From: an uncultured Puniceicoccaceae bacterium
Lineage (GTDB): Bacteria; Verrucomicrobiota; Verrucomicrobiia; Opitutales; Coraliomargaritaceae
NCBI GenBank assembly: GCA_913044165.1
Contig: CAJWMY010000001.1
Coordinates: 30,468-94,467, forward strand
Reading direction: 5' to 3'
Length of the DNA stretch: 64,000 nt
The notes below the pieces were generated by a model. It was not told the DNA's origin and did no database searches. It saw only the letters and a program-made list of their open reading frames with translations. Shown here piece by piece: positions 1-64,000 of this stretch. Position 1 is the stretch's first letter. Every line of letters starts with the position of its first letter. The position numbers and the translations under genes were made by a program.

Positions 1-1915
1 GTGTTTGGTGCATGCTGTCTTTAAAGTTATTCCAAAGACTAGGAGCGGTCCCTTTAGCATCGCAATAAGTGTGTACAAATAAAAAGCGTAAGAGTTCAGG
101 GGTTTTAATAATTTCTGCAAAAGATATGGCGGTTTGGATGTCATCTAAGTCGAAACGATGCCATATTCGTGCCATTTCTAAATGTTTTTTTATAATAAAT
201 AAAATTTTCTTTTGGTTTTCCTGATTAATTCCCAGTCGGGAGAGAACAGGTTTTGCAATAATAGCACCACTTTCAGTGTGCCCCTTTATGCCGTTAGATT
301 TTCCTATATCATGAAGCAATAACGTGATGTAAAGCAATTCAGGGTTTATATTTTTTCTTAATTCTTTTTCGTAAGCTAGATCCATTACGTTTTCTTTGAG
401 AAATACATTATCTAAATGTCGTATGGTTCTTAGTACGTGCTCATCTGCGGTATATCGATGGTAATATTCATGTTGAATCAGGCACGTAAGCGATCCAAAT
501 TCAGGAATATATCGTCCTAAGACGCCTAAAAAATGCATTTCTTTTAAAATAGGGTATACTTCACCAGGAGCATTTAATATTGCCTTGAAGCTAAGGGCAG
601 CATCCTCGGAATTAATAACCTTTTTATCAATAAGTAGAATAGAGTTAGTTATTTTTTGTTTAAGTTTAATATCTAACTTTAGGTTAAACTGTTGTTTAAT
701 TCTAAAGACCCTGATTAAGCGGTTTGGGTCTTTGTTAAATACATCATTTTTATTGCTGTAGAGAAGTCCTTTTTGAATAGTAAATCCATCAATTTCCTTT
801 ACTTTAATTTTTTGATGTGCGCGCAAAGCATCAAAAAAAGAATAGCTCTTGTTTTTATTGCTATCTATTTCAAATAATCGCTCTTTAAGTAATTCGCAAA
901 TTGAGTAGATAGTACGAGTTGCAGAGTAATAATCCTGCATAAATTGGGTTAATCGCTCAAAGGAATCTTTTTGTGGATAACTAAGATATGTTGCGACTAA
1001 ACTCTGCTGCTCAAGATCGAGTTTGTCAGAAGGGCGTTTATTTTGGTAATGCAATTCATTGCGGACACGGAGCAAAAAATTGTATGCCTTACGGATATCT
1101 CGAGATTCATCTGTTCTCAGCAATTTATATTTGGCGAAGTCCTTGTAGGAGCGATATCCAAATTTAAGTTTCGCTATCCAGAGAATATTTTGATAATCCC
1201 TTAATCCACCAACACCATTTTTAATATCAGGTTCTTGAAGGTAAACTGTATTCCCGAACTTATGGTGCCTATTTGTTTCATCTTGAAGTCGTTGATTGAT
1301 GTATTCAGTTGTTCGGTCAGATTTTAAATGATTCATGAAACTTTCTACCATGTCTTTAAAAAGTCCATCTGAGCCACAAATAAGCCTAGATTCTAATATC
1401 GCGTTCTTGGATTGAATTTCTTTATCAACTTCTTTTAAAACTTCTTCTTTATTTCGAGATGCATGCCCAACTTTTAATCCTAAATCCCAAAGAGGATAGA
1501 GAATCTCTTCTGCCATAAGTGCTTTGAAAGATTTTAATTCAGAGGAATCGGCATTACTTGGGTAGAGAAATAGAATGTCAATATCGCTGTGCGGATTTAG
1601 TTCACCTCTTCCAAAGCCTCCGGTAGCAACTACTGCCATTCTTGATTTTATGACGCCATTTTTAGAGACATACAAATCTAAAGCAGAAAGGAATAGGTTT
1701 TCAATTACGACATCAATCATGGTTGTTCGCATTTGGCAGATTTCTTTCCCTGAGGTTCCTTTACGGTGAGAACGCTTTAGCATCTCATTCTCGAGCTGCA
1801 AATAGCGTTTGTAAGAAGAAAGTTGCTTATTTCTTGGAATTCCCGGAAGAAAAACCAATCTTTTTTGTGCATGTTTTCTTAAGCGTTTAAGGGTCTCTGG
1901 ATTTTTAGATGCCAT
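1..1915 (-). CDS. glnD: [Protein-PII] uridylyltransferase GlnD (partial; C-terminus beyond window start)
   Basis: Manual translation of the minus strand from ATG at 1915 gives MASKNPETLKRLRKHAQKRLVFLPG...VVATGGFGRGELNPHSDIDILFLYPS, the GlnD nucleotidyltransferase motif (GGFGRGEL.P.SDID). The ORF is open to the left edge, so it is not in the supplied ORF track. Confidence 0.9.
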   Translation of the reverse strand, partial: MASKNPETLKRLRKHAQKRLVFLPGIPRNKQLSSYKRYLQLENEMLKRSHRKGTSGKEICQMRTTMIDVVIENLFLSALDLYVSKNGVIKSRMAVVATGGFGRGELNPHSDIDILFLYPSNADSSELKSFKALMAEEILYPLWDLGLKVGHASRNKEEVLKEVDKEIQSKNAILESRLICGSDGLFKDMVESFMNHLKSDRTTEYINQRLQDETNRHHKFGNTVYLQEPDIKNGVGGLRDYQNILWIAKLKFGYRSYKDFAKYKLLRTDESRDIRKAYNFLLRVRNELHYQNKRPSDKLDLEQQSLVATYLSYPQKDSFERLTQFMQDYYSATRTIYSICELLKERLFEIDSNKNKSYSFFDALRAHQKIKVKEIDGFTIQKGLLYSNKNDVFNKDPNRLIRVFRIKQQFNLKLDIKLKQKITNSILLIDKKVINSEDAALSFKAILNAPGEVYPILKEMHFLGVLGRYIPEFGSLTCLIQHEYYHRYTADEHVLRTIRHLDNVFLKENVMDLAYEKELRKNINPELLYITLLLHDIGKSNGIKGHTESGAIIAKPVLSRLGINQENQKKILFIIKKHLEMARIWHRFDLDDIQTAISFAEIIKTPELLRFLFVHTYCDAKGTAPSLWNNFKDSMHQT

Positions 1916-2074
1916 AAGCTAATAAAAGGAGTCTTCTCAAAATACTTACAAGGCAAAACCAAGAGATCTTTAACTTTGGTTAAAATTTTGCATAGATTAA
2001 ATAAAAATTTTAGATAAGTTTATATAATACCGATCTTTCCAAGAAATAAATTTTTAACTAGTAGCGGGTATAGG

Positions 2075-3385
2075 CTAAACTAGCATGAGCGATGGAGTTT
2101 CCAATATTTCCTTTAGTGCAAGCAAATATTGAGCAGCAACGGCACCATCTATAACACGATGATCTCCAGATAATCCAATTTTCATAACTTGGCCAATTAC
2201 AATTTCATTTTTATCATTTACAATAGGACGTTTTATTGTTGCTCCAATGCTAAGTATAGCAGCATTTCCTGGGTTTATGATTCCATAAAAATCAGAAATA
2301 CCAAACATCCCAAGATTAGTAACGGTAAAAGTTGAGCCGGTCATTTCATTTGGAGCCAATTTCTTCCCCCTTGCTTTTTTGATTAAGATCTTAGCTTCTT
2401 GACTGACCTCTCGTAGGCTTTTTTTATTCGCGGAACGAATTACGGGAGTAACTAAACCATCATCAATCGCAACGCCAAATGCTAGGTCTATATTCGGATG
2501 TTGCTTTATTATGGAGCCGTGCCAAGATCGATTAATTGAAGGGACTCGCTTGATGGCTTCTGCAGCTGCCTTAAGAGTTAAATCATTCAATGAAAATTTG
2601 ATTCCTCCCTGTTCAGGTTCAAGTTCTGATAATTTATCGTTTAGTTCTTTCCTTAAGGAGACTAAGGGAGCTCCATTAATCTCAATTTGAAGATAAAAAT
2701 GAGGAGCTTGAGTTTTAGAGGAAACTAGTGCATTCGCTATGCTTTTCCGCATATTAGAGACGGGAAGCTCCAACGATTGAAATTCGACACTAGTTGGCGA
2801 ACTACTAGGAAGAATATCTATGGCACTTGATGATGATTGTGATTCAGAGGTTGTATTGTCTACGGTGGTTACCTCGACACCTAGGTCTGCTTTAGTTATC
2901 CTGCCATTGGGACCGGTTCCTTTGATTAGCTTTAAGTCAATTCCTTGAGATAGAGCAATTCTTCGCGCTAATGGAGAAGCTTTTATCCTTTCATCCTTAT
3001 TCAAATTTATGGAACTAGAGGTGGCTTCTTCTGCCTGCGTGAATTCGGTAGTAGAAATTTCCTCAATGGCGGTAGTGGCACTAGCAGGTTCGCCTTGATT
3101 TGATATTTCTTGGGTCGCTTGAGATTCAATACTTGGGGCAGTTTCTCCTTTTTCACCTATAGCAGCAATTGAGCCTCCTACAGCTATTTCTTCACCCACT
3201 TTACAATATTGCTTAAGCAACACGCCATCTTCAAAACATTCTACTTCCATGGTGGCTTTGTCTGTCTCAACTTCGGCAATCATGTCTCCATTAGAAACTC
3301 TATCGCCTTCTTTTTTAAGCCAATTGACCAATGTACCGACGGTCATCGTGTCACTTAGTTTGGGCATTTCAATTAGTATAGCCAT
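2075..3385 (-). CDS. pdhC: Pyruvate dehydrogenase complex dihydrolipoamide acetyltransferase (E2)
   Basis: N-terminal lipoyl domain (VETDKATMEVE), E3-binding domain (ASPLARRIALSQGIDLKLIKGTGPNGRITKAD), catalytic domain ending GLSGDHRVIDGAVAAQYL; next to E1 genes. Confidence 0.93.
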   Translation of the reverse strand: MAILIEMPKLSDTMTVGTLVNWLKKEGDRVSNGDMIAEVETDKATMEVECFEDGVLLKQYCKVGEEIAVGGSIAAIGEKGETAPSIESQATQEISNQGEPASATTAIEEISTTEFTQAEEATSSSINLNKDERIKASPLARRIALSQGIDLKLIKGTGPNGRITKADLGVEVTTVDNTTSESQSSSSAIDILPSSSPTSVEFQSLELPVSNMRKSIANALVSSKTQAPHFYLQIEINGAPLVSLRKELNDKLSELEPEQGGIKFSLNDLTLKAAAEAIKRVPSINRSWHGSIIKQHPNIDLAFGVAIDDGLVTPVIRSANKKSLREVSQEAKILIKKARGKKLAPNEMTGSTFTVTNLGMFGISDFYGIINPGNAAILSIGATIKRPIVNDKNEIVIGQVMKIGLSGDHRVIDGAVAAQYLLALKEILETPSLMLV

Positions 3386-3415
3386 GTTATAGATTTAATG
3401 TCTAGGATTTATAAT

Positions 3416-4393
3416 TTATGCAAGGCACTTTAGTACGCTCTCGATAATTCTTGTTTCATTTGGAATTTGCCAGTCCTCAAGTGGTTTTGAGTAAATTTGG
3501 GGGGCATCAATGGCAGAGACTCTATGTACGGGGGCATCTAAGTCATCAAAAGCTTTGAACTGAATTAGGTGAGATATTTGTGCATCAACACCACAGAAAG
3601 GTTTATTTTCCTCAACTAATACAGCATGATGCGTTTTTTTAACGGAATGCAAAATACTTTCTTCGTCTAGAGGCCTGATTGATCTTAAGTCGATAACCTC
3701 TGCATCAATTGAGTGCTCCTTCGCTAATGTTTCTGCGGCATTTAATGCAATCATTGCACATCGACCATGAGTTATAATTGAGACATCTAAGCCTTCTTTA
3801 AGGGTGTTAGCAACACCAAGTTCAATTGTATACTCTTCTTCTGGAACTTCCCATTTTTCTCCATAAAGTAAAGTGTTTTCCATTACAAAAACAGGATCAT
3901 TGTCCCGTATGGCGCTCTTCATAAGACCTTTTGCATCATAAGCATTAGACGGGCAAACAACTTTCAGCCCAGGGTGGTTTGCTACTAGGTTTTCTGGGGT
4001 ATGAGAGTGGGTTGCTCCTACATTAGTTCCGCCATTAGCAGGACCTCTTACAACAATCGGGACATTCATTAAACCGCCAGACATGTAGCGACAAAAAGAA
4101 GCATTATTAAATAGTTGGTCAAATGCTACATAAGAGAAGCTCATAAACATCATTTCTATAACAGGTCGAATTCCAAGCATAGATGCTCCTATGGCAAGAC
4201 CAGAAAAAGCCGCTTCTGATATAGGAGTATCAATGATGCGCTTGTCCCCATATTTTTCCCACAATCCTTCCGTTACTTTATAAGCGCCATTGTATTGCGC
4301 AACTTCTTCTCCCAAAATACAGACATTCTCGTCTCGGTCTATTTCCTCGGATAGGGCTTGTTTAATAGCTTCTCTGTAAGTTATTAGTGGCAT
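3416..4393 (-). CDS. pdhB: Pyruvate dehydrogenase E1 component subunit beta
   Basis: MPLITYREAIKQALSEEIDRDENVCILGEEVAQYNGAYKVTEGL...; typical E1-beta. Confidence 0.93.
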   Translation of the reverse strand: MPLITYREAIKQALSEEIDRDENVCILGEEVAQYNGAYKVTEGLWEKYGDKRIIDTPISEAAFSGLAIGASMLGIRPVIEMMFMSFSYVAFDQLFNNASFCRYMSGGLMNVPIVVRGPANGGTNVGATHSHTPENLVANHPGLKVVCPSNAYDAKGLMKSAIRDNDPVFVMENTLLYGEKWEVPEEEYTIELGVANTLKEGLDVSIITHGRCAMIALNAAETLAKEHSIDAEVIDLRSIRPLDEESILHSVKKTHHAVLVEENKPFCGVDAQISHLIQFKAFDDLDAPVHRVSAIDAPQIYSKPLEDWQIPNETRIIESVLKCLA

Positions 4394-4408
4394 GGATAGG
4401 TGGCTTGT

Positions 4409-5494
4409 TTAGTCGTTAAAAAAGTATGTTCCCTTTAGTTGTTTTTTTTCATCATTGTCTACACTCCAATAAACATCAGTGATGATTTCTGTTTTTGGCG
4501 GGTAAGGGCTTTCTTCAGCAAACTTAGTGGCTGTATCGGCTTCAACTTTCTTTTCTTGGTCTATTTCTTTTGCCAAGGCTTCAGTCAGTGTTTTATCGGC
4601 TATTAATTTTTTTCTTAAAAGATTTATAGGGTCTTTGTTCTTTTTATAAGTTTCAATTTCTTCTTTTGTTCTATATTTTTCGTGGTTAGCATCGGCAACG
4701 GAGTGTCCTCGATATCTATAAGTACGAATCTCAAGCAGAAAGGGCTTAACTTTATCTCGAGCATAGCTCATAGCCTCGTTGGCTTTGTGTCGAACTTCAA
4801 AAATATCATGTCCCTCGCAAGTATCCCAGTTAACCCCAAAGGCTTCGCCTCTTTTAGCTAAGCTTTCCTCTGCGGAGGAGCGTTTAAGGCTTGTGCCCAT
4901 TGAGTAGCCGTTATTTTCAATCACGAATACTACAGGAATTCCCCAAAGCGATACAAGATTAAGCGTTTCCATAAACGATCCTTGGTTTACGGCACCATCT
5001 CCTAAAAAGCATACAGCGCACCCTTTGATATTTTTGTATTTGAGTGCAAAGGCTAGACCCGCCCCAAGTGGTGTTTGTCCAGCAACAATTCCATGGCCGC
5101 CCCAAAAGCGCTTATCTGGAGCAAAATAATGCATAGATCCACCTTTCCCTTTTGAGCACCCGGTATATTTCCCATAGAGTTCTGCCATACATTCATTCAT
5201 GTTCATGCCAACCGCCAAGGCGTGGCCATGATCTCGGTACGCAGTTATAATATGATCATTTTCTTCCATCAATGAAACGATACCTGCGGCAACAGCTTCT
5301 TGGCCTATGTATAAATGCAGAAATCCTCCAATTTTGCCTTGGTTATAAGCTTGAAGGGAGCGCTCTTCAAAACGGCGAATGCCAACAACCGTTTTAAATA
5401 AGGCAATTTTTTTCTCTTTGCTAAGCTTGAGATTAATTTCGGATTTTTCGAAAGTCTTTTTTCTGCTTTTTTTTGTAGCTACTTTGGATGCCAT
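4409..5494 (-). CDS. pdhA: Pyruvate dehydrogenase E1 component subunit alpha
   Basis: TPP-binding motif region GDGAVNQGSFMETLNLVSLWGIPVVFVIENNGYSMGTS; YRYRGHSVAD; adjacent to pdhB/pdhC. Confidence 0.93.
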   Translation of the reverse strand: MASKVATKKSRKKTFEKSEINLKLSKEKKIALFKTVVGIRRFEERSLQAYNQGKIGGFLHLYIGQEAVAAGIVSLMEENDHIITAYRDHGHALAVGMNMNECMAELYGKYTGCSKGKGGSMHYFAPDKRFWGGHGIVAGQTPLGAGLAFALKYKNIKGCAVCFLGDGAVNQGSFMETLNLVSLWGIPVVFVIENNGYSMGTSLKRSSAEESLAKRGEAFGVNWDTCEGHDIFEVRHKANEAMSYARDKVKPFLLEIRTYRYRGHSVADANHEKYRTKEEIETYKKNKDPINLLRKKLIADKTLTEALAKEIDQEKKVEADTATKFAEESPYPPKTEIITDVYWSVDNDEKKQLKGTYFFND

Positions 5495-5709
5495 AGTGTT
5501 TTTTTAATTAATCAATCGATTAAATCAAGAAAATAATACTATAAATTTTTAAAATACGAATTAAATGTCGCATTTTTGTATCTATAAAATTTTTAACTTA
5601 TGGAATCTAATAAAACCCTCTCTAGTTTTACAAATAAAAGATCATAAATGCATTATGAAATTGGCAAGACTAATTAGATTTATAGAAATATTTCGAATGC
5701 TTTTTGGTT

Positions 5710-6462
5710 TTAAGCTTTAGGCTTGGGGACGACTTTAGATAAACCTCCATCAATGGTGAAACATTGGCCCGTTACGAATTTTGCCTCATCGGAAATCAGC
5801 CATGAGGATAAGCTTGCTATATCTTCAGGCTTAGCAATGGCATTAAGGGGAGCCATTTTCTTAGAAATTTCTAAGGCTTGCGGATTGCTTGTAATCGGTT
5901 TAGCTAAATCTGTGTCAGTTAACCCAGGTGCAATACAATTAATACGTATATTTCTGTTGGAATAAGTAGCTGCCGCTGAGCGAACTAGAGCTTCAATGCC
6001 AGCCTTGCTAGCTGCAATTGCTTCGTGATTTGCAATTCCTATCTGAGCGGCAGTAGAACTATAGAATAATATCGCACCCAAACCCTGACTCTGCATAATA
6101 GATACAGACTCTTTTAGAGAGTAAAATGCTGAACTTAAATTTATATGAAGAGTGTCTAGCCATTGTTTTTCTTGAGTTAGATGGGCTGGCTTTAGTAAAA
6201 TAGTGCCAATAGCATGAATGTAGATATCAATAGAACCCATGCTTTCCCTTGCCTCCTTAAAAGTTTTAGCTAGCTCGCTAGAATCTGTTGCGTTGCAATC
6301 AGCAGTAAGTATATTTGGGAGTTCAACTTGTAATTGATTTAATCGATCTGTAGATCGAGCATAACCAAAAATGGTGTGATTTTGTTTGTTTAAGTGGCGT
6401 GCAACAGCAGATCCAATTCCTCCAGTAATCCCTCCAATTAAGATATTTTTTGATGCGGTCAT
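5710..6462 (-). CDS. SDR family oxidoreductase (FabG-like)
   Basis: Rossmann motif GGITGGIGSAVARHL; C-terminal FVTGQCFTIDGGLS typical of SDR/FabG. Confidence 0.85.
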   Translation of the reverse strand: MTASKNILIGGITGGIGSAVARHLNKQNHTIFGYARSTDRLNQLQVELPNILTADCNATDSSELAKTFKEARESMGSIDIYIHAIGTILLKPAHLTQEKQWLDTLHINLSSAFYSLKESVSIMQSQGLGAILFYSSTAAQIGIANHEAIAASKAGIEALVRSAAATYSNRNIRINCIAPGLTDTDLAKPITSNPQALEISKKMAPLNAIAKPEDIASLSSWLISDEAKFVTGQCFTIDGGLSKVVPKPKA

Positions 6463-6599
6463 ACATATTATATCGGACTTTTTCTTTATTGATTACATTT
6501 TTTAAGTTATTTGGCTTAGAATAGCTTGTAGAATTTGGATAAAAAGATTTTCTAGCTTGAAACAATTGCGTAGACCTTACCAAATGATGGCTTACACTT

Positions 6600-9362
6600 A
6601 TGACTGAAATTGCAAAGGCATATGACCCCAAAGAAATTGAGGCTTATTGGGCTCAAAAATGGATTGAAGGTGGCTCTTTTGATGCATCGGTTGATCCAGA
6701 TAAGGAGCCATATTCAATAATGATTCCTCCCCCTAATGTGACTGGAATGTTGCACATGGGCCATGTTCTAGATAATACCCTACAAGACATTCTTGTGCGT
6801 AGGGCTCGCCTAGAAGGAAAATCCGTTTTATGGCAGCCGGGTACAGACCACGCGGGAATAGCCACACAGACTAAAGTGGAGAAACAATTAAAGGCGTCTT
6901 CTGGTGTTACAAAATATGATCTTGGTAGGGATGCTTTCATTCAAGAAGTATGGAATTTTCGCAATAAGTCTGGCGGTATTATTTTAAATCAACTTGAGAA
7001 ATTAGGTGCTTCTTGTGATTGGAAGCGTACGCGATTCACACTAGACGAAGATTATTCGAAAGCAGTTATAAAAGCTTTCGTAACTCTTTACAAAAGGGGT
7101 TATATCTATCGCGGTAAACGTATGGTTAATTGGTGTCCCGCAACACAAACAGCTATATCAGATGAAGAAGTTATCATGAAGCCTCAAAAAGGGCTACTTT
7201 ATAAAATGCGCTATGAATTAGTTGAAAAAGACCAACAAACGGGTAATTCCCATTTAGAGATTTCTACTACCAGGCCAGAAACATTAATGGGTGATACAGC
7301 AGTTGCAGTTCATCCAGAAGATGAGCGTTATAAACATTTGATTGGGCAATATATTTGGAGACCCTTTCCAAAATCAAAGATACCAATTATTGGGGATTCC
7401 TATGTGGACCGAGAGTTTGGCACAGGTTGTTTGAAGGTTACACCCGCGCATGATAAGAATGACTTTGAAATTGGTCAAAGGCATGCCCTTGAGATAATTG
7501 AGGTGATAGATGCTAAGGGAAATTTAAATGCAGCAGCAGGGCCTCAATTTTATAAGATGGAACGTTTTAAAGCTCGAAAAGTAGTATCGGATAATTTAGA
7601 AAAACTTGGTTTATTAATAGAGAAAGAGAATTACGAAAATGTAGTAGGATTTTCTGAACGCGGGGATGTCCCAATAGAGCCAAGACTATCGGAGCAATGG
7701 TTTTTAAGGTATCCAAAAGTAGAAGAAGCTAAACGAGCAGTTGAAAAAGGTATGATACGTTTTCACCCTGATCGCTGGAAGAAGACATATCTACATTGGT
7801 TAAACGGCATTCAGGATTGGTGTATCAGTAGACAATTATGGTGGGGGCATCGAATTCCAGTTTGGTATAATAAATTAATTAGCAAAGATGATTTGGATTA
7901 TTCTAATGAGGCGCATGTTTATGTAGGAATAGAGCCTCCCTCTGAGATTGAAATGTGGGAGCAAGATTCAGATGTCCTTGACACTTGGGCTTCGTCTTAT
8001 TTGTGGCCTATGGCAAATTTAGGGTGGCCTAACCCAGTTGGTAAGCAAAACAAAGAAATAGAGTATTGGTATCCAACCACAACACTTGTGACAGGTTTTG
8101 ATATTATATTCTTTTGGGTTGCTCGAATGATTATTGCTGGGCTTGAATTATTTGGCGAAGAAAAAGAGTCATTAAGTGATGATGAAATTCGAAAAAGAAT
8201 CCCATTTCGCAATGTTTATATCCATGGTTTAATCCGTGATGAAAAGGGGCGAAAAATGTCTAAATCATTAGGAAACTCACCAGATCCACTAGAGCTCGTT
8301 GAAAAATTTGGGGCCGATGGCCTTCGTTTTGGAATTTGTGATATTGCTCCTACAGGTTCAGATATTCTTTTTTCTGAAGAGCGTATTCAAATCGGGCGAA
8401 ATTTTTGTAACAAATTATGGAATGCCGTTCGCTTTAGGAAAATGTCGGGGTCAATGGTAGACAATCAATCAATCGAAAGCATTACCAATCGCTTTAAGCG
8501 CAATATGTGGGATGATTATGATCATTGGATTCTTTCCCAATTAACAGAATTTACCTCAAGTGTTGAGGAATGTTTTAAGAATTTCGATTTAGCGCCACTA
8601 ACTCATATTATTTATAAGTTTTTCTGGGGAGATTTCTGTGATTGGTATGTTGAGGCGTCAAAAGGAAAAATTAATACTAAAGGAGATTTAGCCAAAAATT
8701 GTTTAGCAATTCAGGATATTGTCTTACGGCAAGTCCTACAAATTGCACATCCTATTATTCCGCATATTACAGAAGCATTGTGGGAGGAACTCGGTTATGG
8801 TAATGAAGAAGGAAGCAAAAAAAGGTTGCTGATAGAGCAAAGTAAAATTTTAACCGCAGATGAATTAAAAGTATTACTTAAGTATTCAGGAGATCTAGTG
8901 GAAAGCGTGCAAAATATGCAATCACTGATCCAAGAAGCTCGTGCCTTAAAAGCGCAATACAAAATTGCCAATAAAAAAGATTTAACGCTTTATTTTGATA
9001 AAGAATCTAAAGCCGAAAAAACTATTCTTGAGCATAAAGATAGTATAAAAATCTTAGCGGGATTTGCAGATTTGAGCTTTATAGAAAAGGATAAGACAGA
9101 AGGAATGGCTGCCGCTAGTACGCCATTAGGGGCTATATTTTTAGACTTAAATCAAGGCTTGGACATTGATGCTGAGCGCATACGTTTGAAAAAAGAATTA
9201 GAAAAACTAAATCAATTAGTCATACTAGGAGAGAAAAAGTTATCTAATCCTAGATTTATTTCTGGGGCACCTGGAGTGGTCGTCGAAGGAGCAAAGAGGC
9301 AATTAGAGGCAACGTGTAATCAACGAGATGAGATAGAAGAAATTTTAAAAAAGCTTATTTAG
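6600..9362 (+). CDS. valS: Valyl-tRNA synthetase
   Basis: PPPNVTGMLHMGHVLDNTLQDILVR (HIGH-type motif), GRKMSKSLGNSPDPLE (KMSKS), C-terminal coiled-coil arm. Confidence 0.97.
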   Translation: MTEIAKAYDPKEIEAYWAQKWIEGGSFDASVDPDKEPYSIMIPPPNVTGMLHMGHVLDNTLQDILVRRARLEGKSVLWQPGTDHAGIATQTKVEKQLKASSGVTKYDLGRDAFIQEVWNFRNKSGGIILNQLEKLGASCDWKRTRFTLDEDYSKAVIKAFVTLYKRGYIYRGKRMVNWCPATQTAISDEEVIMKPQKGLLYKMRYELVEKDQQTGNSHLEISTTRPETLMGDTAVAVHPEDERYKHLIGQYIWRPFPKSKIPIIGDSYVDREFGTGCLKVTPAHDKNDFEIGQRHALEIIEVIDAKGNLNAAAGPQFYKMERFKARKVVSDNLEKLGLLIEKENYENVVGFSERGDVPIEPRLSEQWFLRYPKVEEAKRAVEKGMIRFHPDRWKKTYLHWLNGIQDWCISRQLWWGHRIPVWYNKLISKDDLDYSNEAHVYVGIEPPSEIEMWEQDSDVLDTWASSYLWPMANLGWPNPVGKQNKEIEYWYPTTTLVTGFDIIFFWVARMIIAGLELFGEEKESLSDDEIRKRIPFRNVYIHGLIRDEKGRKMSKSLGNSPDPLELVEKFGADGLRFGICDIAPTGSDILFSEERIQIGRNFCNKLWNAVRFRKMSGSMVDNQSIESITNRFKRNMWDDYDHWILSQLTEFTSSVEECFKNFDLAPLTHIIYKFFWGDFCDWYVEASKGKINTKGDLAKNCLAIQDIVLRQVLQIAHPIIPHITEALWEELGYGNEEGSKKRLLIEQSKILTADELKVLLKYSGDLVESVQNMQSLIQEARALKAQYKIANKKDLTLYFDKESKAEKTILEHKDSIKILAGFADLSFIEKDKTEGMAAASTPLGAIFLDLNQGLDIDAERIRLKKELEKLNQLVILGEKKLSNPRFISGAPGVVVEGAKRQLEATCNQRDEIEEILKKLI

Positions 9363-9374
9363 AAGTTTGCTGAC

Positions 9375-10817
9375 TTATACGGTTTCTCCAAGGTGTTTGA
9401 CCAAAAAAATAGTTTGGTCATCTTGCTGCTTTCGCTCTTGGGAAAAGGTTTCTATTTCTTCCATAATCGTTTTAACAATGGTCGAGGCACTTTTAGAATG
9501 AGTGTTTTCAATAATTAAACGTAATCGTTGCGTAGAAAATTCTTCATGTTTTCGATTTTCCGTTTCTGTTAATCCATCGGTATAGAGGACAAGCACATCT
9601 CCCCTTGAGAAAGATCGAGTCACATCAGCTATTTTTGGATTAAAAATTTCAGGCGGAACAATACCAAGAGCCATTCCCGGAACTTTAATTTCTTCTACTT
9701 TTTGACCCTTTTTTGATTCATAGAATAAAGGGGCCTCGTGACCAGCACGCGCGATTGTAAGCTGATTATTCTTAAGGTTTATTACTCCCAGAGATAAGGT
9801 GACAAACATGCCAGGCCTCATTGTCTTTAATAATTCTATATTGAGTAGCTTGAGAACTTCAGAGGGAGAATTAATTTTAGTAATCAAATGTTTCAAGTGG
9901 GTCTGGCACATTGCCATAACAATTGAAGCAGGGATGCCTTTTCCTGAAACATCGGCTATAGCAACTCCTAATAAGTTAGGTTTGATGTCAAAAACATCAT
10001 AAAGGTCTCCGCCTATTTTTTGGGCGGGAGAATAATGAGCGGCAAATTCTAGGGGTGTATTTTGAGGGAAGGTATTAGGTAATAGTAGGCTTTGTACATT
10101 TTGTGCTAGTTGCAAATCTAGATCGATTTTATTTTTTTCAATCTGCAATTGAATTGCAGTACTATTTTGAATAGCTAATCCAACTTGATTAGCAAGTGAC
10201 TGAAGAAGTGAAAAATCCATACTATCAAAAGGGACGCCATCAATTGGATTTGCTACTGCTAAAATTGAAATTAAAATCCCATCATAAGTAACAGGCGCCA
10301 ACATCAAAGAATGAATATGAAGGGCTGGATCATTATGCTGAATAACTCTAGGATCGTTTTTTGCTTGGGCAATCAAAAGTGGGACTCTTGATTTTGCAAC
10401 TGTTCCGACTAAGCCTTCGCCTAAGGCATAACTTTCTCTTTCATAGGTATTTTCTATAAATTCTGTACGTGAGGCGGATAGTTTCAGTCTTTCAATGCTT
10501 TTTGAACTTTGTGGGGGGAATAATCCCTCAACGGCCATCCTGTGAAAACGGCCATCCTCTTTTTTTTCAAATAGACAAGCACACATAGCGCCTGTGTTTG
10601 TTATAGATGCATGAACAATTTTCTGAAAAAGCTTTTGGCGATTTTTTTCGCCGACTATAGCACCTGAAATAGATTGCATAAAATCAACAACAATTTGTTT
10701 TTCTTGTTCTAGTCTTTGAACGGCTTCTTCTTTAATCGAAATTTTTCTGTTGATCTGAAAATTTACTAAAGCTGTAAAAACTAAAGTGATCAAAACCCCT
10801 ATAAAAAAAAGAAGCAT
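9375..10817 (-). CDS. Membrane-anchored GAF-domain PP2C/SpoIIE-type serine phosphatase (RsbU-like)
   Basis: N-terminal TM; GAF-like middle region; SpoIIE/PP2C motifs GGDLYDVFDIKPNLLGVAIADVSGKGIPASIVMA and GDVLVLYTDGLTETEN. Confidence 0.88.
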   Translation of the reverse strand: MLLFFIGVLITLVFTALVNFQINRKISIKEEAVQRLEQEKQIVVDFMQSISGAIVGEKNRQKLFQKIVHASITNTGAMCACLFEKKEDGRFHRMAVEGLFPPQSSKSIERLKLSASRTEFIENTYERESYALGEGLVGTVAKSRVPLLIAQAKNDPRVIQHNDPALHIHSLMLAPVTYDGILISILAVANPIDGVPFDSMDFSLLQSLANQVGLAIQNSTAIQLQIEKNKIDLDLQLAQNVQSLLLPNTFPQNTPLEFAAHYSPAQKIGGDLYDVFDIKPNLLGVAIADVSGKGIPASIVMAMCQTHLKHLITKINSPSEVLKLLNIELLKTMRPGMFVTLSLGVINLKNNQLTIARAGHEAPLFYESKKGQKVEEIKVPGMALGIVPPEIFNPKIADVTRSFSRGDVLVLYTDGLTETENRKHEEFSTQRLRLIIENTHSKSASTIVKTIMEEIETFSQERKQQDDQTIFLVKHLGETV

Positions 10818-10830
10818 AACAATTTATTGT

Positions 10831-11346
10831 CTATTTTGAATATAATTTATTTTCGAGTAGGCTAATCAGATCTTTAAATAAGCTAACATTTTCTTTACTC
10901 GCTTTTACAAGGCTTTTGTGGGCATCTAAAATATCAATAGCTTTGCAACGTTCAGCTTCTTCTAAGGCGGTGAGGGTATGGGTATTATTTTTTAGAGCAG
11001 TATTATAATTTACCACGGAGTCTTCAGTCTTAATAAAATTCTGTAACCCAAGATTATGGAAAAGCTCTTTGTTGCGTTTATTGAAATTTCTAACTATTAA
11101 ATTTGTGTCTTCGGTTGAGTCTTTAATTTTTAGACCAAGCCATGCAATAATCCCTAAAAAAGTACTATCCATTCCAGAGCAGCTCTCAAAGTCAATTATG
11201 TAATGTCTTATATTTTTTTCCAAAGACTTATCAATGAATTGCTTGAAAGTATTGGCGTTTGCGAAAGTAGCTTTCCCTTGAATTAGAATAAATGCTGAAT
11301 CTCTGTTTGTATTGACCAAAAAAGCAGGATTATTTGTATCTTTCAT
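10831..11346 (-). CDS. STAS-domain protein (anti-sigma factor antagonist-like)
   Basis: IIDFESCSGMDSTFLGIIAWLG resembles the RsbV/SpoIIAA phospho-serine loop; directly upstream of the SpoIIE-type phosphatase. Confidence 0.75.
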   Translation of the reverse strand: MKDTNNPAFLVNTNRDSAFILIQGKATFANANTFKQFIDKSLEKNIRHYIIDFESCSGMDSTFLGIIAWLGLKIKDSTEDTNLIVRNFNKRNKELFHNLGLQNFIKTEDSVVNYNTALKNNTHTLTALEEAERCKAIDILDAHKSLVKASKENVSLFKDLISLLENKLYSK

Positions 11347-11380
11347 AAGTCATGCATTTTTTATTTTTATTAAGAAATTA

Positions 11381-14098
11381 CTAATGATTTCTAATTAAAT
11401 CTTTTAAGACATAATTTAAAATACCACCATTATTATAATAACTAACTTCAATGGGCGTATCAATTCTTAATATAAGCTCTATTCTTTTTGAAATTTCATT
11501 CGGATAATCAATTTCAAGAATTAAATGCGCTCCAGGAGTTAAGACATCCGGTAGTTCACATAAAGAAAATGTTTCTTCGCCATTAAGTCCTAATGAATCG
11601 GCGCCATGTCCTTCTGGGAATTGTAGTGGCAGTACGCCCATTCCAATTAAATTACTTCGGTGAATGCGCTCAAAGCTTTTTGCAACTACCGCACAAACTC
11701 CTAGTAGTGAGGTGCCTTTTGCTGCCCAATCTCGGGAGCTTCCCATGCCATAATCTTCCCCGGCCAATATAATCAATCCAGTTCCTCTTTTCTTGTAAAT
11801 TTCACTAGCATCATAAATGTCCATTAGTTTGCCTTCTGGCATTAACTTAGTAAAGCCGCCTTCTTTGCCATCTGCCATTTGATTTTTGAAACGAATATTA
11901 GCAAAGGTACCTCTTGTCATTATTCGATCGTTGCCACGCCGAGATCCAAAGCTATTAAAATTTTCAAGTGATACGCCATGCTCAATAAGAAAACGTCCTG
12001 CCGGACTTTCAGGCTTTATAGCACCAGCCGGTGAAATATGGTCAGTCGTAATAGAATCTCCAACAATTGCTAATGGCTTCATTCCTTTCAATTTAGATAG
12101 AGAAGTGGCTTGATTTTTTCTAGCATCGAAGAAAGGTGGATTTTGAATGTAAGTTGAATTGGGATTCCAATCATAAGTTAAGCCCTGAGTGCTCGCTATG
12201 GCGTTCCATTCTTCATTGGCATTCTTTAAATCTCCATACTTAGATAGAAACATTTTTGGCTTAATACCGGAGCTAATTAAGGCATCGATTTCGCTTTGTT
12301 CGGGCCAGATATCTTTCAGAAAAACTTCTTGGCCCTGATCTCCTGTGCCTATTGATTCGTTATCTAGATTAATATTAATAGTTCCTGCTAACGCATAAGC
12401 CACTACCAAAGGCGGCGACATTAAGAAATTGGCTTTGATTGCTCCGTGAACACGGGCTTCAAAATTTCGATTTCCTGAGAGTACAGAGGCTGCAACAACA
12501 GAGTTTTTTTTCAGTGCGCTTTCAATGGTTGGTTCTAGCGGCCCTGAATTCCCAATGCATGTTGTACAGCCATATCCAACAAGATTAAAACCTAATTCAT
12601 CTAGGTAAGGCTGTAGATCCGTTTCTTTTAAATAATCAGTGACAACTCTAGAGCCAGGAGCGAGAGATGATTTTACCAGGGGATTCACTTTTAGTCCTAG
12701 TTGGCAGGCTTTTTTTGCAACTAAACCAGCAGCAATCATTACAGAAGGATTTGATGTATTTGTGCAGCTAGTAATTGCAGCAATAAGGACTTGACCATGC
12801 TTTAATTTTTGCCTCCTAGAATTAGACTTAAGTGATGGTAGGTCGATTTCATACTCTTCATCTAGTACAGATTGGGAAAGGTTAAATCCACCATCGTCAA
12901 TGGATAAGTCTATAAGTTCTTTGAATCGACTTTTCAGATCAGGTACAGTAATTCGGTCTTGTGGTCTTTTGGGACCTGCCACGGCAGGCACAATTTCAGA
13001 AAGGTTTAAATCTAAAGTTTTCGTGTACTTAATAGTATCTTTAGCTGGAATGCCAAAAAGGCCTTGTGCTTTTAGATAAGATTTAATTTGAGAAATTTTC
13101 TCATTACTTCTTCCAGTAAGCTCTAAATACTCTAATGATTTTTCATCTACGGGGAAAAATCCCATCGTAGCTCCATACTCAGGGGCCATGTTAGAAATAG
13201 TAGCTCTATCAGCAAGGCTTAAATTTCTAGAACCATCTCCGTGAAATTCTACAAATTTCCCCACAACTTTTTCCGCGCGCAATAGCTCCGTGATTCTTAA
13301 GGTTAGGTCTGTAGCGGTAGCGCCTCTCGGAAGAGCGCCTTCTAGATTTACTCCAATCACTTCTGGCGTTTTGAAGTAAACGGGCTGACCTAACATTGCA
13401 GATTCAGCTTCAATCCCGCCTACACCCCATCCAACGATCCCTAATCCATTTATCATAGTTGTATGAGAGTCTGTTCCAACGAGCGAATCAGGGTATAAAA
13501 GTCCATCTTTTTCGAAAACAACGCGTGCTAGGTGTTCTAGATTTACTTGGTGAACAATCCCAATTGATGGAGGGACAACATTAAATGTTTTAAATGCTTG
13601 CTGACCCCATTTGAGAAATTCATAGCGTTCTTTGTTACGCTTAAATTCCATTTGTAAATTTGCTTTAAACGCTTCTCCCGTACCAGCTCGGTCGACTTGA
13701 ACGGAATGATCAATTACTAAGTCTACAGGAACAAGAGGTTCAATAATTGATGGATCTTTCCCTTGAGCATGAGCTGCATCTCTCATTGCTGCAAGATCAA
13801 CAAGTAAGGGGACGCCAGTAAAGTCTTGTAATATAACCCTTGAAACAACGAAAGGAATTTCGGCATCGCTTGGAGATTCAGCATTCCAGCTGGCTAGGTT
13901 TATAACATCTTGTTTGGTAATTCGGTCTCCATCACAATTCCTAAGGACAGATTCAAGGACAATTCGAATGCTGACAGGAAGCTCTTTAATAGAGATTCCC
14001 TCTAAGCTTTCCTCCAAAGCACTAAGGCTATAATAATCTTTATTGTTGAGTGAGCGAAGCGCATTAAATGGGTCTTGAGTATTTTTCATAACCAGCAC
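11381..14098 (-). CDS. acnA: Aconitate hydratase AcnA
   Basis: [88 protein letters not shown]. Confidence 0.97.
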
Positions 14099-14156
14099 AT
14101 TAATAAAAGATTGTTTATTGCCTATTGTGCAAGCTTACTCTTCAATAAAGAGCTAT

Positions 14157-14190
14157 AAAAAGCCCTTTAATTTTGAAGAAGGCTTTTTAT
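14157..14190 (-). terminator. Intrinsic terminator downstream of the repeat-protein gene
   Basis: Inverted repeat AAAAAGCC...GGCTTTTT (14157-14164 / 14181-14188) with a T-rich tract on the minus-strand transcript; lies between the end of the 14205-15737 ORF and acnA. Confidence 0.6.
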
Positions 14191-14204
14191 TTTATTAAGA
14201 AATA

Positions 14205-15737
14205 CTAAGCAACGGGGCTTATGATAAAAGGTTCTTCAATTGGGGTTGGGATTGGCTCAATTTCAACTTCAGGTTCAACTTCAACTTCAGGTTCAACTTC
14301 AACTTCAGGTTCAACTTCAACCTCAGGTTCAACTTCAACTTCAGGTTCGACTTCAACTACTTCGACCTCTGGCTGAATCTCAGCTTCAGTGCCAGATACC
14401 ATCCCTTGGGCAGTTGAATCTGTAATTTCTTGGACATCTAGCTCATTTATAATAGCTGCCTCAACCGATCCTTGCGTGGAGCCAAATGCAGCAGCATCAG
14501 AAATTTCAGTAACATCCACACCATATTCAGTTGCAGCGTTGGTGACGCCTTCTCCAATACCAGATGCAGCAGCTTCAACAGCTAAAGTAACTTCCGTATT
14601 TATTTCGATAGCTGTATTAATGGTGCTAGAGGCTGATCCAGATGCCGATGCGGCAGTTACATTTACCGGGCTTATATTTGCATTAACAGCTCCTTCAACA
14701 GCTCCTTCGGTTGTACCAGAAGCTACAGAAGAAATAATATCATTAACATCAATTTGTTCTAGTTTTACTGGGTCGAGGATAATTCTTTTGTGGATTCCAA
14801 GGGCAGTGGCAGCTTTAATTGCACCAGTAGTAGCACCAGCAGAAGAGGCTTCAGCAATTTGATTAAGAGTTGAATTGTCAACTTCACTCGCAACAAAGCT
14901 AATAGCTCCACTCGTTGTAGCCTTACTAGCAGTTTTAGCAACCATAAGTACTGATTCAATTCCAACTTCTGTAATTTCGGCCAATTGTCCAATTGAAGCT
15001 TCGACAGCACCCTCAGCAGCACCCATTGAAACTGCATTTGAAATTGTAACTAAATCTATATTTTTCTCTATCGCAATCTTCATAGATGTAGCAGAAATTG
15101 TTTTTGCTGTAGCATTAACTATGTCAGTTATGTCTATGTTGTTTTTTGTAGCCGATTCATAACTTCCGGCTATTAAACCAGATGCAGCAGCCGAGACTAT
15201 TTCTGTTATATCCAAGAAAGATTCAGATGATAAATCGATGACGGCTTCAGTTGCACCTGCAGCTACAGAATCTACGATATCAGTAGTGTTTTCAGCGGAG
15301 GCATTAATCGCTCCATAAACTGTTCCAGAAACAATCCATTCTGTTACATCTGCGACATCAAGGCTTTTACTTATAGCATCTTCTACAAAAATCTCTGTAA
15401 TTGTATTAGATGCTGTAAAGACTACATTTGATAAGTCTTTATTTCCTTCAATCGCATACTCGATGATTGCTTCAGAAAGTGCACTAGCTTGATTTTCAAA
15501 ACCTATTTCATTTCTAATATCGTCGCTATTAATTACAGATTTTAGAAAAGACTCTAAGGAATTAGCATCCTCTACATTTATTTCGAGCTCTTCGAGGACA
15601 ATCTTAATATCACTAGCATTAGTAGACGCTAATTTTTTAGTCTGCTCGGTGGTTAAAATTGGAGTAGAAAAATTTTGCGAATATAGGCTAAAACTCAATG
15701 CAAAAAATATTAATAGAAGTATTTTTAAAAATCTCAT
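14205..15737 (-). CDS. Secreted protein of ~13 degenerate 26-aa repeats with (EVEVEP)n acidic tail; function unknown
   Basis: Signal peptide MRFLKILLLIFFALSFSLYSQ; repeated pattern [IV]xxAAASGxxxGAxxAAxxxxxDVTE; C-terminal EVEVEP hexapeptide repeats. Confidence 0.85.
   Translation of the reverse strand: MRFLKILLLIFFALSFSLYSQNFSTPILTTEQTKKLASTNASDIKIVLEELEINVEDANSLESFLKSVINSDDIRNEIGFENQASALSEAIIEYAIEGNKDLSNVVFTASNTITEIFVEDAISKSLDVADVTEWIVSGTVYGAINASAENTTDIVDSVAAGATEAVIDLSSESFLDITEIVSAAASGLIAGSYESATKNNIDITDIVNATAKTISATSMKIAIEKNIDLVTISNAVSMGAAEGAVEASIGQLAEITEVGIESVLMVAKTASKATTSGAISFVASEVDNSTLNQIAEASSAGATTGAIKAATALGIHKRIILDPVKLEQIDVNDIISSVASGTTEGAVEGAVNANISPVNVTAASASGSASSTINTAIEINTEVTLAVEAAASGIGEGVTNAATEYGVDVTEISDAAAFGSTQGSVEAAIINELDVQEITDSTAQGMVSGTEAEIQPEVEVVEVEPEVEVEPEVEVEPEVEVEPEVEVEPEVEIEPIPTPIEEPFIISPVA
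14253..14360. repeat. 18-bp tandem repeat, four near-exact copies plus two degenerate flanking copies
   Basis: Unit AGGTTCAACTTCAACTTC at 14271, 14289, 14307 (one C change) and 14325; degenerate copies at 14253 and 14343. Encodes EVEVEP on the minus strand. Confidence 0.9.
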
Positions 15738-15812
15738 TGTAAAAAATATGTAGTCTTATAGTACAATAAGAAATACATTTTTCATCAAGCATTATTTTGA
15801 CTTATTTGTACT

Positions 15813-16634
15813 GTGACAAGATTTAGGCCGTGTATTGATTTGCACCTCGGAAGGGTAAAGCAAATAGTTGGAGCATCCTTTACAGATGACCTTTCTAATA
15901 CTTTTGTCGAGAGTAGTAATAATAAGACAATTGTTAATCATATTAGCAATCACTCTGCCTCTGATTTTGCCTCATTGTATGCCAAGGATAATCTTACTGG
16001 AGGGCACATGATATTGCTTGGTTTAAAGTCCGCTAGCGAGTCCGCAGCCATTAAAGCTTTGCAGTCTTTTCCTGGAGGGTTGCAAATCGGCGGGGGAATA
16101 ACTATTGAAAATGGGAAAAGGTGGTTAGATTATGGCGCCTCAAAAGTTATAGTAACTTCTTGGCTATTTAGCCAAGAAGGCAATTTTAATAATGAGCGCT
16201 TAAAGTCATTATCAGGATTTTTAGGGAAAGAATCGATTGTGGTGGACTTAAGCTGCAAGATTGAAAAATCAAATCCCGAAACCTGGCGGGTGATGAAAGA
16301 TCATTGGCAAACCCCAACAAATTTAATAATCAATAAAGAGACGCTTTCGGGCTTGTCGGAATATTGTTCGGAATTTTTGGTCCATTCCGCAGACTTTGAA
16401 GGCAAATGCCAAGGCATTGATGAATTATTAGTTCAATATTTAGGCGAACATTGTCCAATTCCAATTACTTATGCCGGCGGTGTTAATTCAATGCTAGATC
16501 TAGAACTAATTGATAGACTAAGTAAAGGACGAGTTGACGTCACGATTGGTTCCGCTCTTGATTTATTTGGCGGAGGGTTAATTAAATATAAAGATTGCAT
16601 TTCTTGGAATAATCGCAATCAAAGTAAAAATTAG
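15813..16634 (+). CDS. hisA: Phosphoribosylformimino-5-aminoimidazole carboxamide ribotide isomerase, eukaryotic (HIS6) type
   Basis: RFRPCIDLHLGRVKQIVGASFTDD...YGASKVIVTSWLFSQEGNF...SIVVDLSC...GIDELLVQYL...YAGGVNSMLDLELIDRLSKGRVDVTIGSALDLFGGGLIKYKDCISWN matches the remembered pattern of fungal/plant HIS6. Confidence 0.85.
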   Translation: MTRFRPCIDLHLGRVKQIVGASFTDDLSNTFVESSNNKTIVNHISNHSASDFASLYAKDNLTGGHMILLGLKSASESAAIKALQSFPGGLQIGGGITIENGKRWLDYGASKVIVTSWLFSQEGNFNNERLKSLSGFLGKESIVVDLSCKIEKSNPETWRVMKDHWQTPTNLIINKETLSGLSEYCSEFLVHSADFEGKCQGIDELLVQYLGEHCPIPITYAGGVNSMLDLELIDRLSKGRVDVTIGSALDLFGGGLIKYKDCISWNNRNQSKN

Positions 16635-16650
16635 TATTTACTTTATTTTT

Positions 16651-16911
16651 ATGGAAATTTTAAGCATCAAGTTTTTAATATTTGTTTTTCAGTTGGGTGT
16701 AGCATTTATTCCATTTGTGATTGGAGGTCGGTTGCTTTCTTTCTCTAACGATCAAAAAATTAAGATCAAAACAAAGATCTCGCAAAAATTATTTGGGGAT
16801 CCAAGACTTTTAAAATTACCGGCTTTTAATATGGTCCTCCGGTTTTTAGCCGTAATCTTTTTTTTAATAGGAGCTTTTTTTGCTCTAATTTTCTTTCTCT
16901 ACAATTTTTAA
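16651..16911 (+). CDS. Small membrane protein of unknown function
   Basis: 86-aa ORF in the same orientation as the neighbours; two predicted hydrophobic segments. Confidence 0.5.
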   Translation: MEILSIKFLIFVFQLGVAFIPFVIGGRLLSFSNDQKIKIKTKISQKLFGDPRLLKLPAFNMVLRFLAVIFFLIGAFFALIFFLYNF

Positions 16912-16928
16912 ATATCGACTGAATATAG

Positions 16929-18452
16929 ATGGTCTGGACGCTCTTACTAATATTCTTAATTGCAGGAACCGTTAGTTCTTGGATGTTTATTTCGCTTTTT
17001 CTAAATTCCAAGTGGAGTAGGATTTTTTATTCAGATCCTCAAGCGCACCATACTCATACGGAACAAACCTCTCGTATTGGAGGATTGGGAATTTTTATTG
17101 GATTTCTTTTGAGCTTTGGGCTCTTATTTTTTATTTTTGATATAAAAAGCTCTATAATTTCAAATTTGTATGGAATCTTTTTTGGTGCTTTGGCTTGTTT
17201 TGCATTAGGCTTAATTGACGACCTAAAATCTATAGATGCGAAATTTAAGTTAATGATTCAAATCTTAATTGCTGTATTTGCTCATCAATCAGGGTTAGCG
17301 ATAGATCGTTTGATGGTTCCTTTTCTAGACTTAGAACTAGACCTAACGGCAGTCAGCCTAATTTTAACGATTATATGGTTTGTTTCTATTATTAACCTTA
17401 TAAATTTAATAGATGGCCTTGATGGACTAGCTGGAGGCATCGGACTAATGCTGATGGTGTTATTAGTATTCTTAAGTGCGGAGAAAGGGATTAGCCCAAG
17501 TACTTTTCTTGCTTTAGGTATGGCTGGTGCAATTTTTGGGTTTCTAATTCACAATTTCCCTCCAGCAAGAGTTTATATGGGAGATGCAGGTGCTTACACT
17601 ATCGGATTTGTGATTGCTGGTTTAGCTTTGATGAATTTTCAAAAAGGTGCCGTCATCGCGGCTCTTTTAGGGCCTATGATGGCAATGGCTTTGCCTATTT
17701 TAGATGTTCTTTTCGCACTTTTTAGAAGAAGCATGCAAGGGCTTCCTCTCTTTAGGGCGGATAAGGAACATATTCATCACAAATTAATCCGAGCCGGATT
17801 ATCAAGGCAAAAGACAGTTTTAGTATTGTATGCACTCTCCATGCTTGCTCTAGTTGGCGGAATTTTAGTTTTTTCAAACCAAGGACGCTTTTTCCCCATA
17901 TTTTTAGGTTTTTCTAGCGTAATAGTGATTTTTGCAATTAAGGCATACGGGAATCCAGGGATTTATCTCAAGCAATTATTATTTGACTCAGTTAATGCTC
18001 GTTACGAAACACAAAATGCAATTCGACTTTCAAAATGGTTTATTAACGAAATTGACCGAATGCGAAATGGGTCTGATTTTTGGAATGACTACAAATGGTT
18101 TTTGAAGAAACTTGGGTTTAATCAAGCGAGGATTATACTCGGGAGCGGTGAAAAACTTTATCAGTACAATCTAGATAGGCAGTTTACAGAACTAGATAAA
18201 AGAGACTTTTTTATTTCAGAAGCTTTGACGATAAACCCCTTTCGGAATGAAGATTCAATTCAATTTTGGGGTGATAGAGATCGTTTTTCTGAAAGGCGCT
18301 TTCAGCTTAATTCAGAAATTGCCCATGAAGCTTTTGTAGCCGCCCAAAATCGATGGAAAGATCTAAACAAAAGCGAGTATAAGTTTGATGCCCAAGCATC
18401 TCGGCATGAGAATCTAAAAATTGAAAAAGCGCGGAATTTATATTTGCCTTAA
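16929..18452 (+). CDS. Undecaprenyl-phosphate N-acetylglucosaminyl-1-phosphate transferase-like (WecA/TagO/GT4 MraY family) with C-terminal extension
   Basis: Multi-TM; NLIDGLDGLAGGI, PPARVYMGDAGAYTIGF, RADKEHIHHKLIRAGLS motifs. Confidence 0.88.
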   Translation: MVWTLLLIFLIAGTVSSWMFISLFLNSKWSRIFYSDPQAHHTHTEQTSRIGGLGIFIGFLLSFGLLFFIFDIKSSIISNLYGIFFGALACFALGLIDDLKSIDAKFKLMIQILIAVFAHQSGLAIDRLMVPFLDLELDLTAVSLILTIIWFVSIINLINLIDGLDGLAGGIGLMLMVLLVFLSAEKGISPSTFLALGMAGAIFGFLIHNFPPARVYMGDAGAYTIGFVIAGLALMNFQKGAVIAALLGPMMAMALPILDVLFALFRRSMQGLPLFRADKEHIHHKLIRAGLSRQKTVLVLYALSMLALVGGILVFSNQGRFFPIFLGFSSVIVIFAIKAYGNPGIYLKQLLFDSVNARYETQNAIRLSKWFINEIDRMRNGSDFWNDYKWFLKKLGFNQARIILGSGEKLYQYNLDRQFTELDKRDFFISEALTINPFRNEDSIQFWGDRDRFSERRFQLNSEIAHEAFVAAQNRWKDLNKSEYKFDAQASRHENLKIEKARNLYLP

Positions 18453-18534
18453 GTAATAATCGCCTCCTCCAACTTAAACTTGAAGATTATTAAGAATTGA
18501 GTCCGGTAAGCTTTAGATTAATAGTATTTGTTAA

Positions 18535-20046
18535 ATGTTTAAGAGAGTAAATAGGCATCGGAACATTACTATACCAATTGCATTAAGGGAGTGGCTTGTT
18601 TGCATCTTCGCTACCTTGACTCTTGTGTTTACAGCATGGTCCTTAGGTGGTTATAAAACTTGGGCGTTACATCTTTTGTTTATAGGCGGCTTGGTAACAT
18701 TTTTAGCCAGTGTTTTACCTATGCCAAGATCATGGAATGGCTATGACCAACAGCATGGAAATTTAAAGAATTTTAAACGCCTTTTATTACAGCCATTCTT
18801 CTGGGCCGGTCTGTTCTTCCTGGTCTATATTTTAATCCAATATTTCAATCCATCTATTGTTCAGGTTTTTGGTGAAAATTCATGGTGGGTTGAGCGCATG
18901 AATCCTCCTTTAGCCGGGAGTTTGCCTTCTAGTGTCAAGGCAGATTACGAAACCATGAATGCTTTGCGAACACTTGTTATCCAAGCATCTTCCATAAGTT
19001 TGGCATGTGGTATTTTGTTAGGCATACAGAGAAGGAAAACCGCCTTAATTATTCTTTGGTCTTTTGTCACTTCGGCTGTGATGATGGGATTTGTTGCTAT
19101 ATTGCAAAAGCTTTCTTGTCCCGATAAAATATTGTGGATAGTCGATGTTGTTAATAAGCATCCATGGGGCACCTTTGCTTATCGTAATCAAGCGGCGGCA
19201 TATTTAATTTTGGCTACAATCATCTCATGCCTTCTTTATTTCTATCATATTAGAACTCCTAAAAATCTGAATACTTCACCCACAAGGGATGGCCCGCATT
19301 TGTTGTGTTTGTTATATATTTTCATACTTTTTTCTTCAATATGGCTGGCCTTATCTCGAGGTGGGATAGTAATAGCAAGTTTCCTGGTATTAGCTTTTTT
19401 GATTTTAGCTTTATTTAAAACTATTTTTGATTATCGATTTTATAGAGATTGGTTTCCAGTATGTTTGTTAGTATCTATATTTTTTGGAAGTAGTTTATTT
19501 GTTGTGCAACTTTCAGATTGGGATGCTATTAATAAGAGGATTAAGCATTTTAAACAAATTGAAACCAACATTGAAACATATGATCGAACTTTATCATCTG
19601 CTGCGACTTGGGATATGGCTCAAGATCGCTTAGTCTTTGGCTGGGGAGCAGGATCATTTAGATATATTTTTCCGATATACCAAAAAAATTATGAAACAAT
19701 ATGGTATCATTGGAAATCTAAGAAAAGAGGGTGGCAGGGAAGAAGAATTTATAATTATGCCCACAACGATTGGCTTCAATTTCTTTCGGAATATGGAGCC
19801 CTAGGATGTTTGTTTCTCGTAGGAATGTTTTTGTGCCTGGTTGTTCCCGCCGTAAATTTGTTTATTTTCGCTAAATCAGCTGGAAGTTTAATGTTAATTG
19901 GGGTATTCCTTATATTCATTCATAATTTTGTCGATTTCATCTTTAGTAGCCCTGCTTATTGGGTCGCTTTTTTCGGAAGCCTTTTTCTTATTTTAAAGCT
20001 ATTTCAGTTAGATAATAAAGCTTTCAAAGATCTGGGTAATTTATAA
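18535..20046 (+). CDS. O-antigen ligase/polymerase-like membrane protein (Wzy_C family)
   Basis: Multi-TM; SSIWLALSRGGIVIASFLVL and GWGAGSFRYIFPIYQ...YAHNDWLQFLSEYGALG typical of Wzy_C/WaaL. Confidence 0.8.
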   Translation: MFKRVNRHRNITIPIALREWLVCIFATLTLVFTAWSLGGYKTWALHLLFIGGLVTFLASVLPMPRSWNGYDQQHGNLKNFKRLLLQPFFWAGLFFLVYILIQYFNPSIVQVFGENSWWVERMNPPLAGSLPSSVKADYETMNALRTLVIQASSISLACGILLGIQRRKTALIILWSFVTSAVMMGFVAILQKLSCPDKILWIVDVVNKHPWGTFAYRNQAAAYLILATIISCLLYFYHIRTPKNLNTSPTRDGPHLLCLLYIFILFSSIWLALSRGGIVIASFLVLAFLILALFKTIFDYRFYRDWFPVCLLVSIFFGSSLFVVQLSDWDAINKRIKHFKQIETNIETYDRTLSSAATWDMAQDRLVFGWGAGSFRYIFPIYQKNYETIWYHWKSKKRGWQGRRIYNYAHNDWLQFLSEYGALGCLFLVGMFLCLVVPAVNLFIFAKSAGSLMLIGVFLIFIHNFVDFIFSSPAYWVAFFGSLFLILKLFQLDNKAFKDLGNL

Positions 20047-20141
20047 TCCTGAAGAATGGGCTCTAGCTCTAATATTTATTTAATCACTTTCTTAAATATT
20101 TAAGCCTTGTGAAGTAGGGGCGCTTAATTAACTTATTCCCT

Positions 20142-21095
20142 TTGTTTATGAATATCTTACTTACAGGCTGTGCTGGATTTATTGGCTCTCATACTCTTCA
20201 AAAGGCCCTTGAGGATGGGCACAGAGTTATTGGGGTAGATAATTTTGACCCTTTTTATTCTAGGGAAGTTAAAAATCAAAATCTCTGTAATGTTAGTTCT
20301 GAAAATTTTGAACTGATTGAAGCTGACTTAGCTGATCTAGAAACCTACCAAAAAATTGATTTCATGAATGAGGATCTTTCTTTTGATGCAATAATTCATT
20401 TGGCAGCAAAAGCGGGTGTCAGACCATCTATAGAAGATCCTTTAGGCTACCAGAGATCAAACGTCATAGCCACACAGAACCTTCTCGAATATGCAAAAAA
20501 ACATTCTATTAAACAATTTGTCTTTGCTTCATCATCATCTGTTTATGGCGTTAATCCAAATGTGCCTTGGAAAGAAAATGATTTGGTACTTCAGCCGATA
20601 AGTCCTTATGCGAGCACTAAAGTTAGTTGTGAACTCATGGGCCATGTCTATTCTCAGCTTTATAACATTCGGTTTCTTGGACTTCGCTTTTTTACAGTCT
20701 ATGGTCCTCGACAAAGGCCCGATTTGGCCATAAACAAATTTTTTCGTCTGATTAATGAAGGAGAACAGATCCCTTTTTTTGGTGATGGCACAACGCGTAG
20801 GGATTATACTTATATCGATGACATTGTTAATGGAATTATGAGGGCTCTTGTTTATAATAAATCTAATTATGAGATTTTTAATTTAGGTAATGATCAGACG
20901 GTCACACTTACTGAATTGATTGAAACGATTGAGTTAGAGATGGGACAAAAAGCTATTATCGATAAAAAGCCAGATCAAGCTGGAGATGTCCCTCAAACAT
21001 GGGCAGACATTAGCAAGGCTAAAAGCCTTCTAGGCTATATGCCAAAAACAAGTTTTAAAGAAGGTATTGAAAAATATTACGCCTCTTTAAGATAA
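20142..21095 (+). CDS. NAD-dependent epimerase/dehydratase (UDP-glucuronate epimerase-like)
   Basis: LLTGCAGFIGSHTLQKALEDGHRVIGVDNFDPFYSREVK, SSSSVYG, SPYASTKVSCE, RFFTVYGPRQRPDLA. Confidence 0.85.
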   Translation: MFMNILLTGCAGFIGSHTLQKALEDGHRVIGVDNFDPFYSREVKNQNLCNVSSENFELIEADLADLETYQKIDFMNEDLSFDAIIHLAAKAGVRPSIEDPLGYQRSNVIATQNLLEYAKKHSIKQFVFASSSSVYGVNPNVPWKENDLVLQPISPYASTKVSCELMGHVYSQLYNIRFLGLRFFTVYGPRQRPDLAINKFFRLINEGEQIPFFGDGTTRRDYTYIDDIVNGIMRALVYNKSNYEIFNLGNDQTVTLTELIETIELEMGQKAIIDKKPDQAGDVPQTWADISKAKSLLGYMPKTSFKEGIEKYYASLR

Positions 21096-21120
21096 AATCT
21101 TCAGCCTTATTAGTAATAAA

Positions 21121-21645
21121 ATGATTATGAAACTTTTAAAAAAAGCACTTATGAGAGGGCTCTTGCTTATATCTAAAAATAATTATATGAGAGTTCTTGG
21201 AGTGAAGCATGGCAAGGATTGTAAAATTGTAGCTTTAAACGGGGGAACTTTTGGAAGCGAACCATATCTCGTTAGTCTAGGCGATCATGTGGAGGTATCA
21301 TTTGATGTCCGTTTTATAACTCATGATGGAAGCATTTGGGTGGCTAGAGGCAAGCATCCAAAATCAGATGTGATAGGCCCTATATCAATTGGAAATAATG
21401 TATTTATTGGAGCAAAGTCTATCATTTTGCCAAATACTAATATTGGAAATAATGTCATTATTGGAGCAGGATCTATTGTTAAAGGAAATTATCCATCTGG
21501 CGAGGTATATGCTGGTATTCCTGCAAAACGAATAAAGGCTACAGATTCATATATAGCAGAAAAATTAAATGATGCTTTGCCAACAAAGTTGTTATCAAAA
21601 AAAGAAAAGAAGAAGTTTCTCATTAACTATTTTAATAGAAGTTAA
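21121..21645 (+). CDS. Hexapeptide-repeat acyltransferase
   Basis: Left-handed beta-helix repeats ISIGNNVFIGAKSIILPNTNIGNNVIIGAGSIVKG; YAGIPAKRI. Confidence 0.85.
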   Translation: MIMKLLKKALMRGLLLISKNNYMRVLGVKHGKDCKIVALNGGTFGSEPYLVSLGDHVEVSFDVRFITHDGSIWVARGKHPKSDVIGPISIGNNVFIGAKSIILPNTNIGNNVIIGAGSIVKGNYPSGEVYAGIPAKRIKATDSYIAEKLNDALPTKLLSKKEKKKFLINYFNRS

Positions 21646-21675
21646 GGCTTTATGAATATTTTTAATTAAGCAAAA

Positions 21676-23118
21676 GTGATGTCAAAAGAAGTAGGCGCTG
21701 TATCGGGAAGTTTGCTATGGGCTTCATCTGAAAAAGTATGCCAATTCATAATTGGCTTTTTAGTTACAACTATATTGGCTAGAGAAATAGGGCCAAGTGC
21801 TTTTGGGCTAGTTGCTTTAGCTATAGTCTTTGAATTTTTATTTCTCTATTTAATGGAATCAGGATTATCTCAAGTGATAATTCAAAAAAAAGAAATTAAT
21901 TCAAATGAGGTTAATACCGCTTTTACATTAAATGTCTTACTTGGAGCTGTATTTACTTTGCTTTTTTTCTTTTCTGCCAATCTTCTAGCGGAATTTTTTA
22001 ATCAAGCTCAGCTTACGGATATTATCAAAATTTTGTCTATTAAGATTTTTTTGATATCATTTAGTAGGATTCATGTTGCCCTGTTAGAGAAACATTTTAA
22101 CTTTAAAAGGTTGGTATGTATTTCTGTACCTGTGCGGATATCATGTGGAATTTTGGCGATATATTTAGTTTATAGTGGGTTTGGCATTTGGTCTTATATA
22201 TATTATAATGTAGCTCAAGCAGCATTGCTTTCTACAGCCCTATTTTTATTTTCAGGATATAATGTCAAATTCTATTTATCAGCCGAATGCCTTCAAAAGC
22301 TATTGCCTCTAGGCATTCAATTTAGTGCTACCAGACTACTGAATACTTTATCCGAAAAAATTTATTACATTGTTATTGGCAAATACTATAATGTTTCAAC
22401 TTTAGGTCTTTTTCAGAGAGCAGATGTAATTCGAAGATCTAGTTCAGAGGAGTTCTCTACCATCATAAATCGTGTATTTTTTCCACTTTTTTCCAAAAAA
22501 AGCAGCTCATCGTTTGATTTTCTTGAAGCATATAAAAAAGTAGCACCATTCTACAGCCTATTTTTTTTCTTAACATCAGCTATTATTATTAGTTTATCAG
22601 ACTTTTTAATCCATGTCTTATTAGGAGTAGAGTGGGAGCAGTCTTCAATGTTTTTAAAATTTCTTTCCGTATTGGGCTTTATTAATTCACTTAATTTATT
22701 TTTAGCAATGATTAGGAAATCTACAGGCTCTGGGAAAGTGCTACTAAATGAGACAATCTTTGAAAGAATTATTCGTTTAGTTTTATTATTTAGCCTGATA
22801 GGCCATGGGTTAATCGCAGTTATATGTGGGCAAATCTTTGGGTCTCTCTGTGCATTTTTATTGAGGATATTTTCGCTCAAGTCATTTTTAAGAATTAGCT
22901 ATCATCAAGCATTGAAGCCTTTTTTATCAGGATTGGTGCTATTAGTTATGACATTAATTCTATACGGATTAAATTATTTTTATCTTTACGAATATTTTAA
23001 TTTATTGCTTACGAGAACAGTTTTTATATTAATTGCTATTTGTTGCACCTGCTTAGTAGTTAAATGTTTTTATAGTTCGGAGATTAACTATCTTTCTCGT
23101 AATTTTTTTAAAAAATAA
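21676..23118 (+). CDS. Polysaccharide flippase (Wzx/oligosaccharide flippase family)
   Basis: Multi-TM; N-term GSLLWASSEKVCQFIIGFLVTTILAREIGPSAFGLVALAIVFEFL typical of the lipopolysaccharide/exopolysaccharide exporter family. Confidence 0.83.
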   Translation: MMSKEVGAVSGSLLWASSEKVCQFIIGFLVTTILAREIGPSAFGLVALAIVFEFLFLYLMESGLSQVIIQKKEINSNEVNTAFTLNVLLGAVFTLLFFFSANLLAEFFNQAQLTDIIKILSIKIFLISFSRIHVALLEKHFNFKRLVCISVPVRISCGILAIYLVYSGFGIWSYIYYNVAQAALLSTALFLFSGYNVKFYLSAECLQKLLPLGIQFSATRLLNTLSEKIYYIVIGKYYNVSTLGLFQRADVIRRSSSEEFSTIINRVFFPLFSKKSSSSFDFLEAYKKVAPFYSLFFFLTSAIIISLSDFLIHVLLGVEWEQSSMFLKFLSVLGFINSLNLFLAMIRKSTGSGKVLLNETIFERIIRLVLLFSLIGHGLIAVICGQIFGSLCAFLLRIFSLKSFLRISYHQALKPFLSGLVLLVMTLILYGLNYFYLYEYFNLLLTRTVFILIAICCTCLVVKCFYSSEINYLSRNFFKK

Positions 23119-24036
23119 GTGAAAACTTTAATTTATATAATATCGTCTCCACGGTCAGGATCTACTTTATTGGCAAATATCTTGGGTAATTCAAGTGGGG
23201 TATTTAATGTGGGCGAGCTGACTTCTTTGAATGGCTTCATAAACGGAAACAGTAGGCAAGCAATTACTTTTAAAAATAAATGTTCATGTGGCAGTAGTTT
23301 TTTAGATTGTAGTTTTTGGAAGCCCGTTCTAGCAAGAGTTTCCCAATCTCTAGAAGTAGATAGAAAAGATATTAAAACAAATATATTTATTTCTAAAAGT
23401 ATTGCATTTCGGTTTCTTTTCCCAAAAAAGCATCTGTCAAATCTTAAACATCAACTTATAAATGGAGATAAAGCAAAGAATTGTGCTGAACACGCCTTTA
23501 GTGTTTTAGATGAAGTTGTCGCATCATCAGGGGCTAATACATTAGTGGATTCTTCAAAGAATATACTTAATTTAATCGCCTACACTCAATTTTTACCCAG
23601 GGATTGGAATTTGAAAATAGTATACATAAGTCGCAAGCCGGAAGCAACAGCTTATTCGGTAAAAAAGGCAGGGAAAAGGCTTAGGATAAAAAAATATTAT
23701 TCTTATATTTTCAATCTTATAAAATGCATTCATTTTAATAGAGTATTAAAAATCTATCTTCACGGCGTAGACCATATTTCAATTTCTCTTGAGGATTTAT
23801 GTAATAACTTTAGAGACACAGAAAAAGCGATATTAAGTTATCTAGGGGATGGAGACATGCAAAAATTAAGCTTAGATCCTAATTGCCGTATAAGGCATGA
23901 CCTGGGGGGTAGCGTAAGTCTTAATTCATTAGATAAAAGTATTAAATTACAACTAAACTCAGATTGGGATAAAAAAATTAACATTTTTGAAAAAATAATT
24001 ACCAAAGCTTTAAAAAGCCTGCTTAGAGTTAAGTAG
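23119..24036 (+). CDS. Sulfotransferase family protein
   Basis: N-terminal 5'-PAPS-type loop IYIISSPRSGSTLLANILG; IVYISRKPEATAYSVKK matches the 3'-phosphate-binding region style. Confidence 0.75.
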   Translation: MKTLIYIISSPRSGSTLLANILGNSSGVFNVGELTSLNGFINGNSRQAITFKNKCSCGSSFLDCSFWKPVLARVSQSLEVDRKDIKTNIFISKSIAFRFLFPKKHLSNLKHQLINGDKAKNCAEHAFSVLDEVVASSGANTLVDSSKNILNLIAYTQFLPRDWNLKIVYISRKPEATAYSVKKAGKRLRIKKYYSYIFNLIKCIHFNRVLKIYLHGVDHISISLEDLCNNFRDTEKAILSYLGDGDMQKLSLDPNCRIRHDLGGSVSLNSLDKSIKLQLNSDWDKKINIFEKIITKALKSLLRVK

Positions 24037-24053
24037 CTAAAGTTTATCAAATT

Positions 24054-25406
24054 ATGAAGATTATAGAAATAATTTCAGATTGGAAACGTCTGTTGAATTA
24101 CATATCAATTTTCATTGTATTTTTGAATTTCACAAACACATACCTTTTTATATCAGGAATCTCTGGCTTAGCTTTTCAGCACGTTTCACTTCTGATGATG
24201 TCAGCTTTTGTTTTAAATATATGTGCAAACTTTAAAACATTACATGACTTGATCATTAGGAGAAAAATCTTAATACTTTTCCTTTTGATTTTTTGCGTGC
24301 TCCCGATGCTAGGGGTATTTTTATCTCCTTATGTAATGATGCGTTTTGTAGGCTATTATGTTTTAAGCGCACTTATATTTATAAATGTAATTTTATTTAT
24401 TAAAAAGGAGGGATTTGCTATATTCAAAAGGTATTTATTTTATTCATATTTATGGACGCTATTTGGCATTTTATTAAGTTATTTAGCTCCTAATTTATTT
24501 TATACAATTTCACAAATGCAAGCTCAGGCAATGGGCATGAATTCTGTTTGGGGAGAGATTAAGGTAGGCGAAGCTAGTCATGCCAGAGCATTTGGATTTT
24601 ATATGCAGCCTAACAAGGCATATACTGCTGTTTTATTCCATCTTTTCATTCTAGTAACAGCATTTTTTAATAAGAATTTATACGGTCGTTTATTTTTATA
24701 TATTTCCGCATTTGGTGCAATTTTATTAACAGGCTCAAGAGGCGGATTCTTAATGTTTTTTATCTTTGTTTTATTGGTGTTACTTTCAGAAATTCTTCAT
24801 GGGGGTAGAAATAAATTTAATAGAAAAGTAAGTTTCACGAGTTTTATCCCTGCATATTTTTCCTTATTTATAGGATTAAATATAGTTGCAGTAACTCTTA
24901 TGATCTTTGGTAAGAGCTCATTCCTTGGTGAGGGATTAAACGTAGTTCAAAAAATTATCCAAACTTTTTCAACAGCACAAAGCCAGGGAATTCTTTCAGA
25001 TGCTAGTGTTTTCTATCGGATTAAAGCGCAAAGCGAATATCTAAGTTTTATATTTCAAGATCCTTTAAAAATGATTATCGGATATGGGGTGGGTGCTTCT
25101 GATTATTATAAATATTTCGGCGATTTAAGTAATTCTAGCCATAATAATTTTCTGGAAGTTGTATTTGAGCATGGACTGCCTTTGGGATTAATCATGTATG
25201 GATTTCTAATATATCTGGCATTTACGAGGGAATCCAAACAATTTTTAGCCTATTATAGCTATAATATTTCTAGTTTGATAGTTATTTGCTTTATAATACA
25301 ATCATTTACTATTAACACCTTATTTACTTTTCGGCTTTTCCCATTACTTGTTGGATTCTGGTTAATGTCACTTTACTTTCCCGAATATAAAAATAGGAGA
25401 TTATAG
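24054..25406 (+). CDS. O-antigen polymerase/ligase-like membrane protein
   Basis: Multi-TM; GAILLTGSRGGFLMFFIFVLLVL, IIGYGVGASDYYKYFGDLSNSSHNNFLEVVFEHGLPLGL. Confidence 0.78.
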   Translation: MKIIEIISDWKRLLNYISIFIVFLNFTNTYLFISGISGLAFQHVSLLMMSAFVLNICANFKTLHDLIIRRKILILFLLIFCVLPMLGVFLSPYVMMRFVGYYVLSALIFINVILFIKKEGFAIFKRYLFYSYLWTLFGILLSYLAPNLFYTISQMQAQAMGMNSVWGEIKVGEASHARAFGFYMQPNKAYTAVLFHLFILVTAFFNKNLYGRLFLYISAFGAILLTGSRGGFLMFFIFVLLVLLSEILHGGRNKFNRKVSFTSFIPAYFSLFIGLNIVAVTLMIFGKSSFLGEGLNVVQKIIQTFSTAQSQGILSDASVFYRIKAQSEYLSFIFQDPLKMIIGYGVGASDYYKYFGDLSNSSHNNFLEVVFEHGLPLGLIMYGFLIYLAFTRESKQFLAYYSYNISSLIVICFIIQSFTINTLFTFRLFPLLVGFWLMSLYFPEYKNRRL

Positions 25407-25408
25407 AA

Positions 25409-26068
25409 ATGTCCAATAATCAATTAAGAAATCTAATTAAGAGTAGCCCATCAATATATCCTTTTTATATTAATTGGATTAGGCGCTTAAACGTTGATTT
25501 TCCAAATAATTCAACCGATTTGCACCTTACAGGATTTCCTCGGTCTGCTAACACTTACTGCCGAGAACTAACTAAAGAGGTATTTCCGGAACTTAATATC
25601 GTTTCTCATATTCATACGGTTGCATCTTTAAAAAAAGCACTTAAAAATAATGTTACGATAGCATTATTGTTGAGATCTCCTTTGAGCACAACGTCTTCTA
25701 TGTTAATGAAATTTGATTATAAGAAAGAAGACGAAATCTTATATGACTATATTAAATATCATGAATTTGTTCTTAGAAACATAGAAAAGATAAGAATCTT
25801 TAGTTTTGATGAAATAATTGAATGCCCTCTTGGCCTTATTTCTTACATTAGATCAACATTTAATGTAGACATTTCAGATAGCAGTATTGAACAAAAGTTG
25901 AAAATTGCCGAAAGAAAATCTAGCGATAAAGAAAAGACAAAGAACCCACTAGGAAGTTCTAGACCAAATAGTCAACGGGAAGAAAGAAAAGATTTTTATA
26001 GGCAATCAATAATTTCCCATAATTTATATTCCGTAGCTAATGAGTTATATTTAAAGCTTAGAAAGTAA
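25409..26068 (+). CDS. P-loop sulfotransferase-fold protein
   Basis: LTGFPRSANTYCRELTKEVFP loop plus IALLLRSPLSTTSSMLMKF; embedded in the glycan cluster. Confidence 0.55.
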   Translation: MSNNQLRNLIKSSPSIYPFYINWIRRLNVDFPNNSTDLHLTGFPRSANTYCRELTKEVFPELNIVSHIHTVASLKKALKNNVTIALLLRSPLSTTSSMLMKFDYKKEDEILYDYIKYHEFVLRNIEKIRIFSFDEIIECPLGLISYIRSTFNVDISDSSIEQKLKIAERKSSDKEKTKNPLGSSRPNSQREERKDFYRQSIISHNLYSVANELYLKLRK

Positions 26069-26069
26069 C

Positions 26070-27170
26070 ATGAATAAAATATACGTATTAAATGTTATTG
26101 GAAGTTTAAGCAAAGGCGGAGCAGAGTATCAGTGCGCTTTATTATCTAATAAATTAGACCGCACACAATTCAATTCTAAAACTATTTGTTTTTACAAAGG
26201 GCCTTCGCCTATTAATGAAAATTTAGAGAATGTTATTTTTATTTCTCGGGGAAATAAATGGAATCTAGTTTCTTTGTATTTTAAGATTTTGTCGATCATT
26301 AGGTCAGAAAATCCTGATATTTTGCATGTATGGCTTCCGGAAATTATTTCTGTACCTGCGGCAATTATTGGGAGATTCCTTGGAATACCCGTTATTGCTA
26401 GTCACAGAAATTCAACAAAATTTTCGGGCGATATATTAAAGTATGTAAGAGATAGAGTACGATTTATACAGTATATTTTTGCTACAAAAATAATCTCAAA
26501 TTTTTATATTAATGAAGAGCCCTTCTTTTTTAGATTTCTGTTTAATCGAAAAAAGGGTGAAGTAATATTTAATGGCTTAAAAGAAATATTACCAATAAGC
26601 GGAGAAAAGAATAAAATTGCTGACGAGCCTCTGAGTTTATTATTCGTAGGAAGATTAGCTCCAGAGAAAAATCTGCCACTATTGCTAAGAAGCGTAGCAA
26701 TTATAAAAGAAAGATCAAAGTCATTTAGGCTTAGAATCTGCGGAGAAGGAAATGACGCCTATAAGTCTAAATTAAAGCAATTAATAAATAACTTAGATAT
26801 TAGTGAGCAAGTAGAGTTTTTAGGCTATGACAAAAATTGGCATTTACTTGCATCCTCATCTCTCTGCCTTCTTTTGCCTTCTAAGTCTGAAGGAACAGCT
26901 AACGTAGTGATTGAGTCATTAAGCATAGGGTTGCCGGTAATAATCTCGAATATACCTATGTCTAGAAGCATATTAAGCAATAAAGTTAATGCTTTAATTG
27001 TTAGAAGGGAAGACCCTGTAGAGTGGGCTGAAACGATTATCCATCTTTTTGAAAATGAAATATTGTCGGATCAGATAAAAAGAAATGGGATAGAGTATAG
27101 TAAGGAATTTTCTATTGATAAGATGGTTTCCAGCTATGAGAAATCTTATAATCAAATAAAAAAGAAATAA
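26070..27170 (+). CDS. Glycosyltransferase family 4
   Basis: GSLSKGGAEYQCALL N-term; LLFVGRLAPEKNLPLLLRSVA; PSKSEGTANVVIESLSIGLPVI. Confidence 0.87.
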   Translation: MNKIYVLNVIGSLSKGGAEYQCALLSNKLDRTQFNSKTICFYKGPSPINENLENVIFISRGNKWNLVSLYFKILSIIRSENPDILHVWLPEIISVPAAIIGRFLGIPVIASHRNSTKFSGDILKYVRDRVRFIQYIFATKIISNFYINEEPFFFRFLFNRKKGEVIFNGLKEILPISGEKNKIADEPLSLLFVGRLAPEKNLPLLLRSVAIIKERSKSFRLRICGEGNDAYKSKLKQLINNLDISEQVEFLGYDKNWHLLASSSLCLLLPSKSEGTANVVIESLSIGLPVIISNIPMSRSILSNKVNALIVRREDPVEWAETIIHLFENEILSDQIKRNGIEYSKEFSIDKMVSSYEKSYNQIKKK

Positions 27171-27177
27171 ATTAATA

Positions 27178-28308
27178 ATGATTTTGATTATTAATACTAC
27201 TACAGCGCACAAAGGTGGATCTGTTCAAGTCGCTTTATCTTTTCTCAAGGAGTTTAAAGAGTTCAAAGTGCATCATTTTCATGTCTTTATTGGTCCTGCA
27301 TTAAAAGACATTATTAATGTCTCGGAATTTCCTAAAAACTTTAATTTTTATTTCTTTAAGCATCGACCATCACAAAAATTACTTACTCTCGATCCATTAT
27401 CAATAAAGTTTAAAAAGATAGAGGAAAAGATAAAAGCAGATTTTGTTATCACTACATCAGGCCCTTCATACTGGAGACCATCTTCTCCGCATATTATAGG
27501 TTATAATTTGCCGCATTATATTTACGAAGATTCACCTTTTTGGAAAATCGCAACTATATCAACAAAGCTAAGGTTTTTTCTATTAAAATTTATAATTAGA
27601 TATTTTTATAAAAAAGATGCTGATTATTATTTTGTTCAAACTGATGATGTCAGGAAGAGACTTATAAAATTTATTGATAATCCAAAAGTATTTACTGTGC
27701 CGAATACATGCGGATTTACCAAAAAATCAGTCCCTAATAATTATAAAGTTTTACCCCCCAAAGAGGGTAAAACTTTTCGATTTCTAACTTTAAGCGCCTA
27801 CTACGAACATAAGAATCTAGAAATTATTGGTCTAATCTCAAAAAAATTAGAGTCTCTTGGATATTCAAATGTGGAATTTATTGTCACTCTGAGCGAAGAT
27901 GCTTTTTTGAAATGCTTTAAGAGTATAGGCGCTTCTAAAATAATTAATGTAGGGACAGTAAAACCAGAGGATTGCGCTTTGTTGTATGAGGAATGCGATG
28001 CTTTAATTTTACCCACGCTTCTAGAATGTTTTTCTGCAAATTATGTCGAAGCAATGTTTATGCAGAAGCCTATCGTAACTACTGACTTGTCATTTGCAAA
28101 AACTGTTTGCAAAGAGGCGGCGTTATACTTTGAGCCTCTTAACGAGAATGATGCAGTAAATAAAATTATTTCACTCATAGATAATCCAAATGCAGAATTA
28201 CAATTAATTAAAAAAGGAAATTTAAGACTTAAAAACTTTCCGAGTGCAAAACAGAGAGCTAATTTGATTATTAATATAGTGAATAAATTATTAGCAAATA
28301 ATGGATAA
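27178..28308 (+). CDS. Glycosyltransferase (GT4-like)
   Basis: FRFLTLSAYYEHKNLEIIGLISKKLE; LLYEECDALILPTLLECFSANYVEAMFMQKPIVTTD. Confidence 0.82.
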   Translation: MILIINTTTAHKGGSVQVALSFLKEFKEFKVHHFHVFIGPALKDIINVSEFPKNFNFYFFKHRPSQKLLTLDPLSIKFKKIEEKIKADFVITTSGPSYWRPSSPHIIGYNLPHYIYEDSPFWKIATISTKLRFFLLKFIIRYFYKKDADYYFVQTDDVRKRLIKFIDNPKVFTVPNTCGFTKKSVPNNYKVLPPKEGKTFRFLTLSAYYEHKNLEIIGLISKKLESLGYSNVEFIVTLSEDAFLKCFKSIGASKIINVGTVKPEDCALLYEECDALILPTLLECFSANYVEAMFMQKPIVTTDLSFAKTVCKEAALYFEPLNENDAVNKIISLIDNPNAELQLIKKGNLRLKNFPSAKQRANLIINIVNKLLANNG

Positions 28309-28336
28309 TAGTGAGTTATGTAAATTGAATAATCTT

Positions 28337-29554
28337 ATGAAAAAAATTCTAGTCATCTCAGAATTATATTATCCTGAACAAAATGCTACAGGTTATTTTC
28401 TTACTGGTATAGCAGAGGGTTTGGCGAAAAATGGATTTGATATATCAGTTTTATGTGGGCAGCCGACCTATAATAATAGAGGAGTGAGATCTAAAAAAGA
28501 GGAAATTAGACATGGAGTAAAAATAAAGCGCTGTTTAGCAACTACTTTTGATTCTAAAAATATTATAGGCCGATTAATTAATTTTTTCACAATCAGCCTA
28601 TCAATAGCTAGTCATGCAATTTTTAAAATTAAAAAATCAGATAAGGTTTTGGTAGTAACTAATCCCCCTTTACTGCCTTATTTAATAAGGTTAATCTGTT
28701 TCTTTAAAAGAGCAAAATTTTATCTTCTAGTACATGATGTTTATCCAGACGTGTTCGTTCCATTAGGGCTAATTAAAAAATCTAGTTTTATTTTTAAGTT
28801 ACTATCCAAATTAAATACTTGGCTTTTCCAATCTTCATATAGGATCATTGTCTTGGGCAGAGATATGCGTGATCTCATTCGGGGGAAATGCCGAAATTTA
28901 GACCATAAAAAAATTAAGATAATACCGAATTGGGCAGATATAAATAAAATATCATTAATTAATAAAGAAGGATGTAAATTTGTTAAAAAATATCAATTAG
29001 AAGATCAATTTGTTGTTCAATATTCAGGCAATCATGGTCGCACTCATGATTTAATATCATTAGTGAAGGCTGCAGAAATTTTAAAAGATGAAGGTGACAT
29101 TAAATTTATATTTTTTGGATCAGGTAGTGGGAAGAAGGAATTACTTAGGTATGTGGCAAATAAGGATCTAAATAGTATTATATTTGAAGACTATGTAGAC
29201 TATTCCGATTTAAATTATGCACTGAATACTTCTGATTTATTTATTATATCTTTTAAAGAGGGTATGGCAGGAATAAGCGTCCCTTCACGAATTTATAATT
29301 TAATGGCAGCTGAAAAACCAATACTTGCAGCTGTAGATTCTAATTCAGAGGTAGCCCAAATTATTCACGAGGAGCGGATTGGAAGGTGTGTAGGTCCTGG
29401 CTCGCCTAGTATCTTGGCAGAGCAAATTTTATATTTTAAAAATAACCTTAGTGAGTCTAGAGCCATAGCACGCCGTGCTCGCATAACTGCTGAAAAGAAA
29501 TATAGCGTATCTGTTATTCAAGAAAAATATAGGTTGTTATTTGCAGAGAATTAA
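28337..29554 (+). CDS. Glycosyltransferase family 4 (WbuB/WcaI-like); start chosen at internal ATG
   Basis: MKKILVISELYYPEQNATGYFLTGIAEGLAKNGFDISVLCGQPTYN; ORF track start is 28301, but this Met is the natural family start. Confidence 0.83.
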   Translation: MKKILVISELYYPEQNATGYFLTGIAEGLAKNGFDISVLCGQPTYNNRGVRSKKEEIRHGVKIKRCLATTFDSKNIIGRLINFFTISLSIASHAIFKIKKSDKVLVVTNPPLLPYLIRLICFFKRAKFYLLVHDVYPDVFVPLGLIKKSSFIFKLLSKLNTWLFQSSYRIIVLGRDMRDLIRGKCRNLDHKKIKIIPNWADINKISLINKEGCKFVKKYQLEDQFVVQYSGNHGRTHDLISLVKAAEILKDEGDIKFIFFGSGSGKKELLRYVANKDLNSIIFEDYVDYSDLNYALNTSDLFIISFKEGMAGISVPSRIYNLMAAEKPILAAVDSNSEVAQIIHEERIGRCVGPGSPSILAEQILYFKNNLSESRAIARRARITAEKKYSVSVIQEKYRLLFAEN

Positions 29555-29560
29555 GTTTTC

Positions 29561-30526
29561 TTGAAAATTATGAATATAGCCGTTGTTGGAGGGTCCGGAT
29601 TTGTTGGTACTGAATTAATCAGTTTATTGCAGAAAGAGCATTCTATACTTAATTTGGACAAAAAGTTGAGTTTGCAGTATGACTCTATCACTAGGGTTAT
29701 AGATGTTCGCAATAAAGACCAATTAAATGATTCGTTGAAAGGACAAGATTTAGTTGTTTTGCTCGCTGCTGAGCACAGAGATGATGTTTCCCCAGTCTCG
29801 CTATATTATGATGTAAATGTAGGGGGTATGAAAAATGTACTTAATGCAATGGACTTAAATGGGATTAAAAAAATTATATTTACTTCTTCGGTCGCACTCT
29901 ATGGATTAAATCAAAAGCAAGCACCTGATGAAAATGCTATAACAAAACCATTTAATCATTATGGTCAGAGCAAACTAGAGGCTGAAAAGGTTTTGCAACA
30001 ATGGGTAAATAGGGATAAGAGTCATAGTTCATTAGTGCTTAGACCAACTGTTATTTTCGGACCCAATAATCGAGGTAATGTTTACAATCTGTTTAAACAA
30101 ATTTTTAGCGGTAAGTTTTTGATTATAGGTAGTGGGATAAATCAAAAATCGATGGCTTATGTGAAAAATGTTGTTTCATTTATTGAGGATAGAATAAATC
30201 AAAACTTTCAAGGATTTGAGCTGTATAATTATTCAGACAAACCTGATTTCTCAATGAATTCATTAGTCAAAGAAATCTATGTATTCAAAGGCGAGAGAAT
30301 CCCATCTATAAAAATACCTTATGGGCTTGGAATTTTAGTGGGGTATATGTTTGATTTATTGGCGTTTATTTTGAAAAAAAAATTACCAATAAGTTCTATA
30401 AGAATTAAAAAGTTTTGTGCCTCATCAATTATCAATGCAGACAAATTAGAGGGTTCTGGGTTTATTCCTCCGTATTCACTTAAGCAAGCAATTATCCATA
30501 CACTTCAAAAAGAATTTCAAGACTAG
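29561..30526 (+). CDS. NAD-dependent epimerase/dehydratase
   Basis: MNIAVVGGSGFVGTELISLL, IIFTSSVALYG, HYGQSKLEAEKVL. Confidence 0.82.
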   Translation: MKIMNIAVVGGSGFVGTELISLLQKEHSILNLDKKLSLQYDSITRVIDVRNKDQLNDSLKGQDLVVLLAAEHRDDVSPVSLYYDVNVGGMKNVLNAMDLNGIKKIIFTSSVALYGLNQKQAPDENAITKPFNHYGQSKLEAEKVLQQWVNRDKSHSSLVLRPTVIFGPNNRGNVYNLFKQIFSGKFLIIGSGINQKSMAYVKNVVSFIEDRINQNFQGFELYNYSDKPDFSMNSLVKEIYVFKGERIPSIKIPYGLGILVGYMFDLLAFILKKKLPISSIRIKKFCASSIINADKLEGSGFIPPYSLKQAIIHTLQKEFQD

Positions 30527-30529
30527 TAA

Positions 30530-31645
30530 ATGAAAATTTTTTTATGTTCATCGGTTGAATTGTCTCGTTTCGCCAAACGATTAATCGATAGATTAGAAGA
30601 AGAGGGGCATTTAGTTGTAGAATCTTTTGTGACATCTGAAAAATCTTATAGAAGATCCAAAAATTTTTGGGTGACAAAAGCCCATAGACTAAATCAATAT
30701 TTACTTTATCCAATAAAGTTAACTGCAACGCTTATATATTCATACTTTAAGAAAGAAAAAGCTATTTTTATAGTCACTACCAATACTTTTTTTGCGCCAC
30801 TTTTATCAACTTTTTTTAACAAGCGTGTAATTCATTTGGTCTATGATTTATTTCCTGAAGCTATGATTCATTCGGGAAAGTGGAAAGAGGGACAGTTGAG
30901 GGTTAAATTTTTCCGTGGGCTTGTCGGTCTGAGCTTAAATCGCTCGGCGATCAATATATTTTTGGGCGAACGCTTAAAGAACTATGTAGAATCGATTCAT
31001 GGCAGTATACCTAATAGTAAAATTATTGCTGTGGGCGCAGACGAAGCTCCTTTCCGTAAATTAGAGTCGCTAGAATGTTGTCAATCAATTAGAGTTCTTT
31101 ATTGTGGCAATTTTGGAAATATGCATGAATCGAAAACTCTCTTTGATGCTTTCCATGAGGGGACTAGTGATTCTTTCCAATTTTTATTTCATTGTAGTGG
31201 GCCAAAGCGAAAGGACTTAGAATTATTCCAGAAAAAGCACGAGGTTGAATTAGGGGGTCGCTTACAAGTCAATGGTGGACTTTTAAATGAAGATTGGATT
31301 AAGGTAATGCAATCTTCTCAGATTGCTTTAGTCACGATGTCAGAAGGATCTCAAGAAGTTGTCATGCCTAGCAAGGTATATAGTGCTATGATGGCAGGGC
31401 AGGCAATTTTGGCGATAGCACCTGAAAACTCAGACTTAGTAGATTTAATCAATAGTTTTAATTGTGGTTGGTGGGTCGCTCCTGGAGATGTTGTGGGATT
31501 TCAAGAGTGCCTTTCGACCATTCAATCGGATAAGAATTTACTTTTAGAAAAAAGGCAGAATGCCTATCGAGTTGCCCATAAACAGTTTGGGCAAGACTAT
31601 TTAGCTAAGCAATGGGGGAAGGTATTTGAGTCATTGCAAAGCTAA
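30530..31645 (+). CDS. Glycosyltransferase (GT4-like)
   Basis: VLYCGNFGNMHESKTLFDAF; ALVTMSEGSQEVVMPSKVYSAMMAGQAILAIAP. Confidence 0.78.
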   Translation: MKIFLCSSVELSRFAKRLIDRLEEEGHLVVESFVTSEKSYRRSKNFWVTKAHRLNQYLLYPIKLTATLIYSYFKKEKAIFIVTTNTFFAPLLSTFFNKRVIHLVYDLFPEAMIHSGKWKEGQLRVKFFRGLVGLSLNRSAINIFLGERLKNYVESIHGSIPNSKIIAVGADEAPFRKLESLECCQSIRVLYCGNFGNMHESKTLFDAFHEGTSDSFQFLFHCSGPKRKDLELFQKKHEVELGGRLQVNGGLLNEDWIKVMQSSQIALVTMSEGSQEVVMPSKVYSAMMAGQAILAIAPENSDLVDLINSFNCGWWVAPGDVVGFQECLSTIQSDKNLLLEKRQNAYRVAHKQFGQDYLAKQWGKVFESLQS

Positions 31646-31668
31646 GATAGGATGTTAAGGATATTAAT

Positions 31669-34098
31669 GTGAATCGTTTCTTAATGGCATTTGTATCGTT
31701 TTTTTTAATACTGCTGTTTTCTACTGCATCTAAACTAGTGGGACTAGGGTTTTTGGATGTCAATGATTCTAATCGGACAGTATTGAAAGAGCTTGAATCA
31801 ATTATTATTGAAAAACCGATTGAAAGCTCTAAACTTAGAAAAGCAGTTGCAGATTTTAATGCTTTGTGGGCTTATCGGGTGGGTTATTTACTTGAAATTG
31901 AAAAACCAAGTTTTGACAAAGGAAGGGGAATTTATTTAAGGCAAAGTAATAACTTAAAGTCTAAAAAAGCAGGGGCATTTTCAGTTAAGATTAAAAGGAG
32001 AGGAATATTTGTTGTTGCACGGAATGATGAAGGTTTATCGAATGCCTTATATTATCTAGCTCATGAGCTACTAGGGGCTCGATGGTATTGGCCCTCGCCA
32101 CTTGGCTTTGAATGGGTAGGCGAAGTTCCTGAAGCCTGCGAATTCCCTAGCACAATAATTGAGCCTAGCTTTAGCATGAGGGATTTATATGGGGCAGATT
32201 ATGAATATGGATTAAGGAATCGCTTATCTAGCGGTTATTCCTTTAACCATAATTTAGCTAAAATATTTAATCCAATTTACCAAACGATAGCACCTGATAT
32301 ATTTGCCAGGTTAGGAGGCAGGAAAGTAATTTCTAAAGGAAATACAGGCTATGACCCACAGCCAAATCTCACTAATAAAGGGGCTGTTCAGTTAGCCTCG
32401 CAGGTAGCGATTGATTATTTCAAAATAAATTCTTCAGCAAAAAGTTTTTCCATATCTCCTAATGATAATACTCTATACGACACAACAGAAGCCACGGAGC
32501 AGGTGGTATCTCCTTTGACTTATTTTAGAAGGCGTCCTAATTATACAAATTTAACTTTCGAGTTTGCTAATCAAGTTGCCAACAAGGTATTTAATGAAGC
32601 AGGCTTATGGAAAACGGATAAGGGCGAAGATCGCTATTTGGGAATGCTTGCCTATTACTGGTCAGAACAATCTCCAGACGTGCCTTTACATCCTAGGATA
32701 TTGCCTATTTTAACATCTGATCGGGCACAATGGCATGACCCTAATTATCGAATTGAAGATAGAGCATTAATTGAAAGATGGGCAAAAACTTCGGTACAAA
32801 AATTAGGAGCATGGGATTATTATTTTGGAGCACCATATCCTTATCCGAGGCAATTTAATCAATGGATTAGCGAAAGTATACCATATTTATATAAAAATCG
32901 AGTGGATGTCTTTTTTTCGCAGTTACCTTCGATGTGGGGATTAGATGGACCTAAAGCATGGCTCGCTACTCAATTACTTTGGAATGCGCATCTAGATTCG
33001 AATTATTTGCTTAATGAATTTTACGATGAATTTTTTGGGGATGCGTCTAATGCAATCAGGGCGTTTTATGAGATAGCCGAATCTCATAGAAATAAAAATG
33101 AAGGCGATGCGAAATGGATAAAATTTTATTTAGATGAATCAGGTATCGGCCTATTCCCAAAGTCAGTTATAAAAGAAATGCGTTCGCAAATCGAAGAGGC
33201 CATGAGCCTTGTGGAATCATCGAGTCGCTATTATAAAAGACTGGTCATAGTTTCAGAGGCATTTGAATTAACGGAATTATACCATGCGTATCATTCTGCG
33301 CGTATTAGTCTGCTTGATTACATTGCGCATGAAGAAATAAAAGGAGGAATCAAAAAAGTAAAAACCCTAGAAGAGAACAAGTCTAAATATTTTAGCAGAG
33401 CAGAGGAGTTGATTAAAAATCCTTTGCATGGGCATTTCAGTTATTTTTTAAAGCTTGGACAGACAGACCCGATTATATGTAGTATAGTTCCAATTATAAA
33501 AGAGAATGCAGGAATTGAAGAGGCATTTAAAAAACAATATGAAAAAGAATTTTCAATCGGCCACGAATGGGTAAAAGCTAGGGACTCATTTAGAGCTCAA
33601 ATCGGAAATCCATCACTTGAGGCTTCTTTTGAGAATGCTAAAAAAAGGGATTTTCTTGGACCGAAAATTCCAGAATTAAAGCATTGGCAGATATCTTTTA
33701 GACCCGCTGAGGCATTTAAGATTGAGCCAATTTCTTGGAATGCAGGCCGGACAAATGGTCTGCGTATAACTAATGCAGATATGTTCAAATTATATAACTT
33801 ATCGACTTTAGGCTCCGAGAGAGACTATATATTAACAGCAAAGATTAAGTCCAAGATCAGTCCGGATTGCCGCGCGCAATTACGAATTGATTGGGTGAAC
33901 AAAGCAGGAATAAAATTTGAATCTAAAAGATTGATTCAAATATCGAATGGAGATTTAAATAAGTATCTTCAATTAGAGATACCATTAATTGCACCCCTAG
34001 AGGCGAAAAAAGTAAAGATCCAATTTACTCTGAGCAGACAAGGTAAAGATGACTTCATTGATATTGAAGAAATCAACCTTCTAAGAAGACTTAAGTGA
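31669..34098 (+). CDS. DUF4838-like secreted protein with C-terminal beta-rich/carbohydrate-binding-like region
   Basis: Signal peptide; LSNALYYLAHELLGARWYWPSPLGFEWVGEVPE and the long Trp-rich middle region resemble DUF4838 proteins. Confidence 0.65.
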   Translation: MNRFLMAFVSFFLILLFSTASKLVGLGFLDVNDSNRTVLKELESIIIEKPIESSKLRKAVADFNALWAYRVGYLLEIEKPSFDKGRGIYLRQSNNLKSKKAGAFSVKIKRRGIFVVARNDEGLSNALYYLAHELLGARWYWPSPLGFEWVGEVPEACEFPSTIIEPSFSMRDLYGADYEYGLRNRLSSGYSFNHNLAKIFNPIYQTIAPDIFARLGGRKVISKGNTGYDPQPNLTNKGAVQLASQVAIDYFKINSSAKSFSISPNDNTLYDTTEATEQVVSPLTYFRRRPNYTNLTFEFANQVANKVFNEAGLWKTDKGEDRYLGMLAYYWSEQSPDVPLHPRILPILTSDRAQWHDPNYRIEDRALIERWAKTSVQKLGAWDYYFGAPYPYPRQFNQWISESIPYLYKNRVDVFFSQLPSMWGLDGPKAWLATQLLWNAHLDSNYLLNEFYDEFFGDASNAIRAFYEIAESHRNKNEGDAKWIKFYLDESGIGLFPKSVIKEMRSQIEEAMSLVESSSRYYKRLVIVSEAFELTELYHAYHSARISLLDYIAHEEIKGGIKKVKTLEENKSKYFSRAEELIKNPLHGHFSYFLKLGQTDPIICSIVPIIKENAGIEEAFKKQYEKEFSIGHEWVKARDSFRAQIGNPSLEASFENAKKRDFLGPKIPELKHWQISFRPAEAFKIEPISWNAGRTNGLRITNADMFKLYNLSTLGSERDYILTAKIKSKISPDCRAQLRIDWVNKAGIKFESKRLIQISNGDLNKYLQLEIPLIAPLEAKKVKIQFTLSRQGKDDFIDIEEINLLRRLK

Positions 34099-34113
34099 GT
34101 AAAAAAATATACA

Positions 34114-35601
34114 TTAAGGAAGCTGAGTGGCACCCATTAAGTAATAATCACATTCACGTGCTACAGCCCGGCCTTCATTGATTGCCCAAACAATTAAGGA
34201 TTGCCCTCTACGAACATCACCTGCAGCGAATACTTTATCTACAGATGTTTTAAATTTTCCGTATTCAGCTTTGATATTTGAGCGGGGGTCTTGTTCGAGT
34301 CCTAGTTCTTCCACAATCGTATTTTCTGGTCCAAGGAATCCCATGGCTAAAAGAACTAAATCTGCTTTAAGTACATGCTCGCTACCCTCAACTTTCTTAG
34401 GCATGAACCGGCCATTTTCGCTAACCCATTCAATATTATGAACATGTACTGCAGTGACATTACCATTTTCATCACCTTCAAATCTGCTAGCGCTCATAAG
34501 ATATTGTCTTGGATCTTCGCCTTGTACAGCATCAGCTTCTTCTTGGCCATAGTCCATTTTGTAAACTTTTGGCCATTCGGGCCATGGGTTGTTCGCCGCT
34601 CTTTCTTTTGGAGGCTTTGGCATAATTTCTAATTGGCTGACATGTTTACATCCATGCCTTAACGAAGTGCCAACGCAGTCGGTGCCAGTATCTCCTCCTC
34701 CAATAATTACGACGTGCTTACCTTTGGCTAATTCAGAAAATTGGTTAGATTTACCTTCTTTAATATCCCAAATTTCTTTTGTATTAGGGCCTAGAAATTC
34801 CATTGCATAACGAATATTCTTCAATTGTCTCCCTTCAATCGGTAGGTCTCTAGGTTTAGTTGCTCCACAGCACAAGATAACAGAGTCAAAATTATTTAGA
34901 AGTTCTTTAGCGGAAATATCTTTCCCTATTTCTACGCTGCATTGAAACTTAATACCTTCTTTTTCCATCAGATGGACGCGTCGCATTACTGTATTTTTTT
35001 CAAGTTTCATGTTAGGAATGCCGTACATTAGTAGACCGCCTGGGCGGTCAGCTCTTTCAAAAATAGTGACGGAGTGCCCTGCCTTATTAAGCTGATCAGC
35101 AGCTGCAAGACCAGCAGGGCCTGACCCGACAACGGCTACTTTTTTATTTGTTCTTTGTTTTGGGATTTTAGGTTTAACCCATCCTTCTTCCCAAGCTTTA
35201 TCAATAATTGAACATTCGATGTTTTTAATCGTAACAGGAGGCTCAATAACTCCAAGGACGCAAGATCCTTCACAAGGAGCAGGGCATACTCGGCCAGTAA
35301 ATTCAGGAAAATTATTAGTTTTGCTTAGACGCAAATAAGCTTCCTCCCAACGTCCTTTATAGACTAGATCATTAAATTCAGGGATTAAATTATTAATTGG
35401 GCAACCACTTGCCATATTACTTAGAGTAATTCCAGTATGACAGTAAGGAGTACCGCAGTCCATACACCGAGAACCTTGTCCTTGAATATTGTTAATTTGA
35501 AAATCTTCGTGGATTTCATTCCAATCTTTTAATCGTTCTTTTGGAGTACGATTAGGAATAGTCTTGCGCTTAACTTCTAAAAATCCTGTTGGTTTTCCCA
35601 T
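34114..35601 (-). CDS. gltD: Glutamate synthase small subunit
   Basis: [12 protein letters not shown]...[27 protein letters not shown]; dinucleotide-binding motifs [13 protein letters not shown] and [17 protein letters not shown]. Confidence 0.96.
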
Positions 35602-35620
35602 GATATTATGTGTTTAAAAA

Positions 35621-38600
35621 TTAATGACCTGCTCTAACATTTTCCTCAAAAGCAGCTAGTATTGCATCATCGCCCTCTAGGCCTCTTTCTTTCGCTCTTT
35701 CTTGTGCTTGAAGAACGCGTTCATAATCTTGAGGCATGACTTTTAAAAATTTTGCAGAGGAATCTTTCCAATTATTCAGAATAGATTGGCCTCGCTTTGA
35801 CTTCGTTAATTCTGAATGGGTCTCAATCCGAGACTTTACTGATTGAATTTCAGCATCACTGCATTCTATTAGGCTATACACATTTACCATAGCTGGATTA
35901 ACTGAGTGGCGGGTTAGTGTATTATCTTCATCATAAAAATAAGCAATGCCGCCAGACATTCCGGCGGCAACATTTCTGCCGGTGGTGCCAATATTAATAA
36001 CAATGCCTCCAGTCATATACTCTAGACCATGGTCTCCAATACCTTCAATCACAACTTTTACTCCTGAATTTCTAACACAAAATCGTTCACCAGCTATTCC
36101 TGCTATATAAGCTTCACCGCTAGTTGCTCCATAGAAACAAGCATTTCCAGTTATAATATTCTTGTGAGCTATGAAAGTAGATTCTGGGTCAGGGCTAACA
36201 ATGATTTTACCTCCAGAAAGACCTTTCCCTAAATAGTCATTTGTATCTCCGACAACTTTAAAAGTCATCCCTTTTGGGCAGAAAGCGCCTAAGCTTTGTC
36301 CTGCAGAGCCCTTGAGATTAATTTTAATTGTATCTTCAGGTAAACCATCTAGGCCATATCGTCTGCTAACTTCTGCACCAGTCATTGTGCCAACTACACG
36401 GTTAGTATTAATGACCGGTAGGTTGATCTCTACAGGCTTCCTATTATCGAGGGCAGGCTTAGCCAAATCTAAAATTTGAGTTACATCGAGGCATTTATCC
36501 AGAAGGTGGTCTTGGCTCATTTGGCAAAAAGTTCCAACTTCAGGTCCAACTTTTGGGCGGTATAGGATTTTGCTATAATCCAGACCTTTCGCTTTCCAAT
36601 GTTCTATTGCATTCCTAAGTTCTAAATTATCTACATTCCCAACCATTTCATTAATGGAACGGTATCCAAGTTTTGCCATAATCTCACGAACTTCTTCTGC
36701 AACGTAATTCATAAAATGCACTACAGCATCTGCTCCGCCCATAAATTTCTTTCTTAATTCTGGATTTTGAGTAGCAACCCCAACAGGGCATGTATTTAAG
36801 TGACAAACGCGCATCATTAGACAGCCCAATGTAACAAGTGGAGCTGTAGCAAATCCAAACTCTTCCGCCCCTAGTAGACAAGCAATAGCAACATCTCGAC
36901 CGGTTTTTAACTGCCCATCAGTTTCAACAACAACGCGAGATCGTAAATCGTTAAGCAGTAAAGTTTGATTAGTTTCTGCTAGACCAAGTTCCCAGGGCGC
37001 TCCTGCATGTTGAATTGATGATCTTGGAGATGCTCCGGTACCACCATCATAACCCGATACAAGGATTACATCCGCCTTTGCTTTAGCAACTCCTGCAGCT
37101 ATAGTCCCAACCCCAACTTCTGAAACTAATTTAACATTAATTCGAGCTTGGTGATTCGCATTTTTACAATCATGTATAAGTTCCGCTAAATCTTCAATTG
37201 AATAAATGTCATGATGGGGAGGTGGAGATATTAATCCAACTCCGGGCGTTGTCCCTCGTGTTTTAGCAATTTGAGGTAGGACCTTATGCCCAGGCAACTC
37301 ACCGCCTTCGCCTGGCTTCGCCCCTTGCACAATTTTAATTTGTATCTCATCTGAATTAGCTAGGTAAAAACTAGTAACACCAAAACGACCTGAAGCTACT
37401 TGTTTAATTGCGGAACGACGGCTATCCCCATTTTCATCTCGAGTAAAACGCTCAATTTCTTCTCCACCTTCTCCGGTATTGGATTTTCCTCCAATCCGAT
37501 TCATCGCAATAGCGAGTGTTTCATGAGCCTCTTTAGAGATCGAACCGTAAGACATCGCCCCAGTTTTAAATCGTTTAACAATCGCCTCTGCTGGTTCAAC
37601 TTCTTCAATCGGAATTTCCTTTGATTTATCAAATTTGAATTCCATTAATCCGCGAAGTGTATAGAGATCCTTAGATTGGTTGTTTATGACTTCAGAATAT
37701 TCTTTAAAAACGGCATAATCGCCTAGACGTGTAGCTTTCTGAAGCTTATGAATCGTTACTGGATTAAGTAGGTGTTTCTCCCCACCTGAACGCCATTGGT
37801 ATATGCCTCCAGGGTCAAGTGCATCATCGCGGTTATCATCTCTTTCTGCGTATGCCTTTATGTGACGATTTTTAATATCTTCAGAGATACCTTTAAGCCC
37901 TATGCCTTCAACGCGAGAAGCAGTGTTAGTGAAGTAAACGTCAATCAAATTCTGGTTGAGGCCAATAGCTTCAAAAATTTGAGCGCCTCGGTATGATGCA
38001 ATAGTAGAAATACCCATTTTGGACATAGTTTTAATCACGCCATTTAGGTTTGCTTTTAGGAAATTATGGCATGCTAAATCTGAATCCATATCAATATCTT
38101 TTTTATCAATGGCATACCTTATGGACTCAAGTGCAAGATAAGGGTTGATGGCATCGGCACCGTAACCTATCAGCAATGCGTAGTGGTGCACTTCTCTTGG
38201 TTCAGCGGATTCAATAATTAAAGATACTTTAGTGCGGGTTCCTTTTCGTATGAGATGTTGATGAAGTCCAGATAGTGCCAATAGTGTAGGTATGGGAGCT
38301 TTATTTGCTGAAACATCTCGGTCTGAAAGAATAAGTAAATTATCTCCATTTTCAATGGCTCTATCGGCTGACATAAACAAAGAGTCTAATCCTTCTTTTA
38401 ACAATTCTTCATTTATAGCTTCAGAATTAGTTATTGGAAAAGTGATTGGTAATGTATTAACGCTGAAACCCTCTTCGTTAACTGCCTTAATCTGAGCTAT
38501 TTGTGAATTATCTATAAGTGGAGATTCTAATTTAATCATTCTGCAAGATCTCGCAGTAGGATTCGTTAGATCTCCTTCAGAGCCTAAAAATGAAATACTG

Positions 38601-40237
38601 GCAGTAACTAATTCCTCTCGAATTGGATCAATAGGAGGATTTGTGACTTGGGCAAAGAGTTGCTTGAAATAATTATAAATTAATTGTGGTTGGTCTGAAA
38701 GTACAGCAAGCGGCGCATCATTACCCATTGAACCAAGTGGCTGCTTGCCGGTTTTAGCGCTCGGGGAAATAATAAAACGAATATCCTCAAAGGTAAAACC
38801 AAAGGCTTTCTGCCTATCTTCTATTGTATTGTAGTTATCTTTAAATTCAGATTCAATTTTAGGTAAATCACTAAGATTAATTCGATTAGCTTTTAACCAT
38901 TCTCCGTAAGGTTGTTTTTTTGCTATAGATTCCTTTAATTCTTTATCATCTATAATGCGACCTTGTTTCATATCAATAAGGAACATTCTTCCAGGCTCTA
39001 ATCGTCCTTTTTTAATTACACTTTTAGGGTCGACGTTAGCAACTACACCAACTTCAGAAGCAAGAATAATTTTGTCATCATCGGTTATGTAATAGCGGGA
39101 GGGTCTTAATCCATTTCTGTCTAATGTAGCACCAACCTGAATTCCATCTGAAATAGCCATAGATGCAGGGCCATCCCATGGCTCCATTAGGCATGCATGG
39201 TATTCATAAAAATCTCTTTTGTAGGAGGGCATATTTTTGTGGCGTTCCCATGGTTCAGGCACCATCATCATCATAGCTTGCGCAAGGCTTCTTCCAGACA
39301 AGACAAGGAACTCTAAGCAATTATCAAATTTTTGAGAATCGGAGCCATCTTCACGTATGATTGGTAGAATCTTCTTTAGGTCCTGCCCGAATACCTCACC
39401 TGCTAATTGCATTTGACGTGCATGGAGCCAATTTTCGTTACCTCGAACAGTATTAATTTCTCCATTATGACATAGGTAGCGAAATGGTTGGGCTCTAGGC
39501 CAGCTAGGAAAAGTATTTGTTGAAAACCTTGAGTGTGTAAGAGCTAGCGCTGACTCCATTGCTTCATCCGATAGATCTGGGAAATAAGGCTCAAGTTGCG
39601 CAGTTGTTAGCATGCCCTTGTAAGTCATAGTGCGAGTCGAAAGAGAGCCTATATAAAATTCAGATTCATTATTAGATTCTTTGTATTTAAGGATGTGGGA
39701 ACAGAGCCTTCTTATTATATATAATTTTCTTTCAAATTCTAGACCTTGCTCGATCCCTTTAACTCGTTTAATGAAAAACTGTTTCATATGAGGCTCACAT
39801 TCAGAGGAAGCTTTTCCAAGTATTTCGCTTCTTACAGGAACATCTCTCCATCCAAGAAGGTTCAATCCTTCATCTAAGATGATTTTCTCAACGATTGTTT
39901 CTTGTTTTTTTCTAGTTTTGTTATTTTTTGATAAATAAACAAAGCCCACGCCATAATCACCTTCTTTAGGAACCTCAAATCCACACTCTAATGGGCAAAC
40001 TTTTTGAAAAAAAGAGTGTGGTAGCTGGATAAACAAACCGGCGCCATCACCCGTAATTGGATCGCAACCACAGCCACCTCTGTGGTCTAAATTAACACAA
40101 GTTTCTAATGCATCCTTTATAATGCTGTGCGACTTATGTCCTTTTATATTTACAATGAGACCAATACCACAGTTTTCATGCTCAAACTTAGGGTCATATA
40201 AGCCTTGTTTTTGTGGTTTACTGTATTTTTTACCCAT
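35621..40237 (-). CDS. gltB: Glutamate synthase large subunit
   Basis: 1538 aa; [17 protein letters not shown]-terminal amidotransferase; [22 protein letters not shown]; upstream of gltD. Confidence 0.97.
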
Positions 40238-40370
40238 GAAAAGCAGTTAAATTAGAAGTATGAGTATTAATGATTAACCATTAATTAAAAAGTATCAAAA
40301 GAGATTAGAATTTAATTTAAAGAATTTGAATGTCTATTAGAAAATGTCATCTGAATTATAAAATGGATTA

Positions 40371-40396
40371 AAAAACCGAGCTATTACTCGGTTTTA
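40371..40396 (-). terminator. Intrinsic terminator downstream of the glutaredoxin-like gene
   Basis: Perfect stem AAAACCGAG-CTATTA-CTCGGTTTT (40372-40380/40387-40395) followed by a T tract on the minus strand. Confidence 0.8.
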
Positions 40397-40426
40397 AGGG
40401 GTGGTTATGCCGATAATGATCCCTAA

Positions 40427-40762
40427 TTAGAAGAAACGGATAGTTTTCGTTCGCATCGCCTCATGTTCTTCATCGGTACAGGGTGCATCTATTGGTGAGT
40501 CTGGGATACCATCGTTAGATTTTACCAATGCGTTACTAAGTAGATAGTTTTCCACCTCCTCCCCACTTACATCTGCAAGCATCACGTCATTAATTTCGAC
40601 GCATGGGGATAAGGGTTGGCCTGATTTATCTACCATTTCAGCGTATTGCGTGGCGTCATTAATAATGTCTCTGTCTTCAAAGCTAAGATTATATTTTTTC
40701 ATTATGGCGCGAACGCCCATACTCCAACCACAGGTAGGTTTTAAATATGCAATAATTTTCAT
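40427..40762 (-). CDS. Glutaredoxin-like protein with CGWS active site
   Basis: MKIIAYLKPTCGWSMGVRAIMKKYNLSFEDRDIIND...GQPLSPCVEINDVMLADVSGEEVENYL. Confidence 0.75.
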   Translation of the reverse strand: MKIIAYLKPTCGWSMGVRAIMKKYNLSFEDRDIINDATQYAEMVDKSGQPLSPCVEINDVMLADVSGEEVENYLLSNALVKSNDGIPDSPIDAPCTDEEHEAMRTKTIRFF

Positions 40763-40822
40763 TTAAAAATATATATATTAGAATTGGTAGTTTTGTCAAC
40801 AAGCTGGATAAAGGAAATTTAA

Positions 40823-41260
40823 TTATTTACTAGTAGCGATGGCCGTTACTATTTTCCATTGATTGTCTATATCTTTCCCGATTGTAAATCTTGATGTAAA
40901 AAGCTCTTTTGTTTGATAAGCCACTATCATTTTATATCTAGGGATAATACTTGATTGGTACAAGAGGCCATTATGATCAAAATTAATGGTCTCTTCTGGG
41001 GTACCATTTAGTTTCTCAAAATGAATGCTTTTTATGGGCATACCTAATTCAAAACTTAAAGCTGTTTTTAGGATAGAAAGGTCTTTGGAGCGCATTCCTT
41101 CCAATGCGTATAATTCGAGCATTTTAGTAAGGCTTTCCGATGTATTTGCCATTTCAAAATCTTTAGCAAATAAATTTAAACTTTTTTGATGAATCCCAAA
41201 ATCTGAGCAAGAAAGGAGCGGAAAGAGAAGAATTGCGAAAATACTTTTTACTGATTCCAT
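40823..41260 (-). CDS. Putative lipoprotein of unknown function
   Basis: N-term MESVKSIFAILLFPLLSCSD looks like a lipobox; no recognised domain. Confidence 0.5.
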   Translation of the reverse strand: MESVKSIFAILLFPLLSCSDFGIHQKSLNLFAKDFEMANTSESLTKMLELYALEGMRSKDLSILKTALSFELGMPIKSIHFEKLNGTPEETINFDHNGLLYQSSIIPRYKMIVAYQTKELFTSRFTIGKDIDNQWKIVTAIATSK

Positions 41261-41282
41261 TTCCCAAACTGGCTACTATTTT

Positions 41283-41774
41283 TTAAAGCTCCCTACCATT
41301 ATCTCTATTTTGGGAAATTTCATTAACTAAGTTATTAGATTCTTTTATGCCAGTAGCAATTATATCAATTGAACCAATATCAGTAATTCCCAAACTGGTA
41401 TTAAGCGCACCTCTTAAATCATTTTGAATTGTCTCTTCTATAGTTCTTAGATGGCTCCCGCTTTCTATTCGTAATCGTATTTGAACATGAAGTCTTTTTC
41501 GACGAGTAAAAATTTTAGATTTCAATTGTGAGAGCCTTGAATTTTGATTGCAGATTGTTTGAATTAAATCTGAAACAGCAGAATGGCTAACTTGAACGGA
41601 ACCTTTCTCAGTTGAGTAGGCAATTAATTTAGGCCTCTTAAATGGTGCTGTAATGACATTAATTAAAAAAAGAAGCGTTAGACAAGTAATAGCTAGCAGT
41701 ATAATAGTAGCTAAAATAGTATTCGTTATCCCAATTTCTCCGAGGATTTTTATGAGGCCATCTATTATTATCAT
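41283..41774 (-). CDS. AmaP-like membrane protein (alkaline shock response membrane anchor family)
   Basis: N-terminal TM, then VQVSHSAVSDLIQTIC...LHVQIRLRIESGSHLRTIEETIQNDLRGALNTSLGI, resembling AmaP/Asp23-fold; next to an Asp23 gene. Confidence 0.6.
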   Translation of the reverse strand: MIIIDGLIKILGEIGITNTILATIILLAITCLTLLFLINVITAPFKRPKLIAYSTEKGSVQVSHSAVSDLIQTICNQNSRLSQLKSKIFTRRKRLHVQIRLRIESGSHLRTIEETIQNDLRGALNTSLGITDIGSIDIIATGIKESNNLVNEISQNRDNGREL

Positions 41775-41880
41775 ATTATTTTTTATCGGAGATCCTATCT
41801 AAATTTAGGTATCGATTTTTCGTCCGTTTATTAAGTAATAAATAAAATGCTATATGACCTAAAAGTTGTAACAAAAGAGA

Positions 41881-42309
41881 TTAGTCAGTATGCGTTTCAT
41901 CCCAATCATCAGTAGGAGTTGACTCAGTAGTTTTTACGCCATCTACAATTACATTAACTCTTGATACAGATCGGCTAGTCATCTTTTCGACTTGCTCAAT
42001 AATTCGGTGCTGAACCTGTTCGGCAACCTGGGCAAGCTCCACTCCGAATTTTAATATTACTTTGATATCGATAATATAATCACCAATTTCATCAGCTTTC
42101 ACGCGAACGCCTCGGTCAAATTTTTTTTGAGGAAACATATCGGCAATACCATCTACCAATCCTCCACCTACAGTAGCTACTCCTGTTACTTCGAGAGCCG
42201 CAAGGCGAACAATATTTGCAACAACATTGAAATTGATTTGAATGTCACCTAGGGTAGTTGACTCTTCGGAAACGAGAGGGATTTTTGTTTCTGAGTTTTC
42301 ATTATGCAT
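41881..42309 (-). CDS. Asp23/Gls24 family envelope stress protein (YqhY-like)
   Basis: [31 protein letters not shown]...[49 protein letters not shown]. Confidence 0.88.
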
Positions 42310-42335
42310 AATAACAACATTTAAACTATTAAATT

Positions 42336-43700
42336 CTAGCTGTAAAGATTCTTAGGTGCTCGTTTTAAAAATTCTTCTATGTATTTGGTGGTCGCTTTAC
42401 CTGATCGAAAAGTTGGATCTTTAATAATAGCCCTGGAAAATGAAATATTGGTGGCTATTCCCCTTATAATGTATTCCTTTAATGCGCGGTCCATTCGGTC
42501 AAGCGCTAATTCCCTATTTCTTCCATAAGTGATAACTTTACTAATCATACTATCATAGTGAGGGGGAATAGAATAGCCTCCATAAACATGGGAATCAATC
42601 CTAACTCCGTGCCCGCCTGGAGGGTAGTATAGAGAGATTTCTCCAGGGCAGGGAGCAAAATTTTTAGCAGGATCTTCGGCACACACACGGCATTCTATAG
42701 CGTGTCTTATAAATTTAATATCTTTTTGTTCGTAGGATAGCTTTGCCCCACCTGCAATAAGGAGCTGTTCTTTGACTAAATCAATGCCTGTAACCTCTTC
42801 GGTTACCCCATGTTCTACTTGAATTCGGGTATTCATTTCGATGAAGTAATAGTTTTGTTCAGCATCAACCAAAAATTCAACGGTGCCTGCACCTTCATAT
42901 TTTACGGATTTAGAAAGCTTTACGGCGTCCTTACCCATTTTTTTTCGAGTTTCTTCCGAAATGAATGGAGAAGGGGCTTCTTCAATAAGCTTTTGGTGTC
43001 GTCTTTGAACAGAACAATCACGTTCCCCTAAATGAATAACGTGACCATATTGATCTCCAAGAACTTGGATTTCAATATGTCTCGGAGCTTCTAGAAATTT
43101 TTCAATATAAACGGATCCATTGCCAAATGCTTTATTGGCTTCGTTTCGTGCACTATTAAATTCTTTAGCAAATGCTACGGCATTATGAGCGACGCGCATG
43201 CCTTTACCCCCACCTCCCGCAACAGCCTTAATGATAACAGGAAATCCAATTTTCTTAGCTACAGCCAAGGCTTTAATTTCATTTTCTACAACGCCATCAC
43301 TACCAGGAATACAAGGAACTTTTGCTTTCGTTGCCATTTTTCGGGCTTTTGCTTTATCTCCAAAATTTGTTATGGCATCTGCTGATGGACCAATAAATTT
43401 AATTTTGCAATCAGCGCATTGCTCGGCGAAATCTGCATTTTCTGCTAAAAATCCATAGCCAGGGTGTATGGCATCAACATTTGCAATTTCTGCTGCAGCA
43501 ATAATTCTATCTGCTTTAAGGTAGCTTTGCCCGCTTACTGCAGGACCAATACAAATAGCCTCATCGGCTAATTGAACATGAAGAGACTGAATGTCGGCTT
43601 CTGAATATACAGCTAAAGTTTTAATCCCTAATTCATTACAGGCTCGAACGATACGCAGAGCTATTTCACCTCGATTGGCAATGAGAACTTTTTTAATCAT
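42336..43700 (-). CDS. accC: Acetyl-CoA carboxylase biotin carboxylase subunit
   Basis: [64 protein letters not shown]. Confidence 0.97.
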
Positions 43701-43709
43701 CGGATGCGT

Positions 43710-44177
43710 TTACGCTCTTTTGTATTTAAATAGAGGCTGACCAAATTCAATGGATTGACCGTTTTCAACTAATATTTCTGTAATTGTACCATTGGCTTCA
43801 GCCTGAATTTCATTCATTACCTTCATTGCTTCAACAATACAAACTATAGAATCTGAAATTACCTTTGAGCCAATTTCAACAAAATTTGGGCTTTCGGGCG
43901 AAGGCGCGAGATAGAAAGTGCCAACCATTGGCGATTTAATAACCGATACATTTGGGTCGTCTTCTTTAGCAATCGGCTTTGTCGCTAGACTATCAGAATT
44001 AATAGGGCTTATAGGTTGTGCAGATGACACGGGAGCAATACTTTGAATAATAGGCGCAGCTTGGTTATTTGTTTGCCTACTAAGTCTAAGCTTAAATCCG
44101 TCTTCTTCGAACTCAAATTCAGTGAGTTCAGAGCGTTTCATTAAATCGATGACTTGTTTGATTGATTTTAAATCCAA
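43710..44177 (-). CDS. accB: Acetyl-CoA carboxylase biotin carboxyl carrier protein
   Basis: C-terminal biotinyl motif [40 protein letters not shown]. Confidence 0.96.
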
Positions 44178-44318
44178 AATTGACCTTTCGTGTTTTGAGT
44201 TTTAAAGTGCACTAGTTTACTACAATTAGTTTTCTTTTATTCAATAAATTTCGAATAAAGTAAAACATTTTTCTTAAAACAAGATTTACTTTAAAGATAT
44301 TACTGTCAATTTAGACTT

Positions 44319-45404
44319 ATGCCTTCTAACAATTTTTCGGATATAAAAATATCAGGCTCAGTGACAGTTGTTCCAAAAGTAAAGCGTTCAATTGAAGAGG
44401 ATATTGAATTATATGGGGGAAATTACAAGCAAGTCGAACGCCTAAAGAGGACTTTGGGGTTCAATCAAAGGCGAATTGCCCCAAGAGAGGTAACAGCACT
44501 AGATTTGTGTGAATCTGCTTCACAAAGCTTATTCAAAAAGCTAGATTTAAGTCCGATTGATATTAATGGAATTATTTTTATTACTCAAACACCTGACCAT
44601 TCTCAACCAAGTAATGCCTCTTTAATTCATGGCCGCTTAGGGTTTTCAAAACAATGTGCTGCCTTTGATGTAGGTTTAGGTTGTTCTGGTTTTGTTTATG
44701 GCTTATGGCTTGCCTTTTCATTAATAGCAAATGGGTCTTCTTCTAAAATATTATTACTTGCTGGGGATACACTAAGTCGTTTAGTTAATCCTAAAGATCG
44801 TTCCTTGGCTCCCCTTTTTGGAGATGCAGGTAGTGCAACACTAATTGAAAAAGAACAAGGTGGCAGAACCTCTTGGTTTCGTTTGGGTTCAGATGGCACA
44901 GGGGCAAGTGATTTAATAGTTCCTGCTGGAGGTAGCAGAAATCCAATCTCAAAAAAGACAGAAGAAGAATTTACAGATAATGAAGGCAATGTAAGATCCT
45001 TGCAAAATTTATTCATGAATGGCTCTGAGGTATTTAATTTTTCTATTGAGGTTGTGCCAAGAGAAATTCAAGAACTTTTGAAATATGCAAAGTGCGAAAA
45101 GAGTGAGGTAGACTATTTTGTGTTGCACCAAGCAAATCGTTACATGGTGCAAAATATTGGCAAACGATTAGGTTGTGATCTTAAGCGCTTTCCAATTGCT
45201 TCTTTCGGGGTCTTTGGAAATATAAGTTCTGCTTCGATTCCTGGTGCAATGGCTTTTGAGCTTGGGGAAAATTTTAGCACTAAAGCAAAAAAGCGTCTCG
45301 TTTTATCTGGGTTTGGAGTTGGCTTGTCTTGGGGCTCTTGCTTGGTAGATTTATCAGAAATTCGTTGTTTGGAGTATGTTGAATATAATCCAATTAATAT
45401 TTAG
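44319..45404 (+). CDS. 3-oxoacyl-ACP synthase III family protein (FabH-like)
   Basis: Catalytic Cys FDVGLGCSGFVYGLWLA, His VDYFVLHQANRYMVQNIGKRLG, Asn FGNISSASIP all present. Confidence 0.88.
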   Translation: MPSNNFSDIKISGSVTVVPKVKRSIEEDIELYGGNYKQVERLKRTLGFNQRRIAPREVTALDLCESASQSLFKKLDLSPIDINGIIFITQTPDHSQPSNASLIHGRLGFSKQCAAFDVGLGCSGFVYGLWLAFSLIANGSSSKILLLAGDTLSRLVNPKDRSLAPLFGDAGSATLIEKEQGGRTSWFRLGSDGTGASDLIVPAGGSRNPISKKTEEEFTDNEGNVRSLQNLFMNGSEVFNFSIEVVPREIQELLKYAKCEKSEVDYFVLHQANRYMVQNIGKRLGCDLKRFPIASFGVFGNISSASIPGAMAFELGENFSTKAKKRLVLSGFGVGLSWGSCLVDLSEIRCLEYVEYNPINI

Positions 45405-45452
45405 CCAGTATTCTCAGCTTGTATTAAATCTTATTTAAATTAGTAAAGTCTT

Positions 45453-45683
45453 ATGGAGATTAAAAATTTTATCGATCACTTTGAATACGCATTAGACGGA
45501 TTAGAAAGCGGCACCATAGATGGGTCTACGAACTTCAAAGATCTCAAAGAATGGGATTCATTAGCAATTTTAACTGTAACCGATACAATAGATATTGAGT
45601 ATGGCATATTATTAAGAAAATCGGAAATAGAAGCCTTTGAAACAATTGAACAATTATTCAATTTTATACAGTCAAAACTTTAA
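45453..45683 (+). CDS. Acyl carrier protein
   Basis: 76 aa; phosphopantetheine attachment motif EWDSLAILTVTDTID. Confidence 0.82.
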   Translation: MEIKNFIDHFEYALDGLESGTIDGSTNFKDLKEWDSLAILTVTDTIDIEYGILLRKSEIEAFETIEQLFNFIQSKL

Positions 45684-45690
45684 CTAAAAT

Positions 45691-46320
45691 ATGAAACAAA
45701 TTTATATCGTTGGAGCAGGTGGATTCGGCCGTGAAGTATATAATTGGATGTCAGACGTAATAGACCTTGAATCTAACTATGCTTTCAAAGGGTTTTTAGA
45801 CGATAATCCCAAAGCCTTAGATGGATTTCCGATTGATGCGGAGGTAATTAGAATTGCGGACTATTCGTGTAATAGTGAAGATTTCCTAATTTGCGGTATC
45901 GGGAATCCTTTACTTAAAAAAAAGTTATGCCTACCCCTAATCAAAATGGGGTGTGAATTTTTAACACTTATACATCCGTCAGCAATAATTGGGCCTAGCA
46001 GTAGGATTGGGCAAGGATCGGTAATTTGCCCCAAAGTAGTCATTACGTGCGATATAGCTATAGGTAAAATGGTTACCATAAATTTAATGACAACAATAGG
46101 GCACGATGCGAAAATTGGCAGTTGGAGCACAATTAGTGCTCAGTGTGATATCACTGGCTATGTAGAAATAAAAGAGTCAGTATTTATTGGAAGTGGGGCG
46201 AGGGTAATTCCTAAGAAAAAAGTTGGAACATCGGCTACAATTGGAGCTGGTTCAGTTGTAATTAAGGAAGTATCTTCTCATAGTACCGTTTTTGGGAATC
46301 CAGCTAGAGAGATTTTTTAA
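45691..46320 (+). CDS. NeuD/PglD-family sugar acyltransferase
   Basis: IYIVGAGGFGREVYNWM N-terminus, PSAIIGPSSRIGQGSVICPKVVITCDIAIGK hexapeptide repeats, VFGNPAREI. Confidence 0.87.
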   Translation: MKQIYIVGAGGFGREVYNWMSDVIDLESNYAFKGFLDDNPKALDGFPIDAEVIRIADYSCNSEDFLICGIGNPLLKKKLCLPLIKMGCEFLTLIHPSAIIGPSSRIGQGSVICPKVVITCDIAIGKMVTINLMTTIGHDAKIGSWSTISAQCDITGYVEIKESVFIGSGARVIPKKKVGTSATIGAGSVVIKEVSSHSTVFGNPAREIF

Positions 46321-47011
46321 TAGCTGTTTTTCTGGGGTGTGCTAAGTTTAGCCTAGACAACCCTTTCATGATTAGATCAAAGCCATCTATCAAATTAAGG
46401 TCTTTTAATGATTTATTGCTAGAAAGGCGAATAAAAAACTGCTCTTGTCTTAAATTTAATCCATATTTTTTTATATCAAGGAGTGCGCCAAAGATATTGG
46501 GAATCTCTTTTTGAGCATATCCAAAAGGTTCACCGCCAACTAAGTGCCAAAAGTAAACATTTTCGATTCTTTTATCTTTTTCATATACTCCAAATTCAGC
46601 ATTTTTAAGAGTTATATTATTAGCCGTAAACGGAACAGAGAATTTTCGATCTAACCGCTCCCAACCATTTACAACCCAGCAAGTGTCGGGTGTGTGCGCA
46701 CCTGCCCAACGATAAGAAACCTTTCCTGGAGTCCAATATGCGACATAGACTCCTACATGGGTATTTCCATTCCTGAATATTCGATAAAGAGAATCATCTA
46801 GATTTAAGAATGAGGCAATTCGATCGCTTGACTCTTCAGAGTTAGCTAAATCATAGTCCTCGTAAGTCCAGCCATCAATTTTAGATGGAATAAGATTTGA
46901 AATGGGTTCATTCAAACTCACTCCAGGCAGAGGTATAAATAGAAAATAAAGCTTTATGCTAATTACAGAAAAGAAGACAAAGAATCCAAAACTTAATAGA
47001 AATACTTTCAT
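46304..47011 (-). CDS. EpsI family protein (exosortase-associated, DUF3485-like)
   Basis: IDGWTYEDYDLA...HVGVYVAYWTPGKVSYRWAGAHTPDTCWVVNGWERLDRK matches the EpsI signature (H.P..C....GW). Confidence 0.75.
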   Translation of the reverse strand: MKVFLLSFGFFVFFSVISIKLYFLFIPLPGVSLNEPISNLIPSKIDGWTYEDYDLANSEESSDRIASFLNLDDSLYRIFRNGNTHVGVYVAYWTPGKVSYRWAGAHTPDTCWVVNGWERLDRKFSVPFTANNITLKNAEFGVYEKDKRIENVYFWHLVGGEPFGYAQKEIPNIFGALLDIKKYGLNLRQEQFFIRLSSNKSLKDLNLIDGFDLIMKGLSRLNLAHPRKTAIKKSL

Positions 47012-47098
47012 GAATTTAATTGGCTTTTTTTATAAAATTGAGCTTATAGTAATGTTTTCTATTTATAATCCTCTAAAAAATTTAACGAAAAAGAAACG

Positions 47099-49015
47099 AT
47101 GGATTTTGTAACTAACAATAAATCTAATTTTTCTTCAAGGAAAAAGCGGACTTTAGCTTGGTATTTAAATAAAAGTATACTGATAACGTTATCGATTATT
47201 CTAGGATTTATGTCTTTATCCCTCGGGGGGGCATCCTCTAGTTCCCAGCTTATAATCGTTCCTTTATTTGGCTTTATTCTAGTTCTTCACGGTTTATTTA
47301 TATTTCTAAAGTCCAATCCTAAAAGATACAAAAAAGGATATGCGGTTTCATTGTTTCCTTTGGTCTTTGCTCCTTTTCTAATATGGATTTTTGTGAGTGC
47401 AAATTTTATTTCTCCAGTTCCATGGAGGGCACATATTCATTTTATCTATTTTTTTGAAGCAGGGATAGTTTTTTGGATTATTTCAAATCATATCAAGAAA
47501 TTAAAAGATTTAATCCCAATTTTAGTTTTCATAGGGCTATCTTTGTTGATTAACATTTACTTTGGATTGGATCAGTTTTTTCATGGTCGCAACATAAGCG
47601 AAATAGGGATACAAAAATCTGTTCATGGCCTGTTTCAAGATTCAACCAGTTATCTTATATTGAATTCTATTTTAATCGCAGGGCTAGTTCCTATGGTTTT
47701 TTTTAAATTCTGGTCTATAATCCCAAGAATTGTTTTTGGAATCATTTTATTACTAGCTTTTGTTACTTCCATTTCAGCACATAATATTCAGGGTTATTGG
47801 GTTCTTTTTTTGGGGATCATTAGTAGTAGTACCCTTTTATCTGTTAATTTTTCTCAGCGTATAAGGTTTATTCTGGTAGCATTTTTCTTTGGGGGATTAT
47901 CCTACGGATTATTCTATCTTTTTATTAGCACTTTTGGTGATTATCATTTCTTGCCATTTCAATATAATGGGGAATCCTATTCATTTAAAGTACTTGTTTG
48001 TAGTCTATTATTAATTCTTAAAAATTTTATTATCGGAGTGGGTCTAGATGGGTTTGCTGAAAAGTTTCATTCTATCCAAGTAGGCCAATTGCCTCTTATT
48101 GTAAATAGCCCCTCTAATTTCTACCTATTGATTTTTTCTGAGCTCGGTCTTATAGGTGTAATTTTATTAGGTTTTCCTTTATTTAAACACACAAAATTAC
48201 AATGGAATAAATTCAAATCAATAAAGCATTGGGAATTCGTAGATCGCCAGAAAAAGATACCCTTAAGTAGATTTTATCTATCAATTGTTTTCTCTATAAT
48301 CTACACTTTCTTTTTTGCTGGCTTCGTTCATTCATTAGTAGATACCCCCCTTTTTATCTGTTTTTTTGTTTTAGGTTTTTATATTTTAAATTTTAATGTA
48401 GATGATTTTTTTATTCTAAAAGAATTGGTTAGTCGCTATATATTTCTTATATGTAGTGTTATCCTAGGACTTTCATTTACGTATGATGGCTTGAAAACTT
48501 TTAAATCTCAAAGTCTCTTAGAAGAGGCTCAATCAGACTTTCAGGCCTTAGTTTTTTCTGCAAATGAATATGATGCCCGATTATTAGATCGAGAAATCGG
48601 CGGGCTTATTGATAGATCTATTCTAAGTAATGATCATAATATAGATGCATGGCTTTTAAAAAATGAGCTTTTAAATGAGCTTTATAATTATAATTCAATC
48701 CAATATGCCTCTTACCCATCGAAAATGTTAGGCATTTCAGAAAATGCACTTAAAGCTAGCAAGCGGTATTGGAAAACTTGGTTGCGTTATGCAATCAGTC
48801 TCGTCATCCTAGGCCAAAGTGATGAGGCAGAAGTTGCCTTTAAGCGCGCTCTCGATTTTGCCCCTTATAATTTTGATGTAAATTTCTTTATGGCTCTCTA
48901 TTATTACCAGACGAATAAGCGCTATGAAGAAGCTCAAATTTTTTTAGATAAGGCCTTAAGCATAAGGCCTAATCAATCTGATGCATTAGTATTATCCCGA
49001 AAATTATCTCTTTAA
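47099..49015 (+). CDS. O-antigen ligase-like membrane protein with C-terminal TPR region
   Basis: Multi-TM; SPSNFYLLIFSELGLIGVILLGF; C-terminal ILGQSDEAEVAFKRALDFAPYNFDVNFFMALYYYQTNKRYEEAQIFLDKALSIRPNQ. Confidence 0.8.
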   Translation: MDFVTNNKSNFSSRKKRTLAWYLNKSILITLSIILGFMSLSLGGASSSSQLIIVPLFGFILVLHGLFIFLKSNPKRYKKGYAVSLFPLVFAPFLIWIFVSANFISPVPWRAHIHFIYFFEAGIVFWIISNHIKKLKDLIPILVFIGLSLLINIYFGLDQFFHGRNISEIGIQKSVHGLFQDSTSYLILNSILIAGLVPMVFFKFWSIIPRIVFGIILLLAFVTSISAHNIQGYWVLFLGIISSSTLLSVNFSQRIRFILVAFFFGGLSYGLFYLFISTFGDYHFLPFQYNGESYSFKVLVCSLLLILKNFIIGVGLDGFAEKFHSIQVGQLPLIVNSPSNFYLLIFSELGLIGVILLGFPLFKHTKLQWNKFKSIKHWEFVDRQKKIPLSRFYLSIVFSIIYTFFFAGFVHSLVDTPLFICFFVLGFYILNFNVDDFFILKELVSRYIFLICSVILGLSFTYDGLKTFKSQSLLEEAQSDFQALVFSANEYDARLLDREIGGLIDRSILSNDHNIDAWLLKNELLNELYNYNSIQYASYPSKMLGISENALKASKRYWKTWLRYAISLVILGQSDEAEVAFKRALDFAPYNFDVNFFMALYYYQTNKRYEEAQIFLDKALSIRPNQSDALVLSRKLSL

Positions 49016-49860
49016 TGAAGGTATTCATAAGCTATAGTTTAAGTTTTTTTATTATTCTAAATACTTTTTCCGGGAATCTTTTTTCATTAGAGTGGAAAAG
49101 AGGAATTTTTCAGGTGGATTATATAAATCCCAATATCTCAATTCAAAAGTATGGATCTTTAGATCCAATTAAAGAGAACGCTGATGTCCCCTATAAATTA
49201 AGCGATTTATGTTCTTTCAGCAGTCAAATTAAAGGATCTATTTTTTTTAGATTGAGTACGGGTATTATGGCTCAGTGGGTTGGGCCAGGTTCATTTTCCA
49301 TTGACCGCTTTGAACATAGTTGGTCCGAAAAAGTATTAAATACAGAAAATATTTTAACTCGCAACTTGATCTTTTTGGGTCAAGGGAGGATGATTATTGA
49401 TTCTAAAGTTATAGGTAAAGAAGCATTAATTATTATAGAAACAGCTTTGGGTAAAATTCAGTGCAAGGAAGGTATTTTTTCAATTGATGTAGAATACTTA
49501 CAAGATTCCAAAAAAAAGATTATCACAATCATATGCTTCAAAGGGACATTACAATTTGATTCTATTAATGGTAGTAAATTTAAATTAAATCCTAAAGACA
49601 AAATCAAAGCTTTGGCAAAAGGAGAATTTTTTAAAGTAGAGCCACAAATAATGACGCCGTCAGACTCCCGTTTTCTTGATCAGTATAATAGAAGGCGCGA
49701 TCAATTTGAAAACCCCAATGATTATCCACAATCAGAAATTGAGGAAGCTAATATTTTAAAAAAAGTAGAAGAGGAATTGAGCCAGAGTGAAAGCGTTTTA
49801 CGAGGTGAGTTTTTTATGCCTGTTTTAGAACCAATTCAAAGCTTTAATGCTAATGAATGA
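49015..49860 (+). CDS. FecR-domain-like secreted protein
   Basis: Signal peptide; VIGKEALIIIETALGKIQCKEGIFSIDVEYLQDSKKKIITIICFKGTLQF resembles the FecR domain. Confidence 0.55.
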   Translation: MKVFISYSLSFFIILNTFSGNLFSLEWKRGIFQVDYINPNISIQKYGSLDPIKENADVPYKLSDLCSFSSQIKGSIFFRLSTGIMAQWVGPGSFSIDRFEHSWSEKVLNTENILTRNLIFLGQGRMIIDSKVIGKEALIIIETALGKIQCKEGIFSIDVEYLQDSKKKIITIICFKGTLQFDSINGSKFKLNPKDKIKALAKGEFFKVEPQIMTPSDSRFLDQYNRRRDQFENPNDYPQSEIEEANILKKVEEELSQSESVLRGEFFMPVLEPIQSFNANE

Positions 49861-49866
49861 GATTAA

Positions 49867-50187
49867 TCAGTAAGTTGGTATAGAAGGATCAACTTCAATT
49901 GACCATGCATTAATACCACCGTTTAAATTAGCTATTTGATTGAATCCGTTAGCTAAAAGAAAATTTACTGCTTGCTGGCTCCTTATGCCGTGATGACAGT
50001 AGACTATTAATGGATAGTCCTTGGGTATTTGATCAATTTTCTCAGTAAGTAAGTTTAATGGAATATGCATTGAATTAGAAATAGTTGCTATAACTACTTC
50101 TAATTCCTCACGTACATCAAGAAAAGTGATATTAGGATTTTTTTCTCGAAGTTTTTTAGCTTGTATGGCATTTATAACTTTATTCAT
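49867..50187 (-). CDS. Rhodanese-like domain protein
   Basis: FLDVREELEVVIATISNSMHIPL and active-site loop VYCHHGIRSQQAVNFL. Confidence 0.9.
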   Translation of the reverse strand: MNKVINAIQAKKLREKNPNITFLDVREELEVVIATISNSMHIPLNLLTEKIDQIPKDYPLIVYCHHGIRSQQAVNFLLANGFNQIANLNGGINAWSIEVDPSIPTY

Positions 50188-50214
50188 ACAGGATTTTATT
50201 TAGATTTAAATAGA

Positions 50215-50964
50215 ATGAGTCAACAGCCTACAATTATTGTCCCCGCTCGATTAGAGTCTTCTCGCCTCAAGCGAAAGTTGCTCTATGAGGTTGAAGGAAA
50301 ACCATTAATTATTTGGACGGCTGATCGAATTAGGTTAGAGGTTCCGGAGTTCCCTTTATTTTTCGCAGTTGATTCTAAAGAATTGGCGGATTGTCTCAAA
50401 ACTTTTAGTTATGAGGTAATTATGACAAATAAAAAGCATTTAAGTGGAACAGATCGAATTGCAGAAGCCAATAAATCAATAAGGGCAGATGTCGTAATCA
50501 ACATCCAAGCGGATGAACCATTAATTCACAGGTCTCAAATTAAGCTTTTAGCGAGTAGTATTGAGGCTGGCCATTCAATGACTACTTTAGCAAGCTTATT
50601 TGTTAATCCTGATGATTTTTATAACCCAAATTGTGTAAAAGTTGTGGTAGGAAAAAATAGGCAAGCTTTATATTTTTCTCGTTCCCCAATTCCATACGTT
50701 CGTGACCTGAAAGGAACGATAGCAACAGATTGGCTACAAGATAATAAGTGCTTCAAGCATATTGGTATTTATGCCTATCAAGCAAGCTTTCTTAAAAGTG
50801 TTGTATCAATGAATCAAGGCACTCTAGAATCTTTTGAATGCCTCGAGCAATTAAGGGTTTTAGAAAATGGTGAATCTATACATGTTGAAATTTCCAATGA
50901 ACAGAGTCTAGGGATTGATACACTTGAAGACATAGAAAAATTTAAACTACATCTCACTAGTTGA
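50215..50964 (+). CDS. kdsB: 3-deoxy-manno-octulosonate cytidylyltransferase (CMP-KDO synthetase)
   Basis: IIVPARLESSRLKRKLLYEVEGKPLIIWT; INIQADEPLI; YFSRSPIPYVRD; KHIGIYAYQASFL. Internal ATG at 50215 preferred over the track's TTG at 50161. Confidence 0.93.
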   Translation: MSQQPTIIVPARLESSRLKRKLLYEVEGKPLIIWTADRIRLEVPEFPLFFAVDSKELADCLKTFSYEVIMTNKKHLSGTDRIAEANKSIRADVVINIQADEPLIHRSQIKLLASSIEAGHSMTTLASLFVNPDDFYNPNCVKVVVGKNRQALYFSRSPIPYVRDLKGTIATDWLQDNKCFKHIGIYAYQASFLKSVVSMNQGTLESFECLEQLRVLENGESIHVEISNEQSLGIDTLEDIEKFKLHLTS

Positions 50965-51001
50965 CAAATTTAAGAAAAATTGACCTTTTATTAATTCAAT
51001 A

Positions 51002-52219
51002 ATGAGTACGACTAATATGCCGTTTGATCCTGAGAATATGCCATCGGAGAGTGGTCATTTTGGAAATTATGGTGGCATGTATGTTCCTGAAACATTAATG
51101 ACTCCTCTTTTCGAGTTAAACGAAGCGTATAGAGAGGCGCAGAAAGACGAAGATTACACTAATACATTAAAGCACTATTTGAAAGAATTTGCAGGTAGGC
51201 CTACTAATTTGTATTTTGCAGAGAGGCTTACAGATAAATGTCAGGGTGCTAAGATTTATTTTAAAAGAGAGGATTTATTACATACGGGCGCGCACAAGAT
51301 AAATAATGCAATTGGTCAGGCTCTTTTAGCAAAACGAATGGGTAAAAAGAGGATCATTGCTGAGACAGGGGCGGGTCAGCATGGAATTGCCACAGCATCT
51401 ATTTGTGCAAAATTAGGTTTAAAGTGCGTGATTTATATGGGCGAAGAAGATATGCGAAGACAGTCACTAAACGTTTTTCGAATGCGCCTATGTGGTGCAG
51501 AGGTTAGAAGTGTATCTGCGGGGCAGAGGACTCTTAAGGAAGCAGTAAATGAAGCGATGCGGGATTGGGTAACTAATGTTCGGAGTACCCATTATATTAT
51601 TGGATCAGCGTTAGGTTCACACCCTTTCCCAATGATTGTGCGAGATTTCCATCGAATTATTGGAGAAGAAGCCCGAAGACAAATTATTGAGAAAGAGGGA
51701 TCCCTTCCAGATGAAGTTTGTGCATGTGTGGGGGGGGGCTCAAATGCCATAGGCCTTTTCTTTGCATTCTTGAAAGATAGTTCAGTAAAATTAACTGGAG
51801 TAGAAGCTGGAGGAAGAGCGATAAAGAGTGGCGAACATGCAGCTCGTTTTGCTGGCGGGAGGCTTGGTATACTACAAGGTGCAAAGACATGGATATTACA
51901 ATCGGATGAGGGCCAAATTGATGCGACGCATTCAGTTTCAGCAGGCCTTGATTATGCTGCGGTTGGACCTGAGCACGCTTTTTATAGAGATCTAGAACGT
52001 ATTGATTTTGATCGATCGAGTGATCATGAAGCGTTAAATGCATTTCAAACTCTTTGCAAAACTGAGGGCATAGTTCCTGCTCTCGAAACAGCACACGGAA
52101 TTGCATACGCGATTAAAAGAGCCCAAGAACTCCCAAAAAAGTCATTACTAATTTGTAATTTAAGTGGACGAGGAGATAAGGATGTTCAGGAAGTGGCCAA
52201 TATTTTAGGAAATAAATAA
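51002..52219 (+). CDS. trpB: Tryptophan synthase beta chain
   Basis: [67 protein letters not shown]. Confidence 0.97.
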
Positions 52220-52229
52220 GATAAAATTT

Positions 52230-52793
52230 ATGCTCTTAGTTATAGACAATTATGATTCGTTCACATACAACTTAGTTCAATATTTCGGGCAACTAGGGGT
52301 TGATCAATTAGTTTATAGAAATGATAAAATCACAACGAGTGAAGCTTTGGCTTTAAAGCCAAAGCGTTTAATGATTTCGCCTGGTCCATGTTCTCCTAAT
52401 GAAGCAGGAGTGAGTCTCAAAATGATAGAAGCATTTGCGGGGAGAATCCCAATATTAGGAGTGTGTTTAGGGCATCAGGCGATTGGTCAATATTTTGGGG
52501 GAGAAGTCATACAAGCTAGCCATTTAATGCATGGCAAAACCTCACCTGTTTACCATCAAGATACAGATCTTTTTAATGGATTGCCAAACCCTTTGGAGTG
52601 TACTCGTTACCATTCCTTGATTGTCAATCGAAGCAATTTACCACAATGTTTATCTGTCACAGCTGAAACTGCAGAGGGAGAAATTATGGGCCTTGCGCAT
52701 AAAGAATTTCCTATTTGGGGGGTGCAGTTTCATCCAGAATCAATCGCTACAGAAAAAGGAATGCATATTTTAAAAAACTTTCTTAAATTGTAA
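52230..52793 (+). CDS. Anthranilate/aminodeoxychorismate synthase glutamine amidotransferase component
   Basis: [48 protein letters not shown]. Confidence 0.92.
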
Positions 52794-52814
52794 TTTTGTA
52801 AAAGTAATTGAACA

Positions 52815-53261
52815 ATGTTATGCCCTAAATGCAGATCCTTAAATAATAAAGTAATTGATTCTCGTTTAAGCAAAAGCGAAATGACAATTCGCCGGCGTAG
52901 AGAATGCTTAGAGTGCGATTTCAGATTTAATACTACAGAGGAGGTTATGCGATCGGAGATGCAGGTAGTTAAACGCGATGGCAGAAGAGAAGATTTTGAT
53001 AGGAATAAATTGAGTAATGGTTTAAGAAAAGCTGTTCAAAAACGACCGATTGAACGTTTGCAAATTGAACTTTTAATATCAGAAGTAGTAGCAGAATTAG
53101 ATAAAGCATACGACCAAGAAATTCCGGCTAAGGTCATAGGGGATTTGATTATGGAACGGCTAAAAATTCTAGATAAAATTGCATATGTACGTTATGCATC
53201 AGTCTATAAAGACTTTCGAGACATTGCTGAATTTGCTAAAGAAATAAAATATCTAAAATAA
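52815..53261 (+). CDS. nrdR: Transcriptional repressor NrdR
   Basis: [42 protein letters not shown] zinc ribbon plus ATP-cone ([16 protein letters not shown]). Confidence 0.95.
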
Positions 53262-53263
53262 AA

Positions 53264-53752
53264 ATGGTGAAAATAAATCAAATCTATCAACTTAAAGTAA
53301 TTAATGAGTTGCTTGCACAGATAGGAAAGCCAGATATTGAGCAAGTAGAGAATGTCCGAAAAGCGATGCTTTGTATTGAGAATGAGGCATCAGATAAGCA
53401 TATTTTTGACAAGCAAGAAAATACTTTATTCCAAGGAATAGATCGATTGCTAGAGCTTTATTTTGGACCACCCCAAAATAGAGATATTGGAGTACACCAC
53501 TGGCACATCCCAGCTACAGAAGTTCCAGAGTATCTTTGGATGCGCATGAAGCTTAATCAAGGAATGTTGCATCTTTCAGGATTCGAAAAAGCAATTTTTA
53601 TAGTTACCGGAATACGAAAAGTAATCCACCAGAAAGATCGTTATTGGACACAAAAGCACCAAGATGCTTTCAGTGATTTAAAAAATTGGATTGAATCTTA
53701 TATTTTAAAGAAAAGTTCTGAAAAGCAAAATTTAAATCTTCTAATATTTTAA
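53264..53752 (+). CDS. Conserved-looking hypothetical protein
   Basis: 162-aa ORF, co-directional and tightly packed between nrdR and a HIT gene; no recognised domain. Confidence 0.55.
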   Translation: MVKINQIYQLKVINELLAQIGKPDIEQVENVRKAMLCIENEASDKHIFDKQENTLFQGIDRLLELYFGPPQNRDIGVHHWHIPATEVPEYLWMRMKLNQGMLHLSGFEKAIFIVTGIRKVIHQKDRYWTQKHQDAFSDLKNWIESYILKKSSEKQNLNLLIF

Positions 53753-53757
53753 TAAGT

Positions 53758-54102
53758 ATGGACACTGTATTTGAAAAAATTATTTCTAGAAAAATCCCAG
53801 CTAAGATTGAGTATGAGGATGAATTTTGTATTGTAATTCACGATATTGAGCCACAAGCACCAACGCATCTTCTAATTATTCCTAAATTCTATATACCTCG
53901 CATTGAAGAAGTAGAGGATGACCAAGTAGATCTTCTCGGGCATCTACTCAAGACCGCGGGATCCTTAGCAAAGCAGCCTTCTTTAAATTTAAGAAATGGC
54001 TTTAGGATTGTTATCAATAATGGGTCAGATGGAGGAGAAACTGTCCCACACTTACACGTCCATTTGCTTGGAGGACGGAAGCTAAATTGGCCTCCAGGGT
54101 AA
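53758..54102 (+). CDS. HIT (histidine triad) family protein
   Basis: FEKIISRKIPAKIEYEDEFCIVIHDIEPQAPTHLLIIPK; HLHVHLLGGRKLNWPPG. Confidence 0.95.
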   Translation: MDTVFEKIISRKIPAKIEYEDEFCIVIHDIEPQAPTHLLIIPKFYIPRIEEVEDDQVDLLGHLLKTAGSLAKQPSLNLRNGFRIVINNGSDGGETVPHLHVHLLGGRKLNWPPG

Positions 54103-54109
54103 TAAAATA

Positions 54110-55594
54110 TTAGTCTTTTAAGCAATAGCGGTTGCTAATTGAAATCCCACTTAGCATAGCTCCTACAATTCCTAGAAAACCTTGATCGGTTCCGGCAATA
54201 TATAGATTTTCTAACGATGTTTGACCATCTTTTATTTTATTTGGGCATCCATAGATTGCCCCATTAATATGCCCAGTAAATTTCTTTACAGTCTTCGGGG
54301 TAAACATATCTTTTGCAATAGTTCGTTTTTGAATTCCTTTAAGACTTTTCGGTTGTCCTGGAAGTACATCAAGAGCAGTTTCAAGTAATCGATCATACCA
54401 TATAGCTTTTTCGGACTGATAGTTAGTTTCGGGTAAATTAAACCATTTTTCAGTGTGCGCGAGGGCAGTAATTCTCAAAATACCATATTCAAGATTTGCT
54501 TGGTTTGAGTAGTCATAGTTATTTGGAAAGCAGATGACACCGCTATTTCGGTCAGCTAATTTATCCTTGGGCGCTTTGTAAGAGAATTTTTCTGATTGAT
54601 TAAAGAAGATAATAGTATCATTCCATCCAAATTCTTTGGGTTGTTTATCTAAAAGAGTGATCGTCTCAGTAAAGGTTAATTTTCCAACATTATTTTGGTT
54701 TATGTTTTTAGCCTTTAATGGTTCGAAAAGCGCTAAGGTTTCATTAAATCCTGCAGTAGAGATTACGTTGTTCGCAGTAATTATAGAACCATCATCTAAT
54801 TCTAGTGCCTCAACGCGTTTATTCTTTGAGATAATTTTTGAGACTCCGCAACGCATTTTCCTAATGCCTCCAAGCGAGCGGTACTGATCTTGTAATGCTT
54901 TTATAATTGTACGAACACCATTAATTGGTCGAGCAAATCCTTCAAAAAATAGTGAGCGAAACATGATTACAAACTGAGAAAAGTCCATGTCATCTTCAGT
55001 AGCACTTCCATAATACATCGTAGGACATAAGAGCATGGAGGTAAGTAATGGGTCATTAAAATAGCTTTTAAGCACCTCTCTAGTAGATACAGCTATATTT
55101 TCTAAATTAAATGCATCGTAGCTTTGTATATATGCAACTAGTTTGTGAAAGCCATCAATACAGCTCGGAAAATTCTCTGCAATTTCTGACTCAAAGTATT
55201 TAAAATCATTACTAAAAGAAAGCGAACATTCAGGGAAATGGATTTTCGACTGCAACTGAGGATATAAATTAAATGCATCATATGGAATTCTTAATTGTCG
55301 TAATAGTTTAGTTAATGGAGTGCCTTTTGTTCCTTTAGGAACGTAATTTGTCATGGCATGTAAGCCGACATCATATTTGTGGCCTTTTATGCTGTAAAAA
55401 GAATTAAGGCCCCCAGAAGCGTTGTGCCGCTCTAGTATAAGAGATTCTTTCCCGGCTAGTGCTAGTCGTATTCCAGAAGCTAGGCCTGCCATACCCGCTC
55501 CTATGATGACACAATTAAAATGTTTTCCGTTTAATTTAGAATCTTTGATGGGGCTCTCAGGTATATTAGTAGAAGTGCTCACTGAGCCATTCAA
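54110..55594 (-). CDS. Phytoene desaturase/retinol saturase-like FAD-dependent oxidoreductase
   Basis: NCVIIGAGMAGLASGIRLALAGKESLILERHNASGGLNSFYSIKGHKYDVGLHAMTNY; C-term GTDQGFLGIVGAMLSGISISNRY. Confidence 0.82.
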   Translation of the reverse strand: MNGSVSTSTNIPESPIKDSKLNGKHFNCVIIGAGMAGLASGIRLALAGKESLILERHNASGGLNSFYSIKGHKYDVGLHAMTNYVPKGTKGTPLTKLLRQLRIPYDAFNLYPQLQSKIHFPECSLSFSNDFKYFESEIAENFPSCIDGFHKLVAYIQSYDAFNLENIAVSTREVLKSYFNDPLLTSMLLCPTMYYGSATEDDMDFSQFVIMFRSLFFEGFARPINGVRTIIKALQDQYRSLGGIRKMRCGVSKIISKNKRVEALELDDGSIITANNVISTAGFNETLALFEPLKAKNINQNNVGKLTFTETITLLDKQPKEFGWNDTIIFFNQSEKFSYKAPKDKLADRNSGVICFPNNYDYSNQANLEYGILRITALAHTEKWFNLPETNYQSEKAIWYDRLLETALDVLPGQPKSLKGIQKRTIAKDMFTPKTVKKFTGHINGAIYGCPNKIKDGQTSLENLYIAGTDQGFLGIVGAMLSGISISNRYCLKD

Positions 55595-55599
55595 TTGAC

Positions 55600-55848
55600 T
55601 TAAGTATTAAATTTTGGCGTCAAGTAGTCCGCACAACTGTCAAGCGATGCAAGTTTAGGATAATCTTCTTCAGGGACTTCAATGTCGTGCTGTTTTCGAA
55701 GTTCCATGACAATGTCAAGGAAGTCCATTGAATCTAAGTCCATCTGCTCCCTCAGATTAACTTCAGATTTAAGATCAGAAGTATCCTCATCAGGCGCAAT
55801 TTCATTGATGATGTCTATTACGATTTGTTTAACTTGTTCTGCGGTCAT
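55600..55848 (-). CDS. Acyl carrier protein
   Basis: MTAEQVKQIVIDIINEIAPDEDTSDLKSEVNLREQMDLDSMDFLDIVMELR; start set at the internal Met (track start is 55878). Confidence 0.85.
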   Translation of the reverse strand: MTAEQVKQIVIDIINEIAPDEDTSDLKSEVNLREQMDLDSMDFLDIVMELRKQHDIEVPEEDYPKLASLDSCADYLTPKFNT

Positions 55849-55870
55849 AAAATTATTGTGTACAAATTGA

Positions 55871-57106
55871 CTAATCATTAAATTTTTTCAATACTAGAGC
55901 TGAATTAATTCCTAGCATACCAAAAGAGTTGTTAAGAATAATATCTACAGAGTCAACTTTTAGGGATTGATTTATAACTAAATTTTTAATTGCACACTCC
56001 GGATCTAAATCGTCAATATTTATCGTTGGATGAATCATATTATCTTGAAAAGAAGGCAAGTTTCCAGCTAGTTCTAATGCCCCAGCTGCACCCATAGCAT
56101 GTCCAATAAACCCTTTAGTATTGTTGACGTACGTTGTTGGGCAACTTTTAAACACTTCGTTAATAGCTGTGCATTCTTGGATATCTCCTTGGGGAGTAGA
56201 AGTGGCATGAGTACTAACGAGGTCAACATCTTCTAATTCTATTTTAGCTGATTTTATAGCTTTTCGCATGCACTCCGCTTGCCGAACAGGATTTGGTAGC
56301 ACGTAATCACTTGCATCAGAGTTCATGCAATAACCAATAATTTCTGCTATAATGGGAGCCTTTCTTTTTAAAGCATCATCTAGCCGTTCTAAAGTATAAA
56401 TACATCCACCTTCAGAAACAACAATACCATTTCTATATCTGTCAAAAGGGCGACTAGCACAATTAGGATTTTTGTGTTTGGCTAAGGCACCCTGACTTTT
56501 AAACCCGGCAAATATTCCAAATGTTTTTATACTTTCACTTACACCCCCAGCTAATGCTAGATCAACTTCATTAAGCTTTAACATTTGTACTGCTTGAATA
56601 AGGCCTGCATTTCCTGCAGCACAAGCAGCTCCTATTGTGTAGTGTGGACCTGTTATCCCAAGGTTAATAGTAACTTCTCCAGCTGGATTATTTGCTACAG
56701 TTCTCGGATTATGGTGATGGGTCCAATATCGTGTATCATAATTAAATTTTGATATATTATAGATTTCATTTTCAGTTTCTACATTGCCATGTTCTGTTGT
56801 ACCGACGTAGACACCTATACGATTTTTTTGGAAGGCTTCAAAGTTAATTCTACTATCTGCTAACGCTTCACTCGCAGCATAAATTGCGATGCTGCCAGCA
56901 CGAGTTCCAACTCTAAGTTCTTTTCTGGATTGATATTTAGTAGCCTCAAAATCACATACACCTGCAGGGACTTTCCCCATGTAGCGCATTTCAATCTCTT
57001 GAATATTAGCATTCCCTTTTAATAAGTTATCTCGGAATTCTAGAAGGGAATTTCCATTAGGAGAGGTAAGTCCAACACCTGTAATAACTATTCTTGGGTT
57101 AGTCAT
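55871..57106 (-). CDS. Beta-ketoacyl-ACP synthase II-like (FabF-family)
   Basis: Catalytic C (YTIGAACAAGNAG), H (VSTHATSTPQGD), H (GFIGHAMGAAGALE) all present. Confidence 0.9.
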   Translation of the reverse strand: MTNPRIVITGVGLTSPNGNSLLEFRDNLLKGNANIQEIEMRYMGKVPAGVCDFEATKYQSRKELRVGTRAGSIAIYAASEALADSRINFEAFQKNRIGVYVGTTEHGNVETENEIYNISKFNYDTRYWTHHHNPRTVANNPAGEVTINLGITGPHYTIGAACAAGNAGLIQAVQMLKLNEVDLALAGGVSESIKTFGIFAGFKSQGALAKHKNPNCASRPFDRYRNGIVVSEGGCIYTLERLDDALKRKAPIIAEIIGYCMNSDASDYVLPNPVRQAECMRKAIKSAKIELEDVDLVSTHATSTPQGDIQECTAINEVFKSCPTTYVNNTKGFIGHAMGAAGALELAGNLPSFQDNMIHPTINIDDLDPECAIKNLVINQSLKVDSVDIILNNSFGMLGINSALVLKKFND

Positions 57107-57254
57107 ATTTATTTCTAAACTATTAATTCTTTAGTTGATTGATTTAATACTCATTAGTACTATGGATAGTAAACTTGAGGTTCAAATTAAATGTAGTGTT
57201 GGCAAATCTTTTTTTTTGCAATTTTTTTTAATTTATTTCTAATAGAATATTAAT

Positions 57255-57896
57255 ATGAGCGAAGCCATAAGAAAAAATTTTATTTCTAGCAGTCTTGCTA
57301 AGGTAAATAATTTAGAGGTATCCGAGCGTGATTTGGACTGGGCTATGGTACAACGTGTACAAAATGGGGATGTTTCGGTTTATGACAATCTTGTAAAAAA
57401 ATACAGGAATCCACTTTTCTCAATGATTTATAATATGATAGGGAATTCGGAAGATGCCTCAGATATTACGCAGGAAGTTTTTATTAAAGCATTTCAATCA
57501 ATAAAGCAATTTCAGGGGAAGTCTTCATTTTTTACTTGGCTCTACAGAATTGGAACAAATACAAGTATAAACTTTATCAAGAAATCCAAAAGACAACGCT
57601 TTGTTAGTTATGAAAGTATCGATGAGACGCTTATTGGAAGCGAAATTATTGAGTTCTTAACCTCAAAAAATAGGACAGAGAAAAGAATTTTAATTGCTGA
57701 AATCCAAGAAAAATTGAACGATGCGCTTCAAAAATTGTCTCCTAAACATAGAATAGTAGTAATATTGCACGAAGTTGAGGGGATGAATCATAAGGATATT
57801 GCAGAAATTGTGAAGACTAGCGAAGGCACTGTTCGATCGCGATTACACTATGCTAAAAAAGAGTTACAAATTTATTTAAAGGAATATATTCAATAA
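57255..57896 (+). CDS. ECF-type RNA polymerase sigma factor (RpoE-like)
   Basis: Region 2 NPLFSMIYNMIGNSEDASDITQEVFIKAFQSIKQFQGKSSFFTWLYRIGTN; region 4 LSPKHRIVVILHEVEGMNHKDIAEIVKTSEGTVRSRLHYAKKEL. Confidence 0.92.
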   Translation: MSEAIRKNFISSSLAKVNNLEVSERDLDWAMVQRVQNGDVSVYDNLVKKYRNPLFSMIYNMIGNSEDASDITQEVFIKAFQSIKQFQGKSSFFTWLYRIGTNTSINFIKKSKRQRFVSYESIDETLIGSEIIEFLTSKNRTEKRILIAEIQEKLNDALQKLSPKHRIVVILHEVEGMNHKDIAEIVKTSEGTVRSRLHYAKKELQIYLKEYIQ

Positions 57897-57897
57897 A

Positions 57898-58545
57898 ATG
57901 AATAAAAAAAATTCAAATATTAGATTAGAAGATCTATTAAAGCTTAAAAAAGCCGAGCAACCAAGTTCTGAATTTTGGCGTCGTTTTGATAAGCAGTTAA
58001 AAAGGCGCACCCTGCAAACATGCATTAAGGATATTTCTTGGTATCGGTCTATTCTGAGGTTAATTAATAATCAGATTAGTGCTATTTTATCTATAAATCA
58101 TGCATCTTTTGGATGTGATCTTAACAAGTCATGGCTAGGTAAAATGGTTGCTACTGCCTCTGTATTTCTGATTTTATCATGTATTGCTCTCTACCTACAA
58201 ATTGATTCTATAGAGGATAGATCAATTATAGCTACCGACAGCAAAGTAATTTCAGTTGAATCTCAAAGCATTAAAGAATTAGCTGAAATTAATAAAAAAA
58301 GAGCTGAGATATCTGCATCAAGTAATGACTTTCTTGCAGTGGTTGAAGATGAAAAATTAGACAAAGATTACGGCGTTGAAATTATATCTATTGCTAATAA
58401 AAGCGAAGCAATCGAGTTTGCTAGTGATGCAATACCTGTTATTATAGGAGATGCAGTGGATTATTCAGACTCCTTAGTCAATTCTGTTGAGTTTACGAAG
58501 AAGTATTTAAATCCTTATCCTCAATTAGCAAATTTTGCTTTTTAA
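57898..58545 (+). CDS. Candidate membrane anti-sigma factor / hypothetical protein with one TM
   Basis: Directly follows the ECF sigma gene (1-bp gap); cytoplasmic-type N-term, TM segment MVATASVFLILSCIALYLQI, acidic C-term. Role inferred from position. Confidence 0.5.
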   Translation: MNKKNSNIRLEDLLKLKKAEQPSSEFWRRFDKQLKRRTLQTCIKDISWYRSILRLINNQISAILSINHASFGCDLNKSWLGKMVATASVFLILSCIALYLQIDSIEDRSIIATDSKVISVESQSIKELAEINKKRAEISASSNDFLAVVEDEKLDKDYGVEIISIANKSEAIEFASDAIPVIIGDAVDYSDSLVNSVEFTKKYLNPYPQLANFAF

Positions 58546-58559
58546 ATTGCTTTCATTGA

Positions 58560-59582
58560 ATGATTAGAGTTAGCAATTTAAAGTTTTTTTTGGTCTTTCT
58601 TGTATACTTATTTAGCTTAGTATTAAGTTCAATTTCTTTCTCTGCGGAAATGGACAATTCTCTTCAGTCGAATATATTTGAGATTATTGAAAAATATGAA
58701 TCTGCTATTGTTCGAGTTAAGGGAGCATTTCGTAAAGAAGGCATGGAGGGAAAGCCTTCAAAATTGTCTCTCCGCGTGGGTACTGGATTTTTTATAACTC
58801 AAGAGGGGCATATTTTAGTGAATGCTAGTAGGGCTTTGGGCTCAAATCGAATTGGAGTAGAATATAAGGGCAATCATTATCCGGCAGAGGCTATTGGCCA
58901 TGATCCTTTGACCAATATTTCACTACTTAGGTTATTAGAAAAGCCCGAGCTATTTGGTGTTGTCCCTGTTCCCCAAGACCATAAGGATTTACCTTTAGGT
59001 TCATTTGTGATTTCATTATCTTGTCCTTTAGATTTTTCAGTAAGTCCAAATGTTGGAATTATTTCTGGCTTAGATAAAAAACTTGGAGATCAGATTTTCC
59101 CCACTGCCTATCTAAGAACCTCAATCTCGGCGGGTTCTGGACAAGGGGGATGTCCAGTTTTTGATCGTCATGGTCAATTGATTGGTATGACTATTGCCTC
59201 TGTTCCTGAAATGAATGGTTCATATGTTTTGCCCACAAGTTCCTTAGCAAGAGTGAAAGAGGATTTAATGACAGAAGGCAGTTCTCTAAGAGGCTGGATA
59301 GGGATAGAAGTTACTGAAAATATTTCTCATAAAGATGCTCATAATGTTCGTATTTCAGAATTAACAAAATTAGGGCCAGCAGAAAAAAGCGGTTTAAAGG
59401 TAGGAGATACAATTATATCTATTGGCGAGATGCCTATTTGCCATATAACTGATTTACCAAGTGCGGTATTTAAAACTTATATCGATCAATTTACCCCTGT
59501 TGTTATTCAGAGAGAAGAGAATGTAATGGAATTTTTATTGAAAGCAGCTAAGCAACCTATAGCAGAAAAAAAAGAGGATTAG
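58560..59582 (+). CDS. HtrA/DegP-like trypsin-fold plus PDZ protein, apparently catalytically inactive
   Basis: Signal peptide; GTGFFITQEGHILVNASRAL, GHDPLTNISLLRL, SAGSGQGGCPVFDRHGQLIGM; PDZ-like KLGPAEKSGLKVGDTIISIGEMPI. Triad residues substituted. Confidence 0.8.
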   Translation: MIRVSNLKFFLVFLVYLFSLVLSSISFSAEMDNSLQSNIFEIIEKYESAIVRVKGAFRKEGMEGKPSKLSLRVGTGFFITQEGHILVNASRALGSNRIGVEYKGNHYPAEAIGHDPLTNISLLRLLEKPELFGVVPVPQDHKDLPLGSFVISLSCPLDFSVSPNVGIISGLDKKLGDQIFPTAYLRTSISAGSGQGGCPVFDRHGQLIGMTIASVPEMNGSYVLPTSSLARVKEDLMTEGSSLRGWIGIEVTENISHKDAHNVRISELTKLGPAEKSGLKVGDTIISIGEMPICHITDLPSAVFKTYIDQFTPVVIQREENVMEFLLKAAKQPIAEKKED

Positions 59583-59600
59583 GTTTCGCTTTAATATCAT

Positions 59601-60509
59601 TTAAAGATCGAAGTATTCTAAGCTATTTCTGATCTTAGACAATTCTTCAGCGACTTTAGCTTTATCGTCAGCGTGAGTTATCCCAAACCAATGACCTGAA
59701 GTTACTAGTGCTTTGCAGGTTAATTTGTTATCCTTAATAAGTAAATCAACAAGGCTAGGGATGTAAAATTCAGCAGAATTATCATTTAATTTATTTTTTA
59801 GGAATGAAGCGAAATAAGTTTCAATTTCATCAAATATTTCATGGGAGAATGCCCAAAAGTTCATAGAGACGAGTGCACTTTCTTGTAGAGAAACAGTTTT
59901 CCCGGATTGTTTGACGCCATTGATTTTTCCATTTTTTGATCTTTGAATCCTCGTAAATTCTTCAATACTATCCAAAGTGCTACTTTTGCTTAACTTACAT
60001 ATACCCCTATTTACAAATCCATTTTCAGAGAGTGTATTCTTTAAGCAATAGCACATTAGTCCAGCTACTTTAGCAGCATTTTTATCTAATGATATGCTAT
60101 CGGTGAATTTTTGCATTTTTTTGAAAGCATCTCTCCCATAAAAGTCATCAGCATTGATTACCGCAAAAGGATTTTTTACTAAATTTCTTGCAGACCAAAT
60201 AGCCTGTGCTGTTCCCCAAGGTTTAATCCTATTGATTTGGCAGTCCATTGAATAAGGCAGATCTTCGATCTTTTGATATACATATTCTAAGTTTATTCGT
60301 TCGGAGTAGTTCACACCTATCTTATTTTTAAAATCCTTATAAAATGATTCTCGAATGACAAAGATAACAGAGTGGAAACCAGCCCTTATTGCATCTTCAA
60401 TCGAGTAATCTAGAAGAGTTTTATTTTCTTTCCCAAATGATTCTAGTTGTTTGAGGCTACCATATCGGCTTCCCATTCCAGCTGCTAAAACTAAAAGTGT
60501 TGTTTTCAT
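59601..60509 (-). CDS. Sugar-nucleotidyltransferase-like protein
   Basis: TLLVLAAGMGSRYGSLKQLESFG; FAVINADDFYGRDAF. Confidence 0.82.
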   Translation of the reverse strand: MKTTLLVLAAGMGSRYGSLKQLESFGKENKTLLDYSIEDAIRAGFHSVIFVIRESFYKDFKNKIGVNYSERINLEYVYQKIEDLPYSMDCQINRIKPWGTAQAIWSARNLVKNPFAVINADDFYGRDAFKKMQKFTDSISLDKNAAKVAGLMCYCLKNTLSENGFVNRGICKLSKSSTLDSIEEFTRIQRSKNGKINGVKQSGKTVSLQESALVSMNFWAFSHEIFDEIETYFASFLKNKLNDNSAEFYIPSLVDLLIKDNKLTCKALVTSGHWFGITHADDKAKVAEELSKIRNSLEYFDL

Positions 60510-60520
60510 TTATTGAGGCA

Positions 60521-61468
60521 TTAAAATCTAATTATAAATCCAATGCTGACAGAAATACCATATAAGAAAACATAAAATCCCGTTTTCTTTAAAATTATCA
60601 CGAAGTCATCATATTCTTTAAGTGTTAATATTTTCTTAAGATCCATCCAGCAAAGTAGGATTGAAACGACTCCGATTAGGGGGAAAATAGAGTCTAAAAT
60701 AATTGCATTAACAACAGAAACTAAGCTACCTAATGCACAAGAAGTAAGTATTAAATATTTCCCGAATAAACTACCATATCGAACAACACTAGTTTTTTTG
60801 CCAGCAAACGAATCTCCTTCACGATCTCTAATATTATTTATAACTAGTAAATTATTGACCATAAACCCACAAGCTAAAGCATTGATAATAACTAGTATAT
60901 CAATAGTCCCAGTATGTGTATAAAAGCTTGTTGAAACTGCAATCAGGCCAAAAAATAAAATAACAAAAATATCTCCGAGTCCGTTATAGGCTAATGGATA
61001 AGGGCCTCCGGTGTAAGACCAAGCAAAAAAAGTGCTAGCAACACCAATAATGATTAACCAATACCCTCCATATGGTATTAAAAATAGTCCGGTTAAGAAA
61101 GCTACCACTAATATTGATATTGATGCGATACGCATTGCCTCAAGTGATATAAGTCCACTGGAAACGGCTCTTCGGGGACCTTTTCTGCGGTAATTATCTA
61201 CACCTCTTTCAAAATCCAGATAGTCATTTGCAAAATTACTTCCAATTTGGCAGAGCAAGGCGAAGGATAAACAATAGAAAAAAACAGAAAATTGAAAGTT
61301 CTTTTGGTTATAGGCTAAAGAGGAGCCAATCAAAACCGGAGTGATTGAAGCAGATAATGTTTTAAGGCGCGCAGCTTCAATCCAATATATTAGGCGTTCC
61401 ATAAGGTAAAAATTTATTTTTTGAGAATAGTTTGAAGTTGAAAAGATTTTTTTCTTAGTTTTAGTCAA
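60521..61468 (-). CDS. menA: 1,4-dihydroxy-2-naphthoate polyprenyltransferase (UbiA family)
   Basis: WIEAARLKTLSASITPVLIGSSLAY; CQIGSNFANDYLDFERGVDNYRRKGPRRAVSSGLIS; NNLLVINNIRDREGDSFAGKKTSVVRYG. Confidence 0.88.
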   Translation of the reverse strand: MTKTKKKIFSTSNYSQKINFYLMERLIYWIEAARLKTLSASITPVLIGSSLAYNQKNFQFSVFFYCLSFALLCQIGSNFANDYLDFERGVDNYRRKGPRRAVSSGLISLEAMRIASISILVVAFLTGLFLIPYGGYWLIIIGVASTFFAWSYTGGPYPLAYNGLGDIFVILFFGLIAVSTSFYTHTGTIDILVIINALACGFMVNNLLVINNIRDREGDSFAGKKTSVVRYGSLFGKYLILTSCALGSLVSVVNAIILDSIFPLIGVVSILLCWMDLKKILTLKEYDDFVIILKKTGFYVFLYGISVSIGFIIRF

Positions 61469-61555
61469 TGCTTGAACTTTTTAAAGCTAAATGACTTCCT
61501 AGTCTCCACTATTTACTTTATCGAACCTAAACATGATTGATTAATTATTTTTACT

Positions 61556-61852
61556 ATGAAACATTTTTTTGCACAAGCTACTGGATCTGCCGATATTTTC
61601 TCACAATTTTTACCTCTAATTTTATTATTTGCAGGTATGTGGTTTCTGTTAATTGGACCACAAAGAAAACGCCAAAAAGCCCATGAGGCAATGCTTAAGG
61701 AATTAAAATCTGGAGATATTATTGTCACTTCTGGAGGAATTTTTGGAACAATCACTAATGTTAAGGATGATCGTTTAATTCTTAGAGTTGCAGATAATAC
61801 AAAAATTGAATTAGCAAAGAATTTCGTCTCTAAAAAAGTTGAGGCTGAGTAA
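61556..61852 (+). CDS. yajC: Preprotein translocase subunit YajC
   Basis: PLILLFAGMWFLLIGPQRKRQKAHEAMLKELKSGDIIVTSGGIFGTI; directly upstream of secDF. Confidence 0.93.
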   Translation: MKHFFAQATGSADIFSQFLPLILLFAGMWFLLIGPQRKRQKAHEAMLKELKSGDIIVTSGGIFGTITNVKDDRLILRVADNTKIELAKNFVSKKVEAE

Positions 61853-61869
61853 TTAAAAATATAATACTA

Positions 61870-64000
61870 ATGACAACTAAGTTACTTTGGAAACTTGCCT
61901 TTATTAGCTCACTTCTTTGGTGGAGTTATGCAAGTATATCCCCATTACAAGATAGGCCTTTTGATAGCTTTATTGAAAGTCAAGCTACAGCTGAAATAGA
62001 AGTATTTGAGGAAATAATCAATGAAGGCAAAGAGCGAGTAAAGCGAGGTGATTCACCAACATTGTTTATTGCCCTTAGAGATATGGGGAGGGAATCGGGA
62101 ATTAATTACGCTAGTTATTTCCCGGGAATTAACTTGAAAGATATTCCAAATCAGGACAAGCGAAACTCTATTTTATTGAAATATTTACTTAGCGAATCCC
62201 AAAGTAATTTAAGGTTGGGCTTAGATTTAAAAGGGGGCGTTGGATTTACATTAAAATTAGATGAGGATACGAGTGAATCCATTAGTAACATTGAAAGAGC
62301 CGAACAATTAGAAGATGCTATTGATATTATGGGTGGTCGGCTAGATGGTATGGGTGTCGCAGAACCAATTATTCGGCCCGTTGGTGACGATGCAATAGAA
62401 ATTCAAATTGCAGGGCTTTCAACTAAAGATAATCCTGAAGTAATTGATGCATTAAAAAAGCCAGCGCGATTAGAATTTAAACAAGTACATCCAAGTTTAG
62501 TTCCTGGGACCACAGAGGTTGGAAATTATCCAGTTGGTTATGAAGTTCTCATTGAAGTCATCGAGGATAGGGCTTCAGGTGAGGTTTATGAGTTAGAGCG
62601 TTTTGTAAAAAAGATTCCTGAAGCAACAGGTGAGATCATTAAAACCGCTTTTGTCTCTCAGACTCAAACCGGAGGATTTCAGATTAATTTAGAAATGACT
62701 GATGAGGGTTCCAAACGCTTTAGAATAGTTACCGAAAAGTTAGTTGATCAGCCACTTGCAATTGTTCTAGATGGTACTTTATATTCTGCACCTATTATTA
62801 ATGAGCCTTTATCAAAAAATGCTCAAATATCAGGAAGCTTCTCCCAAAGGGAGGCTATTGATTTAGCTAATGTTTTAAATAACCCACTTTCTGTTGAACT
62901 CGTTGTTGATGAAATGTATGAGGTTGGCCCTACATTAGCTTCCGATACCCGAGATAGTTCATTTAATGCGGTAAAATTAGGCAGTCTTCTAGTAATTGGG
63001 TTTATGATTCTTTACTATTTCTTTGGTGGTATTATTGCCGTGCTTTCTACCTTAGTTAATGTGACCATAGTTTTAGGTATATTAGCTAGCCTTGGGGCGA
63101 CCCTTACTTTGCCCGGAGTTGCTGCCTTGGTCTTAACACTAGGGATGGGGGTTGATGCCAATATCTTAATTCTAGAGCGTATTAGAGAGGAGCTCAGGCT
63201 AGGCAAGTCGGCTGAATCCAGTTTAAATAACGGGTTCCAAAAAGTTATCTCTACAATCTTAGATGCAAATGTAACTACGTTAATCACAGCATTGATATTA
63301 TTTTGGTTAGGGACGGGGCCTGTCAAAGGGTTTGGCCTGACTATGGCAATTGGAATTATAGCTTCAGTTTTCTGCGCACTTTTTGTTACTCGTGCTTTGG
63401 CAGACTTTTTTGTATTTAAATTAGGATTTAAGAGTTTGCTTGGATTAAATCTTTTGCCACGGCAGAAGATTGACTTTTTTAAATTCAGGAAGCCTGCCTT
63501 CCTTCTTTCATGGGCTATTGTCTTGGTCGGAGTATTCAATGTATTCCAAGAAAGAGGATCAATCCTGGGAATTGATTTCACGGGAGGTGATGAGATGACA
63601 GTCGCTTACACTGAATCAATTGATACGGATACTTTATTAAATACAAAAGGCCTAGAAGATATTGGCGAAATTAAAGTAGTTTATCAAAAACTTATTGGGC
63701 AAGATAAAGATGTTTTAAAAATTCAGTCACGTTTTGATCAGAGCAGAGCTGCATTGGCAATTTTGCAAGAGGCCTATCCAAAAGCAAATTTTGTTGAAGA
63801 AGGCATAAATCAAATAGGTGCATCTGTTTCGGAAGGCATTCAGTGGAATGCTCTTATTTCTGTATGCTTTGCGTTAATCGGTATTTTGCTTTATGTCGCT
63901 TTTCGATTTGAAATTGGTTATGGTGTAGGCGCAGTCGTAGCCACCATACATGATGTCTTTATGACAATCGGATTATTTGTCCTCTTAGGCTCGATGGGGA
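61870..64000 (+). CDS. secDF: Fused protein translocase SecDF (partial; C-terminus beyond window)
   Basis: Manual translation from ATG 61870: SecD region (NLRLGLDLKGGVGFTLKL, LGMGVDANILILERIREEL) continues in frame to the SecF start (ILGIDFTGGDEMTVAY); open to the right edge. Confidence 0.9.
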   Translation, partial: MTTKLLWKLAFISSLLWWSYASISPLQDRPFDSFIESQATAEIEVFEEIINEGKERVKRGDSPTLFIALRDMGRESGINYASYFPGINLKDIPNQDKRNSILLKYLLSESQSNLRLGLDLKGGVGFTLKLDEDTSESISNIERAEQLEDAIDIMGGRLDGMGVAEPIIRPVGDDAIEIQIAGLSTKDNPEVIDALKKPARLEFKQVHPSLVPGTTEVGNYPVGYEVLIEVIEDRASGEVYELERFVKKIPEATGEIIKTAFVSQTQTGGFQINLEMTDEGSKRFRIVTEKLVDQPLAIVLDGTLYSAPIINEPLSKNAQISGSFSQREAIDLANVLNNPLSVELVVDEMYEVGPTLASDTRDSSFNAVKLGSLLVIGFMILYYFFGGIIAVLSTLVNVTIVLGILASLGATLTLPGVAALVLTLGMGVDANILILERIREELRLGKSAESSLNNGFQKVISTILDANVTTLITALILFWLGTGPVKGFGLTMAIGIIASVFCALFVTRALADFFVFKLGFKSLLGLNLLPRQKIDFFKFRKPAFLLSWAIVLVGVFNVFQERGSILGIDFTGGDEMTVAYTESIDTDTLLNTKGLEDIGEIKVVYQKLIGQDKDVLKIQSRFDQSRAALAILQEAYPKANFVEEGINQIGASVSEGIQWNALISVCFALIGILLYVAFRFEIGYGVGAVVATIHDVFMTIGLFVLLGSMG

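Follow-up and report, generated by a model that had tools for sequence, protein, structure and literature searches.

Why is an HtrA-like protein that lacks the catalytic triad of its family encoded directly after an ECF sigma factor and a single-TM protein? The question is raised by a locus within a 64,000-nucleotide stretch of DNA (hereafter, the window) from an uncultured Puniceicoccaceae bacterium. A sequence-only reading had located three open reading frames there, which our analysis recovers at the same positions, all on the + strand. The genes and the features discussed below are as follows:

57255..57896, + strand: ECF-type sigma-70 factor, 213 aa (Pfam Sigma70_r2 and Sigma70_r4_2; NCBIfam sigma70-ECF above its cut-off)
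57898..58545, + strand: single-TM protein, probable anti-sigma factor, 215 aa (alignments, AlphaFold, zf-HC2 in orthologues)
58525..58542, + strand: C-terminal tail of the TM protein, LANFAF-COOH, candidate PDZ ligand (last-residue counts, codon use)
58560..59582, + strand: HtrA/DegS-fold pseudoprotease, 340 aa (Pfam Trypsin_2 and PDZ; AlphaFold; Foldseek)
58827..58829, + strand: Ser90 codon at the catalytic His position (alignment to DegP/MucD; no His in 183 orthologues)
58914..58916, + strand: Asn119 codon at the catalytic Asp position (alignment to DegP/MucD; never Asp in orthologues)
59145..59147, + strand: Gly196 codon at the catalytic Ser position (alignment to DegP/MucD)
59295..59306, + strand: W-I-G-I, residues 246-249, candidate PDZ carboxylate-binding loop (orthologue columns)

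The first gene product contains the sigma2 and sigma4 domains only, as is characteristic of ECF sigma factors. A scan of genome contigs with a single window protein as the query gave no match; a search with a tighter alignment did give matches, the nearest named relatives being Puniceicoccaceae, Opitutales, and Coraliomargarita. No clear GGAAC-type ECF promoter motif was seen upstream of the sigma gene. The element TTTTGCAATTTT is conserved upstream of sigma in the genus, and TTTGCAATT recurs in other loci of the family (window 57205-57235 and, upstream of sigma, loci L003, L004, L006, L015, and L017); this is a possible autoregulatory promoter element. The minus strand at 54110-57106 carries in a row genes that, by eye, encode a phytoene-desaturase-like oxidoreductase, an acyl carrier protein, and a ketoacyl synthase, and that resemble an aryl-polyene-type or other lipid cluster.

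The third product, the pseudo-HtrA, consists of an N-terminal hydrophobic export segment, a trypsin-like double barrel, and one PDZ domain (Pfam Trypsin_2, E 2e-13; PDZ, E 9e-9). The AlphaFold model, computed from 31 sequences, has a pLDDT of 92.6 and a pTM of 0.84, and shows the N-terminus as a hydrophobic helix, which is either a cleavable signal or a membrane anchor. DegP, DegQ, and DegS are the best solved structures found by Foldseek with this model, and its best 50 structure matches are all HtrA folds, none of them of the RseB/MucB type. No NCBIfam model scores above its cut-off, and the curated DegS model TIGR02038 reaches 69.5 bits against a cut-off of 422.95. In a HMMER alignment to the DegP, MucD, and DegQ structures, residues S90, N119, and G196 occupy the columns that correspond to the catalytic His, Asp, and Ser. 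Both the HtrA/DegP architecture and the substitutions H to S, D to N, and S to G, which had been read by eye, are thus borne out. The same columns hold intact H, D, and S in a DegP-like paralogue of the same genome (G000, contig C9, L002). The pseudo-HtrA therefore has the trypsin-like fold and the C-terminal PDZ domain (at least one) of the HtrA/DegP family and lacks its His-Asp-Ser triad. Judged by these columns, it is an HtrA-derived pseudoprotease and is not filed here as a protease.

The loss is conserved across the class, as the sequence-only reading had proposed to check among homologues. We compared 183 distinct orthologues, which form 51 clusters at 50% identity and come from the class plus a single sister-class genome. 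Neither His nor Asp is kept in any of them, which rules out a one-off mutation or sequencing artefact. The Asp position is occupied by Gly (99), Asn (73), Ser (5), Thr (3), Arg (2), or Cys (1), and the Ser position by Gly (100), Ala (28), Ser (13), Ile (13), Val (12), or other residues (17); all 13 orthologues that retain Ser are without both His and Asp. That the protein is still a protease, its catalytic residues having been relocated, could be argued from these 13 and from the Cys in the window's GQGGCP motif. Same-genus sequences, however, have Ser in place of this Cys (GQGGSP), for which reason a relocated triad, or the Cys as nucleophile, was rejected. Considered together with the absence of His and Asp, this makes surviving protease activity extremely improbable.

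Among the genomes sampled, the pseudo-HtrA was found in 146 of 384 genomes and 75 of 177 genera of the class by a search with the family alignment, in which orthologues score from E 1e-67 to 1e-132 and DegP-like proteins at about E 1e-42 to 1e-60. At the level of the order, 52 of 57 genomes give a match at E <= 1e-15, a count that includes DegP paralogues near the threshold; nearly every locus read there has the three genes in the order seen in the window. Beyond the class, the same dead cassette is present in one sister-class genome (G426), while four other matches in the phylum lie near the background level and have intact triads. The gene order sigma/TM/pseudo-HtrA is conserved across the class together with the PDZ domain, so that the earlier suggestion to look for maintained synteny is answered positively: a sigma orthologue lies upstream of the pseudo-HtrA in 172 of 185 loci (~93%), and several of the remaining loci coincide with contig ends or masked stretches. 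One genome (G044) has a pseudo-HtrA, and no TM protein was found in it. ORF starts in this sample are approximate and tail calls automatic; closely related sequences are not independent, a kinship for which the cluster and family counts correct in part.

Strong purifying selection acts on the dead protease domain. Between close species, dN/dS is 0.037-0.12 for the protease part, 0.037-0.18 for the PDZ, and 0.13-0.22 for the TM protein; the whole-gene values for the pseudo-HtrA, 0.06-0.13, rule out a decaying pseudogene. Stop codons were flagged inside the pseudo-HtrA match region of three f22 loci (L067, L069, and L070; the family labels used here are anonymous), in which open ORFs of 327-366 aa are present; the flagged stops probably fall at the margins of the matched region. 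A tree including 18 active-triad HtrAs groups the pseudo-HtrAs together, but support for this clade is weak (ultrafast bootstrap 67), so a single loss of the triad, as indicated by this monophyly, is likely and not proven.

Purifying selection on a dead domain, together with the strong conservation of the dead-site motifs SASRA, GHDRLTN, and GQGGCP within the window's family, would also be expected if the former active-site cleft had been converted to the binding of a ligand or a metal, as in MamO, making the protein a small-molecule sensor. The motifs, however, vary from family to family, and one ligand for the whole class is therefore unlikely. We regard this explanation as very unlikely.

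What, then, might be the partner of the dead protease? The TM protein encoded between the two other genes features a conserved cytoplasmic motif (LEDLLKLKKAEQPSSEFWRRFD), one TM helix, a disordered periplasmic linker, and an aromatic C-terminal tail. The AlphaFold model places helices at residues 10-42 (pLDDT about 90) and the TM helix at 79-108; the linker, 143-215, is mostly below a pLDDT of 50. Pfam gave no significant match for this protein, and none of the curated anti-sigma models of Pfam and NCBIfam matched it. According to the alignments, all its orthologues have a single TM helix and a periplasmic part of low conservation, and their N-terminal motif is LExLLxLKRxExPxxxFWxxFDxEL within the order and LLxLKRxExPxxxYFxxFLxEFHRRxR outside it. 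Five orthologues from other families (L078, L079, L084, L092, and L103) carry zf-HC2, the classic anti-sigma zinc finger, at or above the Pfam cut-off, which supports an anti-sigma role and with it the earlier view of the TM protein as a candidate anti-sigma factor. The gene adjoins that of an ECF sigma factor, and its product has N-terminal helices and a TM helix, as is typical of class I anti-sigma factors. The TM protein is thus very probably an anti-sigma factor, predicted from these features to bind and inhibit the sigma factor.

The conserved aromatic C-terminus of this protein was not noticed in the sequence-only reading and gives the idea of a periplasmic PDZ sensor a concrete mechanism. 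The window protein ends in LANFAF; the last residue is Phe in 138 and Tyr in 29 of 171 orthologues (167 in all), corresponding to 45 of 46 clusters. Control proteins rarely end in Phe or Tyr: this is so for 2 of 172 neighbouring sigma factors, none of 183 HtrA proteins, and 4 of 47 window ORFs, the TM protein included (Fisher P 1e-20 for the clusters against the window background). In three of the four exceptions, an aromatic residue stands 1-4 positions ahead of the last one (FSYK, SFILGM, and RFAN); the fourth probably reflects a wrongly called ORF, since L068 also has an overlapping ORF that ends in SIY. Outside the window's order, conservation at the tail covers a longer peptide, of the type RYVLDxRPVSYEPSFSF. 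The last codons TTC, TTT, TAC, and TAT and all three stop codons occur among the tails, which places the constraint at the level of the amino acid. We considered whether the tail reflects a nucleotide signal where the genes meet and rejected this on the same grounds, and because the tail is kept where the genes lie apart. Thus, in family f16 the sigma/TM pair is separated from the pseudo-HtrA gene, and the tails still read SLF, NVF, or AIF.

The PDZ domain of the pseudo-HtrA offers a candidate receptor. Its carboxylate loop in most orthologues reads W-[I/V/M/L]-G-[V/I/F/L], i.e., aromatic-x-Gly-hydrophobic (most commonly WVGV, WMGF, or WIGI), and Gly248 of the loop is invariant in alignment A4. 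PDZ domains of DegS and AlgW bind the aromatic C-termini of misplaced outer membrane proteins (OMPs) or of MucE (PMC8545111). The window's genome encodes RseP, and its BamA ends in ...HFSFGTRY; OMP-like competitor termini are therefore present in the same cell.

We propose, at about even chances, that the three genes encode a membrane-spanning envelope-stress switch in which the dead HtrA serves as a guard. The TM protein would be a class-I-like anti-sigma factor holding the ECF sigma factor at the inner membrane, and its disordered periplasmic part would finish in an aromatic C-terminus like that of an OMP. The secreted, non-cutting HtrA-like protein would bind this tail through its PDZ and guard the anti-sigma factor from the periplasmic site-1 protease and RseP, thus doing an RseB-like job on a DegS-like fold. 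As unfolded outer membrane proteins pile up, their aromatic C-termini would compete for the PDZ and displace the tail; the released anti-sigma factor would then be cut by an active protease and RseP, and the sigma factor would be freed. The earlier proposal of a protease-dead HtrA scaffold within an ECF/anti-sigma operon draws support from the conserved triad loss, the gene order, and the PDZ. The steps of the model differ in strength. Binding of the anti-sigma tail by the PDZ, the most economical interpretation, is predicted with reasonable confidence. A guarding rather than an activating direction, favoured by analogy with RseB because the pseudo-HtrA cannot cut, is an evenly poised judgement, and OMP competition as the signal is a tentative suggestion.

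If the tail is read by the pseudo-HtrA, the two might be expected to occur together, and for the most part they do. Sigma/TM pairs without a neighbouring pseudo-HtrA were found across the class in 19 genomes of 17 families, in all of which the TM protein ends in a non-aromatic residue. Ten f13 genomes and one f46 genome (L294) depart from this pattern, having the aromatic tail and no detectable pseudo-HtrA. Aromatic tails are thus found in 45 of 46 clusters with the pseudo-HtrA and in 2 of 19 families without it (Fisher P 2e-12, the lineages not being fully independent). Family f25 was at first counted among those without a pseudo-HtrA. There, the gene that follows the TM protein encodes a decayed HtrA in which Pfam sees the PDZ only, and the tail ends in ...EQEF, the two genes being still adjacent; loci L270:600-1535 and L278:610-1464 keep the PDZ and have no recognisable trypsin domain after the anti-sigma gene. 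Going by domain content, this decay is a natural series in which a protease is reduced to its PDZ. We infer that f25 is Verrucomicrobiaceae/Akkermansia-like and f13 Opitutaceae-like.

The f13 genomes deserve particular attention. Their tails end in ...SIKF or ...LTLKF, no pseudo-HtrA is detectable in the ten genomes, and every HtrA paralogue seen in the four genomes tested keeps H, D, and S. The tail is therefore usable without a pseudo-HtrA partner and, as these sequences suggest, must serve another partner there or be a relic. Such genomes are what would be expected if the tail recruits active proteases (an active HtrA, or RseP through its PDZ) and the pseudo-HtrA, instead of guarding, either competes as a decoy or serves as an activating scaffold; the presence of RseP and of the intact DegP-like HtrA in the window's genome is compatible with this as well. 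Against recruitment stand the 17 other families without a pseudo-HtrA, which also lack the aromatic tail despite their DegP-like matches and an expected RseP. We consider the recruitment explanation rather unlikely; were it correct, loss of the pseudo-HtrA would lower or delay sigma activity, not raise it. By eye, several Opitutaceae-like loci without a pseudo-HtrA (L257, L258, L273-L277, and L290) have a longer periplasmic part ending in RLSDEQLYDS...SVSIKF, and in several of them a fumarase-like gene follows the sigma/TM pair.

The same 17 families bear on another explanation, in which the pseudo-HtrA lies solely on the output side of the sigma factor: working in the periplasm as a chaperone without proteolysis, it would attend to unfolded OMPs and not contact the anti-sigma factor directly. 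HtrA proteins can act as chaperones, the fold is DegP-like (Foldseek), and the gene is the third of the operon. This, however, leaves unexplained the aromatic end of the anti-sigma factor and its absence jointly with the pseudo-HtrA in those families, and in our opinion it is unlikely, slightly more so than recruitment.

The guard model, if true, describes a sigma-E type circuit that has exchanged protease activation for competition in binding and is conserved in this form across many families of Verrucomicrobiota. A class-wide switch of this kind, with a dead-HtrA sensor, an anti-sigma factor carrying a built-in mimic of an unfolded-OMP C-terminus, and PDZ competition in place of protease activation, is suggested here with the same caution as the OMP signal. 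It would provide a naturally occurring HtrA pseudoprotease that is widespread and whose peptide ligand is predicted, and would let such anti-sigma factors be recognised by sequence.

HtrA pseudoproteases and sigma-E circuits are both already known. The open-access papers searched contained no description of an ECF operon that combines a dead HtrA with an anti-sigma tail resembling a ligand. MamO, a magnetosome pseudoprotease, is likewise derived from HtrA and kept for another job after the loss of catalysis; unlike the pseudo-HtrA, it is not encoded in a sigma operon, binds metal, has a transporter domain, and carries H116 and D149 at the His and Asp positions (PMC4794232). The TM protein resembles class I anti-sigma factors (ASDI; PMC7406223) in the position of its gene directly after that of an ECF sigma factor, its N-terminal helical domain, and its TM helix, and some of its orthologues share zf-HC2 with them. 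It differs in matching no curated anti-sigma model and in having the LLxLKRxExP...F motif and the terminal Phe/Tyr tail. The RpoE-RseA-DegS/RseB system of E. coli and the AlgU-MucA-AlgW/MucB system of Pseudomonas likewise comprise an ECF sigma factor, a single-TM anti-sigma factor, a periplasmic protein with an HtrA fold and a PDZ domain, and RseP, and the reading of aromatic C-termini by a PDZ is a feature of DegS and AlgW. RseB and MucB correspond to the pseudo-HtrA in its proposed role, that of guarding, in the periplasm, an anti-sigma factor from their own operon, whereas RseB has a lipid-binding fold and the pseudo-HtrA a trypsin/PDZ fold. Compared with both systems, the HtrA of the window is without a triad and lies inside the sigma operon, and the aromatic end resembling a PDZ ligand is found on the anti-sigma factor itself.
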